NCBI GenBank assembly: GCA_014695255.1
Contig: JACJNX010000016.1
Coordinates: 186,001-250,000, forward strand
Direction: 5' to 3'
Source of the DNA: Cyanobacteria bacterium FACHB-63
GTDB lineage: Bacteria > Cyanobacteriota > Cyanobacteriia > Leptolyngbyales > Leptolyngbyaceae
Length of the DNA: 64,000 bases
Of this stretch, positions 1-64,000 are shown piece after piece. Below the pieces are notes generated by a model, which saw only the letters and a program-made list of their open reading frames with translations, was not told the DNA's origin and did no database searches. The translations under genes and the position numbers were made by a program. Position 1 is the first letter of the stretch. Every line of letters begins with the position of its first letter.

Positions 1-1224
1 CTGCTGCTTGAATACGATGATTCGCTCAGTGCAAAAGATAAGGAGCAATGGCTTTATTTTGCAATGCGGATTCAGCAGTATACTGGACCGCTCATGGCAA
101 AAGGTGTTGAAGATACTGCATTCTTTGTGTATAACCGCTTGATTTCGCTGAATGAAGTTGGTGGCGATCCGGGCCGGTTTGGTATTAGCACAACCGAATT
201 TCACCAATTTAATCAGTATCGACAACAGAATTGGAACGTTGCGATGAATGCAACTTCTACACACGATACAAAACGGGGTGAAGATCTTCGCGCCAGAGTT
301 AATGTGCTTTCGGAAATTCCTGACGAATGGCAAGCGCAAGTACAAAAATGGCGCAAAATGAATCATAAATACAAGGTTCAACACAAGAAAGCGTTGATGC
401 CAAGTGCGAACGATGAGTATGCGTTTTATCAAACATTAGTCGGGGCGTATCCGTTCCAAGCAAGTGAAATGGATGGGTTTGTCGATCGTGTCGAGCAGTA
501 CGCGATCAAATCCATTCGAGAAGCGAAAGTCTCTACGGCTTGGTTACGTCCAAATAGTGCCTATGAAGAAGCTTGCACTAACTTTGTGAAAGCAATTCTT
601 GAAGACAATGACTTTCTCAAAGAATTCTTGCCTTTTCAGCACAAGATCTCTCACTATGGGATTTTCAATTCTTTATCCCAAGCATTGATCAAAATTACTT
701 CTCCGGGTATTCCTGATTTTTATCAGGGTACTGAACTTTGGGATCTCAGTTTGGTTGACCCAGATAATCGCCGTCCGGTTGATTTTACAATCCGTGAAAC
801 GTTTCTGGATGCGATTCAAGCAGCAGCACCCTCAGCGTTAATGCCAAAACTCTTAGAAAAGCCAGAAGACGGACAAGTGAAGATGTTTCTGACACTGCAA
901 GCGCTAAAAGTGCGGAATCAATTCAAGTCGGTCTTTCTCAGCGGCGAGTACATCCCGCTAGAAGCAACCGGAAAGTTTAAAGATCACATCATTGCGTTTG
1001 CGCGTAAAGATGCAGGTCAAATGGTGGTGACGATCGCACCTAGATTTTTCACTCGATTGATTCAACCGAATCAACTGCCAATGGGTGAAATTTGGGCAGA
1101 TACCGCAATTGAGCTTCCCACTTCAGGCTGGCAAAACGCGATCTCCGAGACTGAACATACTGGAAGCACGATCGCGCTTAAAGATGCGCTGAAAGATTTC
1201 CCGGTGGCACTGCTGACACACTAA
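1..1224 (+). CDS. treY: Maltooligosyl trehalose synthase, C-terminal part (partial)
   Basis: The reading frame is open from base 1, so only the C-terminal ~407 residues are present and the 5' end lies outside the window. TreY is a GH13 enzyme that isomerises the terminal alpha-1,4 bond of maltodextrins to alpha-1,1, feeding TreZ in the TreY-TreZ trehalose route; it is cytoplasmic. The segment KGVEDTAFFVYNRL, the following STHDTKRGEDLRAR and the later GIPDFYQGTELWDLSLVDPDNRRPVDF are recognisable TreY landmarks. Trehalose synthesis fits an osmotic or desiccation role. The gene stops with TAA at 1222-1224, and a chorismate-enzyme gene follows within ~50 bp on the same strand, so co-transcription is possible but not shown. 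Confidence 0.93.
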   Translation: MLLEYDDSLSAKDKEQWLYFAMRIQQYTGPLMAKGVEDTAFFVYNRLISLNEVGGDPGRFGISTTEFHQFNQYRQQNWNVAMNATSTHDTKRGEDLRARVNVLSEIPDEWQAQVQKWRKMNHKYKVQHKKALMPSANDEYAFYQTLVGAYPFQASEMDGFVDRVEQYAIKSIREAKVSTAWLRPNSAYEEACTNFVKAILEDNDFLKEFLPFQHKISHYGIFNSLSQALIKITSPGIPDFYQGTELWDLSLVDPDNRRPVDFTIRETFLDAIQAAAPSALMPKLLEKPEDGQVKMFLTLQALKVRNQFKSVFLSGEYIPLEATGKFKDHIIAFARKDAGQMVVTIAPRFFTRLIQPNQLPMGEIWADTAIELPTSGWQNAISETEHTGSTIALKDALKDFPVALLTH

Positions 1225-1275
1225 ATTGGAACAGCACATCGTAGGATATAGCTTACGTTTGTGCTGTTTTCTTTT

Positions 1276-2625
1276 ATGTTGCTTCCTTGGGCTTGGCGAT
1301 CGATTCCATTACATCAGCGCACAGGTTCAGGGGTGTTCGCTGCTTTGTTTTTGCAGGATGAGATTGCAACTTTATTAGAAAGTCCTTATCCAGCATCGCC
1401 AGACTATCCGCAGCTGGGGCGCTTTTCTATCTGCGCGGGACAGCCTAGAACTAATAGAGTCTGGACACCTGAGATCGGGGAAATTCTGCCGTTTCTCAAT
1501 CAGTTGATCGAGCAGGAAATTCCTTCTCAAGCGCTAGAGCATTTACCGTTTACGGGCGGTTGGCTAGGTTGGTTGGGCTACGATCTTGCCTGGGAAATTG
1601 AGCGACTTCCGTATCTCAAATCAGAGACTTTACCGTTTCCGGTGGCATTTTGGTATGAGCCGGAATGCTTTGCTGTGTTAGATCACGAACAACAAGTTCT
1701 ATGGTTGGCGGCAAGCGATTCACCTCAATTAGATCAGCTTGAGAAACAGCTATCAAATTTAGCTCAAGCCTCTTTCAAAAGTTCAGCGTTTGAGACTCAG
1801 TTCTGCATGAAGCAGGCGGACTATGAAGCGATCGTTCTCAAAGCCAAACAACACATCCGAGCGGGCGATATCTTTCAAGCGAATTTATCTCTGAGATTTG
1901 AAGCGAGAACCGAAGCTGAAAGCTGGACAATTTATCGATCTCTGCAATCCATTAATCCCTCGCCGTTTGCAAGCTATTGGAAAACTCCTTGGGGGGATGT
2001 AATTAGCTGTTCTCCAGAACGATTGGTCAAACTAAAAGACGGAATCGCAGAAACCCGCCCGATCGCTGGAACTCGTCCGCGTGGAACCACGATCGAACAA
2101 GATCGTGATCTGGCTCAAGAATTACTCGATAACACCAAAGAACAAGCCGAACACATTATGCTAGTGGATCTTGAGCGTAATGATTTAGGACGGGTGTGTG
2201 AATGGGGAAGTGTACAGGTTGATGAATTACTCGCGATCGAACGCTACAGCCATGTGATGCACTTAGTCAGCAATGTGATCGGCAAGGTACAGCCACAGCT
2301 TAATGCGATCGATGTGATTCGCGCTCTGTTTCCGGGTGGAACCATTACTGGATGCCCAAAAGTCCGGTGCATGGAGATTATTGAAGCGTTAGAACCTGTG
2401 CGGCGCAGTTTGTTTTATGGCTCTTGTGGCTATCTCGATCGACGTGGAAATCTTGATCTCAACATTCTGATTCGCACCTTGCTGTATGCAAAACAAGCAG
2501 AGGGTGCGATCGTTTGGGGGCAAGTGGGTGCGGGAATTGTGGCAGATAGCGATCCAGAACGAGAGTGGTTTGAATCTTTGCAAAAAGCACGAGCGCAACT
2601 TGCCGCACTTGGACAGAAATTCTAA
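1276..2625 (+). CDS. pabB: Aminodeoxychorismate/anthranilate synthase component I family protein (PabB-like)
   Basis: Chorismate-utilising enzyme of the TrpE/PabB family, ~449 residues. The C-terminal catalytic domain carries the family signatures ETRPIAGTRPRG, ELLDNTKEQAEHIMLVDLERNDLGR and FPGGTITGCPKVRCMEIIEALE. I prefer ATG 1276 (MLLPWAWRSIPL) because cyanobacterial relatives begin with a similar W-W/RS-P-L-x-RTGS segment; an upstream GTG at 1261 is also in frame. The C-terminal GYLDRRGNLDLNILIRT looks PabB-like, whereas Ala in PIAGT is the TrpE-type residue (E. coli PabB has the nucleophilic Lys in PIKGT). PabB for folate synthesis is favoured; anthranilate synthesis cannot be excluded. 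It ends 15 bp from the convergent iron-binding protein gene. Confidence 0.85.
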   Translation: MLLPWAWRSIPLHQRTGSGVFAALFLQDEIATLLESPYPASPDYPQLGRFSICAGQPRTNRVWTPEIGEILPFLNQLIEQEIPSQALEHLPFTGGWLGWLGYDLAWEIERLPYLKSETLPFPVAFWYEPECFAVLDHEQQVLWLAASDSPQLDQLEKQLSNLAQASFKSSAFETQFCMKQADYEAIVLKAKQHIRAGDIFQANLSLRFEARTEAESWTIYRSLQSINPSPFASYWKTPWGDVISCSPERLVKLKDGIAETRPIAGTRPRGTTIEQDRDLAQELLDNTKEQAEHIMLVDLERNDLGRVCEWGSVQVDELLAIERYSHVMHLVSNVIGKVQPQLNAIDVIRALFPGGTITGCPKVRCMEIIEALEPVRRSLFYGSCGYLDRRGNLDLNILIRTLLYAKQAEGAIVWGQVGAGIVADSDPEREWFESLQKARAQLAALGQKF

Positions 2626-2640
2626 CCCTCTCGTTTGCGC

Positions 2641-3699
2641 TTATTTCCAGCCTGCGCGATCCATGAGCTTTAGCGCTTCTGCATTGTTTTTACCAAACAC
2701 CGAAGCATTTAGCGGATCTTCTTTGAAGTCCTTCGCATAGCTCAACAAGACCGGATCGATCGTCGCACCTTTGACCGCTGGATACTCGTTGTTACTTCCA
2801 GCAAAGATAGTTTGAGCTTCCGGGCTGGCAAGATATTCCAAAAATTGCACCGCCGCTTCACGGTTGGGAGCCGTTTTGACTACGCCGCCACCGCTGATAT
2901 TGACGTGAGTGCCCTGCTCTGTCTGATTCGGGAAAAAGACCCCAACTTTAGAAGCGATCGCTTTGTCTTCCGGTTTGTCGGACTTGGCTAAACGCACCAC
3001 GTAATAGGTATTAACTAGGGTGAGATCGCCTTGTCCGGCGGCGACTGCTTTGATCTGAGCAGTGTCATTGCCTTCAGGCGATCGCGCAAAGTTTGCGACC
3101 AGTCCCCGCGCCCATTCTTCGGTCTTCTGAGCACCTTGTTTTGCCAGCATCGAACCTGAGAGCGATTGGTTATACACATGGTTCGACGATCGCACTACAA
3201 TGCGTCCTTTCCATTTCGGATTGGCTAAATCCTCGTAGGTCGAGAGTTCAGACGGCTTCACGCGGTCTTTGTTGTACACGATCACCCGCGCCCGACGAGT
3301 AAAGCCAAACCAGTGTCCACCGGGTTCGCGTAGGTTTTCAGGAATTGCGCTGGTGAGCGTCGAAGATTGCACAGGTTGGAGTAAATTCTCCTGTTGGGCA
3401 CGCCACAAGCGTCCTGCATCCACCGTGAGCAGAACATCTGCGGGACTGTTTGCGCCTTCGCTTTTAATCCGCTCGATTAGCTTATCGGCATCTGCTTCGA
3501 CCAAGTTAACTTTGATGCCTGTTTTTTGGGTAAAGCCTTGATAAACGGCGTTATCGCTTTCGTAGTGACGCGCAGAGTAGAGATTGAGAACGCGAGGCGC
3601 GGCGACCGGTTGTTCGGTATTCACTCTCGGATTTGATGAGCAAGCAACAACGGCGATCGCTGCACCAGAAGCCAAAAATAGCCGTCTTTTCATAGTCAT
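2641..3699 (-). CDS. futA: Iron(III) ABC transporter substrate-binding lipoprotein (FutA-like)
   Basis: Periplasmic iron-binding protein, ~352 residues, of the Fbp/FutA family that delivers ferric iron to a FutB-FutC type ABC transporter. The N-terminus starts MTMKRRLFLASGAAIAVVAC: a twin-arginine-like KRRLFL followed by a lipobox ending in Cys, so a lipid-anchored, possibly Tat-exported protein is expected. Family landmarks include VLNLYSARHYESD, FTRRARVIVYNKDRV, VRSSNHVYNQSL and ISGGGVVKTAPNREAA, with the paired Tyr residues of the iron site near LVNTYYVVRL. ATG 3699 (or 3693) is preferred over the longer reading from 3717, which dilutes the signal peptide. No permease or ATPase partner lies nearby. 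The 287-bp upstream stretch probably holds its promoter; I could not identify a Fur box with confidence. Confidence 0.88.
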   Translation of the reverse strand: MTMKRRLFLASGAAIAVVACSSNPRVNTEQPVAAPRVLNLYSARHYESDNAVYQGFTQKTGIKVNLVEADADKLIERIKSEGANSPADVLLTVDAGRLWRAQQENLLQPVQSSTLTSAIPENLREPGGHWFGFTRRARVIVYNKDRVKPSELSTYEDLANPKWKGRIVVRSSNHVYNQSLSGSMLAKQGAQKTEEWARGLVANFARSPEGNDTAQIKAVAAGQGDLTLVNTYYVVRLAKSDKPEDKAIASKVGVFFPNQTEQGTHVNISGGGVVKTAPNREAAVQFLEYLASPEAQTIFAGSNNEYPAVKGATIDPVLLSYAKDFKEDPLNASVFGKNNAEALKLMDRAGWK

Positions 3700-3925
3700 A
3701 TTGAAATGTCCCACCACGATTTGAGATGCTCAAACTAGCTGAACTTGCAGTAATCTCTCCGCAAATTTCAACCTAATTGACATAAGTTACTAATAAGGAA
3801 CTTAAAGGAGTTTGGAATCACTGTCAAGCAATCGCAACCAAAAAGCACGATCGATCTGCTTGATCCTTCGAGGTCTCTGTCCAAAGAGGACTGTAGGCTT
3901 CATTTGTTGGATTCCATAGTGATGA

Positions 3926-3989
3926 TTGATAAATTCTTTTGCAAAAATCTCTCAAGATTTCGGCGTTTTGGACTGTGAGAATTTATCAA
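3926..3989. repeat. 11-bp inverted repeat flanking the 3' end of the membrane glycosyltransferase gene
   Basis: TTGATAAATTC at 3926-3936 is perfectly complementary to GAATTTATCAA at 3979-3989, with a 42-nt spacer. The right arm overlaps the stop codon of the minus-strand gene that ends at 3986. It could act as a weak terminator or a protein-binding site; no U-tract follows it on the minus strand, so its role is unclear. Confidence 0.4.
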
Positions 3990-5608
3990 GAGTCTGAACG
4001 CTTTGCCAATACCCAACCTTCAAAAATTTCTTCTGGTTCGTAATTCGCGATCGACGTTTTAGCAAGATTGGGATCGATCCAGGCGTACTTGGTATTCGGT
4101 AGAATTTTGGGATCTTTAATGTATTGCCCGATTTGGGGCGTATAAAAATTCAACAACAATTGTCGTTTGCGATCGTCGCGACTAATAAACTTTTCGTTCA
4201 CAACAAAACTTACAGACTGCGATCGCAAAATTGCTTGAACATTCGCCTGCGACAAAAACTGTTTGAGTCGAGGATCATAATCTCCCCATAATCCAGTCAG
4301 GTGCAGCATTGCTATCGCTAACCAGGATGTGAGTAGCCAAACTGCGATCCAATAATTTGCGGATTGATGCCTCGAAACACGGTTCCGCAGCAGCCAAATT
4401 ACAGGTAAGCTGAGCCACCCTAATCCCACAGTCAGCACAACCAGCGCGATCGAATCGATCGTGTCGCTCCGCAGTGTGTTTGAAAATACCTGAGCAATCA
4501 TCATGCGTCGATTCACAATGACGAGCAAAATTATTGCGATCGCGCCAATGAATAGATTTAGCCCGATGAGTAAACCCGTTCGTTTTCGCTGCGTGTAAAG
4601 ATGTGCAAGATGAGATAGCGCGATCGCCGCGAACAATCCAATAAACGGCATTAACTGGATCGGATAATAGTGCGTTCGCGTTCCAAAAATGCTTAATTCA
4701 ATAAATAATACAACCGGATAGCCAATCAGTAAAAATCGACCCTGCTTCGATTCTAATAATGCTCGAATAGCAGGATGAAAACACGAAAGCCACAAGCCAG
4801 GTAATGCAAAAAAGACCCAAGGAAAACCATTTGCAGGAATATTCCAAAGATAATAAAACTGATTTGCGCCCTGATAGGTTTGTCCCTTGAGGTGAATTAG
4901 TTTGCCAAACAATTCTTGGATCGGAGCGGTTCCATATTTTTCAACCGCTGCCCACAGCCAAAAAACTGGCAACGATAGCCCGATCGCAAATCCCAAATAC
5001 AGCAGAGGATCAAACAAATGACGGCGACGTTGAACAATTAGATAAGGAAGTAGCGCGATCGTTGCCGGAATAATCATGAATCCTTTGATCATGAATCCCA
5101 TACCAAACATCAAGCCTGTAAAAAATCTCCAGGGACGCTCTGAAGACTCTGCCATCAGTAGCGTCCAAATAGCGAACAGTTCCACGCAGACGAGAACCAT
5201 GTCTTGTGTAGCTAATCGTCCGTATTGCACGACTAACGGAATCACACTAAAAATCGCCGCCCCTAGCCAGGCAATTCGAGGCGTAGCCAACCGCACCCCG
5301 ATCGCATACGTCAGCAACACACTCAGCACAAACGCGATCGCACTGGGTAATCGCGCGACTCCCTCACTTGTTCCAAATAACAAATACGACCCGGCAATCA
5401 GCCATTGAATTCCGATCGTGCGATCGAAGCTATATCCTCCGCCCCACTGCGGCGTGATCCAGTCTCCGGTTCTGAGAATGGTTCGGGCCTGCGTTGCATA
5501 AATTCCTTCATCATGTGCCATCAGGCTTTGCTGAGAACTGCGGATGAGAACGATCGGCAAAACCCAGAGCAACAGAGTGAGATAAGGCAGAATTCGCTTC
5601 CAGTTCAC
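3986..5608 (-). CDS. Membrane glycosyltransferase, ArnT/PMT-like family (GT39/GT83 type)
   Basis: Integral membrane protein of ~540 residues with about a dozen hydrophobic segments. After the first helix comes HDEGIYATQARTILRTGDW, the acidic D/E motif in the first extracytoplasmic loop that ArnT- and PMT-like transferases use to bind lipid-phosphate sugar donors. YSFDRTIGIQWLIAGSYLLFG follows, as in ArnT-like proteins. The family transfers a sugar from a polyprenyl-phosphate donor to lipid or protein acceptors at the outer face of the inner membrane; donor and acceptor here are unknown. GTG at 5608 is preceded by a good AAGGAAG ribosome-binding site. It is monocistronic between the iron-binding protein gene and hemB, so context does not help. 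Confident of superfamily, not of substrate. Confidence 0.8.
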   Translation of the reverse strand: MNWKRILPYLTLLLWVLPIVLIRSSQQSLMAHDEGIYATQARTILRTGDWITPQWGGGYSFDRTIGIQWLIAGSYLLFGTSEGVARLPSAIAFVLSVLLTYAIGVRLATPRIAWLGAAIFSVIPLVVQYGRLATQDMVLVCVELFAIWTLLMAESSERPWRFFTGLMFGMGFMIKGFMIIPATIALLPYLIVQRRRHLFDPLLYLGFAIGLSLPVFWLWAAVEKYGTAPIQELFGKLIHLKGQTYQGANQFYYLWNIPANGFPWVFFALPGLWLSCFHPAIRALLESKQGRFLLIGYPVVLFIELSIFGTRTHYYPIQLMPFIGLFAAIALSHLAHLYTQRKRTGLLIGLNLFIGAIAIILLVIVNRRMMIAQVFSNTLRSDTIDSIALVVLTVGLGWLSLPVIWLLRNRVSRHQSANYWIAVWLLTSWLAIAMLHLTGLWGDYDPRLKQFLSQANVQAILRSQSVSFVVNEKFISRDDRKRQLLLNFYTPQIGQYIKDPKILPNTKYAWIDPNLAKTSIANYEPEEIFEGWVLAKRSDS

Positions 5609-5740
5609 AACGCTTCCTTCTATCCAGTGCAGGGGAATTCTACCGCAGTTTTTCTCCTACAACTTTTCCTGAAACTACAGGTTGCTCAGAACACGAGAAG
5701 CACGATCGCGCTTGACACTGACGTTAAGCCCTTAGGTGAA

Positions 5741-5817
5741 GCGGGGATGCCGTCGAATCAAATGCAGACAGACTTCGTTTGGATAGCCGCAAATTTGATT
5801 CGGCAAGGCATTCCCGC
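5741..5817. repeat. Imperfect long inverted repeat downstream of hemB
   Basis: The stretch around 5741-5765 (GCGGGGATGCC, then CGAATCAAAT) is complementary, with a small internal bulge, to 5790-5817 (ATTTGATTCG, then GGCATTCCCGC). It would fold into a long hairpin just past the stop of minus-strand hemB (5836). It could be its terminator or a dispersed palindromic repeat; no clear U-run was seen. Confidence 0.45.
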
Positions 5818-5835
5818 AACAGTTCTATTCGACAA

Positions 5836-6819
5836 TTAAGCCCCTAACCAACGGGCTGCATCTTTTGCGTGATAAGTCAGAATCAAATCTGCTCCCGCCC
5901 GCTTAAAGCCGAGCAAGGTTTCCATCACGACTCGTTCTTCATCGATCCAACCGTTAAGGGCTGCGGCTTTCACCATCGCATACTCACCCGACACATTGTA
6001 AGCCGCGACGGGCAGGTTAGACGCTTGCTTGACTTGGTGAATGATATCCATGTAAGCCAAAGCAGGCTTCACCATCAGCATGTCTGCCCCTTCTGCGATG
6101 TCGAGTTCGATTTCTTTGATGGCTTCTCGCGAATTGCCAGGGTCCATTTGATAAGTGCGGCGATCGCCAAACTGCGGAGTCGATTCCGCAGCATCCCGGA
6201 ACGGACCGTAATAAGCAGACGCATATTTCGCTGCATAGGACAAAATCGGAATGTCTTGAAATCCAGCCTCATCCAATCCTGCCCGAATTGCAGCAACAAA
6301 GCCATCCATCATCCCAGAGGGCGCAATGATATCCGCTCCGGCTTTTGCTTGCGAAACTGCGGTTTTCTTCAACAGCTCTAGGGTCGGATCGTTAAGAACG
6401 CGCCCAGTCAAATCGCCCACTTCAAGATAGCCACAATGCCCATGTGAAGTGTATTCACACAGGCAGGTATCGGCAATTACGATCAACTCTGGAACGGCTT
6501 CTTTGACGGCTGTGGCTGCTTTTTGCACAATGCCGCAATCGTGCCAAGCTCCGGTTGCATCGGTATCTTTATCGTCAGGAATGCCAAACAAAATGATCGA
6601 AGGAATGCCTAAATCGTGAACCTGCTTTGCTTCTTCGACAATTTTATCGATCGACAATTGATACACTCCGGGCATCGATCGCACTTCATTGGCAATCCCT
6701 TGTCCGGGTACAGCAAACAACGGGTAGATCAAATCACTGGTCGTTAAAACGTTTTCCCGCACCATGCGGCGCAGGTGGGGATGGGTGCGGAGCCGACGAG
6801 GGCGATGGGTTGGAAACAT
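5836..6819 (-). CDS. hemB: Porphobilinogen synthase (delta-aminolevulinic acid dehydratase)
   Basis: Condenses two 5-aminolevulinate molecules to porphobilinogen, the first common step to heme, chlorophyll, bilins and cobalamin. The 327-residue length matches the family. The start [22 protein letters not shown] is typical. [14 protein letters not shown] carries the clustered cysteines of a metal-binding active site, [20 protein letters not shown] and [12 protein letters not shown] hold the two active-site lysines (the second is the Schiff-base residue by family knowledge), and the end [12 protein letters not shown] is characteristic. It lies alone between a membrane glycosyltransferase gene (downstream, same strand) and a broken hypothetical gene. 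Cytoplasmic; essential for photosynthetic pigment supply. Confidence 0.97.
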
Positions 6820-6909
6820 AGCGTTAAATACGGGGGTTCGATCGAGGATGCTTTACAAGTCTAAAACGTTGATGGTTAGGAACCAGACAAGGTAACAAAC
6901 TGTAAAAAA

Positions 6910-7530
6910 CTAAACCGCAACATAACTTCTCAACTGCACTTCACACTGCTGGAATACATAGTTCAGCGCTTCAAACAGAACATCAAGTTCCTGAATCGTA
7001 AAGAAGGTGATGTTACGAGTAAAGACTTCTGCTTCGAGCTTGCCAAACTGCCAGCGATCGCCATTCGATACAATTCCGTAGATGATCATTTCAGGTTCTC
7101 CATTCAGTCTTTGCGCTGCAATCATTTCTGCAAGACATTGCGCCCAACCTGTCTCAAAATTATCTTGTTTCGCTTCGACTAGCAGTAAATAAGGCTTATC
7201 AAATACGACCTTACCGAGTGGAGAGCGACGCGCCAAGATGTACTCTGGAAAGCCGCCAAGCCTTTCATCGTAGTTCAGCGATTGATGACTCCAGATGATG
7301 AAGCGATCGCGGTAGTGTTTCCAAACTTCTTTGAGAACCGGATAAATGAGATTTTGACAGATGGCAGACTCAGAATTATCAACGACCGCCTTGCGCATCA
7401 TCAACTGCAAGTCTTCTCGAAAATACTAGGAAATCTGAAAGGCGAGTTGCTGAATGAACTCTGCTTCGGTGTACCGCACCTGAAATTCTTTGACCACTTC
7501 CCCGATCGTTCTAAATTGGTTGAGTGACAT
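6910..7530 (-). pseudogene. Conserved cyanobacterial hypothetical gene interrupted by an in-frame TAG at codon 35
   Basis: An ATG at 7530, preceded by a GAGGAAAG ribosome-binding site, opens MSLNQFRTIGEVVKEFQVRY and runs 34 codons to a TAG at 7426-7428. The same frame continues at once with YFREDLQLMMRKAVVDNSE and then a 166-residue open stretch to the stop at 6910. No frameshift is needed: removing the single stop gives one continuous ~206-residue protein. The downstream part includes DKPYLLLVEAKQDNFETGWAQC, a D/E-x-K-like pattern (VEAKQ) resembling a restriction-endonuclease fold, and GIVSNGDRWQFGKLE. I recognise this as a conserved cyanobacterial family of unknown function. Alternatives are reinitiation at TTG 7410 or ATG 7401, readthrough, or a sequencing error. 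Confidence 0.7.
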
Positions 7531-7569
7531 ACGCTTTCCTCGTGCTGTCTCTATTCTATGAAAACGACA

Positions 7570-7600
7570 GAACTCCGATCGCCGAACGCAACCGGAGTTC
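7570..7600 (-). terminator. Hairpin downstream of the sterol-desaturase/SDR gene
   Basis: GAACTCCG (7570-7577) pairs perfectly with CGGAGTTC (7593-7600) across a 15-nt loop. On the minus strand it lies just beyond the stop at 7624 and is followed by CTGTCGTTTTC, so a Rho-independent terminator is plausible although the U-tract is short. Confidence 0.5.
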
Positions 7601-7623
7601 TCACACCACTCGAAATCTGAAAG

Positions 7624-8811
7624 TTAGGATTTTGTAAACAATCGGAAGTAAAGCGACTGCAATGCTTCTTTTACCGGGAACAGTGCGTAGGTAATCGGAT
7701 TAATTGTCACAATGATATCCCGAAAATCTCGTTTTGCTAAAGCCACGATCGCCCAAGCAACATCGGGGGCTGACATCACGCCATAGGGGTTTAGTTGACT
7801 CTTAAACGGGCCTAAAACCAGCTTACGAATAATACAAGGGGCATCTAATCGCCGCAAAGTAATTAAATCCCCTAATGTGCGCTTCGATAGTTCGTAAAGC
7901 GGACTAAAAGCAGGATTTACTTCTGCTTCTGAAGTGTTGATCCAAAGCTCTTTGAGTGCTTTGTGCGAGGACTCCGTAACAGTTTCTAAGAACAATTCTG
8001 CAAGTTTCCAAGTTGAAAACGTATTCACCTCATATGAAGTTTGAATCGCTTCAGCAGAACGATCGCCATACACATTCACCCCATGATTGAGAATGAAGAT
8101 GTCCACTTTTTTCAGGCGCGATCGCAGGTCCTCTTCCGCTCCAATCTGCCATTGCAGCACCTCGACTTTCGGATCAAAGCTTGCATTCTCGCGGGTTGTT
8201 AGTGCGATCACTCTTGCACCTTGCCGAGTCAATTCTGCAACTAACGCCTGTCCCAGTGCGCCGGATGCTCCTGTAACCGCCACGACTTTATCTTTAAGCG
8301 ACAAGCTTGTTCCTAGCATTTTGTCTACGATCGTAAAGTGACCACAGAAATAAGCATTTGGCTGATCAAAATGATGCCGCCAGTGATAGGTACGATTCAC
8401 AATCCAAGGCTTGGGTAAGTCCACTAAATCCCCAGGTTTGTGGGTGACATCGGTTTGTAGAAGTAACCCTTGCGATCGAGCCAGGGCTGGAATCAGGAAC
8501 GCTAGCGAGTACAGCGAGCCAAGCCAGAATCCCGGCATTTGGGTCAGTCCCGCTAGCAACGTTGTCGCGCTAAACATCGCCATTGCTTCAGGGACATCAT
8601 TGTATAGCTGCGCTCGTTGATAAGTTTCTAAACTGGCGATCGTCAAATCTGGACGATAGGCTTTGTGATGGAGATTATGAAACCGTTTCAAGGGTTGCCA
8701 ATAGTGCCCGGCAAGATGATACGCATCTCGTATCAGTTCTGCAAGGACGATCGCAGAGACTCCGAGGAGGCATTGAACGAGTAGCTGACTATACAGAAAT
8801 TGCAGATTCAT
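7624..8811 (-). CDS. Bifunctional sterol desaturase-like / short-chain dehydrogenase fusion
   Basis: 395-residue two-domain protein. Residues ~1-170 form a membrane part with histidine clusters (FHNLHHKAY and HWRHHFDQPNAYFCGHF) like the fatty-acid hydroxylase/sterol desaturase superfamily, which binds two irons through such boxes. Residues ~172-390 are a Rossmann SDR domain starting VAVTGASGALGQALVAEL (the TGxxGxxG nucleotide site) with a YELSKRTLG segment containing the catalytic Tyr-x3-Lys. The fusion is a known cyanobacterial arrangement; its substrate is not established. The desaturase half has fewer histidines than canonical three-box enzymes, so it may be a partial or inactive module. 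It is monocistronic, with a likely terminator at 7570-7600. Confidence 0.85.
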   Translation of the reverse strand: MNLQFLYSQLLVQCLLGVSAIVLAELIRDAYHLAGHYWQPLKRFHNLHHKAYRPDLTIASLETYQRAQLYNDVPEAMAMFSATTLLAGLTQMPGFWLGSLYSLAFLIPALARSQGLLLQTDVTHKPGDLVDLPKPWIVNRTYHWRHHFDQPNAYFCGHFTIVDKMLGTSLSLKDKVVAVTGASGALGQALVAELTRQGARVIALTTRENASFDPKVEVLQWQIGAEEDLRSRLKKVDIFILNHGVNVYGDRSAEAIQTSYEVNTFSTWKLAELFLETVTESSHKALKELWINTSEAEVNPAFSPLYELSKRTLGDLITLRRLDAPCIIRKLVLGPFKSQLNPYGVMSAPDVAWAIVALAKRDFRDIIVTINPITYALFPVKEALQSLYFRLFTKS

Positions 8812-8949
8812 GAACCCGATGTAATGCTTCTTAATAAAACCTTCCCTACTTTACCCTGAGCGCGGCATTTCAATTGACCGAATTTAAGCCTGGTCAGATT
8901 TACGATCGTGCGCTCTAATCCATAGTAAGCAGTTTGCCTAAGGGTGCAA

Positions 8950-10029
8950 TTAATCCTTTACTTCTCTTGTTAACAGCGCCACCACGACTAATTCTTCAGC
9001 CTGAAGCGCGTGGCAGTCGTCGATCACGATCGTGCTGTGTTTTTCGACTAAATCATGCAGCGATTCATCTAAATATGCTTCTAATACACCTGGATGAATA
9101 TAATATTTCCGACAGGTCGCGGGGCGATTTCCTAAATAAGAAGACACCGTTTTAACCGCTTGCGTAATATTCTTTTTTGCTGCTGTTTGTGAGGTAAATT
9201 TTCCAATTTCAGCTAAATGTAAAGCTGCTAAAACAGTTCCTCCCCAAGTCCGAAAATCTTTTGCAGTAAATTCTTGTCCCGTAATTTCTCTTAGATAATC
9301 ATTCACATCGCTAGATTTGATGTCTTGCGGTTGTTTATTTTCATCTAAATATTGAAAAAGGTCTTGACCAGGCAAATCTTGACACCGTTTCACAATCTTT
9401 GCAAGCTGTTTGTCGTTGATGTCGATCGCATGATCAACCCCACTTTTTCCTCGGAATTCAAAGTGAACCTTTGAGCCGGTCACATTCACATGATCATCGT
9501 GCAATGTTGTTAAACCGTAGGACTCATTTGTTTTTGCGTATTCATCATTTCCGACTCGAATTCGCGTGAGTTCCATCAGCTTTAGAACAGTCGCTAATAC
9601 TTTTTGTTTCGGCAGTCCGGGGAGAGCTAAATCGTGCTCTAATCGCCGTCGAATCTCCGGTAAGGCTTGACTAAAGGCAATCATGCGGGAGAATTTCGTT
9701 TGATCTCGAATTGATCGCCACCGTGGATGATACCGATACTGCTTTCGTCCTTTCGCGTCGCGTCCAGTTGCCTGCAAATGCCCATTTTCAAACGGACAAA
9801 TCCATACATCCCGATAAGCAGGCGGAATTGCGAGAGAATTAATTCGTTGAATCGTTTTCTCGTCTTTGATGCGATCGCCATTCGGCTCAAAATAAATAAA
9901 GCTTTTTCCCGATCGCTTGCGTCGAATTCCCGGCATCTCGTCGCTGACATAACGCAATCCAACCGATTCGGCAGACTCGATCGGATCAGTAGGGATTTCA
10001 ACGGGAAGCTCTGCAACAGCTAAATTCAT
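8950..10029 (-). CDS. DNA topoisomerase IB (poxvirus-type)
   Basis: ~359-residue eukaryotic/poxvirus-like type IB topoisomerase, which relaxes supercoils through a 3'-phosphotyrosine intermediate without ATP. Landmarks are GLRYVSDEMPGIRRKRSG near the N-terminus, TIQRINSLAIPPAYRDVWICP, GRDAKGRKQYRYHPRW, the catalytic-domain TRIRVGNDEYAKTNESYGLTTL and FRGKSGV, the DFRTWGGTVLAAL segment and the tyrosine-bearing region CRKYYIHPGVLEAY. Translation probably starts at ATG 10029; the frame extends to a TTG at 10041. This enzyme is patchily distributed among bacteria and often found in stress-tolerant species. Its neighbours do not form an obvious operon. Confidence 0.93.
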   Translation of the reverse strand: MNLAVAELPVEIPTDPIESAESVGLRYVSDEMPGIRRKRSGKSFIYFEPNGDRIKDEKTIQRINSLAIPPAYRDVWICPFENGHLQATGRDAKGRKQYRYHPRWRSIRDQTKFSRMIAFSQALPEIRRRLEHDLALPGLPKQKVLATVLKLMELTRIRVGNDEYAKTNESYGLTTLHDDHVNVTGSKVHFEFRGKSGVDHAIDINDKQLAKIVKRCQDLPGQDLFQYLDENKQPQDIKSSDVNDYLREITGQEFTAKDFRTWGGTVLAALHLAEIGKFTSQTAAKKNITQAVKTVSSYLGNRPATCRKYYIHPGVLEAYLDESLHDLVEKHSTIVIDDCHALQAEELVVVALLTREVKD

Positions 10030-10125
10030 AATCTCAAACAAACGGGATAGTTAGACCGTATCAAACTCAACGATGTTTGAAATCTGCAACAAAGTATAGT
10101 CTTAAAGGTTGAGGAGTAAATTGCG

Positions 10126-10491
10126 ATGGAAATTAATCTTCCTGAAGTGTTGGCGGAAGTGACTGCCGCTTTTGAACAATACGAAAAGGCTTTAATTAGT
10201 AATGATGTTGCGGTGTTAGATCAGCTTTTCTGGCAGAGTCCACACACAATCCGCTATGGTGCAACTGAGAATCTATATGGGTATGAGGCGATCGCACAAT
10301 TTCGGGCAGGTCGATCGGCGGTAGGACTCGATCGTACGCTGCAAAACACAGTCATTACGACTTACGGGCAAGACTTTGCGACGGCGAATACGGAGTTTGT
10401 CAGGTCGGGCAAAACCGGACGACAAAGCCAAACCTGGATGCGAACGGCTGACGGCTGGAAAGTAGTTGCCGCTCATGTTTCGCTAATGTAA
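10126..10491 (+). CDS. NTF2-like protein, HpxZ/AtzH-like (DUF3225 type)
   Basis: 121-residue cone-fold protein of the SnoaL/NTF2 superfamily. The sequence [38 protein letters not shown], the [28 protein letters not shown] ending and the length resemble oxalurate-catabolism HpxZ and the AtzH accessory protein. Those partners act with amidase-type enzymes; no Hpx gene is seen beside it, so the role here is unassigned. It is separated from topoisomerase IB by a ~96-bp divergent promoter region and precedes the MntA-HepT pair by 25 bp, so some co-transcription with that module is possible. Family call fairly confident; function not. Confidence 0.75.
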
Positions 10492-10516
10492 ATGTAAGTG
10501 CTTCCGTTTTGAAAAG

Positions 10517-10849
10517 ATGGTTGAATTGCAGGATTGGATTCGCGATCGCATTCAAGCAACTCCGGAGCAGATTGCGGAGTATTGCGATCGCTGGAAAATC
10601 ACCGAATTCGCACTATTCGGCTCAGTGCTGCGCGATGACTTTCGCCCAGACAGTGATATTGATGTTTTAGTGACTTTTGCAGCCGATCGAAGTTTAACCT
10701 GGGATAGTCAGATTCAAATGCAAGAGGAAATAGAGAGGCTATTTGGACGCAAAGTGGATCTAGTTCACAAAAAGTATCTGAAGAATCCATTCAGACGCCA
10801 TGAAATCTTAAAAACTCAAAGAATTATCTATGACATGGGGAAATCTTGA
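10517..10849 (+). CDS. mntA: MntA-type nucleotidyltransferase antitoxin
   Basis: 110-residue minimal nucleotidyltransferase. It has the diagnostic GS-x10-D-x-D signature: G35-S36, then D47-I-D49 within LFGSVLRDDFRPDSDIDVLV. In characterised HepT-MntA modules the nucleotidyltransferase adds AMP residues to a tyrosine of the HEPN toxin and so silences it. The C-terminal IERLFGRKVDLVHKKYLKNPFRRHEIL is typical of the family. It overlaps the downstream HEPN gene by 20 nt in a different frame, as expected for a coupled toxin-antitoxin pair. The upstream gene ends 25 bp before this one. Cytoplasmic. Confidence 0.9.
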   Translation: MVELQDWIRDRIQATPEQIAEYCDRWKITEFALFGSVLRDDFRPDSDIDVLVTFAADRSLTWDSQIQMQEEIERLFGRKVDLVHKKYLKNPFRRHEILKTQRIIYDMGKS

Positions 10850-11186
10850 TATTGCCTCGCTTTGGGATATGGCACAAGCAATTCGCTATCTCCAATCTTT
10901 TACTGAGAATCTGACTTTTGAGGAATACTTTAGCAATGTTCTATTCGTCAGTGCCGTAGAGCGGCAATTTGAAATTTTGGCAGAAGCAGCGCGAAGAATT
11001 TCTAACGAGTTTCGACAAGCTCATCCGGAGATTGACTGGCAGCAGATTGTAGGTTTACGCAATATCATTAGTCATCGATATGAGGAAGTCGATCACGAAA
11101 GGCTGTGGGCAATTATTCATGCAGAACTACCTCCACTACTAAGCCAACTAGAGACTTTAATCCCTCCAATCCCCGAAGATCTATAA
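10830..11186 (+). CDS. hepT: HepT-family HEPN-domain toxin (DUF86)
   Basis: 118-residue all-helical HEPN protein. The catalytic R-x4-H-x-Y motif is present as R77-N-I-I-S-H82-R-Y84, with the tyrosine that MntA modifies in characterised systems. ASLWDMAQAIRYLQSF and VERQFEILAEAARRISNEF are typical of DUF86. HepT toxins cleave RNA, including tRNAs, and are held inactive by the partner nucleotidyltransferase. The ATG lies inside the last codons of mntA. All key residues of both partners are intact, so the module looks functional. A bidirectional hairpin follows at 11188-11221. Confidence 0.92.
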   Translation: MTWGNLDIASLWDMAQAIRYLQSFTENLTFEEYFSNVLFVSAVERQFEILAEAARRISNEFRQAHPEIDWQQIVGLRNIISHRYEEVDHERLWAIIHAELPPLLSQLETLIPPIPEDL

Positions 11187-11187
11187 A

Positions 11188-11221
11188 CATACAGAACTTC
11201 AACCCTTTGAAGCCCTGTATG
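11188..11221. terminator. Bidirectional hairpin between hepT and the GT4 gene
   Basis: CATACAG (11188-11194) and CTTCAA (11197-11202) pair with TTGAAG (11207-11212) and CTGTATG (11215-11221), leaving a 2x2 internal mismatch and a 4-nt loop. It sits between two convergent genes, where a shared terminator is expected. Weak U-runs follow on both sides. Confidence 0.55.
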
Positions 11222-11236
11222 CCTAAGTTTTAGTCG

Positions 11237-12499
11237 CTAAGCACTCACCGCCGATCGTTCAACGGCTGGAACTTTCAAGACTTGCTGATACAGCTTGCCT
11301 AACTGCGAAGCCACGCCATCCCAGCTAAACATCTCTTCAACACGATCGCGTCCCGCCCGTCCCAACTGATGGCAGTAAGCCGGATCAGCCAAGATTCGAT
11401 CGATCGCTTGTGCAAATGCCGCATCATCTTTCGGGGGCGCTAACAGTCCAGTCTCTTCAGGAATCACCGTAAACTGCAATCCACCCACATCCGAAGCCAC
11501 TACCGGAGTTCCACTTGCCATTGCTTCGATCGCCACCAGTCCAAACGGCTCATAATGACTCGGCACCACTGAAACATCTGCCGCAGCATAGTATAAGTGC
11601 AAATTCTCCATTCCCAAACGACCGGGGAATAGCGTGATATCTTGCAATCCAAGTTCATGCACAATGCCTTCAATCCGATCGCGCTCCAGTCCATCGCTTT
11701 GTCCCGGACGACTGCCACCGCCAATAATCAGCTTTAGATTCTCGTGCTGTAATCGCCCAACCGCGCGGACTGCGGTTTCAATTCCTTTGCGTCGATCGAA
11801 GCGACCCACATAGAGCACAATCTTGTCATCCTGATTCAACCCCAAAGCTTGACGAGCTTCAGCACGAGAAATCCGACCAAAGCGCTCGATATCGGTTCCA
11901 CAAGGAATGATATCAATGTTGCCATGTTGGGAAACGAGCGATCGCATATGTTCCTGCTCTTGAGGACTGGTGGCAACAATCCGCTCTGCGGTTTCGAGAC
12001 ATTGTTTTTCAGTTGCAAGTCGTGTCTTGGCAATCATCGGAATCGCTGAGACTGCTTGATATTTAACGGCTCCCAATGAATGATAAGTGTGAATTTGCTT
12101 CGAGCCTTGGAGCTTCTTCAGCGTCATGCCAACCCAGGAGGATAGCCAATAATTGGTATGCACTAAAGGATATTGATATCCAGACTCGGTTTGGAACTGC
12201 TGAAACTGCTTCACAAATTCCGGCAGATACCCAAACAAATCATCACGTGGGATGAATTCTTGAGGTCCAGCCACTAACCGAATCGTGCGGCAATGGGGGC
12301 TATGCTGCACAATCTCAGGCTGATCCGCAGTCGATCGACGAGTAAACATATCGACCTGCCACCCCTGCCGCGAGAGCGCTTCGCCCACCTGCCGCACGTA
12401 GACATTCTGCCCGCCTGCTTCTTCTTTGCCAATTTCGATCGCAGGATCACCATGCACTGAAATCAGAGCGATCTGGGGACGCTGACCTGAGATAGCCAT
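11237..12499 (-). CDS. Glycosyltransferase family 4 protein
   Basis: ~420-residue retaining GT-B glycosyltransferase. The N-terminal half has HGDPAIEIGKEEAGGQNVYVRQV, the GGQNVY segment shared by MshA, sucrose-phosphate synthase and related GT4 enzymes. The C-terminal half has YVGRFDRRKGIETAV, SVVPSHYEPFGLVAIEAMASGTPVVAS (the E-x7-E donor site) and GLLAPPKDDAAFA. The acceptor is unknown; sucrose-type or polysaccharide synthesis are both possible. I set the start at ATG 12499 (MAISGQRPQIALISVHGDP) because the preceding in-frame residues from 12556 look non-coding. It lies between the toxin-antitoxin module and sds, with separate transcription likely. Confidence 0.85.
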   Translation of the reverse strand: MAISGQRPQIALISVHGDPAIEIGKEEAGGQNVYVRQVGEALSRQGWQVDMFTRRSTADQPEIVQHSPHCRTIRLVAGPQEFIPRDDLFGYLPEFVKQFQQFQTESGYQYPLVHTNYWLSSWVGMTLKKLQGSKQIHTYHSLGAVKYQAVSAIPMIAKTRLATEKQCLETAERIVATSPQEQEHMRSLVSQHGNIDIIPCGTDIERFGRISRAEARQALGLNQDDKIVLYVGRFDRRKGIETAVRAVGRLQHENLKLIIGGGSRPGQSDGLERDRIEGIVHELGLQDITLFPGRLGMENLHLYYAAADVSVVPSHYEPFGLVAIEAMASGTPVVASDVGGLQFTVIPEETGLLAPPKDDAAFAQAIDRILADPAYCHQLGRAGRDRVEEMFSWDGVASQLGKLYQQVLKVPAVERSAVSA

Positions 12500-12637
12500 A
12501 TTTCTATTACCAAAACACGATAGATGAAAACAAACAAATGTGAAATTTCCTACCATTGCCTTTAAGCGTAGTAATAAACGACGTAATGCCCATCCTTCAG
12601 GAGTCGGAAATCGTAGGGTAGGTTTATATAGCTAGAT

Positions 12638-12666
12638 AGCGATAGAAGAAATGCGCTTCTATCGCT
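12638..12666. repeat. 11-bp inverted repeat upstream of the GT4 gene
   Basis: AGCGATAGAAG (12638-12648) pairs perfectly with CTTCTATCGCT (12656-12666) around a 7-nt loop. It lies in the ~230-bp spacer between the sds terminator and the GT4 start. No U-run follows on either strand, so a regulatory or repeat role is as likely as termination. Confidence 0.5.
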
Positions 12667-12683
12667 GGTTAGATTTTAGAGAT

Positions 12684-12707
12684 AAAAAAAGGCAGTGTTA
12701 CCTGCCT
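12684..12707 (-). terminator. Rho-independent terminator of sds
   Basis: On the minus strand AGGCAG (from 12707-12702) and CTGCCT (from 12695-12690) form a 6-bp stem with a 6-nt loop, followed directly by seven T residues (complement of 12684-12690). It lies 25 bp past the sds stop codon. Confidence 0.85.
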
Positions 12708-12731
12708 AGCTAGATTGAGTGAAGTCAAGCT

Positions 12732-13703
12732 TTAGTATGATCGGTTTAATACATAGTCCGTCAGCTTAATTAACGCTTGCCGTGACTCAGAAGGCGGCAG
12801 ATCGGATAGATACTCGATCGCCGCTTTAGCGTGATATGCCGCTAAGTCTTTCGCTCTTTGAATGCCCTGACTATCTCTTACTAGCGCTAAAGCTTGTTCT
12901 AAATCGTCTTCCTGAGCAAATTCTCGATCGATTAACTCTTCTAAATAAGGCTTTTCTTCTAACGCATACAGCACCGGAGCCGTTAAATTCCCACTTTTTA
13001 AATCCGATCCCGAAGGTTTTCCAAGCCCCTCGGCTGAACTCGTAAAGTCGAAAATATCATCGACAATCTGAAACGCTAAGCCTAAGTGTCGTCCGTACTG
13101 ATACAGCTTGTGTGCCTCCGCCTCAGAAGCATCACTCAATATTGCTGCCGCTTTTGAGCTATTTGCAATTAAGGATGCCGTTTTGTAATAGCTTTTTTCT
13201 AGGTAAGATTCGATCGTTAAGCCCGTATCAAAGCGAAGCAATCCTTGCTGAATTTCACCTTCAGCAAAGTCTTTGATCACCTCAGACAATAGCTTAATCA
13301 CTTCGATATTTTCCAGGTTTGCCAGATACCAAGACGACTGAGCAAACAGAAAATCTCCTGCCAAGACTGCAACTTGCGTACTAAATCGGCTATGAACTGC
13401 GGGAAGCCCTCGCCGCATTTCCGATTCGTCGATCACATCGTCATGCACTAAGCTAGCGGTATGAATCATCTCGGTGATTTCCGCAAGGCGGCGATGACGC
13501 TGGGTGATGTCTTGTCCGCGCATCGTAGCACGAGCAACGAGTAGGACGATCGCGGGACGAATACGTTTTCCTCCGGCGCTAAACAGGTGTTCTGCGGCAG
13601 CGTAAAGAATAGGATGACGCGCACCGATAAGATTTTTAAGGTTCTCGGCAAGTAAACGTAAATCCGCTTCTACCGGAGAAAAGAGGGATGTGGCTGAGGT
13701 CAT
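12732..13703 (-). CDS. sds: Solanesyl (all-trans polyprenyl) diphosphate synthase
   Basis: 323-residue trans-prenyltransferase that elongates allylic diphosphates with isopentenyl diphosphate to make the long side chain of plastoquinone. The first aspartate-rich motif is LVHDDVIDESEMRRG and the second is FQIVDDIFDFTSSAEGLGKPSGSDLKSGNLTAPVLYAL. GGKRIRPAIVLLVARA supplies the diphosphate-binding K-R, and the sequence before the first DDxxD lacks bulky short-chain blockers, in line with a C45-type product. The full length matches cyanobacterial Sds. Transcription ends at the strong terminator 12684-12707. Upstream, a DUF4351 gene on the opposite strand separates it from murI. Confidence 0.93.
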   Translation of the reverse strand: MTSATSLFSPVEADLRLLAENLKNLIGARHPILYAAAEHLFSAGGKRIRPAIVLLVARATMRGQDITQRHRRLAEITEMIHTASLVHDDVIDESEMRRGLPAVHSRFSTQVAVLAGDFLFAQSSWYLANLENIEVIKLLSEVIKDFAEGEIQQGLLRFDTGLTIESYLEKSYYKTASLIANSSKAAAILSDASEAEAHKLYQYGRHLGLAFQIVDDIFDFTSSAEGLGKPSGSDLKSGNLTAPVLYALEEKPYLEELIDREFAQEDDLEQALALVRDSQGIQRAKDLAAYHAKAAIEYLSDLPPSESRQALIKLTDYVLNRSY

Positions 13704-13915
13704 GTAGTTGCCGACTCAGAAGCTATAGGTTAAGTTTTTTTACGGCTTGTGACCTTATTTTACTCATAAATCCGCAAATCTAGGGGATTAAAAATTTGCG
13801 CTTCTCAGTTTACCTGGTTTCAAGCGGCTCGATCTCGCTTGATCAATTGCAGCACAAACTCAAACATATTTCCTAGTCCTAAGTAAAATAGAGAGCGTTT
13901 GTTCTGATTGGTTCA

Positions 13916-14806
13916 ATGACGCGCCAACCGTTCGACGAATTTTCTAAACAACTGTTTGAAGCGCTTCTGACTCCTTACGGACGGGTCACGGTTGATCGAA
14001 CCGTTCCCGGAGAATCCCGCCGTATCGACATCTACTTTGAGCCGATCAATCCCACCCAACTCAATCCCGCCGAACTCGGACAACTTGCCCAACTGAGCCA
14101 GACGAAATCACTGTTTGAGCCATTTCGCAATCCGCCGACTAGCGCAGAGGTGCGATCGTGCGTCTTGAAACTCTATTTGCTACACGCAGAACTCCATCGC
14201 GCTGCGAATCGAACGCTTCTAGATGCTGAGTTGCCGCGCTTGTGGATAGTGGCTTCTTCGGCTTCTAGTCAACTCCTCGCTGATTTCGGAGGTCAACTGG
14301 ATGGAGAAGACGGAATTTATCTGTTCGACCGAGGTGGGCGCACAGGCCTAATCAACATCGCTGAACTTCCTACAACTGAAGAAACTTTGTGGTTAAGACT
14401 GCTCGGAAAAGGAACGACGCAAGAACAAGCTATTGAGGAATTGCTGCTCCTACCCGAAACAAACCCGAAACGCTCTACCGCTCTAGATTTATTAGTGCGA
14501 TGGCGAATTAGTATAGAAATTACAGCGACCGTTAATCAAGAAGAGGAGCAATTTCTAATGGCACTCTCACAAGCCTACTTAGAATGGGAGCGACAGACTC
14601 GCACTCAAGGCATTGAGCAAGGCATTGAGCAGGGAAAGGTGGTTCTAGTTCTAATGCAGCTACGATCGCGCCTCGGAACGCTGCCTCAATCGCTCGAAAC
14701 CCAAATTCAACATTTACCCGCTGCGACGTTAGATCAGCTTGCGATCGCGCTGCTTGATTTCAACACCCTTGAAGAACTGGAGCAGTGGCTACAAGCGCAA
14801 AGTTAG
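13916..14806 (+). CDS. DUF4351 protein with Rpn/PD-(D/E)XK-like N-terminus
   Basis: 296-residue protein of a large cyanobacterial paralogous family. Residues ~1-200 contain a nuclease-like region (FSKQLFEALLTPYG, then RRIDIYFEP with D at an expected acidic position); the exact catalytic set is not clear. A short tandem GIEQGIEQG follows at ~237-247, then a DUF4351 domain (~250-294) reading LRSRLGTLPQSLETQIQHLP and LDFNTLEELEQWL. These proteins resemble recombination-promoting nuclease/putative transposase (Rpn) relatives and are often mobile. The gene sits on the opposite strand inside what is otherwise an amidase-murI-sds run, and its end faces murI at 23 bp. Function unproven. Confidence 0.75.
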   Translation: MTRQPFDEFSKQLFEALLTPYGRVTVDRTVPGESRRIDIYFEPINPTQLNPAELGQLAQLSQTKSLFEPFRNPPTSAEVRSCVLKLYLLHAELHRAANRTLLDAELPRLWIVASSASSQLLADFGGQLDGEDGIYLFDRGGRTGLINIAELPTTEETLWLRLLGKGTTQEQAIEELLLLPETNPKRSTALDLLVRWRISIEITATVNQEEEQFLMALSQAYLEWERQTRTQGIEQGIEQGKVVLVLMQLRSRLGTLPQSLETQIQHLPAATLDQLAIALLDFNTLEELEQWLQAQS

Positions 14807-14829
14807 CCTCGCCAAAGCTCCATTCAGTT

Positions 14830-15684
14830 CTATCTCACTGCGACTGATTCCGAGAGTGTCACTTGCTGTACCGTCGGAGTGTAACCGAGCCAGCGTTGTG
14901 CGACTTCCACAAATGGCTCTGGATTGCCGCTGACATAGAACTGAGTCGGTAAAGGAGACTGTGAATTTCTCAGACCTAGCAATTCCAATTCTTGCGCGGC
15001 TGCCTTTGCAACGGAGACGGCTGGATCAATCAGTTGCACCGAACTGGGCACGATCGATTTCACCACCGGAGCGAGGTGCGGGTAGTGCGTACAGCCATAA
15101 ATTAGCGTGTCAATACTTTGATCTAATAGCGGCTTGAGATAACGTTGAGCAACTTTATAAGTGTAGGAATCTTCAATTCGCCCTTGCTCAATCAACGGCA
15201 CAAACTCAGGACAGCCAATTTGCCAAACTTCAGCGGTCGGATCAACTTCAAGAATGGCTTGGCGGTAGGCATCACTGGCGGCAGTGGCAGGAGTTGAAAT
15301 CACTCCGATGCGTCGTCCTTGCTTGACGGCTGCCCTTGCACCGGGCAGAATCACACCCAGAATCGGTAGGCTTGGAAACTCTTGGCGGATGGTTTCGATC
15401 GCTAACGCCGAACTGGTATTACACGCCATGATCACCATTTTGGCGCGACGTTCGACCATCCAGTTCAAGATTTCGCGCACAAACTGAATAATTTCGGACT
15501 GCGATCGAGTTCCATATGGGACACGGGCAGTATCACCAAAATACAATAGCGATTCGTTCGGCAGTTGGCGATACATCTCGCGCAGCACCGTTAAGCCACC
15601 CACCCCGCTATCGAATAGCCCGATCGGATTCGAGCCATTCGGTGCCTCAGCTAAGCAACCGAACTCTTCTCCCAGATTGATCAT
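14830..15684 (-). CDS. murI: Glutamate racemase
   Basis: 284-residue cofactor-independent racemase that makes D-glutamate for peptidoglycan. The N-terminal IGLFDSGVGGLTVLREM, YFGDTARVPYGTRS, the catalytic cysteine segment VIMACNTSSALA and the second cysteine segment TLIYGCTHYPHLAP are all intact. The ATG at 15684 gives a few extra residues (MINLGEEFGCL) before the conserved core, which could be shorter in vivo. It follows the peptidoglycan amidase gene by ~140 bp on the same strand, matching a shared cell-wall role. Confidence 0.95.
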   Translation of the reverse strand: MINLGEEFGCLAEAPNGSNPIGLFDSGVGGLTVLREMYRQLPNESLLYFGDTARVPYGTRSQSEIIQFVREILNWMVERRAKMVIMACNTSSALAIETIRQEFPSLPILGVILPGARAAVKQGRRIGVISTPATAASDAYRQAILEVDPTAEVWQIGCPEFVPLIEQGRIEDSYTYKVAQRYLKPLLDQSIDTLIYGCTHYPHLAPVVKSIVPSSVQLIDPAVSVAKAAAQELELLGLRNSQSPLPTQFYVSGNPEPFVEVAQRWLGYTPTVQQVTLSESVAVR

Positions 15685-15824
15685 CTCTTACTTCCTCACA
15701 CCAGTCAGAACATTAAAAGCCAGAAGGCTGAAGCAATCGTACTCCGATTTTTTGCTTCAGGCTTCTTACTTTCATCTCAGTCTAAGCGCTCTTGCCAAGT
15801 GGCTCAACACTACGCGGGTAGGAT

Positions 15825-17708
15825 TTAACGCGAACTGCGGTTCCCTAGATATTCGAGAACGCCACGAGCGATCGAATCTGCCATGCGCTGACGGTAGGAT
15901 GACTCTGCCAAGCGAGCCGCATCCTCGCGACCCGTGACAAATCCAACCTCCACTAAAACCGAAGGCATCGAGGTGCGACGCAGGACAAAAAACCGAGCGC
16001 TGCGAACGCCTCGATCGCGAACTCCCGTTCCCTGTAGCACGTTGCGGTGAATCGTGCGTGCCAATTCTAAACCGCTTTGGAAATAGTATGTTTCTAGCCC
16101 ATTCACATCAGGGCGGCTCATGCTGATAGAGTTTGCATGAATGCTGACAAACACGGTTGCATTTGTTCGTTGTGCAATATCGACGCGGGGCTGGAGATCT
16201 AAGTCAGTATCAGCATTCCGCGTCATCACGACCTGAACGCCTCCTCGCTCTAGATTTGCTTGGACACGACGACTGATATCGAGTACGATTTCTTTCTCTT
16301 GAATTCCTCTGATGCCAACGGCTCCGGGATCAGGTCCACCATGCCCCGGATCGATCACCACGACTAGGCGACCGTTGGGAACACGCGGCGGGACGGGGCG
16401 CGGATTAGTCGTCGGCGGAACTGGAATCGGAGAAGGCGTGATCGGGGAGGTCGTCGGAGGAGTCGTGGTTGGTGGAGTCACCGGGAACAATCCGCGACGC
16501 ACCGGTAAAATCAACTGCTGTGGAGAGGTCTGCACAACGTCGCCAAACTGCACATTTGCAGCAGGCAGGAACAAGAGTGCGAGATCATTGCCGTCTTGCC
16601 GGACTCGCGCTTGCAGAATTGAGCTACCCGCAGGTAGTTGAGGTCCTCTGAAACTCTGGTCAGTCCGTGCCGATCGAATCAACACTCGATACGATCCAGT
16701 AGCGCGATCCCAGCCTGTGGTGTAGCTGAGCGGCTGATTGCCCCGAATAATCAGTTGGCGATTTGCATCAAGCTCGACGGATTGAACGATAGCGGTTTGA
16801 CTTGCCGGAGGTTGCGCGATCGGAGGCTGTGTAACCGGAGGTTGCGTGACCGGAGTTGAACCTACAGCTTGAGGTAAGACAATTAACCCGCCAGAAGGAC
16901 TTGCGCTAGCTTGCCAATCGGCACTCTGGGGGGACAGCGTTAAGGTTAGGCGAACACTATCCGGAGTGAATTGGGAGATTTGAGCGCGAGAAACACCGCT
17001 TACATTCACCGGAAGATCACGCGGGAACAGATTTGGAGAAAGGGTTGCGCCAAAGATGTCGATGATCATTTGGCGACGATCGACCGAGCGCAGCGATCGG
17101 ACTTGTGGAGTAGCACCCGTTGTTCTTAGAAATAAGCCATCTCCGGTGGCTTGAAGGCTCTGAACGAAGGTGCGACCTGTCGAAGCCGGTGGCAGTTGGG
17201 TAATGGGGGGTTGAGTAGTAGGGGGTAGGGTAGTGGGGGGTGAGGTTACAGGCGGGGTTGCAACGCCTGAAAAGGTTGGCGTAGGAAGCTGTACCGACCA
17301 TTGATTTGCGGTTCTGCCTTGAAATTGGATACGGCTCGGATCAACCGTGTATCCGGGGGCATATTCGACGACAATTCGAGTGGTTTGGCGATCGAACTGT
17401 CCAACCCGAACCGATCTCACACCACCACTGTAAGATTCTGTAACCTGCGGTCGCCCGAACGTGACACCCGGCAGATCAATCACCAATCGCGTCGGATCGC
17501 TTAGCAGTTGTGCCCTGGGCTGAACGCCATCATCCGTGGAAAATTCTAATTGATTCTGGGCTGGACTCAAGCGCCAAGACTGTAATCTTGCGGCTTGAGC
17601 CGGAAAGGTGAATAGCAAAAAATAGAATGAGCAGAGCAAAAAGTAAGTCCGGAAATGAAATCTTCTTTGAGACTTTTTTGCACTGGTAGACTGAAGACCG
17701 CGTTCCAA
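15825..17708 (-). CDS. N-acetylmuramoyl-L-alanine amidase with AMIN domains
   Basis: ~627-residue secreted cell-wall hydrolase that cleaves the amide bond between N-acetylmuramic acid and L-alanine. After a signal peptide (RTYFLLCSFYFLLFTFPAQA) come AMIN-type beta domains (~60-160 and ~190-290, with a third similar stretch near 310-410), joined by Pro/Thr/Gln-rich linkers, and a C-terminal Amidase_3 domain. The latter has VVIDPGHGGPDPGAVG (zinc His), a glutamate in KEIVLDI, FVSIHANS and VEVGFVTGREDA. The best start is TTG 17708, which has AGGAGAG six bases upstream; a longer frame opens at another TTG, 17750, with no such site. AMIN targets such amidases to septa in filamentous species, where relatives (AmiC) drill nanopores; that role here is inference. 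Confidence 0.92.
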   Translation of the reverse strand: MERGLQSTSAKKSQRRFHFRTYFLLCSFYFLLFTFPAQAARLQSWRLSPAQNQLEFSTDDGVQPRAQLLSDPTRLVIDLPGVTFGRPQVTESYSGGVRSVRVGQFDRQTTRIVVEYAPGYTVDPSRIQFQGRTANQWSVQLPTPTFSGVATPPVTSPPTTLPPTTQPPITQLPPASTGRTFVQSLQATGDGLFLRTTGATPQVRSLRSVDRRQMIIDIFGATLSPNLFPRDLPVNVSGVSRAQISQFTPDSVRLTLTLSPQSADWQASASPSGGLIVLPQAVGSTPVTQPPVTQPPIAQPPASQTAIVQSVELDANRQLIIRGNQPLSYTTGWDRATGSYRVLIRSARTDQSFRGPQLPAGSSILQARVRQDGNDLALLFLPAANVQFGDVVQTSPQQLILPVRRGLFPVTPPTTTPPTTSPITPSPIPVPPTTNPRPVPPRVPNGRLVVVIDPGHGGPDPGAVGIRGIQEKEIVLDISRRVQANLERGGVQVVMTRNADTDLDLQPRVDIAQRTNATVFVSIHANSISMSRPDVNGLETYYFQSGLELARTIHRNVLQGTGVRDRGVRSARFFVLRRTSMPSVLVEVGFVTGREDAARLAESSYRQRMADSIARGVLEYLGNRSSR

Positions 17709-18231
17709 CTTTTCTCTCCTTTTGTGCGTTGCGCCGCTATTTTTCGGCAATCATTTCTACAATTTGACAATCAAAATTGAGCAACGAAATGTAAGATGTT
17801 TCGCTGACAGCTTCGATCGCCAAAATTGAATTTGCATCCTCTCTCACCCACACGATCGATGAATATTTGCTCAGCTAAACATCAAGATTGAAGCTGATAT
17901 TCACCACAGAAATTCAACGATTATTACTCAAAAAATTCAGAGCAAAATCAAATCACTGGATCGACTGACTCAATATTCCCAAGCTCGTTCCTGAGATCTG
18001 GAAATTTGCGCTTCATTTTGTTTAGAAAATAGAGTGGTCTAGACTCGATGCTGGCGACGCAAAGAACCACGATCGAGTTTCTTAAAAGCGAGATCAAATT
18101 TTTTAGAAATAGCGGCTGCATACACCCCAAAGCGTGACACAAGGACATCCCAAACCTAAAAGATTCCATTTCTTAGGTTTGGGCTAGAGCATTTTAGTAT
18201 GGATGCCTTAAGTTCAGCTTAATTTTTTTGC
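17709..18231. other. Gene-free stretch between the antiporter and the amidase
   Basis: About 520 bases without a convincing gene. It should contain the promoter and leader of the amidase gene (right-to-left) and the 3' region of the antiporter gene. The only clear structure is the perfect hairpin at 18149-18183. A 73-codon minus-strand frame at 17948-18169 has no recognisable features and is not called. Confidence 0.6.
18149..18183. repeat. Perfect 11-bp hairpin downstream of the antiporter gene
   Basis: CCCAAACCTAA (18149-18159) pairs with TTAGGTTTGGG (18173-18183) over a 13-nt loop, ~50 bp beyond the stop of the minus-strand antiporter gene. There is no U-tract on the minus strand, so it is either a Rho-independent-like terminator lacking a tail or a repeat element. 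Confidence 0.5.
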
Positions 18232-19620
18232 TCAGAGGTCATCGACGCTGCTGAGATTCGGAACAGCTACAGAGTCAGTTTGCGGAAAGACGACGCGCAA
18301 CAGCGGCGGTGCAAGAAAGGTGGTTAAAATCACCATGACAATAATCGCTGCCTGTAACGCATCTGAAAGGATACCCGTGCTGGCACCAAACGACGCAAAC
18401 ACCAGCCCCACTTCGCCCCGTGGAATCATTCCGACTCCGATCGCTAGTCGATTTAATCCGGATTGCCCAAAGAGCGTAAAGCCCGTCACCACTTTCCCTA
18501 CGATCGCAACCACAATCAAGAAGGCAGACATAATCAAGCCCTCGCGATTCGCCGGATCAAATGGATTCAACACACTGACATCCGTTCTCGCGCCGACGAC
18601 GACGAAAAAGACAGGCACAAGCATGTCTGCGATCGGCTTGATTTGTTCCTCAAGTTCTGCCCGCTTCTCGGTTTCAGCCAGAATTAATCCCGCAGCAAAC
18701 GCGCCTAAAATTGCCTCTAGCTGAATGACAGCGGCGATATCGGCTAGCACAAACGCCACGATCAAAGCGCTCACCAATAGCTGTCCGCGAGTTTTAAGCT
18801 CATTTACCAGGGTGACAAAGAGGGGACTGAGCAATCGTCCGAGCCAGAGGCTTCCGATTAAGAAGACCGCAGCACTGATAATTAGATAAATGACGCTGGT
18901 GACTTGGACTTCTCCAGTTTTTGCCAGTCCTGCCACTACTGCCAGCACGATAATTCCAAGCACATCATCTAGAACTGCCGCTCCAATGATGATTTGTCCT
19001 TCTTTAGAACTAAGCTGTTGCAGCTCCGACAGTACCCGTGCGGTGATGCCGATGCTGGTTGCAGTCAGGGCGGCTCCCGCAAAAATTGCCGGGATTGCAG
19101 GGACATTAAAAATGCTCATTAGTCCGGCTGTGCCAAGCGCAAAGGGAACGGCGACCCCAACACAAGCGACGATCGCAGCTTGCCAACCGACCCGAATCAG
19201 TTCTTTGAGATCGGACTCTAACCCAATCTCAAACAGCAGAATCACGACTCCGATTTCTGCAAGGACTGAGATCACTTCGCTCTGTGTTTCAAAGACGAGA
19301 TTGAGCGATTCGGGGCTGAGATGCGCGGTCATTTGGAGCGCTTGCATGACGAGCGATCGGCTTGCATCGAATTCCGCACTTGGAAACACAAGCAAATGCA
19401 GCGCGGAGACACCGACAATCACACCCGCAACCAGCTCACCAAGAACCGAGGGCAAGTCGAGCCGAGCGCAAATTTCACCGCCAATTTTGCTGGCGAAATA
19501 CACGACAACTAAACTGAGCAGAACGCCTGCCAATACGAGAGAACTGCTTTCTGCCTCGGCAGCAGCAAGGAGTGGGGGTGAAAAAACAAACGAGTTGAAC
19601 CAGGAAAGGGAGTTGATCAT
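18232..19620 (-). CDS. Cation:proton antiporter (CPA2 family, NapA/KefB-like membrane domain)
   Basis: 462-residue membrane protein with about 12-13 hydrophobic segments, exchanging Na+ or K+ for protons across the membrane. LPSVLGELVAGVIVG, LLFEIGLESDLKELIRVGW, GAALTATSIGITARVL, AAVLDDVLGIIVLAVVAG (the paired-aspartate ion site of CPA2) and the late GMIPRGEVGLVFASFGA are typical. No C-terminal RCK/TrkA-N domain is present, which favours a NapA-type over a full KefB-type protein. It probably contributes to salt and pH homeostasis. It appears monocistronic, with its promoter in 19621-19900. Confidence 0.9.
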   Translation of the reverse strand: MINSLSWFNSFVFSPPLLAAAEAESSSLVLAGVLLSLVVVYFASKIGGEICARLDLPSVLGELVAGVIVGVSALHLLVFPSAEFDASRSLVMQALQMTAHLSPESLNLVFETQSEVISVLAEIGVVILLFEIGLESDLKELIRVGWQAAIVACVGVAVPFALGTAGLMSIFNVPAIPAIFAGAALTATSIGITARVLSELQQLSSKEGQIIIGAAVLDDVLGIIVLAVVAGLAKTGEVQVTSVIYLIISAAVFLIGSLWLGRLLSPLFVTLVNELKTRGQLLVSALIVAFVLADIAAVIQLEAILGAFAAGLILAETEKRAELEEQIKPIADMLVPVFFVVVGARTDVSVLNPFDPANREGLIMSAFLIVVAIVGKVVTGFTLFGQSGLNRLAIGVGMIPRGEVGLVFASFGASTGILSDALQAAIIVMVILTTFLAPPLLRVVFPQTDSVAVPNLSSVDDL

Positions 19621-20055
19621 ATTGGAGTGGGCGATGCCTGTAGCACACGCGAATGTGACCGAAAATCCTTCCTATCGTACAGATTTCTTACGGTTTATTA
19701 CAAAAACAGACAATGTGCCGCATTCTCGATCTTTTATTCAGTGCTTAAACGCTTCGGTAAAACTACGGACTGCTAGTTATTTGTGAACCTAGTGAGTGGT
19801 TTGTGAAAGCTTGTGACAAAATCGGTGAAGACTAAGACTAGGGTTGTAGTTCGAGATACGAATCAATTTCGGCAAAATTCGTGTTTTTAGCTACAACATC
19901 CTCCGGAAGAGCAGGTTAACCTTTGGTTAAGATAAGATAAAGTGGGAAATTAGTCAGATTTCCTCTCACACAGGAGCAACCCGCGATCGTGCAACCCAGC
20001 GAATAATGTCGCTGAAGCGCAAACACCAAAACCCTTTTTATCAGGAGATCAAAAG
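19621..20055. other. Divergent intergenic region between the antiporter and DUF7219 genes
   Basis: About 435 bases that must carry both divergent promoters. It is AT-rich near 19660-19860 and I see no tRNA, hairpin or repeat of note. The only clear signal is AGGAG at 20043-20047, eight bases before the DUF7219 ATG. Confidence 0.5.
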
Positions 20056-20316
20056 ATGGCAGATCAACACAATTTCTTATACCCGCGTAGTCGCTATCGG
20101 GGGCAAGTCAAACCAGAGAATTTGGTGTTTAATGCGAATTTGCAGGAGTTTTCTCAGCGAGTGTCGTATATCTGCTGTCTGGAGACAGGCGGTAAGATGA
20201 CACCTGAAGAATCGTTTCAAGAAATTCGATCGTTGTGGAAACAACTGAAAAAAAGCCGCAAGCAGTTAGGAATTTCCCCTGGAAACAACTCCGATCCGGG
20301 CGATATGGCGGTTTAA
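20056..20316 (+). CDS. DUF7219-family small cyanobacterial protein
   Basis: 86-residue protein with FLYPRSRYRGQVKPENLVFN, then LQEFSQRVSYICCLETGGKMTPEE and IRSLWKQLKKSRKQLGI. I recognise this pattern as a conserved cyanobacterial family (DUF7219), often mis-annotated as an isopropylmalate/citramalate synthase fragment. It is soluble, with a basic helical C-terminal half and no signal peptide. ATG 20056 has a well-placed AGGAG site; a longer reading from 20006 lies in another frame. It is followed by a strong terminator, so it is a single-gene transcript. Molecular function unknown. Confidence 0.85.
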   Translation: MADQHNFLYPRSRYRGQVKPENLVFNANLQEFSQRVSYICCLETGGKMTPEESFQEIRSLWKQLKKSRKQLGISPGNNSDPGDMAV

Positions 20317-20342
20317 TCCTGATTTCTAACAGGGAATTGAAG

Positions 20343-20374
20343 GCGCACCAGTCTGCTTGAACTGGTGCGCTTTG
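20343..20374 (+). terminator. Rho-independent terminator after the DUF7219 gene
   Basis: GCGCACCAGT (20343-20352) pairs perfectly with ACTGGTGCGC (20361-20370) around an 8-nt loop, followed by TTTGTTGT. It lies 27 bp past the stop codon. Confidence 0.85.
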
Positions 20375-20456
20375 TTGTAAAAAAGCTTAAGCATTTCGTC
20401 CGCTGTCGGGTTGAATCTAGCGTGTAGAATGAACACCGACATTTTCGGGCTAACTA

Positions 20457-20882
20457 ATGGAAATGAAACCCCCCGTACCGCCGTTTACGCTGGAAACGGC
20501 AAAAGCTAAGGTTCAAGCGGCTGAAGATGCTTGGAATACTCGCGATTCAGATCGCGTGGCGCTGGCATACACCGAGGACTCGCAATGGCGCAACCGATCG
20601 GAATTCCTCAGCGGGCGCGAGGAGATTCGGGCATTTCTCAGGCGCAAGTGGAATAAAGAGCTAGATTATCGGCTGAGAAAAGAACTCTGGAGCTTTGCTG
20701 ACAATCGGATTTCGGTTAAGTTTGAATATGAATGGCATGACGATTCTGGCTACTGGTATCGTTCCTACGGCAATGAACAGTGGGAGTTTGCCGAGAATGG
20801 TTTGATGCAGCGACGTGAGGCAAGCATCAACGATCTGCCGATTCAGGAATCAGACCGAAAGTTTCGCTGGGCGCGGAGCTAA
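20457..20882 (+). CDS. NTF2-like protein, DUF1348 family
   Basis: 141-residue SnoaL/NTF2-fold protein. [57 protein letters not shown] and the Trp/Tyr-rich [23 protein letters not shown] with [11 protein letters not shown] are the DUF1348 hallmarks. The family has a hydrophobic pocket but no established reaction. It is free-standing, between the DUF7219 terminator and the secreted GH10-like gene. Family call confident; function unknown. Confidence 0.88.
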
Positions 20883-21017
20883 TGTGAGGAAATTTCTTCG
20901 CCGATCGCAACTCATGCGGCTTTCATCTAAATAAAGAGACAATTCTCCTGCTTCAGAGTTTTGAATTCAAGGCTAAACTCTGGAGTGACTGTGAACCTGT
21001 TGAATTGATCTGACTTT

Positions 21018-22529
21018 ATGTTCGTTTCCGTTCGTCGGCTTCGGAGCCGAATTGCTTTTGCGATCGTGACAACCAGTTTAGTTGCCCAAGGGCTATGTCA
21101 GAGCGTTGCTAAGGCGGAATTTTTGCCTTATTGCCAGCAGACCATAGGCGCAATCCAGCAGAAAGATGCGGCTCGTCGGGCAGCGTTAAATGCCACCCCT
21201 GAAGCCCAGCAATCTTATCAAAGTTTAATTCGGCAACAGGCAGAGCAACTGCGGCAGTGTCGCAGTCAGAACTGGCTGAAAACTCAGGGGCTTTGGTTGC
21301 GACTGTATGCCTGTGATACGCGACCGGGCGCGATCGATGAGGTATTGGATCGAATTGTCGATCGTGGCTACAACGAGATTTATGTTGAAACATTCTTCAA
21401 CGGACAAGTGTTGCTGCCTGCTGCGAACAATCCAACCGCATGGCAATCGATGGTGCAATCTCCGAATAATGCTGATTTGTTAGCTCAGGTGATTCAGAAA
21501 GGACGCGATCGTGGCTTAAAAGTGTATGCCTGGATGTTTAGCATGAACTTTGGCTACACCTATGCAATCAAGCCTGAAAAGCAAGTGACCTTGTTGCGTA
21601 ATGGTCGCGGACAGACTAGCTTTAGTGCGAATACGGTTGCAGGGCTGAGTACCGATTTAGGCACATTGAACCCGGATGAAGCCTTTATTGATCCGTACAG
21701 TCTGCCTGCGAAGCAGGACTATTACCGCATGGTGCAAGAAGTCCTCAAGCGTAAGCCTGATGGCGTGTTGTTTGATTACATTCGCTATCCCCGCAGTCGA
21801 GGTAAACAATCAATTACAACCGGTGTGCAGGATTTGTGGATTTTTGGAGAGGCATCGAGACAAGCGCTGATCGATCGAGGTTTGAATAACAAAGGGCGGG
21901 AATTAATCAAGCGCTATATCGGTCGTGGATTGATCAGTGCCAGCGATGTTGCGACAGTGGATAAGCTGTTTCCGCGTGAGAAAATTCCGATGTGGCAGGG
22001 ACGCATTCCTAGCGCGATCGAAACCCGTGGCTCTTCGGCTCAGCGAGCAGGAGTTTTGCAAGCAGATTTATGGCGGTTAAGTGTGGCTCATGCCATGCAA
22101 GGTGTGGTTGATTTTCTCAATCTGGCAATCTATCCAGTGCGACAAGCAGGACTGCCAGCAGGAGCAGTGTTTTTTCCAGAAGGCAATCAGATGATCGGGC
22201 AAGGGTATGATTCTCGCTTGCAGCCGTGGGATCGTTTTCCGCGTAATATCGCATGGCATCCGATGTCCTATGCGACTTGTGGGAATGCAAATTGCATTGT
22301 GCAGCAAGTTCAGCGCGTGTTAGCGCAGGCAGCACCAGGAACGGAGGTAAAACCTGTTTTAGCTGGAGTTTGGCAGGAATCGATTAGCAATCGTCCGCCG
22401 TTAGAGGTGCAAATGGAGGCACTACGATCGCTCTCACCGCGCATTTCGGCGATTAGCCACTTTGCTTATTCTTGGCAGGAGCCGCAATCGGATCAAGACC
22501 GTAAATATTGCGCTACCCGACGACTTTAA
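21018..22529 (+). CDS. Secreted GH10-like (GHL10/DUF187-type) protein
   Basis: 503-residue protein with an N-terminal signal segment (SRIAFAIVTTSLVAQGLCQS...AKA), then a helical region (~30-95) and a TIM-barrel-like domain similar to family-10-like glycosyl hydrolases. Recognisable parts are LWLRLYACDTRPGAIDEVLDRIVDRGYNEIYVETFF, KGRDRGLKVYAWMFSMNFG, KRKPDGVLFDYIRYPRS and VKPVLAGVWQES. In GHL10 proteins the FDYIRYPR strand is highly conserved; the substrate is unknown, possibly envelope glycan. The 3' end overlaps the convergent NRPS gene by 4 nt (22526-22529). Confidence 0.78.
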   Translation: MFVSVRRLRSRIAFAIVTTSLVAQGLCQSVAKAEFLPYCQQTIGAIQQKDAARRAALNATPEAQQSYQSLIRQQAEQLRQCRSQNWLKTQGLWLRLYACDTRPGAIDEVLDRIVDRGYNEIYVETFFNGQVLLPAANNPTAWQSMVQSPNNADLLAQVIQKGRDRGLKVYAWMFSMNFGYTYAIKPEKQVTLLRNGRGQTSFSANTVAGLSTDLGTLNPDEAFIDPYSLPAKQDYYRMVQEVLKRKPDGVLFDYIRYPRSRGKQSITTGVQDLWIFGEASRQALIDRGLNNKGRELIKRYIGRGLISASDVATVDKLFPREKIPMWQGRIPSAIETRGSSAQRAGVLQADLWRLSVAHAMQGVVDFLNLAIYPVRQAGLPAGAVFFPEGNQMIGQGYDSRLQPWDRFPRNIAWHPMSYATCGNANCIVQQVQRVLAQAAPGTEVKPVLAGVWQESISNRPPLEVQMEALRSLSPRISAISHFAYSWQEPQSDQDRKYCATRRL

Positions 22530-25500
22530 TCCAAGAGATATTGATTTAACTGTTGCGCCAAGGCTTGTACATGGGGCTGTTTTAGCAAAGAGAGGTGATT
22601 TCCTGGGACTTGATGCACCTGAAGGTGATTGACCAAAGTATCCCAACCTAAAGTTGGATTGCGATCGGATTGTTCAGCCGCTTTAAACAAGACCATCCGA
22701 TGTGGATAAGCTTGAGGCGCATATTGATAGGTCGCTTGAGCATTGGCATAGACAATCCGCAGCAGTGAGGGAATGGCAGATTCTTCTAGGAATCGGAGTC
22801 GAGTTTCTTCGGGAATTAAGCGCAAAATTGTAGACCATTGCCAGCGGGAAAACCAAGAATTTCGAGTTTGTAGTCGATCGAGCGCGAGGGTACTATAGTC
22901 GAGCAAAAATGGCAGTGTTGACCAAAGCGCAGTTCCTAGAAGAAATTTCAGGCTTTGATAAAAGGAAGGTTTATAGCCAGGAGCAGGGGTATCTAGCATA
23001 GCTAAGAGTTTCACTTCATATCCAGCGCGGATAAGTTGTTGTGCCATTTCAAAAGCAACAATGCCACCAAAAGACCAGCCTCCTAGAAGATAAGCTCCAT
23101 CCGGTTGAATGGTTTGGATTGCTTTGATGTAGTAGGCTGCGATCGCTTCAATTCGATTGAGCGGTGGTGTTTTTCCATCCAGCCCCAGCGGTTGCAGACC
23201 ATAAAAGCTGCGATCGCTATTGAGTGCATTTGCAAGTTCTAGATAAGGCAGCACAACGCCAAACATGGGATGAATGCAAAAGAAAGGTTGTTTGCTGGTT
23301 CCGAGTGTGAGCGGAACTAAGGGCGACCAAGACACAGATAGCTTACCGGGAATGTTCGAGGCTGGAGTCGATCGCTGACGGCGGAAAGCGGTTCGATCAA
23401 GTCGAACTAAGGGCGGAATCTTTGAGGTGGGCTGCTGTAAAGTGTCGAGAATGGGGGCGAGTTGCGCGATCGTAGGTGCTTCAAATACGCTCTTTAAGGG
23501 TAGCTCTAGCCCAAACGCATCGCGAACACGAGAAGTCATTTGGGTTGCGAGCAAAGAATGTCCGCCTAGCTCGAAAAAGTTGTCGTGAATTGTGAGCTGC
23601 TTCAGTCTTAGAAGGTTTTGCCAAATTTCTAATAGGGTTGTTTCTGTTGCAGTTGTATGATGAGTTGAACTGTTAGCGATCGCGCTCTCGGTGATATCTT
23701 CGATCCATGTTGGTAGAGCCTGACGATCGACTTTACCATTTACTGTAATTGGAAGTGCTTCTAGAGGTAAAAAGATAGACGGAATCATATATTCCGGCAG
23801 GGTTGGTTTGAGAAATTGGCGCAATTGAGGAACCAATTGCCGAGCAAATTCAGCTTGAAGCGGATTGTTTGTGTATTGTTGCCATGAGTTGATTTTTTCA
23901 GAACGAGAGATAGCTTTAGCATCAATATCTTGTCGGATTAGAGATACATCATAATCACCGGTCTGTGTTTCAGTTGTCCAAGTAAGCTCGACGGTGTAGG
24001 GCAGCAATGCTTCTAAGCTGTACCAATCTTGGGGGTCAATTGTGCATTCAGGCGACTCCTGTAGCTGTTCTCGCATTTGTCCGACTGTTTTTGGTGTTTT
24101 TCCATGACTTAACCAATTTGCAGTTCTAACAGCAGCATTCACTCGACTGTTTTTAACATTCTGAACGATTAGTATTTCTGGCTGAGTCTCGATTAAAACT
24201 TCCTGAATCTTCTCGATATTTACTCGATTTACTTTCCAGTTCAGAGATTGAATTGAAGGGGGTTTTTGAGCCTCATTTATTAGAGGATCTTTGATCTGTA
24301 GTAAAACGTTATAGCGAAACTGCGTCATTTCATTGTGATGCTTCCCGCGTGATAGTCGAATCTGGACAGAACGAATCTGAGGAAATCTATCTTGTAATGC
24401 GTAAAAGAACACTGGATCGATCGCAAGTTCTGGTTCTTCAAAGCGCGATCGATTCACCAACTTTTGCAGGGTCGATCGCTCCATTCCTGAGTCTGCTTTA
24501 CAAAATTGCATCCAGGCATGAAAAGCAGTGAGCAATGATAGATTTCGCACATCACCAATCCATAAAGTTCCGCCTGGTGCTACAGCTTGAATCGCTTCTT
24601 CTAATACCTGCACTAAGTAATCAACACCGGGGAAATATTGCACGATCGAATTCAAAATCACCATATCAAAGGATGCAGGCTCAATCCCTGTAAAATCAGT
24701 GGCAACTCGATGCAATAGTTCCACTTGAGGAAGGGTTGCGAGTTGGCTCTGAATTCCTTCTAAAGCAATCTTTGAAAAATCTGTGCCTACATAGTTCTCA
24801 CAATGCGGTGCAAGCTGAAATAGTAACAATCCAGTACCACAGCCGATTTCTAGCACTCGTTTTGGTTTAAGCGCAAGAATTTGCTGAACCCGATCGTTGA
24901 TCCACTCTTGCATTTGCTCCGGGGGAATTGGCTCTCCGGTGTAGCTACTGTTCCAACCTGTAATGTTAAATTGAGAAGCGGGAGATTGATAGGTTTGGTT
25001 ATAGAGCGATTGCCATTGTTCGACTTGTTGAGTTTGCAGCGACGCTTGCTGTAACTGTTGAAGATCTAAACTAAAGTAAGTAATTAACCGCATCTCATTT
25101 GAGGTTGCTCCAGAAGCAAGAACGGCTGCATCTTGGATGGCAGGATGACGCTGTAGAGTAGCTTCAATTTCACCGAGTTCGACCCGGAATCCTCGAATTT
25201 TGATTTGATCATCAATCCGACCCAGAAACTCAATTGAACCATCAGCGCAATAACAAGCACGATCTCCTGTCTTATAGAGTCTTAAGTCTTTTCTGTGTAT
25301 GAATCGCTCTGTCGTTAATTCCGAGCGGTTGAGATAACCACGAGAAAGCCCTACACCACCAATATACAATTCGCCTGGAATCCCAACAGGAACCGGATTA
25401 AGGTGAGTATCTAATAGATAAACTTGCGTGTTAACAATCGGACGACCGATCAATAGGGGATGATCGCCGGGGTGAAGTTCGGCAACAGTTGACCAGATTG

Positions 25501-27958
25501 TAGTTTCGGTTGGTCCATACGCATTAAAGAACAAGCGATCGACTGCCCAACGATCAACAACCTGCTGAGAGCAAGCTTCTCCCCCTGTAATCAGCACCCG
25601 AAGCGCAGGCAAATCCACCGATGGCAACACCGATAACACGGCTGGCGTTAACAAAGCATGAGTAATTGCATTGTCTTGTAAATAGTGTATCAAAGCGATT
25701 CCAGGGAGCTGAGCAGACTTAGACGGGATGTAGAGTGTGCTGCCAGAACCCAGTGCTAAAGCAACCTCAAAGATAGAAGCATCAAAACTCAAGGAGCTAA
25801 ACTGCAAAACTCGACTGTTATGAGAGAGATGAAACACTCGTTGCTGTGCTTCGACCACATTGCATAATCCTCGATGGGATAAAAGCACGCCTTTAGGTGT
25901 ACCTGTAGAACCAGAGGTATAAATCACATAAGCAAGCTGATCGGGCGTTGAGGGGGAAGCGATCGCACATCCTTCATCAAGCGGAAGCGGTTGATCTAAA
26001 CACACAATCTTTGCAGATGACTCAGGGAGAACATCAATCAGCCAAGACTGTGTAAGCAATACCAAAACCTCAGTATCCATCACCATGAAGCGGAGTCGAT
26101 CGTGCGGATAGTTTGGATCGAGTGGCACGTAGGCTCCTCCAGCCTTGAGGATTCCGAGAATTCCAATCAGCATATCGGCAGAGCGATCGACACACAGTCC
26201 CACTAAACAATCGGCTTGCACTCCCATGTGCCGGAGAATTTGCGCGAGGCGATCGGCTCGCTGATTGAGTTGTTGATAGGTGAGTGTTCCTTGCTCTGAA
26301 ACCAGTGCGATCGCGTTGGGTTCACGCTGCACCTGTGCTTCAAAGATTTGGTGAAAACATTGATTGTTCTGAGGCTTGCTCTGAGTTTGGTTCCACTGAG
26401 CTAGAAGCTGATGTTCTACAGAAGTGAGTAAAGGTAGAGCAGACAGGCGATCGTCTGGGTTTGTCACAATTCCTTCGAGCAAAGTTTGAAAATGACTGAC
26501 TAACCGACTGATGCGATCGCGATCAAACAAATCTGTGCTGTAGGAAATAAACCCGCTTAAGCCTGCTTGCGATCGCCATAAGCTGCGTAATCCGTGTGCA
26601 GGTTCCCACAGATGAACCTCTAAATCAAATCGGGTACTCGCTGATTCTAAGGGTGCGGGCTCTAAGGTCAATCCAGGCAATTCTAGAGATTGCATCGGAG
26701 CATTCTGAAGTGCAAAAGCAACCTGAAACAAAGGATTACGGCTCAGATCTCGCTCTGGATCTAGCTCCTCGACTAGCTTTTCAAACGGTAAATCTTGATG
26801 TTCATAAGCTTCTAACGCGACTTTGCGAACCTGCTCCAATAGCTCACGAAATGTTGGATCACCAGATAAATCCGATCGCATCACTAAACTATTCACAAAA
26901 AAGCCAATTAATCCTTCTACCTCGCTGCGATGGCGATTTGCAATTGGAACACCGATCGCAATGTCTTCCTGGGCTGTGTATCGATGCAGCAATGTCTGGA
27001 ATGCTGCAAGCAGAATCATAAACAAAGTCGTTTCGGTCTGCTGGCTCAGGGCTTCTAATTGTTGAGTCAGCTCTAAAGAAAACTGTAGAGGATAAGTTGC
27101 GCCGCGATAGGTCTGAACGGTAGGACGAGGGCGATCGCTCGGTAAATTCAGTATAGGTAAATCTTGTAGTTGCTTGAGCCAGTACGATCGTTGTTTTTCT
27201 AAAATTTCTCCCTGCAACCAATTGCGCTGCCAGCAAGCAAAATCGGCGTACTGCATAGGAAGCGGCGGTAATTCTAGCGATCGTTCCTCAACAAATGCGG
27301 TGTAACAGTGCGCTAATTCTTGAACCAGCACACCCAACGACCAACCATCTGCAACAATATGGTGCAGGGTGAGTAACAGCATTGCTTCTGTTGAACTAAA
27401 TTCCAGCAATGTGATTCGTAAAAGTGAATCCGTTGCGAGATTAAACGATCGCTGTGCTTCAGTCGTCGCTAATTGTTGGCTCATTTGTTCAGGCGCGATG
27501 ACGTTGAACAACTGCACCACTGATAAATCAACTTTGATCTCTGGTTCGATGACTTGAACAGGATGACCGTCAACCACAGCAAATCGAGTACGAAGGGCAG
27601 CATGACGGCGCACAATTTCATTAAACGATCGCTCCAAAGCCGATCGATTCACCGTTCCTTTCAAGCGAATGGCAGCAGGCACATTGTAGAACGGATTATT
27701 AGGCGCAAGTTGGTACAAAAACCACAATCGTTCCTGGGCAAACGATAAAGGAAATACTTGAGTTTTGGCTTGAGCAGATTGCAAGTATGAAATGATGTCA
27801 GCTTTACGCTCAGCTAATTCCTGGCGTAACTCTTTGGTTAAAGCTCCCTCTGGAGCATTACAGCGTAATCGAACTTCAGCATCATTGCGTCTAATCGATA
27901 GTTGAACATCTAAACTCTGAAGATGAGATACTAATTCAGTAATCGTTCGGCTTGTCAT
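22526..27958 (-). CDS. NRPS module with N-methyltransferase and terminal thioesterase (TubC-C-A(nMT)-PCP-TE)
   Basis: 1810-residue nonribosomal peptide synthetase. Residues 1-60 form a TubC-type docking domain. A condensation domain (~66-510) has an intact HHIVADG at 199-205. The adenylation domain (~535-965) has YTSGSTGTPKG and FNAYGPTETT; an S-adenosylmethionine methyltransferase (VLEIGCGTG at 1035-1043) is spliced in before the final A-domain lysine (K1409 in VNGKVD), the standard N-methylation layout. PCP follows (FFELGGHS, Ser1468), then a type I thioesterase (GWSFG with Ser1629; Asp1656; His1788). The eight-plus-one pocket residues read D-A-F-L-I-G-A-I-W-K, a largely apolar set whose substrate I cannot name. 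It should add and N-methylate one residue, then release the product. The start ATG overlaps the upstream NRPS stop (ATGA), so translation is coupled. Confidence 0.95.
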   Translation of the reverse strand: MTSRTITELVSHLQSLDVQLSIRRNDAEVRLRCNAPEGALTKELRQELAERKADIISYLQSAQAKTQVFPLSFAQERLWFLYQLAPNNPFYNVPAAIRLKGTVNRSALERSFNEIVRRHAALRTRFAVVDGHPVQVIEPEIKVDLSVVQLFNVIAPEQMSQQLATTEAQRSFNLATDSLLRITLLEFSSTEAMLLLTLHHIVADGWSLGVLVQELAHCYTAFVEERSLELPPLPMQYADFACWQRNWLQGEILEKQRSYWLKQLQDLPILNLPSDRPRPTVQTYRGATYPLQFSLELTQQLEALSQQTETTLFMILLAAFQTLLHRYTAQEDIAIGVPIANRHRSEVEGLIGFFVNSLVMRSDLSGDPTFRELLEQVRKVALEAYEHQDLPFEKLVEELDPERDLSRNPLFQVAFALQNAPMQSLELPGLTLEPAPLESASTRFDLEVHLWEPAHGLRSLWRSQAGLSGFISYSTDLFDRDRISRLVSHFQTLLEGIVTNPDDRLSALPLLTSVEHQLLAQWNQTQSKPQNNQCFHQIFEAQVQREPNAIALVSEQGTLTYQQLNQRADRLAQILRHMGVQADCLVGLCVDRSADMLIGILGILKAGGAYVPLDPNYPHDRLRFMVMDTEVLVLLTQSWLIDVLPESSAKIVCLDQPLPLDEGCAIASPSTPDQLAYVIYTSGSTGTPKGVLLSHRGLCNVVEAQQRVFHLSHNSRVLQFSSLSFDASIFEVALALGSGSTLYIPSKSAQLPGIALIHYLQDNAITHALLTPAVLSVLPSVDLPALRVLITGGEACSQQVVDRWAVDRLFFNAYGPTETTIWSTVAELHPGDHPLLIGRPIVNTQVYLLDTHLNPVPVGIPGELYIGGVGLSRGYLNRSELTTERFIHRKDLRLYKTGDRACYCADGSIEFLGRIDDQIKIRGFRVELGEIEATLQRHPAIQDAAVLASGATSNEMRLITYFSLDLQQLQQASLQTQQVEQWQSLYNQTYQSPASQFNITGWNSSYTGEPIPPEQMQEWINDRVQQILALKPKRVLEIGCGTGLLLFQLAPHCENYVGTDFSKIALEGIQSQLATLPQVELLHRVATDFTGIEPASFDMVILNSIVQYFPGVDYLVQVLEEAIQAVAPGGTLWIGDVRNLSLLTAFHAWMQFCKADSGMERSTLQKLVNRSRFEEPELAIDPVFFYALQDRFPQIRSVQIRLSRGKHHNEMTQFRYNVLLQIKDPLINEAQKPPSIQSLNWKVNRVNIEKIQEVLIETQPEILIVQNVKNSRVNAAVRTANWLSHGKTPKTVGQMREQLQESPECTIDPQDWYSLEALLPYTVELTWTTETQTGDYDVSLIRQDIDAKAISRSEKINSWQQYTNNPLQAEFARQLVPQLRQFLKPTLPEYMIPSIFLPLEALPITVNGKVDRQALPTWIEDITESAIANSSTHHTTATETTLLEIWQNLLRLKQLTIHDNFFELGGHSLLATQMTSRVRDAFGLELPLKSVFEAPTIAQLAPILDTLQQPTSKIPPLVRLDRTAFRRQRSTPASNIPGKLSVSWSPLVPLTLGTSKQPFFCIHPMFGVVLPYLELANALNSDRSFYGLQPLGLDGKTPPLNRIEAIAAYYIKAIQTIQPDGAYLLGGWSFGGIVAFEMAQQLIRAGYEVKLLAMLDTPAPGYKPSFYQSLKFLLGTALWSTLPFLLDYSTLALDRLQTRNSWFSRWQWSTILRLIPEETRLRFLEESAIPSLLRIVYANAQATYQYAPQAYPHRMVLFKAAEQSDRNPTLGWDTLVNHLQVHQVPGNHLSLLKQPHVQALAQQLNQYLLD

Positions 27959-30900
27959 AGTTCAATTTCCTCACGATGTCGCGAATTGGTTTGTCCTAAA
28001 GCTTCGATTCTTTGAGCTAATTGCGCGATCGTGGGCGCTTCAAACACCGATCGTAAGGGAAGCTCAACTTGAAAATGATCGCGGATGCGTGAAACAAGCT
28101 GAGTTGCTAACAATGAGTGCCCACCTAGCTCGAAAAAGCTGTCTTGAGTTCCAATCTGTTCGCGCCCAAGCAGTTGAATCCACAGTTCAATCAGGGACGC
28201 TTCTAATGAGGTTGCGGGAAGCACCAAGCTACTTTCTTTTATCCTGCTAAAGCTTGAAATAGGTAATGCTCTAGTGTCAACTTTGCCATTCACAGTCAAA
28301 GGCAGCGCATCTAACATTACAAACCCAGCAGGCAACATATAAACAGGAACTTTAGCCTTGAGAAATGCTCTTAGCTCTTTCTCTGTTATCTCTTCAGAGT
28401 TTTGAGGAACAATGTAGGCAATTAACTGACGATCGTGGTCTATTTCCCGCACCGTGACTACACTGGTCTGTATCTTCGGATGCTGTACTAGAGTTGCCTC
28501 GATCTCACCTAACTCAACTCGAAATCCTCGAATTTTAACTTGGTCATCGATTCGCCCCAAAAATTCAAGATTGCCATCAGGACGATACAACGCTCGATCG
28601 CCCGTCCGATAAAGCTTCAAGTCTCCAATCTGAACAAACCTTTCTGTGGTCAATTCCTGGCGGTTGAGATATCCCTGCGCTAAACCATCACCCCCTAAGT
28701 AAAGCTCACCGCTCATTCCTGTGGGCACTGGATTTAGCTTCGCATCTAATAGATAGACCTGAGTATTGGCGATCGCTTGCCCGATTGGAATGGTCGTTGC
28801 ATTCTCTGACACGCTTTGCACTTCATACCAAGTTGAAAACGTAGTATTTTCTGTCGGACCGTAAACATGAATGAGATGCTGAGGTCTTCCTTGATGCAGC
28901 AGCGATCGTACACACTCCACATTCGCCATCTCACCCCCAAATAATAGAGATTTGAGCGATCGGAAAGCGTCGGGAATCTGACGAATCGTTTGATTGAACA
29001 ATGCCGTTGTCAGAAACAGAATGCTAATTTGATGCTGCTGCAATTGAGCCACAAAATCAGTCGGCAAAAGGGTACTCTCTCGCTCTAGCCCAACTAATCG
29101 CGCTCCGTTCAGTAATGCTCCCCAAACCTCGAAAGTCGCTGCATCAAAGGACAAACTTGCTACCTGTGCAATGCGATCGTTCGGTTCTATCTCAATATAG
29201 TTCGTATCACACACCAATCGACTGATGCTGCGATGAGATACCATGACTCCTTTGGGTGTTCCAGTTGAACCAGAAGTATAAATCACATAAGCAAGCTCAT
29301 TTCCTGTGCAAGAATTGGATAAATTTTCATCCAATTCTTCAGCGATCGCGCTCCACTCCTGCTCTAAACAAATCACTCTAGTTCCGTCGAATCGATCTGC
29401 CCAACCTGCTTGAGTTAACACGATCGCGATTCCCGCATCTTTGATCATGAACTGCAATCGTTCTGGCGGATAGCTTGGATCAAGCGGCACATAAGCACCC
29501 CCCGCTTTTAGCACAGCTAACAGTGCCGCGATCGCTTCAATCCCCCGCTCTAAACAAATCCCAACCGGCATTCCTGCCCGCACACCGTAGCGCTGCAAGT
29601 ATCGCGCTAGCTGGTTACTACCCTGATTTAAAGCTGAATAGGTGAATGATTGATCACCAAATTGAACCGCGATCGCAGTCGGTCTTTGTTTAACCTGTGC
29701 TTCAAACAATTGATGAATTCCGACACTTGCAGGATAGGGCGATCGATGGCTACTCCAATGCTTAAGTAATGCTTGTTGCTCTTGAACGCTTAACAAGGAT
29801 AGTTCAGACAAACAAGCCCCTGGATTCGCAACAATGCTTTCCAATAGGGTCTGAAAATGTTGGCGTAGCAATGCGATCGAGCTTCCATCAAATAAATCAG
29901 TGTTGTAAACAACAATGCCGCGTAATCCATCGGTTTGTTGCCAATCTTTACCCCATAGATTCCGAAAGTTATCGCCGCTCTTCCAAAGATAAACTTCTAA
30001 ATTAAAGCGCGAAGTCTTTGTTTCTAAGTCTACTGGACTCAACACTAAACCCGGTAACACTAATTGTTCCATCGGCGTATTTTGTAGCGCAAATACAACC
30101 TGAAACAGTGGATTCTGCCCTAAGTTCCGAATCGGCTGGAGTTCTTCAACCAGCTTTTCAAACGGCAAATCTTGATGAGCATACGCGGCTAATGTCACCT
30201 TCCGCACTCGATCTAAGAGTTCTCGAAACGTTGGATCGCCTGTTAAATCTGCTCTTAGCACCAAGCTATTTACAAAAAAGCCAATCAAGCCCTCTAACTC
30301 GCTCTGGTGACGATTCGCAACCGGAGAACCGATCGCCAGATCTGTCTGTCCCGTATAGTGATAGAGCAAAGTTTGGAACGCTGCTAACAAGGTCATAAAT
30401 AGCGTGACACCCGCTTCCTGACTTAATTCTTCCAGCGCATCCAATAGTTGTTGTGGTAGCTCGATTAACTGACTCGCCCCTTGATAACGTGGCTCATGCC
30501 CATGAAAGTTTGGTAAATTGAGCGTAGGTAAATCTTTTAACTGCTGCTTCCAATAGTGCAACTGGGTTGTCAATACCTCGCCTTGCAAATACTGCCGTTG
30601 CCAGTGAGCAAAATCCGCATATTGCACAGGCAATTCCGGCAGAACCGCAGGCTTACCGTGAACGATCGCCGCATAAAACTCTCCTAACTCCTGAATTAAA
30701 ACACCGCTCGACCATTCATCAAAAATAATGTGATGCAGCAAAATTAAGAACAAATGCTCTCGATCGTGCAACTGCCAAAGATGCGATCGCAATAGTGCGC
30801 CACCATTCAAATCAAACGGTCGCTCAACCTCTCGCCAAATCTCCTCTACTGCAATGCTCTCCCGAACATTAGCAGGCATTGTTCGTAAATCAGTAAACTC

Positions 30901-31191
30901 CAGTGGAATTTGCGCCGTTTGAGCCACGACTTGAAACAACTGCCCATCAACCTGCTCGAAGGTTGTTCTGAGAATTTCATGCCGCCGAACGATCGCATCG
31001 AGACTTTGTTGAAGCTGCAATCGTTTTAGATCACCCGTCAACCGAAAGACCAAAGGAATACTATAAAGAGAGGCTTCTGGCAAAAGTTGTTCAATAAACC
31101 ATAGGCGCTGCTGAGCAAATGAGGCTGGAAAAATAAAACTCTCTTCAACATCTTTTTGGATCGGCTGATCTGAAATCATTCCCACCTGCAT
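27955..31191 (-). CDS. NRPS module C-A-PCP (first gene of the pair)
   Basis: 1078-residue single-module synthetase. The condensation domain (~20-480) has HHIIFDE at 153-159, where the usual HHxxxDG glycine is Glu. The adenylation domain (~490-985) has YVIYTSGSTGTPKGVM and YGPTENTTF; its pocket residues (D683, A684, F687, F726, L750, G752, V776, T784, F785, K970) read DAFFLGVTFK, like known isoleucine/valine-type codes. The PCP (~993-1066) has ELGGHS with Ser1026. The last residues RHREEIEL are a charged tail suited to bind the TubC docking domain of the next protein. A leading C domain in the first gene suggests either N-acylation of the first residue or an upstream module encoded elsewhere. 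It is transcribed away from acpP with its own promoter region at 31192-31600. Confidence 0.95.
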   Translation of the reverse strand: MQVGMISDQPIQKDVEESFIFPASFAQQRLWFIEQLLPEASLYSIPLVFRLTGDLKRLQLQQSLDAIVRRHEILRTTFEQVDGQLFQVVAQTAQIPLEFTDLRTMPANVRESIAVEEIWREVERPFDLNGGALLRSHLWQLHDREHLFLILLHHIIFDEWSSGVLIQELGEFYAAIVHGKPAVLPELPVQYADFAHWQRQYLQGEVLTTQLHYWKQQLKDLPTLNLPNFHGHEPRYQGASQLIELPQQLLDALEELSQEAGVTLFMTLLAAFQTLLYHYTGQTDLAIGSPVANRHQSELEGLIGFFVNSLVLRADLTGDPTFRELLDRVRKVTLAAYAHQDLPFEKLVEELQPIRNLGQNPLFQVVFALQNTPMEQLVLPGLVLSPVDLETKTSRFNLEVYLWKSGDNFRNLWGKDWQQTDGLRGIVVYNTDLFDGSSIALLRQHFQTLLESIVANPGACLSELSLLSVQEQQALLKHWSSHRSPYPASVGIHQLFEAQVKQRPTAIAVQFGDQSFTYSALNQGSNQLARYLQRYGVRAGMPVGICLERGIEAIAALLAVLKAGGAYVPLDPSYPPERLQFMIKDAGIAIVLTQAGWADRFDGTRVICLEQEWSAIAEELDENLSNSCTGNELAYVIYTSGSTGTPKGVMVSHRSISRLVCDTNYIEIEPNDRIAQVASLSFDAATFEVWGALLNGARLVGLERESTLLPTDFVAQLQQHQISILFLTTALFNQTIRQIPDAFRSLKSLLFGGEMANVECVRSLLHQGRPQHLIHVYGPTENTTFSTWYEVQSVSENATTIPIGQAIANTQVYLLDAKLNPVPTGMSGELYLGGDGLAQGYLNRQELTTERFVQIGDLKLYRTGDRALYRPDGNLEFLGRIDDQVKIRGFRVELGEIEATLVQHPKIQTSVVTVREIDHDRQLIAYIVPQNSEEITEKELRAFLKAKVPVYMLPAGFVMLDALPLTVNGKVDTRALPISSFSRIKESSLVLPATSLEASLIELWIQLLGREQIGTQDSFFELGGHSLLATQLVSRIRDHFQVELPLRSVFEAPTIAQLAQRIEALGQTNSRHREEIEL

Positions 31192-31656
31192 CTGGTCAAC
31201 TTCAACAGTTGTAAGGGAAGCCGTGATTCAAAAATTACCCTTTAGGATAGATTTTGTTCCAGAAACCTGTATTGTTTTATTGCCGTTTGATGCACAGCTT
31301 TGCGTTCTAGAAATTTCTCTTAACTTTCTAAGTAACGCGAAACCAGTTCTATCAGCCCTTGGAGGCCAACGTATCAATTTTTAGCATCCGTGGGAAAGCG
31401 ATCGACCCCTAACCGATCAATCTATGATCGCGTAAAACGTTGCTGATTAAGGACTGAAATAGGTTCGCTCTTGTGTCTCTCTATTTAAAGCTGAAACGAG
31501 ATTCTTACGGGGTAAGATGAAAAAATGCTCAAAACCGTATTGTCAAGCTCAATTTGTTGGGTGCATCGCAGCCAGCAATCTTTGCCATGACAAAGCAACG
31601 GAGGAGTGAATTTTTCGTTTAGTCAGATTTGTTGCTGCTGCAACCCAAGAGGAATC
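31192..31656. other. Divergent promoter region between the NRPS operon and acpP
   Basis: About 465 bases separating divergent transcripts. It must hold the NRPS operon promoter and the acpP promoter and leader. No large hairpin or repeat is evident. A 60-bp run near 31500-31560 before acpP is AT-rich with the acpP ribosome-binding site AAGAGGA at 31647-31653. An 11-codon frame at 31588 (starting [10 protein letters not shown]) is too short to support. Confidence 0.5.
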
Positions 31657-31908
31657 ATGAGTCAAGAATTGTTTGATAAGCTCAAAGCGATCGTCGCAGA
31701 ACAGTTGAGCATCGACGATCCCAGCACCATTCGTCCGGAATCAAACTTCCAGAACGATCTCGGTGCCGATTCGCTCGATGTCGTTGAGCTTGTAATGGCG
31801 ATCGAAGAAGAATTTGAAATCGAAATCCCCGACGAAGCCGCAGAAAAGATGACCACTGTCCAAGAGGCAGTCGATTACATCAGCAGCAGAGTCGCAGAAA
31901 CCGCATAA
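31657..31908 (+). CDS. acpP: Acyl carrier protein
   Basis: 83-residue acidic carrier protein that holds growing fatty acyl chains on a phosphopantetheine arm. [15 protein letters not shown], the attachment motif [25 protein letters not shown] (serine in DSL) and the helical C-terminus [14 protein letters not shown] are canonical. Start at ATG 31657; a longer in-frame reading from TTG 31606 is discarded because it adds a Cys-rich tail unlike any ACP. It precedes fabF by ~88 bp, the usual cyanobacterial arrangement. Expected to be essential and highly expressed. Confidence 0.97.
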
Positions 31909-31913
31909 TGAGC

Positions 31914-31977
31914 GGGAGTCGGGAGTCGGGAGACGCAATGTGCCACACCCCGCTCCCTATTCCCTACTCCCTACTCC
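31914..31977. repeat. GGGAGTC-type tandem/inverted repeat between acpP and fabF
   Basis: Tandem 7-mers GGGAGTC-GGGAGTC-GGGAG occupy 31914-31932, and a pyrimidine-rich counterpart CTCCCTATTCCCTACTCCC lies at 31953-31971, continuing to 31977. The two halves can pair imperfectly into a long hairpin. Such GGGAGT/CCCTACT spacers are a common dispersed intergenic repeat class in filamentous cyanobacteria. Confidence 0.65.
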
Positions 31978-31995
31978 TTTTCTTTATTGGACATC

Positions 31996-33249
31996 ATGAC
32001 AAATTCGGTAAATAAGCGCGTTGTGGTCACAGGGCTTGGTGCAGTTACGCCGATCGGCAATACGCTTTCTGAGTTCTGGGACGGTTTGATGAGCGGGCGC
32101 AATGGCGTTGCCCCGATTACCCTGTTCGATGCGTCCCGGCACGATTGCCGTTTTGCGGCTGAGGTGAAGGGATTTGACCCGCATCAATATATGGATCGCA
32201 AAGAAGCCAAGCGGATGGATCGCTTCTGTCAACTCGCGATCGCAGCCACTAAGCAAGCTCTGGCAGATGCCGAGTTCACGATCAACGACCTCAACGCCGA
32301 ACAGGTCGGCGTGTTGATTGGGACGGGCATTGGTGGTTTGAAAGTGCTGGAAGATCAGCAAGAAATTAATCTAACCAAAGGCCCCGATCGTTGTAGCCCG
32401 TTCATGATTCCGATGATGATCGCGAACATGGCGGCGGGATTAACGGCGATTCACATCGGTGCAAAAGGTCCGAATTCCTGCTCAGTGACGGCTTGCGCGG
32501 CTGGATCGAATGCGATCGGCGATGCCTTTCAATGGGTTCGACGCGGTTATGCTCAAGCGATGATCTGCGGTGGAACCGAAGCGGCTGTCACCTCGCTTGC
32601 GGTTGCTGGATTTGCTGCTTGTAAAGCGCTATCTCTCCGTAATGACGATCCAGCTCATGCCAGCCGCCCGTTTGACAAAGACCGCGATGGCTTTGTGCTG
32701 GGTGAAGGTGCAGGTATTCTTCTACTTGAAGAAATGGAACACGCTCTAGCCCGTGGAGCCAAAATCTATGCTGAAATCGTCGGCTATGGTGTGACTTGCG
32801 ATGCGTATCACATCACCAGCCAAACTCCTGGCGGAAAAGATGCTGCGAGAGCAATGCAGTTTTGCCTCAAAGATGGCGGATTGACTCCGGATCAAGTTGA
32901 TTATGTCAACGCTCACGGCACCAGTACACCCGTGAACGATCCGAACGAGACAACAGCGATCAAAACTGCCCTTGGCGATCGCGCTCGTCAAGTTCTCGTT
33001 AGCTCAACCAAATCGATGACCGGACACTTACTTGGCGGCTCTGGAGGAATCGAAGCGGTCGCAACCGTGATGGCAATCAAGCACGATCGCGTCCCGCCCA
33101 CGATTAACTTAGTTGAGCCTGATCCAGAGTGTGATTTGGATTACGTGGCGAATCAAAGCCGTGATCATATTGTCAATGTGGCGCTTTCAAACTCCTTTGG
33201 TTTTGGTGGACACAACGTCACCTTGGCATTCAAAAAGTTTGTGCCTTGA
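31996..33249 (+). CDS. fabF: Beta-ketoacyl-ACP synthase II
   Basis: ~417-residue condensing enzyme that extends acyl-ACP with malonyl-ACP. RVVVTGLGAVTPIGN at the start, the catalytic cysteine in SVTACAAGSNAIGDA, and the two active-site histidines in VNAHGTSTPVNDPNET and SMTGHLLGGSGGIEAVA give the Cys-His-His triad. The C-terminus NSFGFGGHNVTLAFKK is canonical. ATG 31996 is preferred over the in-frame TTG at 31987. Probably co-transcribed with acpP through the repeat-bearing spacer; tkt follows ~180 bp later. Not part of the NRPS cluster, though it could in principle supply an acyl starter. Confidence 0.97.
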   Translation: MTNSVNKRVVVTGLGAVTPIGNTLSEFWDGLMSGRNGVAPITLFDASRHDCRFAAEVKGFDPHQYMDRKEAKRMDRFCQLAIAATKQALADAEFTINDLNAEQVGVLIGTGIGGLKVLEDQQEINLTKGPDRCSPFMIPMMIANMAAGLTAIHIGAKGPNSCSVTACAAGSNAIGDAFQWVRRGYAQAMICGGTEAAVTSLAVAGFAACKALSLRNDDPAHASRPFDKDRDGFVLGEGAGILLLEEMEHALARGAKIYAEIVGYGVTCDAYHITSQTPGGKDAARAMQFCLKDGGLTPDQVDYVNAHGTSTPVNDPNETTAIKTALGDRARQVLVSSTKSMTGHLLGGSGGIEAVATVMAIKHDRVPPTINLVEPDPECDLDYVANQSRDHIVNVALSNSFGFGGHNVTLAFKKFVP

Positions 33250-33427
33250 GCTTGAAGTGTCTACCGTTATCGAGGATTATTAGGAGGCTGTTATCGAATA
33301 GCAGGTTCCGATAGCTTTTTCTGATTAGGTAGTTTTGCCTACCATTCTTCATAATGGAAACAGGTATTCGCGTTCTGTCCGAATTCTTCCGTTATTGCCC
33401 AATCGTCGTTCATTCTTAACAGAAATC

Positions 33428-35437
33428 ATGGTCGTTGCAGCCCAGTCACTCGAAGAACTTTGCATTAATTCGATTCGCTTTTTAGCGATCGACGCAGTTG
33501 AAAAAGCAAAATCCGGACACCCAGGCTTGCCGATGGGTGCAGCTCCGATGTCTTTTGTGCTGTGGGATAAGTTCATGCGGTTTAACCCGAAAAATCCCAA
33601 ATGGTTCAATCGCGATCGCTTCGTTTTGTCGGCGGGTCACGGTTCGATGCTGCAATATGCGCTCTTGTACCTGACAGGTTATGACAGCGTGACGATCGAA
33701 GACATCAAGCAGTTCCGCCAGCTCGGATCGCGCACTCCCGGACACCCCGAAAACTTTGAGACTCTAGGTGTAGAAGTAACGACCGGCCCGCTCGGTCAAG
33801 GAATTTGCAACGGCGTTGGACTGGCGATAGCAGAAGCGCACATGGCAGCAAAGTTCAACAAGCCAGAAGCGACGATCGTAGACCACTACACCTATGTAAT
33901 TTTGGGTGATGGCTGCAACATGGAAGGGGTTTCCGGTGAAGCTTGTTCGCTCGCTGGACACTTAGGACTCGGTAAGCTGATCGCCCTGTACGATGACAAC
34001 CATATTTCGATCGACGGTGATACCTCCGTTTCCTTCACTGAAGATGTAGGTAAGCGCTTTGAAGCTTATGGTTGGCAAGTCTTAGTCGTTCCTGACGGTG
34101 ACACAAATCTGCAAGCGATTCAGGAAGCGATCGAAACGGCGAAGAAGGAAACCGGTAGACCGACCCTGATCAAAGTTCGCACGACGATCGGCTATGGTTC
34201 TCCAAACAAAGCCAACACCGCAGGCGTGCACGGTGCGGCGCTAGGGGGCGATGAAGTTGCGGCAACACGGCACAATCTCGGCTGGGATCACGAACCCTTC
34301 GTCGTGCCTGAAGATGCGTTGAACCACTGGCGTAAAGCGATCGAGCGCGGCGCAAAACTCGAAGAAGAATGGAATGCGACGCTTGCAACCTACAAATCCA
34401 AGTATGCCGAAGAAGCCGCAGAATTCGAGCGGATGGTGAGCGGCAAGCTCCCGGACGGTTGGGAAAAGTGCCTACCGACCTACACTCCCGAAGAAAAAGG
34501 CTTAGCCACTCGTCAAACCTCTGAGAAAACGCTGAACGCGATCGCGCCTGTCGTTCCTGAATTAATCGGCGGTTCTGCCGACTTAACCCACTCGAACCTG
34601 ACTCTACTCAAAGGCTTCGGCGATTTCCAGAAAGGCTCTTATCAAAACCGCAACCTCCGCTTTGGAGTCCGTGAACATGGTATGGGCGCAATCTGTAACG
34701 GCATTGCGCTGCACGGTTCGGGGCTAATTCCCTACTGCGCAACCTTCCTGGTGTTTGCAGACTACATGAGAGCAGCCATTCGTCTATCAGCACTATCGCA
34801 AGCTCAAGTCATTTATGTGATGACGCATGACTCAGTGGCTTTGGGTGAGGATGGTCCAACGCACCAACCGATCGAAACGATCGCATCGTTACGCGCCATC
34901 CCGAACCTGCTGGTCTTCCGTCCTGCCGACGGTAACGAAACCTCTGGCGCGTACAAAATCGCAATGGAGCGTCGCGATCAGCCTTCGCTGCTGGCAATGA
35001 CTCGTCAAGCCTTGCCGAACTTGGATGGTAGCTCGATCGATGCTGTATCCCGTGGTGCTTACATTCTCTCTGGTAGCGACGACCTACCGGACATCATCCT
35101 GGTTGGAACTGGAAGCGAAGTGAGCTTGTGTGTGACAGCGGCTGAGAAGCTGCGGACTGAAGGCTATAAAGTTCGCGTGGTATCGATGCCTTGTTGGGAA
35201 CTGTTTGAGGAGCAGGATGAAGCTTACAAAAACACGATTTTCCCGAAAGCGGATCAAAAGCGCTTGGTTGTAGAAGCAGCTTCGAGCTTTGGTTGGCAGA
35301 AGTACATGGGGTCAGAAGGTGACATGATCAGCATTGAGCGCTTCGGAATTTCCGCTCCGGGCGGTGAAGCGATGAAGAAATTCGGCTACACCGTGGAGAA
35401 CGTTGTGGCTCGTGCAAAAGCGGTCATCGGTCAATAA
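33428..35437 (+). CDS. tkt: Transketolase
   Basis: 669-residue thiamine-diphosphate enzyme of the Calvin cycle and pentose phosphate pathway, transferring two-carbon ketol groups. [51 protein letters not shown], the ThDP/metal motif [22 protein letters not shown] and [35 protein letters not shown] are all in order. Start at ATG 33428 ([12 protein letters not shown]); the in-frame extension to 33335 is not family-like. The following spacer carries a large palindrome that could serve as its terminator. Confidence 0.97.
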
Positions 35438-35472
35438 CCTCAAGCTTTGCTTTGAGTAATCAGTCACGCTAA

Positions 35473-35530
35473 ACCCGGACTTGCGAAACCTCGCCCTTTT
35501 GGGCGATTTCTAGCTTTCGCAAGTCCGGGT
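35473..35530. repeat. Nested palindrome with 16-bp perfect arms
   Basis: ACCCGGACTTGCGAAA (35473-35488) is the exact reverse complement of 35515-35530. Inside lies a second perfect stem, TCGCCC-TTTT-GGGCGA (35491-35506). The whole can fold as a long two-tier hairpin beginning 36 bp after the tkt stop. It could be a tkt terminator (no U-run outside the stem) or a REP/MITE-like unit. Confidence 0.8.
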
Positions 35531-35630
35531 ATCGATCATGGATGAAAGTCGTGCGTTTGCATCACCTTAGCTTGCCGCTGTCATTCTCTTAACGTCAGCT
35601 CGGAAGAGCTTTTCCCTTCGATTCTGTCCT

Positions 35631-35753
35631 GCCCCGGACTGGAAGTCGGGGCTAATGGAACAAAGTCCACCAAAGGGGGCTGTAGCCCTGAGATCTGCTC
35701 TTAGTCCTGTAAACAGGACTTCGCATAGTTAGCCCCGACTTCCAGTCCGAGGC
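35631..35753. repeat. Structured 120-bp palindromic repeat with internal hairpins
   Basis: Perfect 21-bp arms lie at 35635-35655 and 35729-35749 (core GACTTCCAGTCCG on the right), with extra pairing beyond one mismatch. Between them sit GGGCT-GT-AGCCC (35677-35688) and AGTCCTGT-AA-ACAGGACT (35703-35720). The layered stems make a cruciform or structured RNA. The composition resembles REP-type elements mobilised by Y1 transposases; that link is inference. Confidence 0.75.
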
Positions 35754-35837
35754 GGGTGAGTAACGTAGAGAGTCGATGTGTCGAACTCACATTCCCCTGG
35801 AGAATTAGGTCTGCTCGATCGCAGCCCCGATTCAGGG

Positions 35838-37322
35838 CTATTCCTCCGTCTCATGCTCCTCTGACTGTCGTGCCCGACTTCCTGCCAGCGCCACACTAAT
35901 CGCATCAAGCACCCGCGCCACCGGAATCACTTCCATCCCTACATCCCCGTAATTTGCACCTTTAGGGACGATCGCTTTTTTGAATCCCAGTTTCGCGGCT
36001 TCTTTCAATCGCAATTCGGTCTGAGAAACCGGACGCACTTGCCCGCCGAGTCCAACTTCTCCGATCAAAACCGTATACGGATCAACGATTCGATCACGAA
36101 AACTTGCTGCCACTGCCACTGCTACACCTAAATCTGCCGCAGGTTCAGCCACATTCAGACCACCCGATGAGGCAACATAAGCATCCAGTTTCGATAAGGG
36201 AATACCGACTCGTTTCTCCAGCACAGCCAGAATTTGCAGCAATCGGTTGTACTCGATTCCTGTCGTAGATCGACGCGGCGAACTGTAACTCGTTGCGCTT
36301 ACCAACGCCTGCAACTCCACGACGATCGGACGAGTGCCCTCACAAGCGACGATCGTCGCTGTTCCCGATGCAGCATCCTCCCGACTGCCCAAGAACAACT
36401 CCGACGGGTTTAGCACCTCTTGTAGTCCCTGATCGACCATCTCGAACACGCCGATTTCATGCGTTGCCCCGAATCGATTTTTCACCGATCGCAGCAATCG
36501 ATGGCTCGCAAAGCGATCGCCCTCAAAGTACAGCACCGTATCAACCAAGTGTTCTAGCACTTTCGGTCCTGCGATCGCGCCTTCTTTGGTGACATGACCG
36601 ACGATAAACAGCGTGATGTTCTGCCGTTTTGCCACCTGCATCAGAACCGAAGTACACTCCCGCACCTGCGACACCGATCCGGGAGCCGAAGTCAGCGCAC
36701 TGTAGTACAGCGCCTGAATACTATCGATAATCGCCACTCTCGGTTTCAGCGATTCCAACTCGGTCAAAATCGTATCCAAATCAATCTCTGGCAGCAGATG
36801 AAGACTGCCCTCCTCGGATGGCTCAATCAGTTCCGCTTCTTCAGGGGTTGCCTTTTTCCCTACACCCAATCGCTGTGCCCGCAATTTCACCTGTCGCCCC
36901 GATTCTTCCGCACAGACATACAGCGTTCGATAGCGTGTCGCCAATCGATTTGCCGTCTGAAGCAGCAGCGTCGATTTACCAATTCCTGGATCGCCGCCAA
37001 TCAGCACCAGCGATCCGGGCACAATTCCACCACCCAACACGCGATCGAGTTCTACATATCCCGATGCCAAACGATCTTGAGCCTGATCAGAAATCTCGTT
37101 TAGTTTTAGCGACGCGATCGCTTGGGCAGGAGTATTCGATCGACTCTTACCGCTTGTGCCGCGTATCCGTGTGACCTGAGCCATCGCTGCGGGCGGAGTT
37201 GCCGGACGCGCGACCTGTTCTTCGAGGGAATTCCAAGTCGAGCAAGACGGACAGCGACCGAAATGTTGAGAAAATTCCGCTCCGCAATCGTTGCAAACAA
37301 ACGTCGATCGTACTTTAGGCAT
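35838..37322 (-). CDS. radA: DNA repair protein RadA
   Basis: ~494-residue branch-migration ATPase of the RecA superfamily acting in recombinational repair. It has the N-terminal zinc finger CNDCGAEFSQHFGRCPSC, the Walker A GGDPGIGKSTLL, the RadA-specific KNRFG (in RSVKNRFGATHE) and a C-terminal Lon-protease-like domain (DLGVAVAVAASF..GEVGLGGQVRPV). Start at ATG 37322 (MPKVRSTFVC); the frame extends to a TTG at 37328. It is divergent from rpaB across ~176 bp and convergent with tkt. Length and motifs are normal for the family. Confidence 0.96.
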   Translation of the reverse strand: MPKVRSTFVCNDCGAEFSQHFGRCPSCSTWNSLEEQVARPATPPAAMAQVTRIRGTSGKSRSNTPAQAIASLKLNEISDQAQDRLASGYVELDRVLGGGIVPGSLVLIGGDPGIGKSTLLLQTANRLATRYRTLYVCAEESGRQVKLRAQRLGVGKKATPEEAELIEPSEEGSLHLLPEIDLDTILTELESLKPRVAIIDSIQALYYSALTSAPGSVSQVRECTSVLMQVAKRQNITLFIVGHVTKEGAIAGPKVLEHLVDTVLYFEGDRFASHRLLRSVKNRFGATHEIGVFEMVDQGLQEVLNPSELFLGSREDAASGTATIVACEGTRPIVVELQALVSATSYSSPRRSTTGIEYNRLLQILAVLEKRVGIPLSKLDAYVASSGGLNVAEPAADLGVAVAVAASFRDRIVDPYTVLIGEVGLGGQVRPVSQTELRLKEAAKLGFKKAIVPKGANYGDVGMEVIPVARVLDAISVALAGSRARQSEEHETEE

Positions 37323-37498
37323 TTGCAAAACTTAAAAAAATAGATTGCTTGTGAACTTTCGTAAAGCTTAAGAAAGCCTGAAGCTCAGCAATAATCAGGA
37401 TTTGATAGCCTGAGAATTAAAAAATGAGCTACTATCTCCATAATAAAAGTTGAAAAAATTAACGACTACAGATTTGACTTCAAGGAGCATTACAAACT

Positions 37499-38230
37499 GT
37501 GGAAAGTCATAAAGAAAAGATTCTGGTTGTAGACGATGAAGCCAGCATCCGTCGCATTCTAGAAACTCGCTTGTCAATGATTGGATACGACGTGGTGACA
37601 GCAGCAGACGGTGAAGAAGCCCTCGACACTTTCCGCAATGCCGATCCGGATCTGGTGGTTCTCGATGTGATGATGCCGAAGCTCGATGGCTACGGGGTTT
37701 GCCAGGAACTCCGGAAAGAGTCTGATGTGCCGATTATCATGCTGACTGCGCTTGGGGATGTCGCCGATCGTATTACCGGACTCGAACTCGGTGCCGATGA
37801 TTACGTGGTGAAACCGTTCTCTCCAAAGGAACTCGAAGCCCGCATTCGATCGGTTCTGCGTCGTGTGGATAAAACAGGGGTCACTGGAATTCCCAGTTCT
37901 GGCGTAATTCACATCAACAGCATCCGCATCGATACGAACAAGCGCCAAGTGTACAAAGGCGACGAACGCATCCGGCTAACCGGAATGGAGTTTAGCTTGC
38001 TCGAACTCTTGGTGAGCCGCTCCGGGGAACCGTTCTCGCGATCGGAAATTCTTCAGGAAGTTTGGGGCTACACCCCTGAGCGCCACGTCGATACCCGCGT
38101 CGTGGATGTTCACATTTCTCGCCTCCGCGCCAAACTCGAAGACGACCCCAGCAACCCCGAACTGATTCTAACGGCACGGGGAACGGGCTATTTGTTCCAG
38201 CGCATTCTAGAACCCGGCGAAGTGGAATAG
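37499..38230 (+). CDS. rpaB: Response regulator RpaB (OmpR family)
   Basis: 243-residue two-component regulator. The receiver domain (~6-120) has the acidic pair D12-D13, phospho-acceptor D56 in LVVLDVMMP, T and K in MLTA and VVKPFSPKE. The winged-helix DNA-binding domain (~140-237) ends RARGTGYLFQ-like. I recognise it as RpaB (Ycf27), which binds HLR1 sites to control photosystem I and high-light genes and is essential in cyanobacteria. It starts with GTG at 37499, preceded by AAGGAG at 37482-37487. It converges with the TIGR03943 gene. psaE, a classical RpaB target, lies 5 kb downstream. Confidence 0.96.
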   Translation: MESHKEKILVVDDEASIRRILETRLSMIGYDVVTAADGEEALDTFRNADPDLVVLDVMMPKLDGYGVCQELRKESDVPIIMLTALGDVADRITGLELGADDYVVKPFSPKELEARIRSVLRRVDKTGVTGIPSSGVIHINSIRIDTNKRQVYKGDERIRLTGMEFSLLELLVSRSGEPFSRSEILQEVWGYTPERHVDTRVVDVHISRLRAKLEDDPSNPELILTARGTGYLFQRILEPGEVE

Positions 38231-38271
38231 TCAAGCATCGGCGAGGAAGCTAGCATCTCCCCGCCCGTTTG

Positions 38272-39039
38272 CTAGTAATCGTAAGGATTCTTCGGCTCTG
38301 GAATCGGCTTAATTGAACTTGCTTGAACGACTAATTGGCGCTTGCCAGCCAAAGTTTCTGTAGTCATTTGACCCTCGACTTCGAGCCAAGAATCAACTTT
38401 GTACTGCGATCGCGATCCCGTGGTCAACTTCACAGGCAATCTCACCGGATAGACATCCGCCGCACAGCACGTAATCACAAATCGAGTCAGCAAGAAATAC
38501 TGATCGGATAATTCCGGTGTGACGACCACAAATCCCTGCAATCTCGCTTTTTGTCCCGCATAAGCATCGGGTTCCGGATACACCTGAAGCGTCCGAATCC
38601 AGTCAATCAAGCTTTTATCCTCAGTCCGAGCCGAAGCACGAAACGTTTGCGGTCGAACTCGCGTCAGCGTAATCGAATCATTTACCCCACGATCGATTGC
38701 CGTCTGACTTGCAAACGGACGCGGCGTGATGATTAATCCTGCGATCGCTACCACTAACAACAAGGCACTACTTAGCCCCGGCGGAAACAGCGTAATATGC
38801 GGCAAATCGTTCGGAATCGGTCGCGCATTTCGACTGGCTTTCCAGACAAAAAACCCTTTGATACCGCTAATCACCAGCAGCGAAAATCCGGCTGCGATCG
38901 TCAAAATCTTGTAATTCGGATGAATCAGCAGAAATAATTCATTCGTTAACCAGAACTTGAGAATCGCTAAACCCCAAGCCATCAGCGCTAACAGATCCAG
39001 CCACGGAATCAAAATATGCCAAGGAATTCTAGACATCAT
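38272..39039 (-). CDS. TIGR03943 family membrane protein (permease partner)
   Basis: ~255-residue protein with N-terminal hydrophobic helices (to ~120) followed by a soluble domain. The soluble part has the conserved VITCCAADVYPVRLPV, a Cys-Cys-Ala-Ala-Asp motif suggestive of metal or redox binding, and LEVEGQMTTETLAGKRQLVVQASSI. It is the usual partner of a DUF318-type permease, which ends in the overlapping TGATG just upstream. The pair (YcgQ-YcgR-like) has no firmly known substrate. ATG 39039 is preferred; an in-frame TTG precedes it at 39042. Transcribed convergently with rpaB. Confidence 0.85.
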   Translation of the reverse strand: MMSRIPWHILIPWLDLLALMAWGLAILKFWLTNELFLLIHPNYKILTIAAGFSLLVISGIKGFFVWKASRNARPIPNDLPHITLFPPGLSSALLLVVAIAGLIITPRPFASQTAIDRGVNDSITLTRVRPQTFRASARTEDKSLIDWIRTLQVYPEPDAYAGQKARLQGFVVVTPELSDQYFLLTRFVITCCAADVYPVRLPVKLTTGSRSQYKVDSWLEVEGQMTTETLAGKRQLVVQASSIKPIPEPKNPYDY

Positions 39040-40046
39040 CAACTGATATACAGGTTCACAACCAAACAGAACAGAAACGTCATCAATCCTGCCAATCCGA
39101 AAATATAAAGAATGGCTCGCGCCTTAAACACCGACAGCATCAATCCCACGCCTTTGAGATCGATCATGGGACCAAAGACGAGAAATGCAACCAGCGATCC
39201 GCTCGTAAACGTCGAGGCGAACGACAGTGCGAAAAATGAGTCAACCGTTGAGCAAATCGAAACCACTGCCGCCAGAATCAGCATTGCCAAAATCGAGGTG
39301 ACATTATCCTGACCCAAGCCGAGAATCATTTCACGCGGCACAAACACCTGCAAAATTGCCGCGATCGCGCTGCCTAAAACCAAAACGCCGCCCAACTCGC
39401 GCATCTCTTGAAGCGTGTTGTCGAGCAGCAATTTCAGACGGTAGCTCGTGGGTTTTGAAATGGTGCCTTCCATTGCGGTTTGCAGCTCGATCGGGTCAGT
39501 AATCAGCGGCTTGCTCGACTGTCCCAGAAAATAAGTCCCTGACTGCAACAGCGGTGAAGCCGAGGATTTAGGCGAGTCTAGTTTGCGAGAAAGGTAGGCT
39601 GCAACGCTCGATTGCAGCAAGGGGCGCACATCTTTCTGAACACTAAACACCCATCCAATCGTGGTGGCAATCACCAGCGAAAACCCGATGCGATAAAACA
39701 CAATTTCCGGCTGATCCCGAAATGCCGTCCAAGTTGCCCAAAAAACGATCGGGTTAATTGTCGGAGCCGCCAGAAGAAAACCGATCGCCACCGATATCGG
39801 CGCACCTTGCAGCATTAACCGCCGCGCCACGGGCACATTGCCGCATTCGCACACCGGAAACAGAAATCCAATACAACTGCCTGCAAACGCGCCTAGAAAC
39901 GGATTTTTTGGCAGAATCGCGACGAGCTTCTTTTCATCCACAAAAAACTGAAGCAATCCAGAGAACAACACCCCCAGCAGCAAAAAGGGCATTGCCTCAA
40001 CCATCAAACTCAAAAAGAGGGTGAACGCACTATTAATCTGAGCCAT
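39039..40046 (-). CDS. Permease of the DUF318/ArsP-like family
   Basis: 335-residue membrane permease with about eight hydrophobic segments. The motif GFLFPVCECGNVPVARRLMLQGAP, with paired cysteines in a loop, and LLAAPTINPIVFWATW and STVDSFFALSFASTFTSGSLVAFLVFGPMIDLKG are typical. Distant relatives (ArsP) export organoarsenicals, but most family members are uncharacterised. It is coupled to the TIGR03943 gene by a TGATG overlap, so the two proteins probably form one complex. Confidence 0.85.
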   Translation of the reverse strand: MAQINSAFTLFLSLMVEAMPFLLLGVLFSGLLQFFVDEKKLVAILPKNPFLGAFAGSCIGFLFPVCECGNVPVARRLMLQGAPISVAIGFLLAAPTINPIVFWATWTAFRDQPEIVFYRIGFSLVIATTIGWVFSVQKDVRPLLQSSVAAYLSRKLDSPKSSASPLLQSGTYFLGQSSKPLITDPIELQTAMEGTISKPTSYRLKLLLDNTLQEMRELGGVLVLGSAIAAILQVFVPREMILGLGQDNVTSILAMLILAAVVSICSTVDSFFALSFASTFTSGSLVAFLVFGPMIDLKGVGLMLSVFKARAILYIFGLAGLMTFLFCLVVNLYIS

Positions 40047-40121
40047 TCAATCCGAATGTGAAGAGATTGAGGGGATCATAGCAAGGAACTGATGATTCTG
40101 AAGAGATAGTAAAGAAAGAAA

Positions 40122-40232
40122 ATGAGGAACAGATCGTCTATCACTAATGAGAAGGGCGTTTCGGATGATTTTGAAGTTTTGGCACGATCGTGCCTCGACC
40201 GCATGCAGCGTTCTTTTTTACGGAAATCTTAA
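40122..40232 (+). CDS. Possible 36-residue small protein upstream of cruF
   Basis: A short frame with ATG at 40122, preceded by an AAAGAAAG purine stretch, ending with TAA at 40230-40232. The product reads MRNRSSITNEKGVSDD, then FEVLARSCLDRMQRSF, a charged, amphipathic-looking helix. It lies in the promoter region between the divergent permease and cruF genes. I do not recognise it; it may be a real small protein or chance. Confidence 0.3.
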   Translation: MRNRSSITNEKGVSDDFEVLARSCLDRMQRSFLRKS

Positions 40233-40323
40233 AAAAGCATCATCGGAAACGCAAGAATGAGCCTGAAGATTTGTAAACTGTATGATCAGGCAAAATAAGT
40301 GCCATATTTTCTGAGGAAACGGT

Positions 40324-41247
40324 ATGAAGCAACTGGTTACTGTGGAGCGCCTGTGTTTGGTGGGACATACGTTGGCGCTGGCTTTTGGATTAGCAGGATT
40401 ATTACTGGTGCTGCCCAATCCAGAATTTATCGCTTCCCTCCCGGAGATCGGGCAATCTGCTTTCGGTTGGAGCATGGCAAATGGCGGTGTGGGGTATATT
40501 CTGCTCGGCGCGATTACGGTAGCTCTTTATGCTTACCGAACGCTCGGAATGCGGCACTGGCTCACCTTTATGTTGCCTGCGGTGTTTCTATCTTTGGGAA
40601 GCGAACTACTCGGTACAAGTACAGGGTTTCCCTTTGGGGCATACGGCTATTTGAGCGGGTTGGGCTATAAGATTGCTGGACTTGTGCCATTCACAATTCC
40701 GCTCTCGTGGTTCTATGTCGGCTTGTGCTGCTTTGTACTGGCAAGAGCAGGCTTAGAAAGCTTGAAGTTACCGATGTGGGCGCAATTAACTGGAGCGATC
40801 GCGCTCGGTTCAATTCTGTTAACGGCATGGGATTTCGTGCTTGATCCGGCAATGAGTCAGGCACCTTACCCATTCTGGGAATTTGGCGAAGTCGGCGAAT
40901 TCTTTGGGATGCCTTATCGCAATGTCACAGGCTGGCTCGGAACTGGGGCGCTGTTTATGTTTGTAGCTTCCTTGTTCTGGAAAGCAAAGCCGCTAAACTT
41001 AACTCGCGCTCAATTGACTGTGCCGCTAGTGGTTTACCTGATTAACTTTGCATTTGGGGCGATCATTACGGTGGCAGAATTGGATTCGCGCTATTTGATT
41101 CCGACCTGCATGAGCATTGTGCTGGGAGTGGTTCCGGCGATCGGTCTTTGGTGGATGAGTAGACCCGCTCAAGGACTCGAAGCTTCGCTTTCTGGGACAG
41201 TCTCGCGAGATGTGCCTACCGTTTCGGTCGGACTTTCTCAGAAATAG
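40324..41247 (+). CDS. cruF: Carotenoid 1',2'-hydratase CruF
   Basis: 307-residue membrane protein with about eight hydrophobic segments. The sequence WSMANGGVGYILLG, SLGSELLGTSTGFPFGAYGYLSGLGYKIAGLVPFTIPLSWFYVG and AWDFVLDPAMSQAPYPFWEF are characteristic of the CruF/bisanhydrobacterioruberin hydratase family. CruF adds water to the psi end of gamma-carotene-type precursors to make the 1'-hydroxyl of myxol. cruG lies directly downstream, as in other cyanobacteria, and together they lead to myxol glycosides. A strong terminator separates the two genes, so cruG may be expressed from its own promoter or by readthrough. Confidence 0.93.
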   Translation: MKQLVTVERLCLVGHTLALAFGLAGLLLVLPNPEFIASLPEIGQSAFGWSMANGGVGYILLGAITVALYAYRTLGMRHWLTFMLPAVFLSLGSELLGTSTGFPFGAYGYLSGLGYKIAGLVPFTIPLSWFYVGLCCFVLARAGLESLKLPMWAQLTGAIALGSILLTAWDFVLDPAMSQAPYPFWEFGEVGEFFGMPYRNVTGWLGTGALFMFVASLFWKAKPLNLTRAQLTVPLVVYLINFAFGAIITVAELDSRYLIPTCMSIVLGVVPAIGLWWMSRPAQGLEASLSGTVSRDVPTVSVGLSQK

Positions 41248-41255
41248 AGATTGAG

Positions 41256-41287
41256 AAGAGATGCTCGATCGAGCATCTCTTTTTTTT
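41256..41287 (+). terminator. Rho-independent terminator of cruF
   Basis: A perfect palindrome spans 41256-41281 (core GAGATGCTCGATCGAGCATC) and is followed by seven or eight T residues. It starts 9 bp past the cruF stop and lies before cruG. Confidence 0.92.
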
Positions 41288-41331
41288 GTAATCATTCAAG
41301 GCGCTAAGGGGTTAAAGGGTTGACGAATTTT

Positions 41332-42558
41332 ATGCTGCACACCGGAATGATTTGCCTGGGGTTGATAGATTCCCAGGCTTTTGCGTTTCAAGATGTATTT
41401 TTCTTTGGGTTGCTGCTGGTTCAAATCCCGGCGGCGGCGATTTTGCTATCACGGTTGCTTAAAGGTGCGGTGCGTCGTTCCCCTCTTCAGCCTCAGTTAC
41501 CGAAGCCGTCTTTTTTCGGTGCGGTGAGCGTCGTTGTGCCGACGTTGAATGAAGCCGATCGCATTGCACCGTGTCTTGAAGGTTTGACGCGCCAAACTTA
41601 CGAAGTCCGAGAGATTACGATCGTTGATAGTCGATCGACTGATAAAACGCCGGATTTGGTTAAAGCCGCCCAAGAAACTGATCCGCGATTTCGATTAATG
41701 AACGACGATCCGCTTCCTGCGGATTGGGTCGGTCGTCCTTGGGCACTGCATAACGGATTTTTAGCGAGTTCGCCGGACAGCGATTGGATTTTGGGAATTG
41801 ATGCCGATACGATTCCGCATCCAAGTTTGGTCTGTAGCTTGCTCGAAACGGCGACAACTGAGGGCTACGATCTGATCACGTTGTCACCGAGATTTATTCT
41901 CAAATATCCGGGTGAGTTTTGGCTTCAGCCTGCGTTGTTAATGACGCTGGTGTATCGATTCGGGGCGGCGGGTGAAATCGGCAGTTCTCCAGAGCGAGTC
42001 ATGGCAAACGGACAGTGTTTCTTTTGTCGCCGATCGCTCCTCGAAAAAGTGGGTGGCTACACTAGCGCCAGGGGTTCCTTCTGCGATGATGTCACACTCG
42101 TTCGCAATATTGCGGCAACAGGGGCAAAAGTCGGCTTTCTCGACGGTGCGAACGTTCTCAAAGTCCGAATGTATGAAGGCATGGCAGAAACTTGGAATGA
42201 ATGGGGTCGATCGCTCGATCTCAAAGATGCTGCAACACCCGCGCAAGTTTGGGGAGATTTAGCATTTTTAATTCTGGTGCAAGCATTGCCGATTCCGTTG
42301 TTAATTGTGAGCGCTTGGATTGTTTCTTCTGGAAATACGACATTACCTGCATTGATTGCGCTGGGATTGAATGGAGCATTGGTCGCGATGCGAATTGGAT
42401 TAAATGCGGCGGTCTTGCAGTCCTACGATCGTTCTTCCGCCAAAGGTGCTTGGTTATTCTGGCTCTCTCCTTTAGCCGATCCAGCCGCAGTCTTCCGAAT
42501 CTTCCTGTCTTCTACTCGAAAGCCGAAAAGCTGGCGGGGTCGCACTTATGGCGGATAA
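41332..42558 (+). CDS. cruG: Carotenoid glycosyltransferase CruG (GT2)
   Basis: ~408-residue GT2-family enzyme that attaches a sugar to the 2'-hydroxyl of myxol in the CruF pathway. It has an N-terminal membrane segment, VVPTLNEADRIAPCLEGLTRQTYEVREITIVDSRSTD, the DADT metal site in ILGIDADTIPHPS, a VMANGQCFFCRRSLLEKVGGY segment and C-terminal hydrophobic helices. This matches CruG in length and layout. I use ATG 41332 (in-frame TTG at 41320 is possible). The stop overlaps the ZIP transporter start by 11 nt. The sugar (fucose, rhamnose or another) cannot be read from sequence. Confidence 0.9.
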   Translation: MLHTGMICLGLIDSQAFAFQDVFFFGLLLVQIPAAAILLSRLLKGAVRRSPLQPQLPKPSFFGAVSVVVPTLNEADRIAPCLEGLTRQTYEVREITIVDSRSTDKTPDLVKAAQETDPRFRLMNDDPLPADWVGRPWALHNGFLASSPDSDWILGIDADTIPHPSLVCSLLETATTEGYDLITLSPRFILKYPGEFWLQPALLMTLVYRFGAAGEIGSSPERVMANGQCFFCRRSLLEKVGGYTSARGSFCDDVTLVRNIAATGAKVGFLDGANVLKVRMYEGMAETWNEWGRSLDLKDAATPAQVWGDLAFLILVQALPIPLLIVSAWIVSSGNTTLPALIALGLNGALVAMRIGLNAAVLQSYDRSSAKGAWLFWLSPLADPAAVFRIFLSSTRKPKSWRGRTYGG

Positions 42559-43327
42559 CGTCACGCTTTTAGGGTTGGCGGGAAGTTTAGTCGCGGGATT
42601 GGGCACCGGAGCAGGAGCGCTCCCGATCTTTTTCATCAAGGAAATTACTCCGCAAACTCAGGGCGCACTCTTGGGGTTTGGGGCAGGCGTGATGTTAGCT
42701 GCAACTTCTTTTTCTCTGGTGATTCCGGGCATTGAAGCGGCGGAGAAGTTGACGCAGAACAAACTAACCGCAGCCGCGATCGTCGTTTGTGGCATTCTGC
42801 TTGGGGGTGCGTTCCTCTGGTTAGCAAATCGCTACTTTCCGCACGAACACTTCATCAAAGGAGCAGAAGGAGCGACTGCAAGCCGATTACGTCAAGTGTG
42901 GCTGTTTGTGATTGCGATTACGCTGCATAACTTCCCAGAAGGGTTAGCGGTGGGAGTCGGATTTGGCGGGGGCGATGTGGCAAATGGAATTGCGCTCACC
43001 GTAGGAATTGGCTTGCAGAATTTTCCTGAAGGATTGGTCGTGGCGATCGCGCTTCTGGCTCAGGGCTACCGCAGACGAAAGGTATTTGGTGTGGCGCTGT
43101 TAACGGGACTTGTCGAGCCAATCGGAGGTCTGATCGGGGCAGGGGTCGTTTCGATCGCGGCGATCGTGCTGCCGTGGGGAATGGCATTTGCAGCCGGGGC
43201 GATGTTATTTGTGATCAGCGATGAGATTATTCCGGAGTCGCACAGCTTAGGAATCGAGAAGCAAGCGACTCTGGGCGTGATGATTGGATTTGTGCTGATG
43301 ATGTTTCTGGACGTGGCTTTGGGCTGA
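42548..43327 (+). CDS. ZIP family metal transporter (GufA/ZupT-like)
   Basis: 259-residue membrane protein with eight hydrophobic segments. LVAGLGTGAGALPIFF, the metal-site helices AITLHNFPEGLAVGVGFGG and GIGLQNFPEGLVVAIAL, then GLVEPIGGLIGAG, are diagnostic of the GufA-type ZIP group, which takes up Zn2+, Fe2+ or other divalent metals. It overlaps the end of cruG by 11 nt, implying coupled translation although the functions seem unrelated. The next gene, psaE, is ~146 bp away with its own promoter. Confidence 0.93.
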   Translation: MADNVTLLGLAGSLVAGLGTGAGALPIFFIKEITPQTQGALLGFGAGVMLAATSFSLVIPGIEAAEKLTQNKLTAAAIVVCGILLGGAFLWLANRYFPHEHFIKGAEGATASRLRQVWLFVIAITLHNFPEGLAVGVGFGGGDVANGIALTVGIGLQNFPEGLVVAIALLAQGYRRRKVFGVALLTGLVEPIGGLIGAGVVSIAAIVLPWGMAFAAGAMLFVISDEIIPESHSLGIEKQATLGVMIGFVLMMFLDVALG

Positions 43328-43338
43328 ATTTGTATCAG

Positions 43339-43356
43339 AATGTTTCAACCTGTAAC
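43339..43356 (-). promoter_or_regulatory. HLR1-like RpaB-binding site upstream of psaE
   Basis: On the minus strand the sequence reads GTTACAGG-TT-GAAACATT, close to the HLR1 consensus of two (G/T)TTACA(T/A)(T/A) half-sites separated by 2 nt (first half-site 6 of 8, second 7 or so of 8 with one changed base). It lies ~120 bp before the psaE ATG. Known psaE promoters carry HLR1, so the match is plausible but degenerate. Confidence 0.3.
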
Positions 43357-43473
43357 GGCGATCGCGATCTGGTTCAACTCCCGTAGTAAATTGAGGAAAA
43401 TTGACGCGGCATCATCTGTCTTTTGCATCGATCCGGGTTCGTTAATTTTCAAAACAAAAGGAAGAGAACAGTC

Positions 43474-43740
43474 ATGGTTCAACGTGGTTCAAAAGTCCGC
43501 ATTCTGCGTAAAGAGTCCTACTGGTACCGCGATGTTGGTACCGTCGCCTCGATCGACCAAAGCGGCATCAAATATCCAGTGATTGTGCGCTTTGATAAGG
43601 TCAATTACACGGGCTACAGTGGTCAAGCTGGCGGTGTCAACACCAATAACTTCGCCCTGAGCGAACTCGAAGAAGTTGAGCCGCCCGCAAAGAAAGCGGC
43701 AGCAGCGGCTGCAAAACCCGCAGCTAAGAAAGCAGAGTGA
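43474..43740 (+). CDS. psaE: Photosystem I reaction centre subunit IV (PsaE)
   Basis: 88-residue stromal/cytoplasmic-side photosystem I subunit with an SH3-like fold that supports ferredoxin docking and cyclic electron flow. [28 protein letters not shown] and [17 protein letters not shown] are canonical; the core ends near [10 protein letters not shown]. The last ~20 residues are an Ala/Lys/Pro-rich tail, longer than in many cyanobacterial PsaE proteins (~70-75 residues). ATG 43474 is preferred over the in-frame extension to 43423. A strong terminator follows at 43762-43803. Confidence 0.97.
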
Positions 43741-43761
43741 TTTTTCTGCGATAATCAAAGT

Positions 43762-43803
43762 TGAGCCAGTGCCTTTCTTCTGTTGGTGCTGGCTCAGTTT
43801 TTT
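43762..43803 (+). terminator. Rho-independent terminator of psaE
   Basis: TGAGCCAGTGCC (43762-43773) pairs with GGTGCTGGCTCA (43785-43796), with two G-U pairs and an 11-nt loop, followed by GTTTTTT. It begins 22 bp past the psaE stop and precedes the mutM start by ~28 bp, so mutM likely has low readthrough expression or its own promoter. Confidence 0.9.
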
Positions 43804-43831
43804 GCAATGGAGTTTTACGAGTGGATTCGCT

Positions 43832-44671
43832 GTGCCAGAACTGCCTGAAGTTGAAACGGTTCGATTAGGTTTAAATCAAGTGACGCTGAATCAGCCGATC
43901 GTCGGTGGAGAAGTGTTACTTGATCGCACGATCGCTTACCCGATCTCTGATCAATTTATCGCTGGGTTGCAAGGTTTATCGATCGTAGAATGGCAGCGCT
44001 ACGGCAAGTATCTTTTGGCGAAATTAGCTCCGGTGGGCTGGCTCGGTGTGCATTTGCGAATGACTGGACAGCTTTTGTGGGTGAAACAATCCGATCCATT
44101 GCAAAAACATACGAGAGTGCGATTCTTTTTTGAGAACGATCGAGAGCTTCGGTTTGTCGATCAACGCACGTTTGGTCAAATGTGGCACGTCGAGGACGAT
44201 CGCGATCCGAAAACAATCATTACAGGACTTCAGCGATTAGGACATGAGCCGTTTTCTGATGATTTTTCGGATCTCTATTTTTATGAACAACTAAAGAACC
44301 GGAAGCGTCCGATCAAAAATGCGTTGCTCGATCAAGCGTTGGTTGCGGGAGTTGGAAATATCTATGCGGATGAAGCGTTGTTTCTGAGCGGGATTCATCC
44401 TCAGACATTATGCAGTGAGTTATCGATCGACCAAGCCTCCAAACTCCGAGCCAATGTGATTCGAGTGCTGAAAGAGAGCATTGCGGCAAGAGGGACAAGT
44501 TTTAGTGATTTTCGCGATGTCTCTGGGGTGAATGGCGATTACGGCGGGATTGCTTGGGTCTATGGGCGAGATGGCGATCGCTGTCGCACCTGTGAAACGA
44601 CGATCGAGCGAGTGAAGTTGGCGGGACGATCGGCGCATTTCTGCCCGACCTGCCAACCCTGTAAACAGTAA
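43832..44671 (+). CDS. mutM: Formamidopyrimidine-DNA glycosylase
   Basis: 279-residue bifunctional glycosylase/AP lyase that removes 8-oxoguanine and formamidopyrimidines. Translation starts at GTG 43832, so the mature protein begins with the catalytic Pro-Glu of PELPEVETVRLGL. The helix-two-turn-helix region is DQALVAGVGNIYADEALF and the C-terminal zinc finger has CRTC and CPTC pairs 20 residues apart. The longer frame from 43676 runs through the psaE 3' end and terminator and is rejected. An oxidative-damage repair enzyme beside a photosystem gene is a recurrent cyanobacterial neighbourhood. Confidence 0.96.
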   Translation: MPELPEVETVRLGLNQVTLNQPIVGGEVLLDRTIAYPISDQFIAGLQGLSIVEWQRYGKYLLAKLAPVGWLGVHLRMTGQLLWVKQSDPLQKHTRVRFFFENDRELRFVDQRTFGQMWHVEDDRDPKTIITGLQRLGHEPFSDDFSDLYFYEQLKNRKRPIKNALLDQALVAGVGNIYADEALFLSGIHPQTLCSELSIDQASKLRANVIRVLKESIAARGTSFSDFRDVSGVNGDYGGIAWVYGRDGDRCRTCETTIERVKLAGRSAHFCPTCQPCKQ

Positions 44672-44736
44672 CATCTGTCACATTTTATGACGAACCCGTA
44701 GGAAATAATGAATTCCGACCTGACCCATTAATTCCA

Positions 44737-46068
44737 ATGCCCAAACGTCGAGATTTTCTAATCGGTAGTGCTGCCAGTGCTGCCGCTGTATCCATGCTCT
44801 CTAAAGCAAACGCCCAAGATAATAAACCTTCTAAGCGTCCTGAAATTAACGCACTCAGACAAGGCTACGTTGGTCAGTACCAAGGCGGCGTGTATCTGTT
44901 ACCTGCAAACAATGAAACAGTACAGTGGGGCTGGTTTAATAATACTGAAGCTCCCCGCGCTCGAATTAAATCTGGCGATACCGTCGTGATGGAAACGATG
45001 ATGGCATCGCTGAACCAGATTTTACCCGGATCGTCGATCGAACAAATCACCAAGCTCCGCGTCGATTATCCGGGTCGCGGCCCTCACTCCGTCACCGGCC
45101 CAATTTTCGTGGAAGGAGCGATGCCTGGGGATGTGCTGAAGGTGCGGATCAATCGGATTGTTCCCCGCAGCTATGGCGCGAATTGGAACCTTCCTGGCAA
45201 TCTGAAATTAGGACAGTTCCCGGACAAATTCACTGAAGCGCAAGTCAAGCATTTTTATCTCGATTTGGGTCGGGGTGTGACGGAGTTTTTACCTGGAATT
45301 GAGATTCCCGTGCGTCCGTTTCCCGGAATTCTTGGGGTTGCAAGAGCAGAAAGCGGTCAATATAGCACGGTTCCACCCGGCGCGTATGGGGGGAATTTAG
45401 ACTGTCGCGAATTGGTGCAAGGAACAACCATCTACTTGCCTGTGTTTGTCGAGGGTGCATTGTTGTGGTCGGGTGATTCTCATGCGGCACAAGGAAATGG
45501 AGAAGTGAACCTAACCGCGATCGAGAGTGCGTTCAGCGAGTTGAACATGACGATCGAAGTTCTGAAAAAAACGCCGCTCTCGTTTCCTCGCATTGAAACG
45601 CCAACGCACTGGATCACCTTGGGGTACGATCGCGACCTCAATAAAGCAGTTGATATGCTGAACGAACAAACCGTGAAGTTTGTCTCGGAGTGGAAGCGCA
45701 TATCGAGCAAAGAAGCACAGCAGTTCATGAACGATTACGGCGATTGCCAGGTTGCTGAAATCGTTAATCAGGTGAAAGGCACTTACTGTGTGTTGCCGAA
45801 GAAAGCCAGCCCGAAACGCACTCCGAATCCAACCCAAGACACCCGCGATAGTTATGTCACAACGGCGACCAATGCGGATGTGCAAACGGCAATAAACCTT
45901 GCTTCGATGCAAATGATCGAGCGAATTGCACGATTGAGAAAGCTATCGATGCTGGATAGTTATGCGCTGGCAAGTTTAGCGATGGATGCGCGAATCGGAC
46001 GAATTGAACCGGGAGCGAAGACCATTCATTGTCTGATGCCACGATCGCTTTGGGTAAAGAAAGCTTAG
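44737..46068 (+). CDS. Tat-exported acetamidase/formamidase family protein
   Basis: 443-residue FmdA/AmdA-type amidohydrolase, a family that hydrolyses formamide or acetamide and uses a metal site. The N-terminus KRRDFLIGSAASAAAVSMLSKANAQ is a twin-arginine signal with an AxA cleavage site, so the enzyme is periplasmic, unlike most cytoplasmic relatives. The core has TGPIFVEGAMPGDVLKVRI, YGGNLDCRELVQGTTIYLPVFVEGALLWSGDSHAAQGNGEV (the signature region) and SYALASLAMDARIGRIE. The substrate is uncertain. A sugar-type ABC transporter operon starts 438 bp downstream on the same strand, with no shown functional link. Confidence 0.88.
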   Translation: MPKRRDFLIGSAASAAAVSMLSKANAQDNKPSKRPEINALRQGYVGQYQGGVYLLPANNETVQWGWFNNTEAPRARIKSGDTVVMETMMASLNQILPGSSIEQITKLRVDYPGRGPHSVTGPIFVEGAMPGDVLKVRINRIVPRSYGANWNLPGNLKLGQFPDKFTEAQVKHFYLDLGRGVTEFLPGIEIPVRPFPGILGVARAESGQYSTVPPGAYGGNLDCRELVQGTTIYLPVFVEGALLWSGDSHAAQGNGEVNLTAIESAFSELNMTIEVLKKTPLSFPRIETPTHWITLGYDRDLNKAVDMLNEQTVKFVSEWKRISSKEAQQFMNDYGDCQVAEIVNQVKGTYCVLPKKASPKRTPNPTQDTRDSYVTTATNADVQTAINLASMQMIERIARLRKLSMLDSYALASLAMDARIGRIEPGAKTIHCLMPRSLWVKKA

Positions 46069-46506
46069 TATTTCAGGTTACATTTTACGAACCTCCCTGG
46101 CTGCAATCAAACGCAATAAAGCTGCAAATTCGCAGCCAGGGCTACTTTTGCTGACTCATTCTTTTAATCTATCCTTAGCCGTACACAGTTAGGTGGATGT
46201 GTCGGATTTCTAGTTCAGCGCACGATAAAGGCTAGGAATTCAATTTGAATCCATCTCTGCAAACGCCATTGCAATTCTTTAGCTTTATTGAAACGCTGTT
46301 CTCAAACGACTTCACTTCAAGACTGATTTAATTCTGATTTTTTGTAGCAGCGCGATTTTTATATCGTCCGCTCCAATCCCTCGCATCATTCAGGCATGAA
46401 GTTCTGGAAGGTTGAGACAGGCTCGATCGTGCCAAATTTGCGCGATGGGGTATGCAGGTTTAGATTCGGTTGACTCTCACTCAGTTGCTTATGGGAGAGA
46501 AAAAAC
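46069..46506. other. Gene-free stretch before the ABC transporter operon
   Basis: About 438 bases. A 10-bp inverted repeat CCCTGGCTGC (46095-46104) / GCAGCCAGGG (46132-46141) near the amidase stop may act as a weak terminator. The rest should contain the promoter of the downstream operon; GGGAGAG at 46493-46499 is the ribosome-binding site of the first transporter gene. No other feature seen. Confidence 0.55.
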
Positions 46507-47493
46507 GTGGATAGATTTCACAGAGCGTTATGCCGTGGTTTGGGTGCGGTGGGCGCTTTGGGGCTGGTCAGTGGTGTTTTGGTTGGGTGTTCATCGCCGC
46601 AGCAGACTAGCCAGAACAACTCAAACTCAAAGCTGCGATCGGTGGCTGTAACCGTTGGTGATCTGAGTAATCCTTTCTTTGTGCTGATGGGCAGAGGTGC
46701 ACAATCCGAAGCGCAAAAGATCGGCGGAGATGGAGTTCGGACAACTGTGGTTTCGACAGGGTATGACTTAAATCAACAATTTAACCAGATTGAAAACTTT
46801 ATTGCAGCCAACACCAGTTTAATCATTCTTAATGCTGCGGATAGTCAAGGAATTGCGCCTGCGGTTGAAAAAGCAAAACAAGCTGGAACGGTGGTCATTG
46901 CTGTGGATACGGGGGCGGGCGGTGGAGTCGATGCAACAATTACCTCGAACAATCTGCAAGCGGGAGAACTAAGCTGTCAGTACATTGCTGATCGCTTAAA
47001 AGGCAAAGGGAATGTGGTGATTGTGAACGGCCCACCTGTGCAATCTGTATTCGATCGGGTTGAAGGTTGTGAAAAGATCTTTGCAAAATATCCTGGAATT
47101 AAAGTTCTTTCCAAAGATCAAAACGCCGAAGGTAGCCGGGATGGCGGATTGCGGGTGATGAGTGATTTACTGGTTTCGTTTCCTAAAATCGATGCGGTCT
47201 TTGCCATCAATGATCCGTGTGGGGTAGGCGCAGAACTTGCGGCACGACAAGCAAAACGCAGCGAGTTCTTTATTGTCGGAGTGGATGGCGCACCGGAAGC
47301 GAAAGCGGCGATCGAAGACAACAGCAGCTTGTTTGTCGCGACTGCTGCCCAAAATCCATTGGGCATGACTCAGAAAGCAGTGCAAGTCGGCAATGACATC
47401 CTCAATGGTCAAAGACCCGCCAATCCCAATATTCAAATCCCTGTGAAGTTGATTACGCGAGACAACGTGAGCCAATACAAGGGGTGGCAGTAA
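46507..47493 (+). CDS. Sugar ABC transporter substrate-binding lipoprotein (RbsB-like)
   Basis: 328-residue periplasmic binding protein of the ribose/galactose type (peripla_BP_4). The lipobox is [13 protein letters not shown]. The body has [71 protein letters not shown] and [22 protein letters not shown] start at 46507 follows GGGAGAG with 7-nt spacing. The next gene begins inside its stop (TAATG). The ligand is probably a monosaccharide or polyol; it cannot be fixed from sequence. Confidence 0.93.
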
Positions 47494-49043
47494 TGACAAT
47501 GAATCAACAATCCGTGTCGCACAATCCGTCGATCGCGGCTCCAGTCCTCGAAATGAAGGGGATTACGAAACGGTTTAGTGGCGTTCCTGCACTGCAAAAC
47601 GTCAATCTCACGCTTTATCCGGGTGAAGTTCATGCCCTGATGGGTGAGAACGGTGCCGGAAAAAGCACCCTGATGAAAATTTTGGCGGGTGCTTACATTG
47701 CCGATGAGGGTGAGATTTGGGTGAATGGTCAGCGACTCAACGTCACTGATCCAGGCATCGCCAGACGAGCAGGCATTAATTTGATTTATCAAGAATTGAA
47801 TGTGGCTCCGAATCTGACGGTTGCTGAAAATATCTTTATGGGCAGCGAGATCAATCGCGGGCAACTGTTGGATCGCGAAGCCATGCAGCGGGAAGCGGTC
47901 AAAGTCCTGCAAGCCTTGGGTGCCAGTTTTTCACCCGGTGATGTGGTCTCAAGCTTGTCGATCGCAGAACAGCAGCAAGTCGAAATCGCCCGCGCCCTCA
48001 AAGACAATAGCCGCATTTTGGTGATGGATGAGCCGACTGCGGCACTGTCCGATCGAGAAACAGAACGTCTGTTTGAAGTGATTCACCGGCTGAGACGTGA
48101 TGGAATTGCGATCGTCTACATCAGTCACCGCATGGAAGAAGTGTATGCGCTGGCAGATCGGGTGAGTGTATTACGGGATGGTCAGTATATTGGAACACTC
48201 GATCGGGCTGAGATCTCCCCGGAGCGGTTGGTGCAAATGATGGTGGGTCGATCGATGCAGGGCTTTTATCAACATGAACGCCGCTCAAATCGCGGCAATG
48301 TTGTTCTCGAAGTCCGGCAAATCAGCGACGGGCGCAAGGTGCAACCGACTGATTTAGTCTTGAGAGCGGGTGAAATTGTGGGCTTAGCGGGACTGGTCGG
48401 AGCCGGACGAACGGAACTTTCGCGGCTGATTTTTGGAGCCGATCCAAAAACGAGCGGTGAGATTTTTCTAAATGGTCAGAAGCTCAATATTCGATCGCCT
48501 AAGGATGCGATCGCGGCTGGAATTGGCTATGTCCCCGAAGACCGCAAAGATCAGGGCTTATTTCTCGAAATGAGTTCTGGCAAAAACATCATCCTCAATA
48601 TGCTGAGAAAGGATGCCAAAGTAGGAGTGATTAACTGGGGGACGCTCGGCAAGATTGCCAATGATGCGGTCGAAAACTTCAACATTCGACTGGCAAACCT
48701 GGAAATTCGCGCAATGGATCTGTCGGGAGGAAACCAGCAAAAACTACTCTTGGCTCGCTGGCTCGCGATTAAGCCGCGAGTGCTCCTGCTCGATGAACCC
48801 ACACGCGGCGTAGATATCGGCGCGAAAAGCGAGATTTACCGCATCATTAGTGATTTGGCGGAAACAGGCGTTGCGGTGCTGATGGTATCGAGCGAACTGC
48901 CGGAGGTGATCGGACTCAGCGATCGAGTGTTAGTGATGCGTCAAGGAAGAATCGTCGGTGAGATTGACGGTTCACAACAGCAAATTACCCAAGAGAACAT
49001 CATGGCTTATGCTACTGGCGCATCGGAGGTCGCCGCACTATGA
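47493..49043 (+). CDS. Sugar ABC transporter ATP-binding protein (RbsA-like, duplicated ATPase)
   Basis: 516-residue protein with two fused ATPase domains. The first has Walker [10 protein letters not shown], signature [15 protein letters not shown] and Walker [13 protein letters not shown]; the second has the degenerate P-loop [12 protein letters not shown], the signature [15 protein letters not shown] and [17 protein letters not shown]. This is the RbsA/MglA layout that drives monosaccharide import. The start ATG 47493 overlaps the preceding stop; the frame reads upstream to GTG 47484. The stop overlaps the permease start by ATGA. Confidence 0.96.
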
Positions 49044-50035
49044 GTCAAACAGAACTACGTCCGTTAAAAGAACCGAGCAATCGCCCCCCTGTTCAGCGCA
49101 AACCTGCAAACAACTGGCTTCAGGTGGCTGGAATTCTGCCAATTCTAATTCTGATTTGCATTCTGTTTTCGGTGCTGACTCCCAACTTTCCCACGGCGGG
49201 AAACGCTGTGAACATCCTCCGGCAAGCATCCATCAACATTGTGCTAGCAACGGGAATGACCTTTGTGATTCTGACTGGAGGGATTGACCTTTCGGTTGGA
49301 TCAATTTTGGGGGTGTCTGCGGTTGTCGGTGTGCTGGTCTCGCTTTCGAGTGCATTGGGTTGGTTTGCGATTCCAGCCGCCTTGTTAACCGGATTAGCGA
49401 TCGGATTGATCAATGGTGCGCTGATTGCTTTTCTCGACTTACCTCCATTCATTGTGACCCTGGGTGGCTTAACTGCACTGCGAGGAGCCGCTTACCTCGT
49501 TGCAAACGGCACAACCGTCTTGAACCGCAATCTAAACTTTGCTTGGGTTGGCAATAACTATCTCGGCCCCTTTCCCTGGTTAGTTGTGATTGCACTGTTG
49601 ACTGTTCTAGCGAGCTGGTTTGTGCTGCGTCGAACGGTTCTAGGGGTGCAGATTTATGCAGTGGGAGGAAACCAACGTGCAGCGCGCCTCACCGGAATCA
49701 AAGTCAGTCGAATTCTCCTGTTTGTGTATGGTGTGAGTGGATTGTTAGCAGGATTGGCAGGCATTATGAGTTCGAGCCGCCTGTATAGTGCGACTGGACT
49801 CTTGGGCAATGGCTATGAATTGGATGCGATCGCGGCTGTGATTCTCGGCGGCACGAGCTTCACGGGCGGGATTGGAACCATGCCCGGAACCTTGCTGGGC
49901 GCATTGATCATTGCGGTACTGAATAATGGTTTGACGCTGCTGAATATGTCTTACTTCTGGCAGTTAGTTGTCAAAGGTTTAGTGATCATTGTGGCAGTCA
50001 CAATTGACCGGCTCCGCCGCCGTTCCTCACGCTAA
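49040..50035 (+). CDS. Sugar ABC transporter permease (RbsC-like)
   Basis: 331-residue membrane protein with about nine hydrophobic segments. [63 protein letters not shown] and [38 protein letters not shown] are canonical for the RbsC/AraH family. It ends the B-A-C operon and overlaps the convergent hydrolase gene by 4 nt. The complex should be a B/A2/C2 importer. Confidence 0.96.
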
Positions 50036-51039
50036 AACCAATCGGAGATTGCATCCGTTGATTTAACAATGTGCATTCCTGCGGCGGCAAAGCGATCGTA
50101 AGCGCGATCGGCTTGCTCGGTGTAATCGACTACGCCCGGAACCACAACCGCAGAGGTGCAATCTTCGAGGAGGTAAACCTTCCGGGTCAGGCTAGGGTCA
50201 TAAACTTGAATTTCGGTGAGCAGATCATCGATCGTCCAAGCCACACAATGACTCTTCGCCTGACCTGCAATGATCACCGCATCAAACTTGAGTAATTTAT
50301 CAATCAATTGACTGTTCTTCTGTGCCAGTAGTTCACCGCCCACTGTGGTTAGAACTTCAGGACTCAGCACCGAATAGTTTTCAGTGAGCGGGTGACTACC
50401 TTTGATTTCAAAGCTGGTCTGACTCTTACGAGCAATGCAATGAAAGAAGAAAGCTTCCTCAACTGCCGACACCAGCACATGACCAATTCCGCCCAACATC
50501 GAGTGATAAGGCCAAACAGTTAACGGATACTTGCCTTCGTCGGTTAGCTGTTTCGTGTAGTGGAGTGCGTGTTTATTAAGAGTGTTGTAATCGGTTTTCA
50601 AGCTTGGCGCAACTGCTGGATTAACGCGCCACACGCCTTTCTGCACATCTTCAAATGAAATCAAGGTCGCTGCGGGAGTGGGATGTTCTCCAGCTTCATT
50701 GATCCAAAAGATCGGATGAAAGATCTGCATTGCTGTATGTGTATCCATCGTTGGAGCAATCTCAGTAATGCTGCCTAAATTGCGGTAAACGAATTCACAC
50801 AATCGCACATTATCTTCAACGGCTCCGGTTCCCGATCGACCCCCAACAAACAATTCAAAATCGGGAATACAGAACGTATTTTGCACATCGATCGCTAACA
50901 AACAAACCCGAATTCGATCGTCGCTTGCAGGCGGAATGTCGTATTCTTTCGCCCATTGTTCCGCTTCAATTGCTCTTTGCTGATACGGAACACGCCAAAC
51001 AGAACCGACTGAAGCACGATCGAAAAACTCAGGAATCAT
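50032..51039 (-). CDS. Cysteine hydrolase (isochorismatase/nicotinamidase-like)
   Basis: 335-residue protein of the isochorismatase-like fold, longer than typical nicotinamidases (~210). The catalytic aspartate lies in [22 protein letters not shown] and the cysteine in [36 protein letters not shown] carries the metal-site aspartate and histidine. The reaction could be amide or ring C-N hydrolysis on a small molecule; nicotinamide is not assured because of the N- and mid-domain insertions. It is the last gene of a minus-strand run with a glycosyltransferase and a methyltransferase immediately upstream. Confidence 0.82.
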
Positions 51040-51048
51040 ACGTTAAGC

Positions 51049-51885
51049 TCAACTCGTTGCCCCGATCGTATCAAATGACTCCTCGATCGACAGTAAAACT
51101 GGAGCATTAAAGCTACGATCGACCACCGTTGTTGGCAGTTCTTGATGATAGGCTCCAGATGGCAGCACACCACAGCCCCCATGTTTCGCCATCACTCGCT
51201 GCTGAACGAACACATCTTCGCCACAGTGATTTTCAGGTAGCTTTGTCCAGAAATTGAATCCACCGACATCTCGAAGCTTTTGAGTATGGTACATAACACA
51301 GCCACCGATCCAGGCAACCTTATACTTACGGGGTTGGTTTGGGGTAATGTTGTGCGATCGCTGAATGTGATACAGGTTTGCTGCATTGTGTAACTTCCAG
51401 CGCTCCCATTCTGGCATTCCCGGTTGGAGCTTTTCGGGCTGCACTGGACTATCCCAAAACTCGATCGCTTGCTGGTGCGGTCGAACATCTTGAATGAAAC
51501 TGAGTCCAATCAATCCACTGCCGACAAAACCACAGTTTTCTTCTTCTATTGCAGTAACAAATTGTTCAAGTACAAATGGCTCTAAGATCAAATCATCATC
51601 AATAAACAGAACATAGGGCGCAGTTGCTTGATCGAGTAAAAACTGTCGTTGTTCTGCAAGTCCGCGACGGGGTAGATGGTGATGAATTTGAACTTTGTGA
51701 TTGTGCGATCGTAGCACCCGGACTGGAGTTTGAACTAAGTTGGAAGCAATCTCGCTGGGATCTTCAGTCTGATCTGAGATGATTACATTAAAGTCTTGGA
51801 AGGTCTGAGCAATTAGACTGGTCAATGTAACTGCTAGTGCGGAAGCGCGATTGTAGGTTGGGATTAAGATATCAACTTTAGACAT
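51049..51885 (-). CDS. Family 2 glycosyltransferase
   Basis: ~278-residue GT-A enzyme. SKVDILIPTYNRASALAVTLTSLIAQTFQDFNVIISDQ begins the fold; the metal-binding DDD site is in VLFIDDDLILEPF, and the ED near the C-terminus (NHCGEDVFVQQR) fits the catalytic base region. I start at ATG 51885; an in-frame GTG lies at 51915. No transmembrane segments, so it is soluble or membrane-associated. It lies between the NPPY methyltransferase and the cysteine hydrolase, each a few tens of bases away, suggesting a shared transcript. Acceptor unknown. Confidence 0.88.
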   Translation of the reverse strand: MSKVDILIPTYNRASALAVTLTSLIAQTFQDFNVIISDQTEDPSEIASNLVQTPVRVLRSHNHKVQIHHHLPRRGLAEQRQFLLDQATAPYVLFIDDDLILEPFVLEQFVTAIEEENCGFVGSGLIGLSFIQDVRPHQQAIEFWDSPVQPEKLQPGMPEWERWKLHNAANLYHIQRSHNITPNQPRKYKVAWIGGCVMYHTQKLRDVGGFNFWTKLPENHCGEDVFVQQRVMAKHGGCGVLPSGAYHQELPTTVVDRSFNAPVLLSIEESFDTIGATS

Positions 51886-51932
51886 ATCAATGGAAAAAGG
51901 GTGTAAATCAATCACACCCTCAACATTAGGTT

Positions 51933-52709
51933 TTACAAAGCCGTCATGACGCGAACTAGCTCATCTGACATATCGACAGATGCAACACTAGAATGTTGGA
52001 ACAGAACACCCGCAAGAAAATAGATGTTATCCGAATAGAACGCCTGACCGTTTTGCCGTAGCTTTTCAATCCAGTTTCTCACCTTCGGTTCAGAGCTATA
52101 GCAACCAAACTGCAACGGCGTCACCATAAAATCTGCAACTGTGTATCCTTGTTCGGCTGCACATTCAAGAGTGCCCAATGGATTCGAGTAGCTTGAGATC
52201 AAGACCATCACGTTCGGATAGTCCAGAGTCAGCAATTGATTCGTTAACGTGGCTCCATCTACACCACCATGCAGGAGCGGCATCCGAATTTGATTGTCCG
52301 GCGCGGGAATGTAAGGCGGATTGGCGATCAAACAGGCTGCATCGGTCGGTGCAGCCTCAAAGAATGACTTGTTGTGCAACACATATCGATCGTGCAAATT
52401 ACACTGCTCGACTCTCGATTTTGCCACACCATAAGCGGAGGGATTCAGTTCAAACCCATGAATCACATCGTTACAGCGCGATCGCACCAGTGAATTAATC
52501 ACCGGGCTACCATCTCCAGAACCAAATTCAACAATCAATCGTGAATCGTCGCACTGCGAAAACACTAATCGCTCCAAACAATGCGAATAGAAATGTGATT
52601 CTTCAGGGCAGAAAAATACTTCAGTTTCAGTCGTTTGCGGAATCGGTTTTAATAATGTCCCAGTCAAGGTAATACCCTCATCAATACAAATCACAACAGC
52701 ACAAATCAC
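51933..52709 (-). CDS. NPPY-type SAM-dependent methyltransferase
   Basis: ~258-residue (or slightly shorter) class I methyltransferase. The S-adenosylmethionine site is LIVEFGSGDGSPVINSLV and the catalytic ANPPYIPAPD motif is that of N-methyltransferases such as PrmC/HemK, which modify glutamine or adenine amino groups; no helical N-domain of PrmC is present. The long frame starts at GTG 52709, which overlaps a 13-nt direct repeat and follows a terminator-like hairpin; TTG 52667 could be the true start. Its neighbours are a glycosyltransferase (downstream) and a diiron protein (upstream). Substrate unknown. Confidence 0.75.
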   Translation of the reverse strand: MICAVVICIDEGITLTGTLLKPIPQTTETEVFFCPEESHFYSHCLERLVFSQCDDSRLIVEFGSGDGSPVINSLVRSRCNDVIHGFELNPSAYGVAKSRVEQCNLHDRYVLHNKSFFEAAPTDAACLIANPPYIPAPDNQIRMPLLHGGVDGATLTNQLLTLDYPNVMVLISSYSNPLGTLECAAEQGYTVADFMVTPLQFGCYSSEPKVRNWIEKLRQNGQAFYSDNIYFLAGVLFQHSSVASVDMSDELVRVMTAL

Positions 52710-52713
52710 AACA
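52686..52713. repeat. 13-nt direct repeat at the methyltransferase start
   Basis: ACAAATCACAACA occurs twice, at 52686-52698 and 52701-52713, separated by two bases. It overlaps the putative GTG start and runs up to the hairpin at 52719-52735. It may be an operator-like site or a slippage duplication that lengthened the 5' end of the gene. Confidence 0.6.
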
Positions 52714-52718
52714 AATAA

Positions 52719-52735
52719 GGGCGGACAAACCGCCC
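52719..52735 (-). terminator. Terminator-like hairpin between the diiron protein and the methyltransferase
   Basis: GGGCGG (52719-52724) pairs perfectly with CCGCCC (52730-52735) around a 5-nt loop. On the minus strand it follows the diiron-protein gene and is trailed by TTATTTGTTGTG, moderately U-rich. It could terminate or attenuate transcription before the methyltransferase. Confidence 0.5.
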
Positions 52736-52757
52736 ATCCTTACCTCAAGTTTGATGC

Positions 52758-53885
52758 CTAATCCAGCACGATTGTTGGCAGTGACTCAGTTTCTACACCG
52801 TGGCGAATCATTGCCACGATCGCTGCACCGGCACGATCGCCCATGAGTTTCTCTTGGTCATATCCCAGCAAAAGCTGCCAAGCTTGCTGCGGATACATAT
52901 CCACCAAAGGCAACGTCACGTTTTCGATCATCCAACGTCCGTGCCGTTCGTCCTCTTTGATGTGTAAATCCCAATAACCCATTGCACCTTCAGAAAGTTG
53001 GAGCCGCTGTGCCGCAGCTAGATAGTTGCGATAGGCTGAAGGACCTGCAACTTCAAAGTAAGCGAGTCCGCCGTTGTAGCGCAGAAAATGACGCTTACAT
53101 TCAGTTAGCAGGAAGTTATGATTTGTCGTTGCCAAAGCTTCCCAGGGAACCAAATCAAAATAGGCTTCTGGCTGAGTGCTAAGACTCAATTCAGTCATCA
53201 TTTTGGCGAAGAAAGTCGAATGCTTCCGTGATAGGCGACCATTGCCATATTCTTCTAACAAGACTTTCGTTAAGGTTGCTTGCACTTCATTTGCAGCACC
53301 ACCAAGAATTCGCGATAAACGGCTTGCTTCAACTAATCCATCAAACGAAGTGATAGCTAAAAGATACCGATAGCCTTCAAACGGCATTTCTTTACGCAGG
53401 TAGATCGCATCGGCGGATAACTCCGGGTCGAGATCGGCTTGATAACGATCAAGCAATGCCTGTTTAAGATCTACCGAATGATAACCTTCAGTATCAATCT
53501 GCTTCAGTTCCCAAGCTTGCCAAGCGGCTTCGATTTCGTTGCGAACCTTTTGAAGATAGTGCGATCGCTCATTCGTGTAATGAGTCAAATCATCGTACCA
53601 AAATAGGTTCAAGCGATTGATTCGATACAGAACACGCTGCAAGAAAAGATGTGCGGCATCAGAACCCTGCGCTTGGTCGTAAGCTTCCTTGAGCGCAAAA
53701 GTTAGTGCAGTTTCAAAGTAGCGAATCTGATTGGCAAGTTCACTGAGGCGCTGATCTAAGTTCTCAGCTTCGATTAGCTCACTGAACGTTTGTTCAGCTT
53801 TATAGTAGGGATTGCTTTTAACAATGGATTCGATCGTCTCCGGCATCAATCGGGTGGGCAGAGGCGCAACTAAACTACCGTGCAT
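52758..53885 (-). CDS. Heme-oxygenase-like diiron (iron-containing redox enzyme family) protein
   Basis: 375-residue helical protein of the heme-oxygenase-like diiron oxidase (HDO) superfamily. The expected iron ligands are visible: E211/E212 in EEYGNG, H222 in RKHSTFF, E278 in AYFEVAGPS, and H308-x3-D312-x2-H315 in DLHIKEDERHGRW, the last matching the HxxxDxxH of CADD/UndA-type enzymes. HDOs perform oxidative C-C or C-N cleavage, N-oxygenation or cofactor chemistry on small molecules; the substrate here is unknown. An N-terminal extension of ~150 residues precedes the core. It lies with a methyltransferase, GT2 and cysteine hydrolase downstream on the same strand. Confidence 0.85.
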   Translation of the reverse strand: MHGSLVAPLPTRLMPETIESIVKSNPYYKAEQTFSELIEAENLDQRLSELANQIRYFETALTFALKEAYDQAQGSDAAHLFLQRVLYRINRLNLFWYDDLTHYTNERSHYLQKVRNEIEAAWQAWELKQIDTEGYHSVDLKQALLDRYQADLDPELSADAIYLRKEMPFEGYRYLLAITSFDGLVEASRLSRILGGAANEVQATLTKVLLEEYGNGRLSRKHSTFFAKMMTELSLSTQPEAYFDLVPWEALATTNHNFLLTECKRHFLRYNGGLAYFEVAGPSAYRNYLAAAQRLQLSEGAMGYWDLHIKEDERHGRWMIENVTLPLVDMYPQQAWQLLLGYDQEKLMGDRAGAAIVAMIRHGVETESLPTIVLD

Positions 53886-53986
53886 TTATCTTTAGTGAGG
53901 ACGCGATTTTCATTTCTATGCTCGTTTATCGAAACCTAAAGTTGCATCTACCTCAGAGATAAATCGTTCAGTCTTAAGAAGTAGTT

Positions 53987-55066
53987 TTACGCTTTTGCGA
54001 ACACTGTCTCTGGGAAGCCTAGCTTCTCTAGTAGCTCATTCCAAAGTTCGATGCTTAAGCTGCCTCCAGATGCCTGATCATGCCCATGTGCGTAACTGCC
54101 TTCGCCGACCGAAAGGTTTTGACTCCGCAGAAATTCGAGGACATTGACGCTGTTCGATCGTGCTGCAAAGTTCACCCGTCCTGGCATGTAGCCTTCGTTT
54201 GCTGCAATCACAATCATTTTCGATAAACGACCGCGCCAGCTTTGAGCAATCAACGGATGAATCTGACACGGTGAGTTCATCCGAATCAGAGCTACATTGC
54301 CAGAGAATATTGGAGCCGTTTTCCGGGCTTCGTCGAGTGCTAATTTGACTTCTTCTCGCGCCGATCGCAGGTGTTGCACATCCGCACTTTCTGAATTGAC
54401 TAATGCTTTCGGACTGGAATGATTTAATAATGCTCGTGCTGCAACCTCTGGCTCATAGTGAGAAGCTCGTCGAGACGCATTGATCAGCGCTGTTGCTTCT
54501 TTCAGGTACTTTGCGGTGTACTTTCGTTTTGCGATCGTCAATAGTTCAAACGGAGCGCGATCACCTAAATCGCTCAGCGTTCCGATCGCCGCAATCCAGT
54601 CAAGGTCGGAAATATCTGCGATCGTTTGACACAGTTCCCAGATGATCAGTGAAGTATTCGGAATCGGTTCCCAGGTGTAAGCGGTAATTAATGTATCTCC
54701 GTCGGGGACACCTTCGGGATGGTGATGATCAATAAAACAAGTCGGAATTCCAGAAATCACAGGCTCAGAACGACTGCCCAAATCCATCACAAATAGATAA
54801 GCCGGATTCGCAGATTGAACAATCGCGCGATTGTTCGGTGTCCAAGCATTCCGCTCTCGATCGGGAATAACGCGATGCACTGAGGCAAATCCTGCTCGTT
54901 CAAATGCGCGTTGCCAGACAACTCCAGCCGTTACCCCGTCGGCATCTGAATCATGAATAGCAACGATTCTAGAGGAGTGAGAGATCTGCGAAACGAAGCG
55001 ATCGAAGGCTTGAATTGCAGCGTCTTGATTCGGAGTACTAACGGCAGGATCGAGTGTAAAAGTCAT
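53987..55066 (-). CDS. DHH-family phosphoesterase
   Basis: ~359-residue manganese-dependent phosphoesterase. The DHH domain has VAIHDSDADGVTAGVVW, LFVMDLGSRSE and CFIDHHHPEG, the DHH metal-binding core; the C-terminal DHHA1 region ends with SYAHGHDQASGGSLS. Relatives degrade oligonucleotides or cyclic dinucleotides, or act as RecJ-like exonucleases; specificity is not visible. Start at ATG 55066; the frame reads back to TTG 55078. uvsE lies 15-30 bp upstream on the same strand, so a repair-linked operon is likely. Confidence 0.85.
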   Translation of the reverse strand: MTFTLDPAVSTPNQDAAIQAFDRFVSQISHSSRIVAIHDSDADGVTAGVVWQRAFERAGFASVHRVIPDRERNAWTPNNRAIVQSANPAYLFVMDLGSRSEPVISGIPTCFIDHHHPEGVPDGDTLITAYTWEPIPNTSLIIWELCQTIADISDLDWIAAIGTLSDLGDRAPFELLTIAKRKYTAKYLKEATALINASRRASHYEPEVAARALLNHSSPKALVNSESADVQHLRSAREEVKLALDEARKTAPIFSGNVALIRMNSPCQIHPLIAQSWRGRLSKMIVIAANEGYMPGRVNFAARSNSVNVLEFLRSQNLSVGEGSYAHGHDQASGGSLSIELWNELLEKLGFPETVFAKA

Positions 55067-55093
55067 AATTAATCCCAAAGACTCAGCTTTTCA

Positions 55094-56110
55094 CTAAACT
55101 GAAACAGGTTGCTCCATTAGATCAGAAGGTTCTTCATCCTGTGTCGATGGCGTGATTGCCTCAATTTGAATTTCCTCCGCTTTTGGCTCCTCTGTCTCAG
55201 TAATTACAGGCGGCAGCACATTCAAATCCGAATACAACCATTCATCCTGAAGCTTTTTAATCGCAAATTCCTTTTGCTTCGCTTCAATCTCAATCCAAGG
55301 AGCTTGACGATAACAGCTTGGCATCACCGTAATGTAATCACTATGCTTTTGATCTAGGAAACTTTCCGCGCCATTAGAAATGTGAACCATCTGCCAATCT
55401 GGATTCTCCCAGGTCGATCTCGCCGCCTCAAATGCCCGAATCACGCTTTCATCTTCGTAGCTCTCGGCTTTTTCGTGAATCACATGATGATGAGCATCAA
55501 ACAAATGCGGAACTCCTGCCGCTTGACAGACCGCTAAAATTTGCTCTGATCCATAAGTGTATTCATCATTTTCGAGTGTGAGCCGTAGACGAATGTTATC
55601 CGGCAAACTGCGAATCGTTTCAACTAATCGTTCGGCTCGATCGCCCTTGCCACCATGAATGTTCATTAATGCCCACGGAGATTGCGGCAATCCTAATAAG
55701 TCAAAAATCCGGGCGTGCATCGCGAGAATTTTGATGCTATTTTCGATCACTTCTCGACGATCGGAACTCAACACCACAAACTGATCTGGATGCAGCACCA
55801 GTCGAACTTTAAGCTGAGTTGCTTGCTCTCCAACCAGCCCCATTGCTTCTGCAAACTCTTCTAGAACTGCGGCTCCCAAGGGATCATCGGCAAACGGAAA
55901 CATTCCTGAACCGAGTCGATAAAGCCCGATTTTATTATCTGCACAAAACTCGATCGCAATCCCCAGTCGCCGCAAATTCTCAGCATATAATTCGCGCAAT
56001 AATCGCTCTTGCTCGACTAAATCAAATTGCAGTAATCGCTTTCTTGTAATCGTCTTAAATCGCACCGTTTTTGATGCAGAAATACAGACTAAACCCAATT
56101 CAGGAATCAT
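55094..56110 (-). CDS. uvsE: UV damage endonuclease (UVDE/UvsE)
   Basis: 338-residue TIM-barrel endonuclease that nicks DNA 5' of UV photoproducts, an alternative to nucleotide excision repair. Conserved pieces are LYRLGSGMFPFADD, VRLVLHPDQFVVLSS, WALMNIHGGKGDRAERL, LTLENDEYTYG and FDAHHHVIHEKAE, supplying the metal-binding His, Glu and Asp residues. The C-terminal ~40 residues are an acidic, low-complexity tail. It heads the minus-strand run; the DHH gene follows within 30 bp. Sporadic in cyanobacteria and typical of sunlight-exposed strains. Confidence 0.93.
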   Translation of the reverse strand: MIPELGLVCISASKTVRFKTITRKRLLQFDLVEQERLLRELYAENLRRLGIAIEFCADNKIGLYRLGSGMFPFADDPLGAAVLEEFAEAMGLVGEQATQLKVRLVLHPDQFVVLSSDRREVIENSIKILAMHARIFDLLGLPQSPWALMNIHGGKGDRAERLVETIRSLPDNIRLRLTLENDEYTYGSEQILAVCQAAGVPHLFDAHHHVIHEKAESYEDESVIRAFEAARSTWENPDWQMVHISNGAESFLDQKHSDYITVMPSCYRQAPWIEIEAKQKEFAIKKLQDEWLYSDLNVLPPVITETEEPKAEEIQIEAITPSTQDEEPSDLMEQPVSV

Positions 56111-56134
56111 ACTCGTATACCTAGATTTTTAAAT

Positions 56135-56159
56135 GAGCGATCGCATATTACGATCGCTC
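56135..56159 (-). terminator. Hairpin downstream of the DUF3140 gene
   Basis: GAGCGATCG (56135-56143) pairs perfectly with CGATCGCTC (56151-56159) around a 7-nt loop, just beyond the minus-strand stop at 56166. It contains a HIP1-type core. The following minus-strand bases are AT-rich but not a clean U-run. Confidence 0.4.
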
Positions 56160-56165
56160 GAATGA

Positions 56166-56513
56166 TTAATCTTTTAGCGGCTCATGTCCCCAGTTCTTTA
56201 GCGAATAGCGCCAGCGCGTATGTTCAATATCGCCTTTTGGTTTTTCTGCTAAATGTCGATGAACATAGCTAACCACCCGCCGCATATGGTTAAAGTCAGC
56301 CTCATCGTAGTCCGATTTTTTCTTATGTAAAAGTTCGATCGTATGTCTGCCCGATTGATGCCCAGTGGATTCAGCATCTTCGCTGCTTTTCATTCCAACC
56401 GAAAGAGATTCTTCTGTTTTTAACCAAGCTTCTAATTCTTTAGCCGACATATTGACCGCTTCTTGAAACTCTTTGAGAGTCTCTTGATTTTGCGTGGCAG
56501 TATGTTGCGCCAT
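56166..56513 (-). CDS. DUF3140 protein
   Basis: 115-residue small, charged protein. EFQEAVNMSAKELEAWLKTEESLSVG, HQSGRHTIELLHKKKSDYDEADFNHMRRVVSYVHRHLA and TRWRYSLKNWGHEPLKD are the DUF3140 hallmarks; the family occurs widely in stress-tolerant bacteria and fungi with no known activity. It is predicted DNA-binding-like by its basic helix but this is inference. It starts within the stop of the DUF2945 gene (TAATG), so both are translated together. Confidence 0.9.
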   Translation of the reverse strand: MAQHTATQNQETLKEFQEAVNMSAKELEAWLKTEESLSVGMKSSEDAESTGHQSGRHTIELLHKKKSDYDEADFNHMRRVVSYVHRHLAEKPKGDIEHTRWRYSLKNWGHEPLKD

Positions 56514-56734
56514 TATTTTTTCTCCTTGGTTTTCTTCAGTTGCTCACCTTTATGAATGGCATCTTTTCCACTCTTTGAACTTTCCACACGGTACTCAGGA
56601 TTTTCTTTTGATGCTTCAAAATGATGATTCTTAAAATCAGTCGGCTCAGTGATAATTTCTTTGATTTCACCTTCAGTTTTTTTGCCAGAAGTATTCCACT
56701 CTACATAGTCGCCCTTTTTTAATTTCTCAGTCAT
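56513..56734 (-). CDS. DUF2945 (hypervirulence-associated TUDOR-like) protein
   Basis: ~73-residue basic protein. LKKGDYVEWNTSGKKTEGEIKEIITEPTDFKNHHFEASKENPEYRVES is characteristic of DUF2945, a TUDOR/SH3-like beta-barrel domain. ATG 56734 (MTEKLKKGD) is used; a longer in-frame reading begins at 56758. In many bacteria DUF2945 and DUF3140 are adjacent, suggesting one functional unit, plausibly nucleoid or stress related. The stop overlaps the next ATG by one base. Confidence 0.88.
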   Translation of the reverse strand: MTEKLKKGDYVEWNTSGKKTEGEIKEIITEPTDFKNHHFEASKENPEYRVESSKSGKDAIHKGEQLKKTKEKK

Positions 56735-56891
56735 GATTTTCGCTTCAAAGGATTGCATTTAAACTCTAAGCAGCTTAACGTTTTGTCACCTCTATCTGCG
56801 GTTCCCCTTCACTCTGTTTAAACCTTTCTTTGGGTAGTCGAAAATCAGCGATCGCTCAACTTACGCTTTGATCAAAATTAAAGCTGTGATC

Positions 56892-58220
56892 ATGACTTAC
56901 GACTTGTTTGTAATTGGAGCAGGTCCCGGTGGACTCGCTGCTGCTAAAAAAGCCGCAACCTATGGTGCAAAAGTCGCGATCGCAGAATCTGCTAACTTAG
57001 GCGGAACCTGTGTCAATCTCGGCTGTATTCCCAAGAAATTGATGGTGTATGCGGCTGACTTTGCTGCAATGGCAGAAGCCGCAACCGGATACGGTTGGGA
57101 AATCGGAACTCCTAAATTTAGCTGGCAACGCTTCAAACAACAGCGCGATCGTGAACTCGATCGCCTACGCCACGTTCATCAATCCGCACTTAAACAACGT
57201 GGAATTGACATCATCCCCGGTAGAGCAACTTTGATTGATGCTCACACGATCGCAGTGAACGACCAAAAATTTACAGCAGATAAAATCCTAATTGCAGTCG
57301 GTGGAAAACCAAATCGGCTAAAGATTCCAGGCATCGAACATACCATGACTTCTGATCAGATGTTCCAGCTTGAACAGCTACCGAAACGGATTGCAATTAT
57401 TGGGGGTGGCTACATTGGAGTTGAGTTTGCCAGTGTTTTGCGGAACTTTGGAGTCGAAGTCACTTTAATGAATAGAGAACACTGCATTCTCAATGGATTT
57501 GATGAATTAATTAGCAGCACGGTCAGAGCAGGATTGATCGATCGTGGCATTCAAAGCTACTGCAACACAACCGCAGACAAGATTGAGCATATTGGTAATG
57601 AAATTCAGGTACATCTCAAGGGTGATCACACAGACATTCTCGCAGTTGATACAGTGTTATGTGCGATCGGTCGCACTCCGAATTTGGATGATCTTGGCTT
57701 AGAAACTGTCGGTATCGAGCGCGACGGGAAAGCTATCGCAGTAGACAAATTCAGTCGCACCAATCTACCAAACATCTATGCAGTAGGCGATTGCACCAAT
57801 CGCATTCAGCTCACTCCGGTAGCGCGGGCTGAAGGAAAAGCGTTTGCAGAAACTGTGTTTAACAATCAGCCAACCGAGATTGATTCGCTAATTCCTGCTG
57901 CGGTCTGTGCCCGTCCTGAAGCTGCAATGGTTGGACTGACCGAACTTGAAGCTAAGGAGCAATTTGGAGATGGTGTTCAATGTTATCAAACTGAATTTAC
58001 CCCACTATTCGACACATTGAGCAAGCAGAAATCTAAAAGCATTGTTAAATTTGTGACTTATGACGATCGCGTGGTTGGTATTCATTTTGTCGGTGCAGAT
58101 GCCACAGAGATTGTTCAGGGCTTTGCATTAGCAATGAAAAAGGGCATTACCAAGAGCGAGATCAATCGAGCGATCGCAATCCACCCCTCAGCAGCAGAAG
58201 AGCTATTTTCATTGGATTAG
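56892..58220 (+). CDS. gor: Glutathione-disulfide reductase
   Basis: 442-residue FAD/NAD(P) flavoprotein that keeps glutathione reduced. The FAD site is YDLFVIGAGPGGLAAAKKAA, the redox-active disulfide is GGTCVNLGCIPKKLM, the pyridine-nucleotide fold is IAIIGGGYIGVEFASVLRNFG, and the dimer-interface catalytic His-Glu lies in AIHPSAAEELF. ATG 56892 (MTYDLFVIG) is preferred over the in-frame frame from 56868. CVNLGC, rather than the mycothione or trypanothione variants, supports GR. Divergent from DUF2945. Confidence 0.93.
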   Translation: MTYDLFVIGAGPGGLAAAKKAATYGAKVAIAESANLGGTCVNLGCIPKKLMVYAADFAAMAEAATGYGWEIGTPKFSWQRFKQQRDRELDRLRHVHQSALKQRGIDIIPGRATLIDAHTIAVNDQKFTADKILIAVGGKPNRLKIPGIEHTMTSDQMFQLEQLPKRIAIIGGGYIGVEFASVLRNFGVEVTLMNREHCILNGFDELISSTVRAGLIDRGIQSYCNTTADKIEHIGNEIQVHLKGDHTDILAVDTVLCAIGRTPNLDDLGLETVGIERDGKAIAVDKFSRTNLPNIYAVGDCTNRIQLTPVARAEGKAFAETVFNNQPTEIDSLIPAAVCARPEAAMVGLTELEAKEQFGDGVQCYQTEFTPLFDTLSKQKSKSIVKFVTYDDRVVGIHFVGADATEIVQGFALAMKKGITKSEINRAIAIHPSAAEELFSLD

Positions 58221-58517
58221 CTTTGAATGAGTCATTTCCTAGCATTAAAATCTAACCATCTATAGATTAACTAAACATTAAGTTCTAGCGATCGAGCGAT
58301 GATTTGCGTATTCCTCTACCTTTTGATAGATGGATGCAACCTAGAGAGCCCAGAAAATTACAGACATAAAATTCTACAGTCATCGAATTTCGCGTTCCCT
58401 GTTTGGTCTTGGAGCGTTGTTAAACTCTGTTGTCAAATTCTACAGTGTCAAGCTTTATAGCTGTCTAGTGCTGCAATCTGTAGCATCAACGATTACTTGA
58501 TCCAAGGAGCGTTCAAA
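58221..58517. other. Promoter region of aqpZ with a 12-nt direct repeat
   Basis: About 297 bases. AAATTCTACAGT occurs at 58369-58380 and again at 58435-58446, a 66-bp offset (centre to centre), upstream of aqpZ. It may be a regulator-binding pair. AAGGAG at 58504-58509 is the aqpZ ribosome-binding site. No other structure seen. Confidence 0.45.
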
Positions 58518-59294
58518 ATGCCTCTCGTAAAACGTTGTATTGCCGAGTTCCTCGGCACATTCTGGCTAGTATTTGGTGGTTGTGGTAGTGCTGTATTAGC
58601 AGCAGCCTACACCGCAGATACAACAAAAATTGGCGAAAACACCTCTTTCCCGCTTGGAATTGGTTTGGTGGGTGTATCGCTTGCGTTCGGTCTTACTGTG
58701 CTAACAATGGCGTTTGCTGTCGGCGGCATTTCTGGTGGGCACTTCAATCCAGCCGTATCGTTTGGCTTATTCGTAGCAAAGCGCTTTCGAGGCGGCACAG
58801 ATCTACTCGGCTACATTGTGGCGCAGGTACTCGGCGGAATTGTTGCCGCAGGCGTGCTTTATTTGATTGCGTCGGGTAAGGAAGGATTCAGCTTAGCGGG
58901 ATCAAACCCTTTAGCAACGAATGGATTCGGGGCACATTCTCCGGGTGGTTACTCGCTGGGTGCTTGCTTTATTGCTGAAGTGATTTTGACGTTCTTTTTC
59001 TTGTTGATTATTTTAGGTTCGACCGATCGACGCGCTGCTGGCTCATTTGCGCCACTTCCGATCGGCTTTGCGCTCACCTTGATTCACCTAATCAGCATTC
59101 CAATTACGAATACTTCGGTCAATCCTGCTCGTAGTTTAGGGCCGGCTGTGTTTGTGGGAGGTGAACTGCTCGGACAGGTGTGGTTATTCTGGGTTGCGCC
59201 GATTTTAGGAGCGATCATTGCAGGACTTGTCTATGTTGCTGTGTTTGGTGAGTCAGAAGTCAGCGAACCTGAACGGATGCGTGAAACCGTGTAG
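58518..59294 (+). CDS. aqpZ: Aquaporin Z
   Basis: 258-residue six-helix water channel. The two NPA motifs are in [11 protein letters not shown] and [15 protein letters not shown] (the arginine of the selectivity filter follows the second NPA), and [10 protein letters not shown] and LSWV-like helices are typical of AqpZ rather than glycerol facilitators. ATG 58518 has AAGGAG 8 bp upstream; the frame reads back to 58497. Water flux in cyanobacteria links to osmotic shock and cell volume. Its location beside gor and stress genes is suggestive only. Confidence 0.95.
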
Positions 59295-59830
59295 TGCAAG
59301 TTACGCATGAGGTTTCTGAAAATGATCAGTGTGGCGGGGTAGCAATGCTCCGCTCTTGTTCTGGAGCAACTTTCAGCAGTCACTCGATAGTATTTCAGAA
59401 AGTGTCAAAAGGCACAGCTCATATTGAGTTAAAGATACGTGAGTTCGACGAAATTTCTTGCTTCGTTTTCATCAGCTTCTTGCCCCCTAAATCCCCCATT
59501 CTGGGGGACTTTGAAAACAGCAATTCCCCAAATTGAAGCAGTTTCTTAACCTTCAAAGTCCCCCACGAGTGGGGCAGGGTTGATTCATTCTTCTCAAATT
59601 ATTCTCTCGTCTGCGTTGGGGGCGTGTTACCCCTCATCCCCTAACCTCTTCTCCTTGGGGAGAAGGGGAACCAGACTCTTGCTCCCTCTCCCTAGGGAGA
59701 GGGTTGGGGTGAGGGCACGAAAGACTCTCGCGAGAATGAAGCAGCCCTGCCACTCGTAGGTGATTTAGGGGGCGAGAATCTGTCGCATCCACAAATCAAT
59801 TTCGTATCAATATCGCTCTCTTATTCAGTT
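59295..59830. other. 536-bp spacer dominated by a repeat element
   Basis: No gene is supported here. Most of the stretch is the MITE-like element at 59482-59773, described separately; the left ~190 bp and the right ~60 bp show no structure. An 80-codon frame starting in the aqpZ stop region reads into the repeat and is not called. Confidence 0.7.
59482..59773. repeat. MITE-like composite repeat with 12-bp terminal inverted repeats
   Basis: The ends GCCCCCTAAATC (59482-59493) and GATTTAGGGGGC (59762-59773) are perfect inverted repeats. Inside, GGGGGACTTTGAA (59503-59515) pairs with TTCAAAGTCCCCC (59552-59564); CTTCTCC-TTGG-GGAGAAG lies at 59648-59665; a perfect 20-bp palindrome spans 59684-59703; and 59632-59647 pairs imperfectly with 59703-59716. 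No coding frame. Similar CCCCTAAATCCCCC and CCCTCTCCC stretches are common dispersed repeats in cyanobacteria. Confidence 0.75.
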
Positions 59831-60361
59831 GTGAACACTGAAGCTGTTAACGCTCAGAAACGTATGCTCAAATTTTTCTTACTACCAAGTCTCGGTTTTC
59901 TACTGGTTGGACTCTCTGCCTGTTCCCAATCTTCGACTGCTAACAATCCAGAGCCACCTAAATCTCCGATCGCTCAAGCAGCGCCATCTCAAGTTGCTCC
60001 CGCCTCGGTTCCAACTAAACCTGGAAGAAACTTATCTCTGCTGTTTAGCCGAGTGTGGCGCGTGACAAAAGCGCCTTCATCCCCTGCACCAGGCAGTATC
60101 TATGTCTTTTTGCCGAATGGGACTCTGCTACAAACCTCCTGTGGTGAGCCTTATCGGATTGCAACTTGGAGAATCAACAAGGGATCACCTGATATTCTGC
60201 GGGTAACGGAGGATGGGCGGCAAGCTTACACCGCAAGAATTACTCAGTTAACCGATACCACACTGCAAATTCAGCGTAGTCTCGATCGTAGCAATCAGAA
60301 CCAAGCACTGACGCTCACCGCAGTTCAACAAGAGTTCGTCTGTCCTGATTCACGTCGATAA
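59831..60361 (+). CDS. Hypothetical lipoprotein
   Basis: 176-residue predicted lipoprotein. The signal ends in the lipobox LVGLSAC, then a Pro/Ala/Gln-rich linker (~32-65) and a compact beta domain (~66-176): VWRVTKAPSSPAPGSIYVFLPNGTLLQTSCGEPYRIATW, RVTEDGRQAYTARITQLTDTTLQIQRS. The domain resembles META/lipocalin-like scaffolds seen in many cyanobacterial lipoproteins, but I do not recognise the family. Start at GTG 59831, or ATG 59864 just before the hydrophobic core. It precedes an SH3-domain gene by ~40 bp and may be co-transcribed. Confidence 0.75.
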   Translation: MNTEAVNAQKRMLKFFLLPSLGFLLVGLSACSQSSTANNPEPPKSPIAQAAPSQVAPASVPTKPGRNLSLLFSRVWRVTKAPSSPAPGSIYVFLPNGTLLQTSCGEPYRIATWRINKGSPDILRVTEDGRQAYTARITQLTDTTLQIQRSLDRSNQNQALTLTAVQQEFVCPDSRR

Positions 60362-60399
60362 ATCATAGTCATTCTCAAATCTCGAAACTCAGAACCACA

Positions 60400-61008
60400 A
60401 TGAACGCTAAAAATTGGTCAATTGCGCTTTGCACTTCAGCGATCGCAATAATTACTGCTGTTTCTCCAGCACGATCGGAAACCGTTGAAGTGACAGGTAA
60501 CAATGTCAACATCCGCTCAGGGCCTGGAACGAACTATTCTGTTATCACAGTCTGGAACAAGGGAGTTCAGGGCAACCGCATCAAGCAAGATGGGGCATGG
60601 TCATATGTAGTTACCGGGCGCGTCGAGGGCTGGATTAGCAACGCCTACATCAAACCCGCATCAACTTCAGGAGCCTCTACTTATGAAGGCATTGGCAGAA
60701 TTGACAATGCTCGGTATCAGGGCAGTGGAATCGCAGAAGTCAAAGTAAATGGTAACAATGCAACGGTGCAAGTCTCTGCGCGGGGCGAGAATATACGACC
60801 ATTTTCGACGATTTACTACGGGTCAATTTACAGCAATAATGGAACCCTAATGAGAGTGAGCCTGAATGCATTTGAATCCACCAGAACAGGGACGAAGTTT
60901 TCAACGACTGGAGAATGCCAGTTTACTCTAAACACTCAGAGAGTTCGCTCTGTCACTTGTCGAGCGGCGGGTGTTGATCATGGCAGAACTGTATTTAACA
61001 GTCTCTAA
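60400..61008 (+). CDS. Exported SH3 domain protein
   Basis: 202-residue secreted protein. After the signal peptide (IALCTSAIAIITAVSPARS) a bacterial SH3 (SH3b) domain spans ~28-85 (VEVTGNNVNIRSGPGTNYSVITVWNKGVQG..WSYVVTGRVEGWISNAYIK), a cell-wall or peptide-binding module. Residues ~95-202 are a beta-rich domain with two cysteines (GECQFTL, VTCRAAG) that could form a disulfide. It lies between the lipoprotein and Pr6Pr genes on the same strand, with 6 bp to the next gene. Confidence 0.83.
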   Translation: MNAKNWSIALCTSAIAIITAVSPARSETVEVTGNNVNIRSGPGTNYSVITVWNKGVQGNRIKQDGAWSYVVTGRVEGWISNAYIKPASTSGASTYEGIGRIDNARYQGSGIAEVKVNGNNATVQVSARGENIRPFSTIYYGSIYSNNGTLMRVSLNAFESTRTGTKFSTTGECQFTLNTQRVRSVTCRAAGVDHGRTVFNSL

Positions 61009-61013
61009 CTTCC

Positions 61014-61694
61014 ATGAAAACTGACAATCGCTTGATCCAACCTCGATCGACTTCCACACAGCGAATTTACGAAACAATTGGCGCAGTTCTGCTCTGGTTT
61101 GCCTTGATTCTCCAGCTTTATCTAACTGCTAACCTCGCGATCGACCGAGGATTAGGACTATGGGTTGGAATTGCTAGATACTTTGGTTATTTCACCATTC
61201 TGACCAATATCTTAGTTGCTCTAGCGTTCACAGTTCCTTTAGTGCAGCCTAGAACACAGTGGGGACGATTTTTCTCGTATCCGAATGTTAGAAGCGCGAT
61301 CGCAGTTTATATCACTATTGTTGGTATTGCTTATTCGCTGTTACTCAGGCACATTTGGAATCCGCAAGGCTGGCAGCTTGTTGCAGATCGGCTGCTGCAT
61401 GATGTTTCGCCGATCGTGTATGTCGTGTTTTGGCTGTTGTTTGTCCCGAAATCAGCGTTACATTGGCGTAATCTACCCCCTTGGTTGATTTATCCATTGG
61501 CTTATTTGGTCGTTGCACTGAGTCGGGGTGCAATTTTCAAATGGTATCCCTATCCATTTTTAGAAGTTGATAAGCTCGGCTACCCGCAAGTATTTTTGAA
61601 TGCTGCAATGCTGTTTATCGGTTTCTGTGTGATTGGTGCGGTGTTCATTGGAATTGCACGATTGACTCAGAAGAACACTTCGATCGTTCGATAG
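61014..61694 (+). CDS. Pr6Pr family membrane protein
   Basis: 226-residue integral membrane protein with six or seven hydrophobic segments. IGAVLLWFALILQLYLTANLAIDRGLGLWVGIARYFGYFTILTNILVALAFTVPL, YSLLLRHIWNPQGWQLVADRLLHDVSPIVYVVFWLLFVPKSALHWRN and the ISRGAIFKWYPYPFL-like C-terminal segment identify the Pr6Pr family, of unknown role. It follows the SH3 gene closely, and a terminator lies after it. Confidence 0.85.
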   Translation: MKTDNRLIQPRSTSTQRIYETIGAVLLWFALILQLYLTANLAIDRGLGLWVGIARYFGYFTILTNILVALAFTVPLVQPRTQWGRFFSYPNVRSAIAVYITIVGIAYSLLLRHIWNPQGWQLVADRLLHDVSPIVYVVFWLLFVPKSALHWRNLPPWLIYPLAYLVVALSRGAIFKWYPYPFLEVDKLGYPQVFLNAAMLFIGFCVIGAVFIGIARLTQKNTSIVR

Positions 61695-61715
61695 CAACCC
61701 AAGATTAATGCAAGC

Positions 61716-61746
61716 ATAGGGGCAGAGAACTATTCGCCCCTATTTT
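61716..61746 (+). terminator. Rho-independent terminator of the lipoprotein-SH3-Pr6Pr genes
   Basis: ATAGGGGC (61716-61723) pairs perfectly with GCCCCTAT (61736-61743) over a 12-nt loop, followed by TTTTATTT. It lies 22 bp past the Pr6Pr stop, between convergent genes. Confidence 0.8.
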
Positions 61747-61753
61747 ATTTGCT

Positions 61754-63247
61754 CTAGCTTACAGCTTTAACTAAAGGTTGTTCAGCTTCATTAAATGCCT
61801 CAAACGTTTGTCGCGCTAAGACTTCTAAATCTGCATCAGAAATGTCACCTTGTCGCTGAGCAATTCGATCGCGCAACACTTCCTCCGAAGCTTCACAGTA
61901 AAGAATCTCGATCGCAATTCCCTGTGCTTGTGCCTGCTCAATTACCGGAGCACGTAAGGATTGACGATCGTATTTCGCATCCAGAATCACAGTGTACCCT
62001 TGAGATGCCAAAGTAATGCCTAGATCGCGGAGACGATCGTAAGTTTTCTGCGTCATCTCAGCACTGTAAAGCGAATCGTCGCCTTTTTCGTCTAACCCAA
62101 TGCCACCTAAATGTTTACGAACGGCATCAGAGCGAATCTGAATGGCTCCTGATTCTCGCGCAAGATTTGATGCGATCGTGCTTTTACCTGATCCGGACAG
62201 TCCCGACATCAAAATAAGCTTGCCTTGTTTGGGTTTGGTATATTCCCAGGACAAGCGATAGTAACGGCTTGCAGTTTCTTTCGCCTCTGCCTTGACGGAT
62301 TCTGGAACACTCGAATCGCTCAGCAAAAACGATGTCACCTTTGCCCGCACATAAGACTGACGGCTGTTGTAAAGCGGCAAAACTTGCAAGCCTTCCCAAT
62401 CGCCAGATTGCTCAAGATACGCATTCAAAAATAGATTGCTCAGATCAGGGCGATTTCGAGCATCGAAATCCATAATGATGTAAGCAATGTCGAACATCGT
62501 ATCGACAAAGCGGAAGGGCTCATTAAATTCAATGCAGTCGAACAGTAAAATCTTGCTGTTCCAAAAGCAGATATTTCTCAAGTGAACATCACCGTGACAT
62601 TCACGAATGAATCGATGTTCAACTCGGCTCTGAAACAAAGCTTCATTCTCAGCAAATAGCTGATCGGTGTAAGCTTTCGTTTGATCGAACTGTTCTTGAG
62701 TCTGAGCAATGCCAATGTATCCAACTGTTTGCTCATAGTTCTCATCGATCGCTTGTCGAATCTGCGACACCTCCCCAAAGCTCAGAATGTAATCATTCGT
62801 CGGTGCAGACTGGTGAAAAGCTGCTAGAACTTTTGCTAAATCGATCAAATGCTGTTCTGTGAGTTCGCCGCGATCGTACATCTCGCTCAGCAAAGCCTCT
62901 TGCGGAAACTGTTGCATCTTCACAACATAATCAACAACCTCACCGTCTCCGCCCAAAACGAACTTCTCACCCGCCTGCGTCACGGGCAACACACCCAGAT
63001 ACAATTCTGCCGCGCCGCGCTGATTTAACCGCAATTCTTCATCACAGAAATGTTTGCGTTTTTCCAGCGTGGAGTAGTCCAAGAAGCCAAAATTCACAGG
63101 CTTTTTCAGCTTATAAACATAGTCTCCGGTGAGAAAGACGTAGGAAACGTGGGTCTGCACAAGCTCGATCGTATCTTTCACTGGATGGTCATAGATGGCA
63201 GGATCAAGCAATGCTTCAACGATCAGCGGAAGAGTCGTAGTCGTCAT
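61754..63247 (-). CDS. Bifunctional phosphotransferase-like / P-loop ATPase (AAA) protein
   Basis: ~497-residue two-domain protein. Residues ~1-330 resemble aminoglycoside phosphotransferase/kinase folds, with the catalytic loop ECHGDVHLRNICFWNSKILLFDCIEF (the HGD-x-H-x-x-N and DCIEF Asp). Residues ~335-497 are a zeta-toxin/polynucleotide-kinase-like P-loop domain, GKLILMSGLSGSGKSTIASNL and a VILDAKYDRQSLRAP segment. The family is common in cyanobacteria; substrates are not known. ATG 63247 is used instead of GTG 63259. It converges with the Pr6Pr gene. Confidence 0.88.
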   Translation of the reverse strand: MTTTTLPLIVEALLDPAIYDHPVKDTIELVQTHVSYVFLTGDYVYKLKKPVNFGFLDYSTLEKRKHFCDEELRLNQRGAAELYLGVLPVTQAGEKFVLGGDGEVVDYVVKMQQFPQEALLSEMYDRGELTEQHLIDLAKVLAAFHQSAPTNDYILSFGEVSQIRQAIDENYEQTVGYIGIAQTQEQFDQTKAYTDQLFAENEALFQSRVEHRFIRECHGDVHLRNICFWNSKILLFDCIEFNEPFRFVDTMFDIAYIIMDFDARNRPDLSNLFLNAYLEQSGDWEGLQVLPLYNSRQSYVRAKVTSFLLSDSSVPESVKAEAKETASRYYRLSWEYTKPKQGKLILMSGLSGSGKSTIASNLARESGAIQIRSDAVRKHLGGIGLDEKGDDSLYSAEMTQKTYDRLRDLGITLASQGYTVILDAKYDRQSLRAPVIEQAQAQGIAIEILYCEASEEVLRDRIAQRQGDISDADLEVLARQTFEAFNEAEQPLVKAVS

Positions 63248-63260
63248 AATTCCATTCACT

Positions 63261-63290
63261 AAAAAAGCCAGGGATCTCTCCCTAGCTTTT
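63261..63290 (-). terminator. Terminator of rplY (possibly bidirectional)
   Basis: On the minus strand AGCTAGGGA pairs with TCCCTGGCT (one mismatch) around a 4-nt loop and is followed by six T residues. It is 32 bp past the rplY stop. The plus strand also ends in TTTT, so it may be two-way. Confidence 0.8.
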
Positions 63291-63321
63291 ATACATCGAA
63301 TTTGTCGGCAAACCGCAACGA

Positions 63322-63615
63322 CTAACCTTGAGCAAAGAAGCTGATGTGATACAGCGACGCTTTCCAGGGATGGGTTTGAACTTCGCGCATCACAGCCTTA
63401 CCATTCCATGACAATTCTGGAATGCTCACTTCAACCACAGACTTATTCGGTGCAGCATCCCGGACTAAAAAGCCCGCAGCTTTCGCATCGACGACGAGCT
63501 GAATGGACTCGGTTCCATTGTGACCGTACAAGGTTGCAGGGATTTTGCCATCGCGACGCAGCGCTTTCGGCTTGCTTCCTTCAGGACGTTTTTGAGCTTC
63601 GATCGAGAACGGCAT
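63322..63615 (-). CDS. rplY: 50S ribosomal protein L25
   Basis: 97-residue short-form L25 without the C-terminal CTC domain. [43 protein letters not shown] and [19 protein letters not shown] are typical. It binds 5S rRNA. It is 19 bp downstream of purA on the same strand, so both are probably in one transcript. Confidence 0.95.
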
Positions 63616-63634
63616 AATTTAAACCTAAAAGTAA

Positions 63635-64000
63635 CTAAACATTAGCGGGTTGGGGCGTTCCGTTGGTGTACAACAGTGCCCGTTTGGGTCCATGAATGGG
63701 ATCCTCGACAATAATGGTTTGATCGCGTTTGGCTCCCAGAGAAACGATCGCGATCGGCACGTCCATTAATTCTGCCAAAAACTTGAGATAATCAAGCGCT
63801 TCTTGTGGCAAGTCGTCGAGCGATCGGCAGTCTTCGGTCGATCGCTTCCATCCGGGGAGCGTTTCGTAAATCGGCTTGCATTGAGCAAACAAGCGCGAAT
63901 TACTGGGAAAATCTTCGCAGCGCTGCCCATCGATTTCGTAGGCAACACATACTTTGATTTCGTCCATTGCGTCTAAAACATCCAGCTTCGTAATCGCCAG
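63635..64000 (-). CDS. purA: Adenylosuccinate synthase, C-terminal part (partial)
   Basis: Frame open through the right edge; the visible ~121 residues begin [28 protein letters not shown], part of the GTP/IMP-binding domain of PurA, and continue through [34 protein letters not shown], the C-terminal signature. PurA converts IMP plus aspartate to adenylosuccinate with GTP. The N-terminus is outside the window. rplY follows 19 bp after the stop. Confidence 0.95.

Follow-up and report, generated by a model that had tools for sequence, protein, structure and literature searches.

Bimodular non-ribosomal peptide synthetase (NRPS) lines with a type I thioesterase (TE) combine two modules, a collinear logic and a terminal TE, and the locus described here follows the same plan. 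It departs from them in its split genes, its TubC_N docking domain, an initiating condensation (C) domain with the motif HHxxFDE, and the lack of an accessory gene. Thaxtomin synthetases also have two modules and N-methylation, with a diketopiperazine as a possible product, and they carry a terminal C domain, two methyltransferases (MTs) and a tailoring P450; our locus, in contrast, has one MT, ends in a TE rather than a terminal C domain, and has no P450 neighbor. An MT placed inside an adenylation (A) domain, as in the second gene of our locus, is found in the structure 5wmm, which comes from another organism and pathway and has another substrate. The cyanopeptolin synthetase Oci, as described in the available portion of PMC2533009, uses the same Ile/Val code (DAFFLGVTFK) and also incorporates an N-methylated residue, but it has seven modules, makes a heptapeptide and reads its N-methylated residue with the code DAWTIAGVCK (Phe), unlike the locus. 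Fuscachelin C3 (7kvw/7kw0; available text of PMC8097023) resembles the first C domain of the locus (C1) in having HHxxxDE in place of HHxxxDG, whereas it has a Gly acceptor and an upstream carrier and C1 has a predicted Ile acceptor and no upstream carrier that we could see. The locus is most likely a bimodular NRPS that works autonomously and whose initiating C domain is unusual and conserved, and its conservation and autonomy are more notable than its architecture.

Anatomy and selectivity codes of the two-gene cassette

The window, a 64,000-nucleotide stretch of the genome of Cyanobacteria bacterium FACHB-63, holds two minus-strand open reading frames (ORFs) in its ORF calls, gene 1 (31191-27955, 1078 aa) and gene 2 (27958-22526, 1810 aa). 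The initial annotation had read them as C-A-PCP followed by TubC-C-A(nMT)-PCP-TE with a stop-start overlap, and the ORFs, the Pfam matches and the window DNA at the junction, which reads ATGA, bear this out. Many orthologues align from gene 1 residue 5, so translation may in fact begin at the second ATG (31179). At its 3′ end gene 2 overlaps a convergent ORF (21018-22529) by four bases. The features are as follows.

27955..31191, minus strand: NRPS gene 1, module 1, C-A-PCP, 1078 aa (ORF and Pfam; orthologues in 30 rows including the window)
22526..27958, minus strand: NRPS gene 2, module 2, TubC_N-C-A(MT)-PCP-TE, 1810 aa (ORF and Pfam)
29764..31131, minus strand: C1 condensation domain, elongation-like by PDB ranking, with no recognizable upstream donor (Pfam Condensation, residues 21-476; constraint near that of C2)
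30715..30735, minus strand: C1 active-site motif HHIIFDE, Gly to Glu (Glu in 30/30 rows; same variant in fuscachelin C3, available text of PMC8097023)
28666..29706, minus strand: A1 adenylation core, code DAFFLGVTFK, predicted Ile (or Val) (Pfam AMP-binding, 496-842; code in 30/30 rows; available portions of PMC2533009 and PMC13122637)
Residues 896-970 of gene 1, minus strand: AMP-binding_C (Pfam)
28006..28194, minus strand: PCP1 carrier domain (Pfam PP-binding, 1000-1062; GGHSL motif)
27958..27975, minus strand: C-terminal acidic tail of gene 1, REEIEL, putative TubC_N docking peptide (REE tail in 29/29 unfused rows)
27779..27943, minus strand: TubC_N docking domain (PF18563, E=3.1e-15, gene 2 residues 6-60)
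26402..27760, minus strand: C2 condensation domain, canonical HHIVADG (Pfam, residues 67-519; DG in 30/30 readable of 32 rows)
25331..26344, minus strand: A2 adenylation core, code DAFLIGAIWK, predicted Leu-like (Pfam AMP-binding, 539-876; DAFL[I/V]GAIWK in 31/31 readable of 32 rows; 278/301 logic from the available text of PMC10590383)
23924..25006, minus strand: MT region within A2, approximate bounds, predicted N-methyltransferase (Pfam Methyltransf_12 core, 1036-1132; PDB 5wmm, E=2.1e-45)
23456..23638, minus strand: PCP2 carrier domain (Pfam PP-binding, 1441-1501)
22544..23287, minus strand: type I thioesterase, GWSFG nucleophile motif (Pfam, 1558-1805; Ser/Asp/His motifs; PDB 4zxh)

The tallied core motifs are intact in the window proteins and kept in the complete orthologues. 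The earlier statement that only the first condensation motif carries a substitution proved true, with C1 reading HHIIFDEWS and C2 HHIVADGWS. By Pfam and motif tallies the locus has the C, A and PCP domains of a modular NRPS with intact core motifs, and a chain-release TE with its Ser, Asp and His motifs. Among the best 25 rows per protein, NCBIfam gave TIGR01733 (adenylation domain) as the sole family above cut-off. The completeness of the two-module line is supported by these domain assignments, and the same line also appears fused into one ORF in another genome (G150).

The MT lies in the C-terminal part of A2, between the a8 and a10 motifs and with its SAM motif intact, which makes A2 an interrupted A domain. 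Its best PDB match is the NRPS chain 5wmm, which we take to be the interrupted A domain of TioS, and from this match and its position the MT probably N-methylates the module-2 residue. The best PDB match of the TE is 4zxh (E 7.1e-28). In TubC-type docking an acidic donor tail binds TubC_N, and the locus has both partners, PF18563 at the N-terminal end of the acceptor and an acidic tail closing the donor; the REE tail of gene 1 is therefore a putative ligand of the gene 2 TubC_N domain.

Selectivity codes were read at motif-anchored positions rather than by superposition, and we assumed the GrsA numbering of the code positions. Both codes are of the amino-acid type (Asp235), the one observation here that bears on the lactone raised in the annotation. 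The module 1 code is DAFFLGVTFK in 30/30 rows; the module 2 code is DAFLIGAIWK in 27 of 32 rows and DAFLVGAIWK in four, with one unreadable. In a longer, three-gene variant of the locus (G079, G092 and G065; see below), the second module reads DAFIIGAIWK and the third DAFTIAAIWK, which is near the Phe code. The module 2 code of the cassette differs from DAFTIAAIWK by T278L and A301G only, a comparison that held for all three loci, at 278/301 in 2/3. According to the accessible text of PMC10590383 (2023), T278M/A301G switches GrsA-PheA from Phe to Leu, and T278L/A301G versions, each bearing one or two additional mutations, show a Leu response and keep some response to Phe. With this precedent we predict that A2 activates Leu or a Leu-like residue. 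For A1, the available portion of PMC2533009 lists DAFFLGVTFK at cyanopeptolin positions with Ile or Val, and that of PMC13122637 lists it for Ile in suomilide and related inhibitors; the predicted substrate is Ile (or Val). The annotation had expected an Ile/Val-type residue followed by an N-methylated one: the two-module line and the Ile/Val-type first module hold, and N-methylation in module 2 is probable. In the open literature we found no printed precedent for DAFLIGAIWK. The string DAFLIGA had one literature match, in a paper that, by its title, concerns antifouling compounds.

Distribution, longer relatives and genomic setting

We searched with the gene 2 protein against 97 relatives and 388 genomes of the class and opened the best loci. 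At least 27 of the 388 genomes, the window genome included, hold both genes complete with all TE motifs, and they come from five host families (f1, f13, f17, f24 and f27). By these comparisons the cassette is widespread and almost unchanged in many other cyanobacteria. That its host here is itself a cyanobacterium is borne out by two photosystem II family matches in the window genome; of 14 control genomes, Synechococcus elongatus alone has one. The four-base overlap between the genes occurs in 28/28 relatives with separate genes (26 complete, G256 and G003), as ATGA in 26, GTGA in G091 and TTGA in G227. Three further loci deviate: G150 has both modules in one ORF of 2984 aa with a shortened TE from which the Asp and His stretches are missing, the TE of G256 has no His stretch, and in G003 gene 2 is split across two contigs. 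In G089 (a gene 2 remnant), G019, G262, G284 and G186 the cassette is broken or survives as a remnant. Within the genus of the window genome, the protein search of the 97 relatives gave no gene 2-type match in G002 and G005. Compared with G006, the relative nearest to it, the window has a dN/dS of 0.13 for gene 1 and 0.11 for gene 2. The broken or fragmentary loci G019, G262, G284, G186 and G008 were left out of the alignments; the identity comparison (28 rows) was made without G003, G089 and G256, the column-conservation count (29 rows) and the gene-2 tree without G003 and G089, and 18 three-/four-gene proteins were held separate in the motif tally.

Longer loci accompany the cassette in the family. 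The three-gene variant in G079, G092 and G065 is organized as C-A-PCP / TubC_N-C-A-MT-PCP / C-A-PCP-TE (by Pfam in G079 and by homology in the others); G040 has its first two genes and a cut third, and G060 has an additional upstream A-MT-PCP gene. G009 is more distant, and its first C-domain motif is without the Glu. In a gene-2 tree of 35 rows, made with a quick method, SH-aLRT support only and a midpoint root, a fully supported branch separates 29 two-gene rows (G150 and G256 included) from six three-/four-gene rows. The two-gene cassette forms one branch within a larger family whose members differ in length. Host families are mixed in the tree (7 changes for f24, 4 for f1 and 2 for f13), a pattern that, in our reading, suggests horizontal movement combined with vertical retention within genera. 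The available text of PMC8097286 names recombination as a key driver of bacterial NRPS gene evolution and gives microcystin A domains as an example. The present minimal line shows hardly any change in its codes and active sites, over several host families and with different neighbors.

A comparison of 285 neighboring ORFs revealed no gene family that goes with the cassette as a rule and no generally shared tailoring gene; the flanks differ save among close relatives. The largest neighbor cluster (10 genomes) appears to consist of response-regulator-like proteins joined by a common domain. Smaller clusters are due in part to close relatives with a common site (G003 and G004; G165, G177, G230, G253 and G358); this also applies to G065, G079 and G092, which carry the three-gene variant. 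An alpha/beta hydrolase gene recurs in the vicinity of five loci: it immediately follows the locus in G027, G034 and G174, stands farther downstream in G103 and precedes the variant in G040. In the window genome (G000) and G006 the cassette sits between acpP-fabF-tkt (fabF and tkt being named from our reading of the ORFs) and a GHL10 gene. We rejected a functional link to acpP-fabF, as the adjacency was observed only in these two genomes; in G001, G002, G004, G005, G007 and G009 other genes adjoin fabF.

Probable autonomy and the first condensation domain

Condensation matches were counted in 29 cassette genomes, namely the 27 with complete pairs plus G150 and G003. In 12 of these (G006, G091, G057, G221, G204, G253, G358, G165, G177, G230, G153 and G150) the two C domains of the cassette are the sole matches, and the listed completeness is 99-100% for ten of the 12 and 88% for G057 and G221. 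The remaining 17 genomes have 3 to 14 matches, the third one falling below the family cut-off in G309 and being partial in G103. The 12 genomes indicate that partner NRPS modules are not generally needed, and the suggestion in the initial annotation that the pair may depend on modules elsewhere is not borne out as a general need. The search of the rest of the genome that it had advised returned, in the window genome itself (7.23 Mb, 179 contigs, listed as 99.98% complete), one further Condensation match, a partial C-PCP-TE at a contig edge, and three ketosynthase-family matches, fabF and two partial ones. We accordingly rejected partner NRPS or PKS modules as a general need, though not for every genome. 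The phosphopantetheinyl transferase (PPTase) family has one match in the window genome.

These counts bear on whether the cassette forms only the terminal part of a split assembly line with its upstream modules elsewhere in the genome. Such an arrangement would fit the likeness of C1 to an elongation domain, the additional A-MT-PCP gene that immediately precedes the homologous gene in G060, the partial C-PCP-TE in the window genome and the further Condensation matches in 17/29 genomes. We nevertheless consider it the least probable of the readings discussed here, given the 12 genomes with no other Condensation match (a count of C domains, which stand-alone A-PCP loaders lack), the differing upstream flanks, and a gene 1 N-terminus in which Pfam finds no TubC_N.

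The Glu of the C1 motif is present in 30/30 gene-1 rows, as HHIIFDEWS in 25 and HHIVFDEWS in five. Among 101 distinct C motif contexts from the fetched loci, a set biased towards cassette loci, Glu occurs in 36, all of them in gene-1-type proteins of two-, three- and four-gene loci. Because Glu is invariant in these rows and dN/dS is low for both genes, we regard the HHIxFDEWS substitution as a hallmark of the family rather than a product of chance or decay. In the available text of PMC8097023, the Glu of the HHxxxDE motif in fuscachelin C3 contacts the acceptor amine, and an E-to-G mutant is still active, handling Leu better and Gly less well; the Glu is suggested there to suit small acceptors, and Ile is not small. 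By analogy with this active domain, the C1 substitution would be compatible with catalysis.

C1 and C2 are conserved to a similar degree, with identities of 0.744 and 0.769 (28 rows) and with 215 and 205 columns, respectively, that are at least 95% conserved (29 rows). In the 29-row count 20 columns are fixed in C2 and relaxed in C1, and 13 show the opposite. Against G006, dN/dS is 0.11 for C1 and 0.055 for C2, which in this pair means a somewhat weaker constraint on C1. The 215 columns of C1 against 205 of C2 suggest a conservation beyond that expected of a passive relic.

A second alternative gives C1 a donor, proposing that the domain transfers a small or fatty acyl group, supplied by CoA or an ACP, to the amino group of Ile-PCP1 and so yields an N-acyl dipeptide. 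Purifying selection acts on C1, whose HH and D are retained; in the window genome and G006 the cassette has an ACP gene and fabF as neighbors; and fatty acyl-AMP ligase (FAAL) matches at 1e-60 were found in 22/29 cassette genomes, the window genome also carrying a FAAL-like protein. Set against this, in the PDB ranking C1 matches the same C domains as C2, which served as control, and the chains that we take to be starter C domains rank low or are absent; neither this ranking nor FAAL association marks C1 as a starter (lipoinitiation) domain. Seven of the 29 genomes (G001, G007, G057, G221, G309, G253 and G177) have no FAAL match at 1e-60, the FAAL of the window genome seems, from our reading of the neighboring ORFs, to sit among lipid-modifying genes, and the ACP-fabF neighborhood turned up in the two genomes alone. 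No FAAL was recognized among the nearest two genes on either side of the cassette, and of the cassette-free members of the genus, G002 has one FAAL match at 1e-60 and G005 none. The idea of an N-acylated product, also raised in the annotation, is therefore not supported as a general one, and we rejected a FAAL-supplied lipid chain as a general need. N-acylation is a doubtful reading, though the likeliest of the alternatives.

Predicted product and its assembly

We favor, at a probability of roughly 55%, an autonomous bimodular NRPS that makes Ile-N-methyl-(Leu-like), released by the TE as a linear dipeptide or a diketopiperazine. In this scheme A1 would load Ile on PCP1, and the acidic tail of gene 1 would dock to the TubC_N domain of gene 2. 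A2 would load a Leu-like residue, which the embedded MT would N-methylate on PCP2, and C2 would form the single amide bond. The TE would then release H-Ile-N-Me-Leu-OH, or the dipeptide would close to a diketopiperazine, a closure favored by the N-methyl amide. C1, with no visible upstream carrier, would most likely perform no chain elongation; its fold and active site may persist as a component of the C-A platform or to serve a small soluble donor.

A different use of C1 would arise if the line worked iteratively. The dipeptide held on PCP2 or the TE would be reused, and C1 would join chains into a cyclic or linear (Ile-N-Me-Leu)n in the manner of enniatin. Iteration would supply a donor for the conserved C1 in genomes with no other C domain, and the chain-receiving C domains of the three- and four-gene relatives begin similarly, without TubC_N. 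The cassette, however, shows neither the tandem PCP nor the terminal C domain of enniatin synthetase, and a dipeptidyl thioester that has a free amine and an N-methyl amide is prone to cyclize to a diketopiperazine. We judge iteration unlikely, and slightly more unlikely still the more specific proposal that C1, with its invariant HHxxFDE, is a working part that takes the line's own product as donor and oligomerizes Ile-N-methyl-Leu. Were oligomerization true, the frozen selectivity and the place of the cassette as the only C-domain NRPS of many cyanobacteria would mark the product as a physiological compound or signal that is conserved, and not as a variable defense metabolite.

Returning to the favored dipeptide or diketopiperazine, we found no product matching the cassette and no cyanobacterial Ile-N-Me-Leu product in the open literature as searched by title and start of abstract. 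The available portion of PMC4247773 counts 15 NRPS cluster families with no assigned product, and the cassette family may therefore already carry a cluster-family number. The frozen codes and active sites, together with the 12/29 genomes in which the pair is the sole NRPS with C domains, point to one defined, useful compound. The pair spans ~8.7 kb and seems to require no helper other than a PPTase, which makes its product open to direct testing, and the cassette offers a natural test of the role of an initiating HHxxxDE C domain that has no visible donor.

Longer, fused and decayed forms of the cassette

Relatives of the two-gene cassette that carry additional modules were found in several of the compared genomes. 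A three-gene relative is present at loci L062, L063 and L064, and in part at L067, and its additional C-A-PCP-TE module has a Phe-like code in L062–L064. In a four-gene relative, an A-MT-PCP gene lies upstream of the gene 1 homologue (L066 14541–17744). In genome G150, both cassette genes are merged into a single open reading frame (ORF; L113 4224–13178), and the TE of this fused ORF is missing the Asp and His stretches. Two further copies, L068 and L061, are decayed: the G019 copy contains internal stops, and in the stretch of G089 that was examined only a portion of gene 2 remains.

The 3' end of the cassette and a nearby hydrolase

In the window, the end of NRPS gene 2 overlaps that of the convergent GHL10 gene by 4 bases (22526–22529). 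An alpha/beta hydrolase of 371–374 aa, possibly a processing enzyme, is found immediately 3' of the cassette in three genomes:

L051 14098–15213, alpha/beta hydrolase
L057 14246–15361, alpha/beta hydrolase
L097 4369–5493, alpha/beta hydrolase

The hydrolase is also 3' of the cassette in G103, at a greater distance, and lies 5' of the cassette variant in G040.

Other partial ORFs with NRPS-type domains in the FACHB-63 genome

Two other contigs of this genome carry partial ORFs with NRPS-type domains:

L069 4989–6761, contig C22, C-PCP-TE protein truncated by the contig end
L070 1338–3782, contig C88, AMP-binding plus PP-binding ORF

The portion of the C-PCP-TE protein present before the contig edge lacks an A domain. 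Close by are a TPR protein that also matches glycosyltransferase-41 and small ORFs for which Pfam gives no match. The AMP-binding plus PP-binding ORF may be degenerate; a second, short AMP-binding fragment lies close to it.
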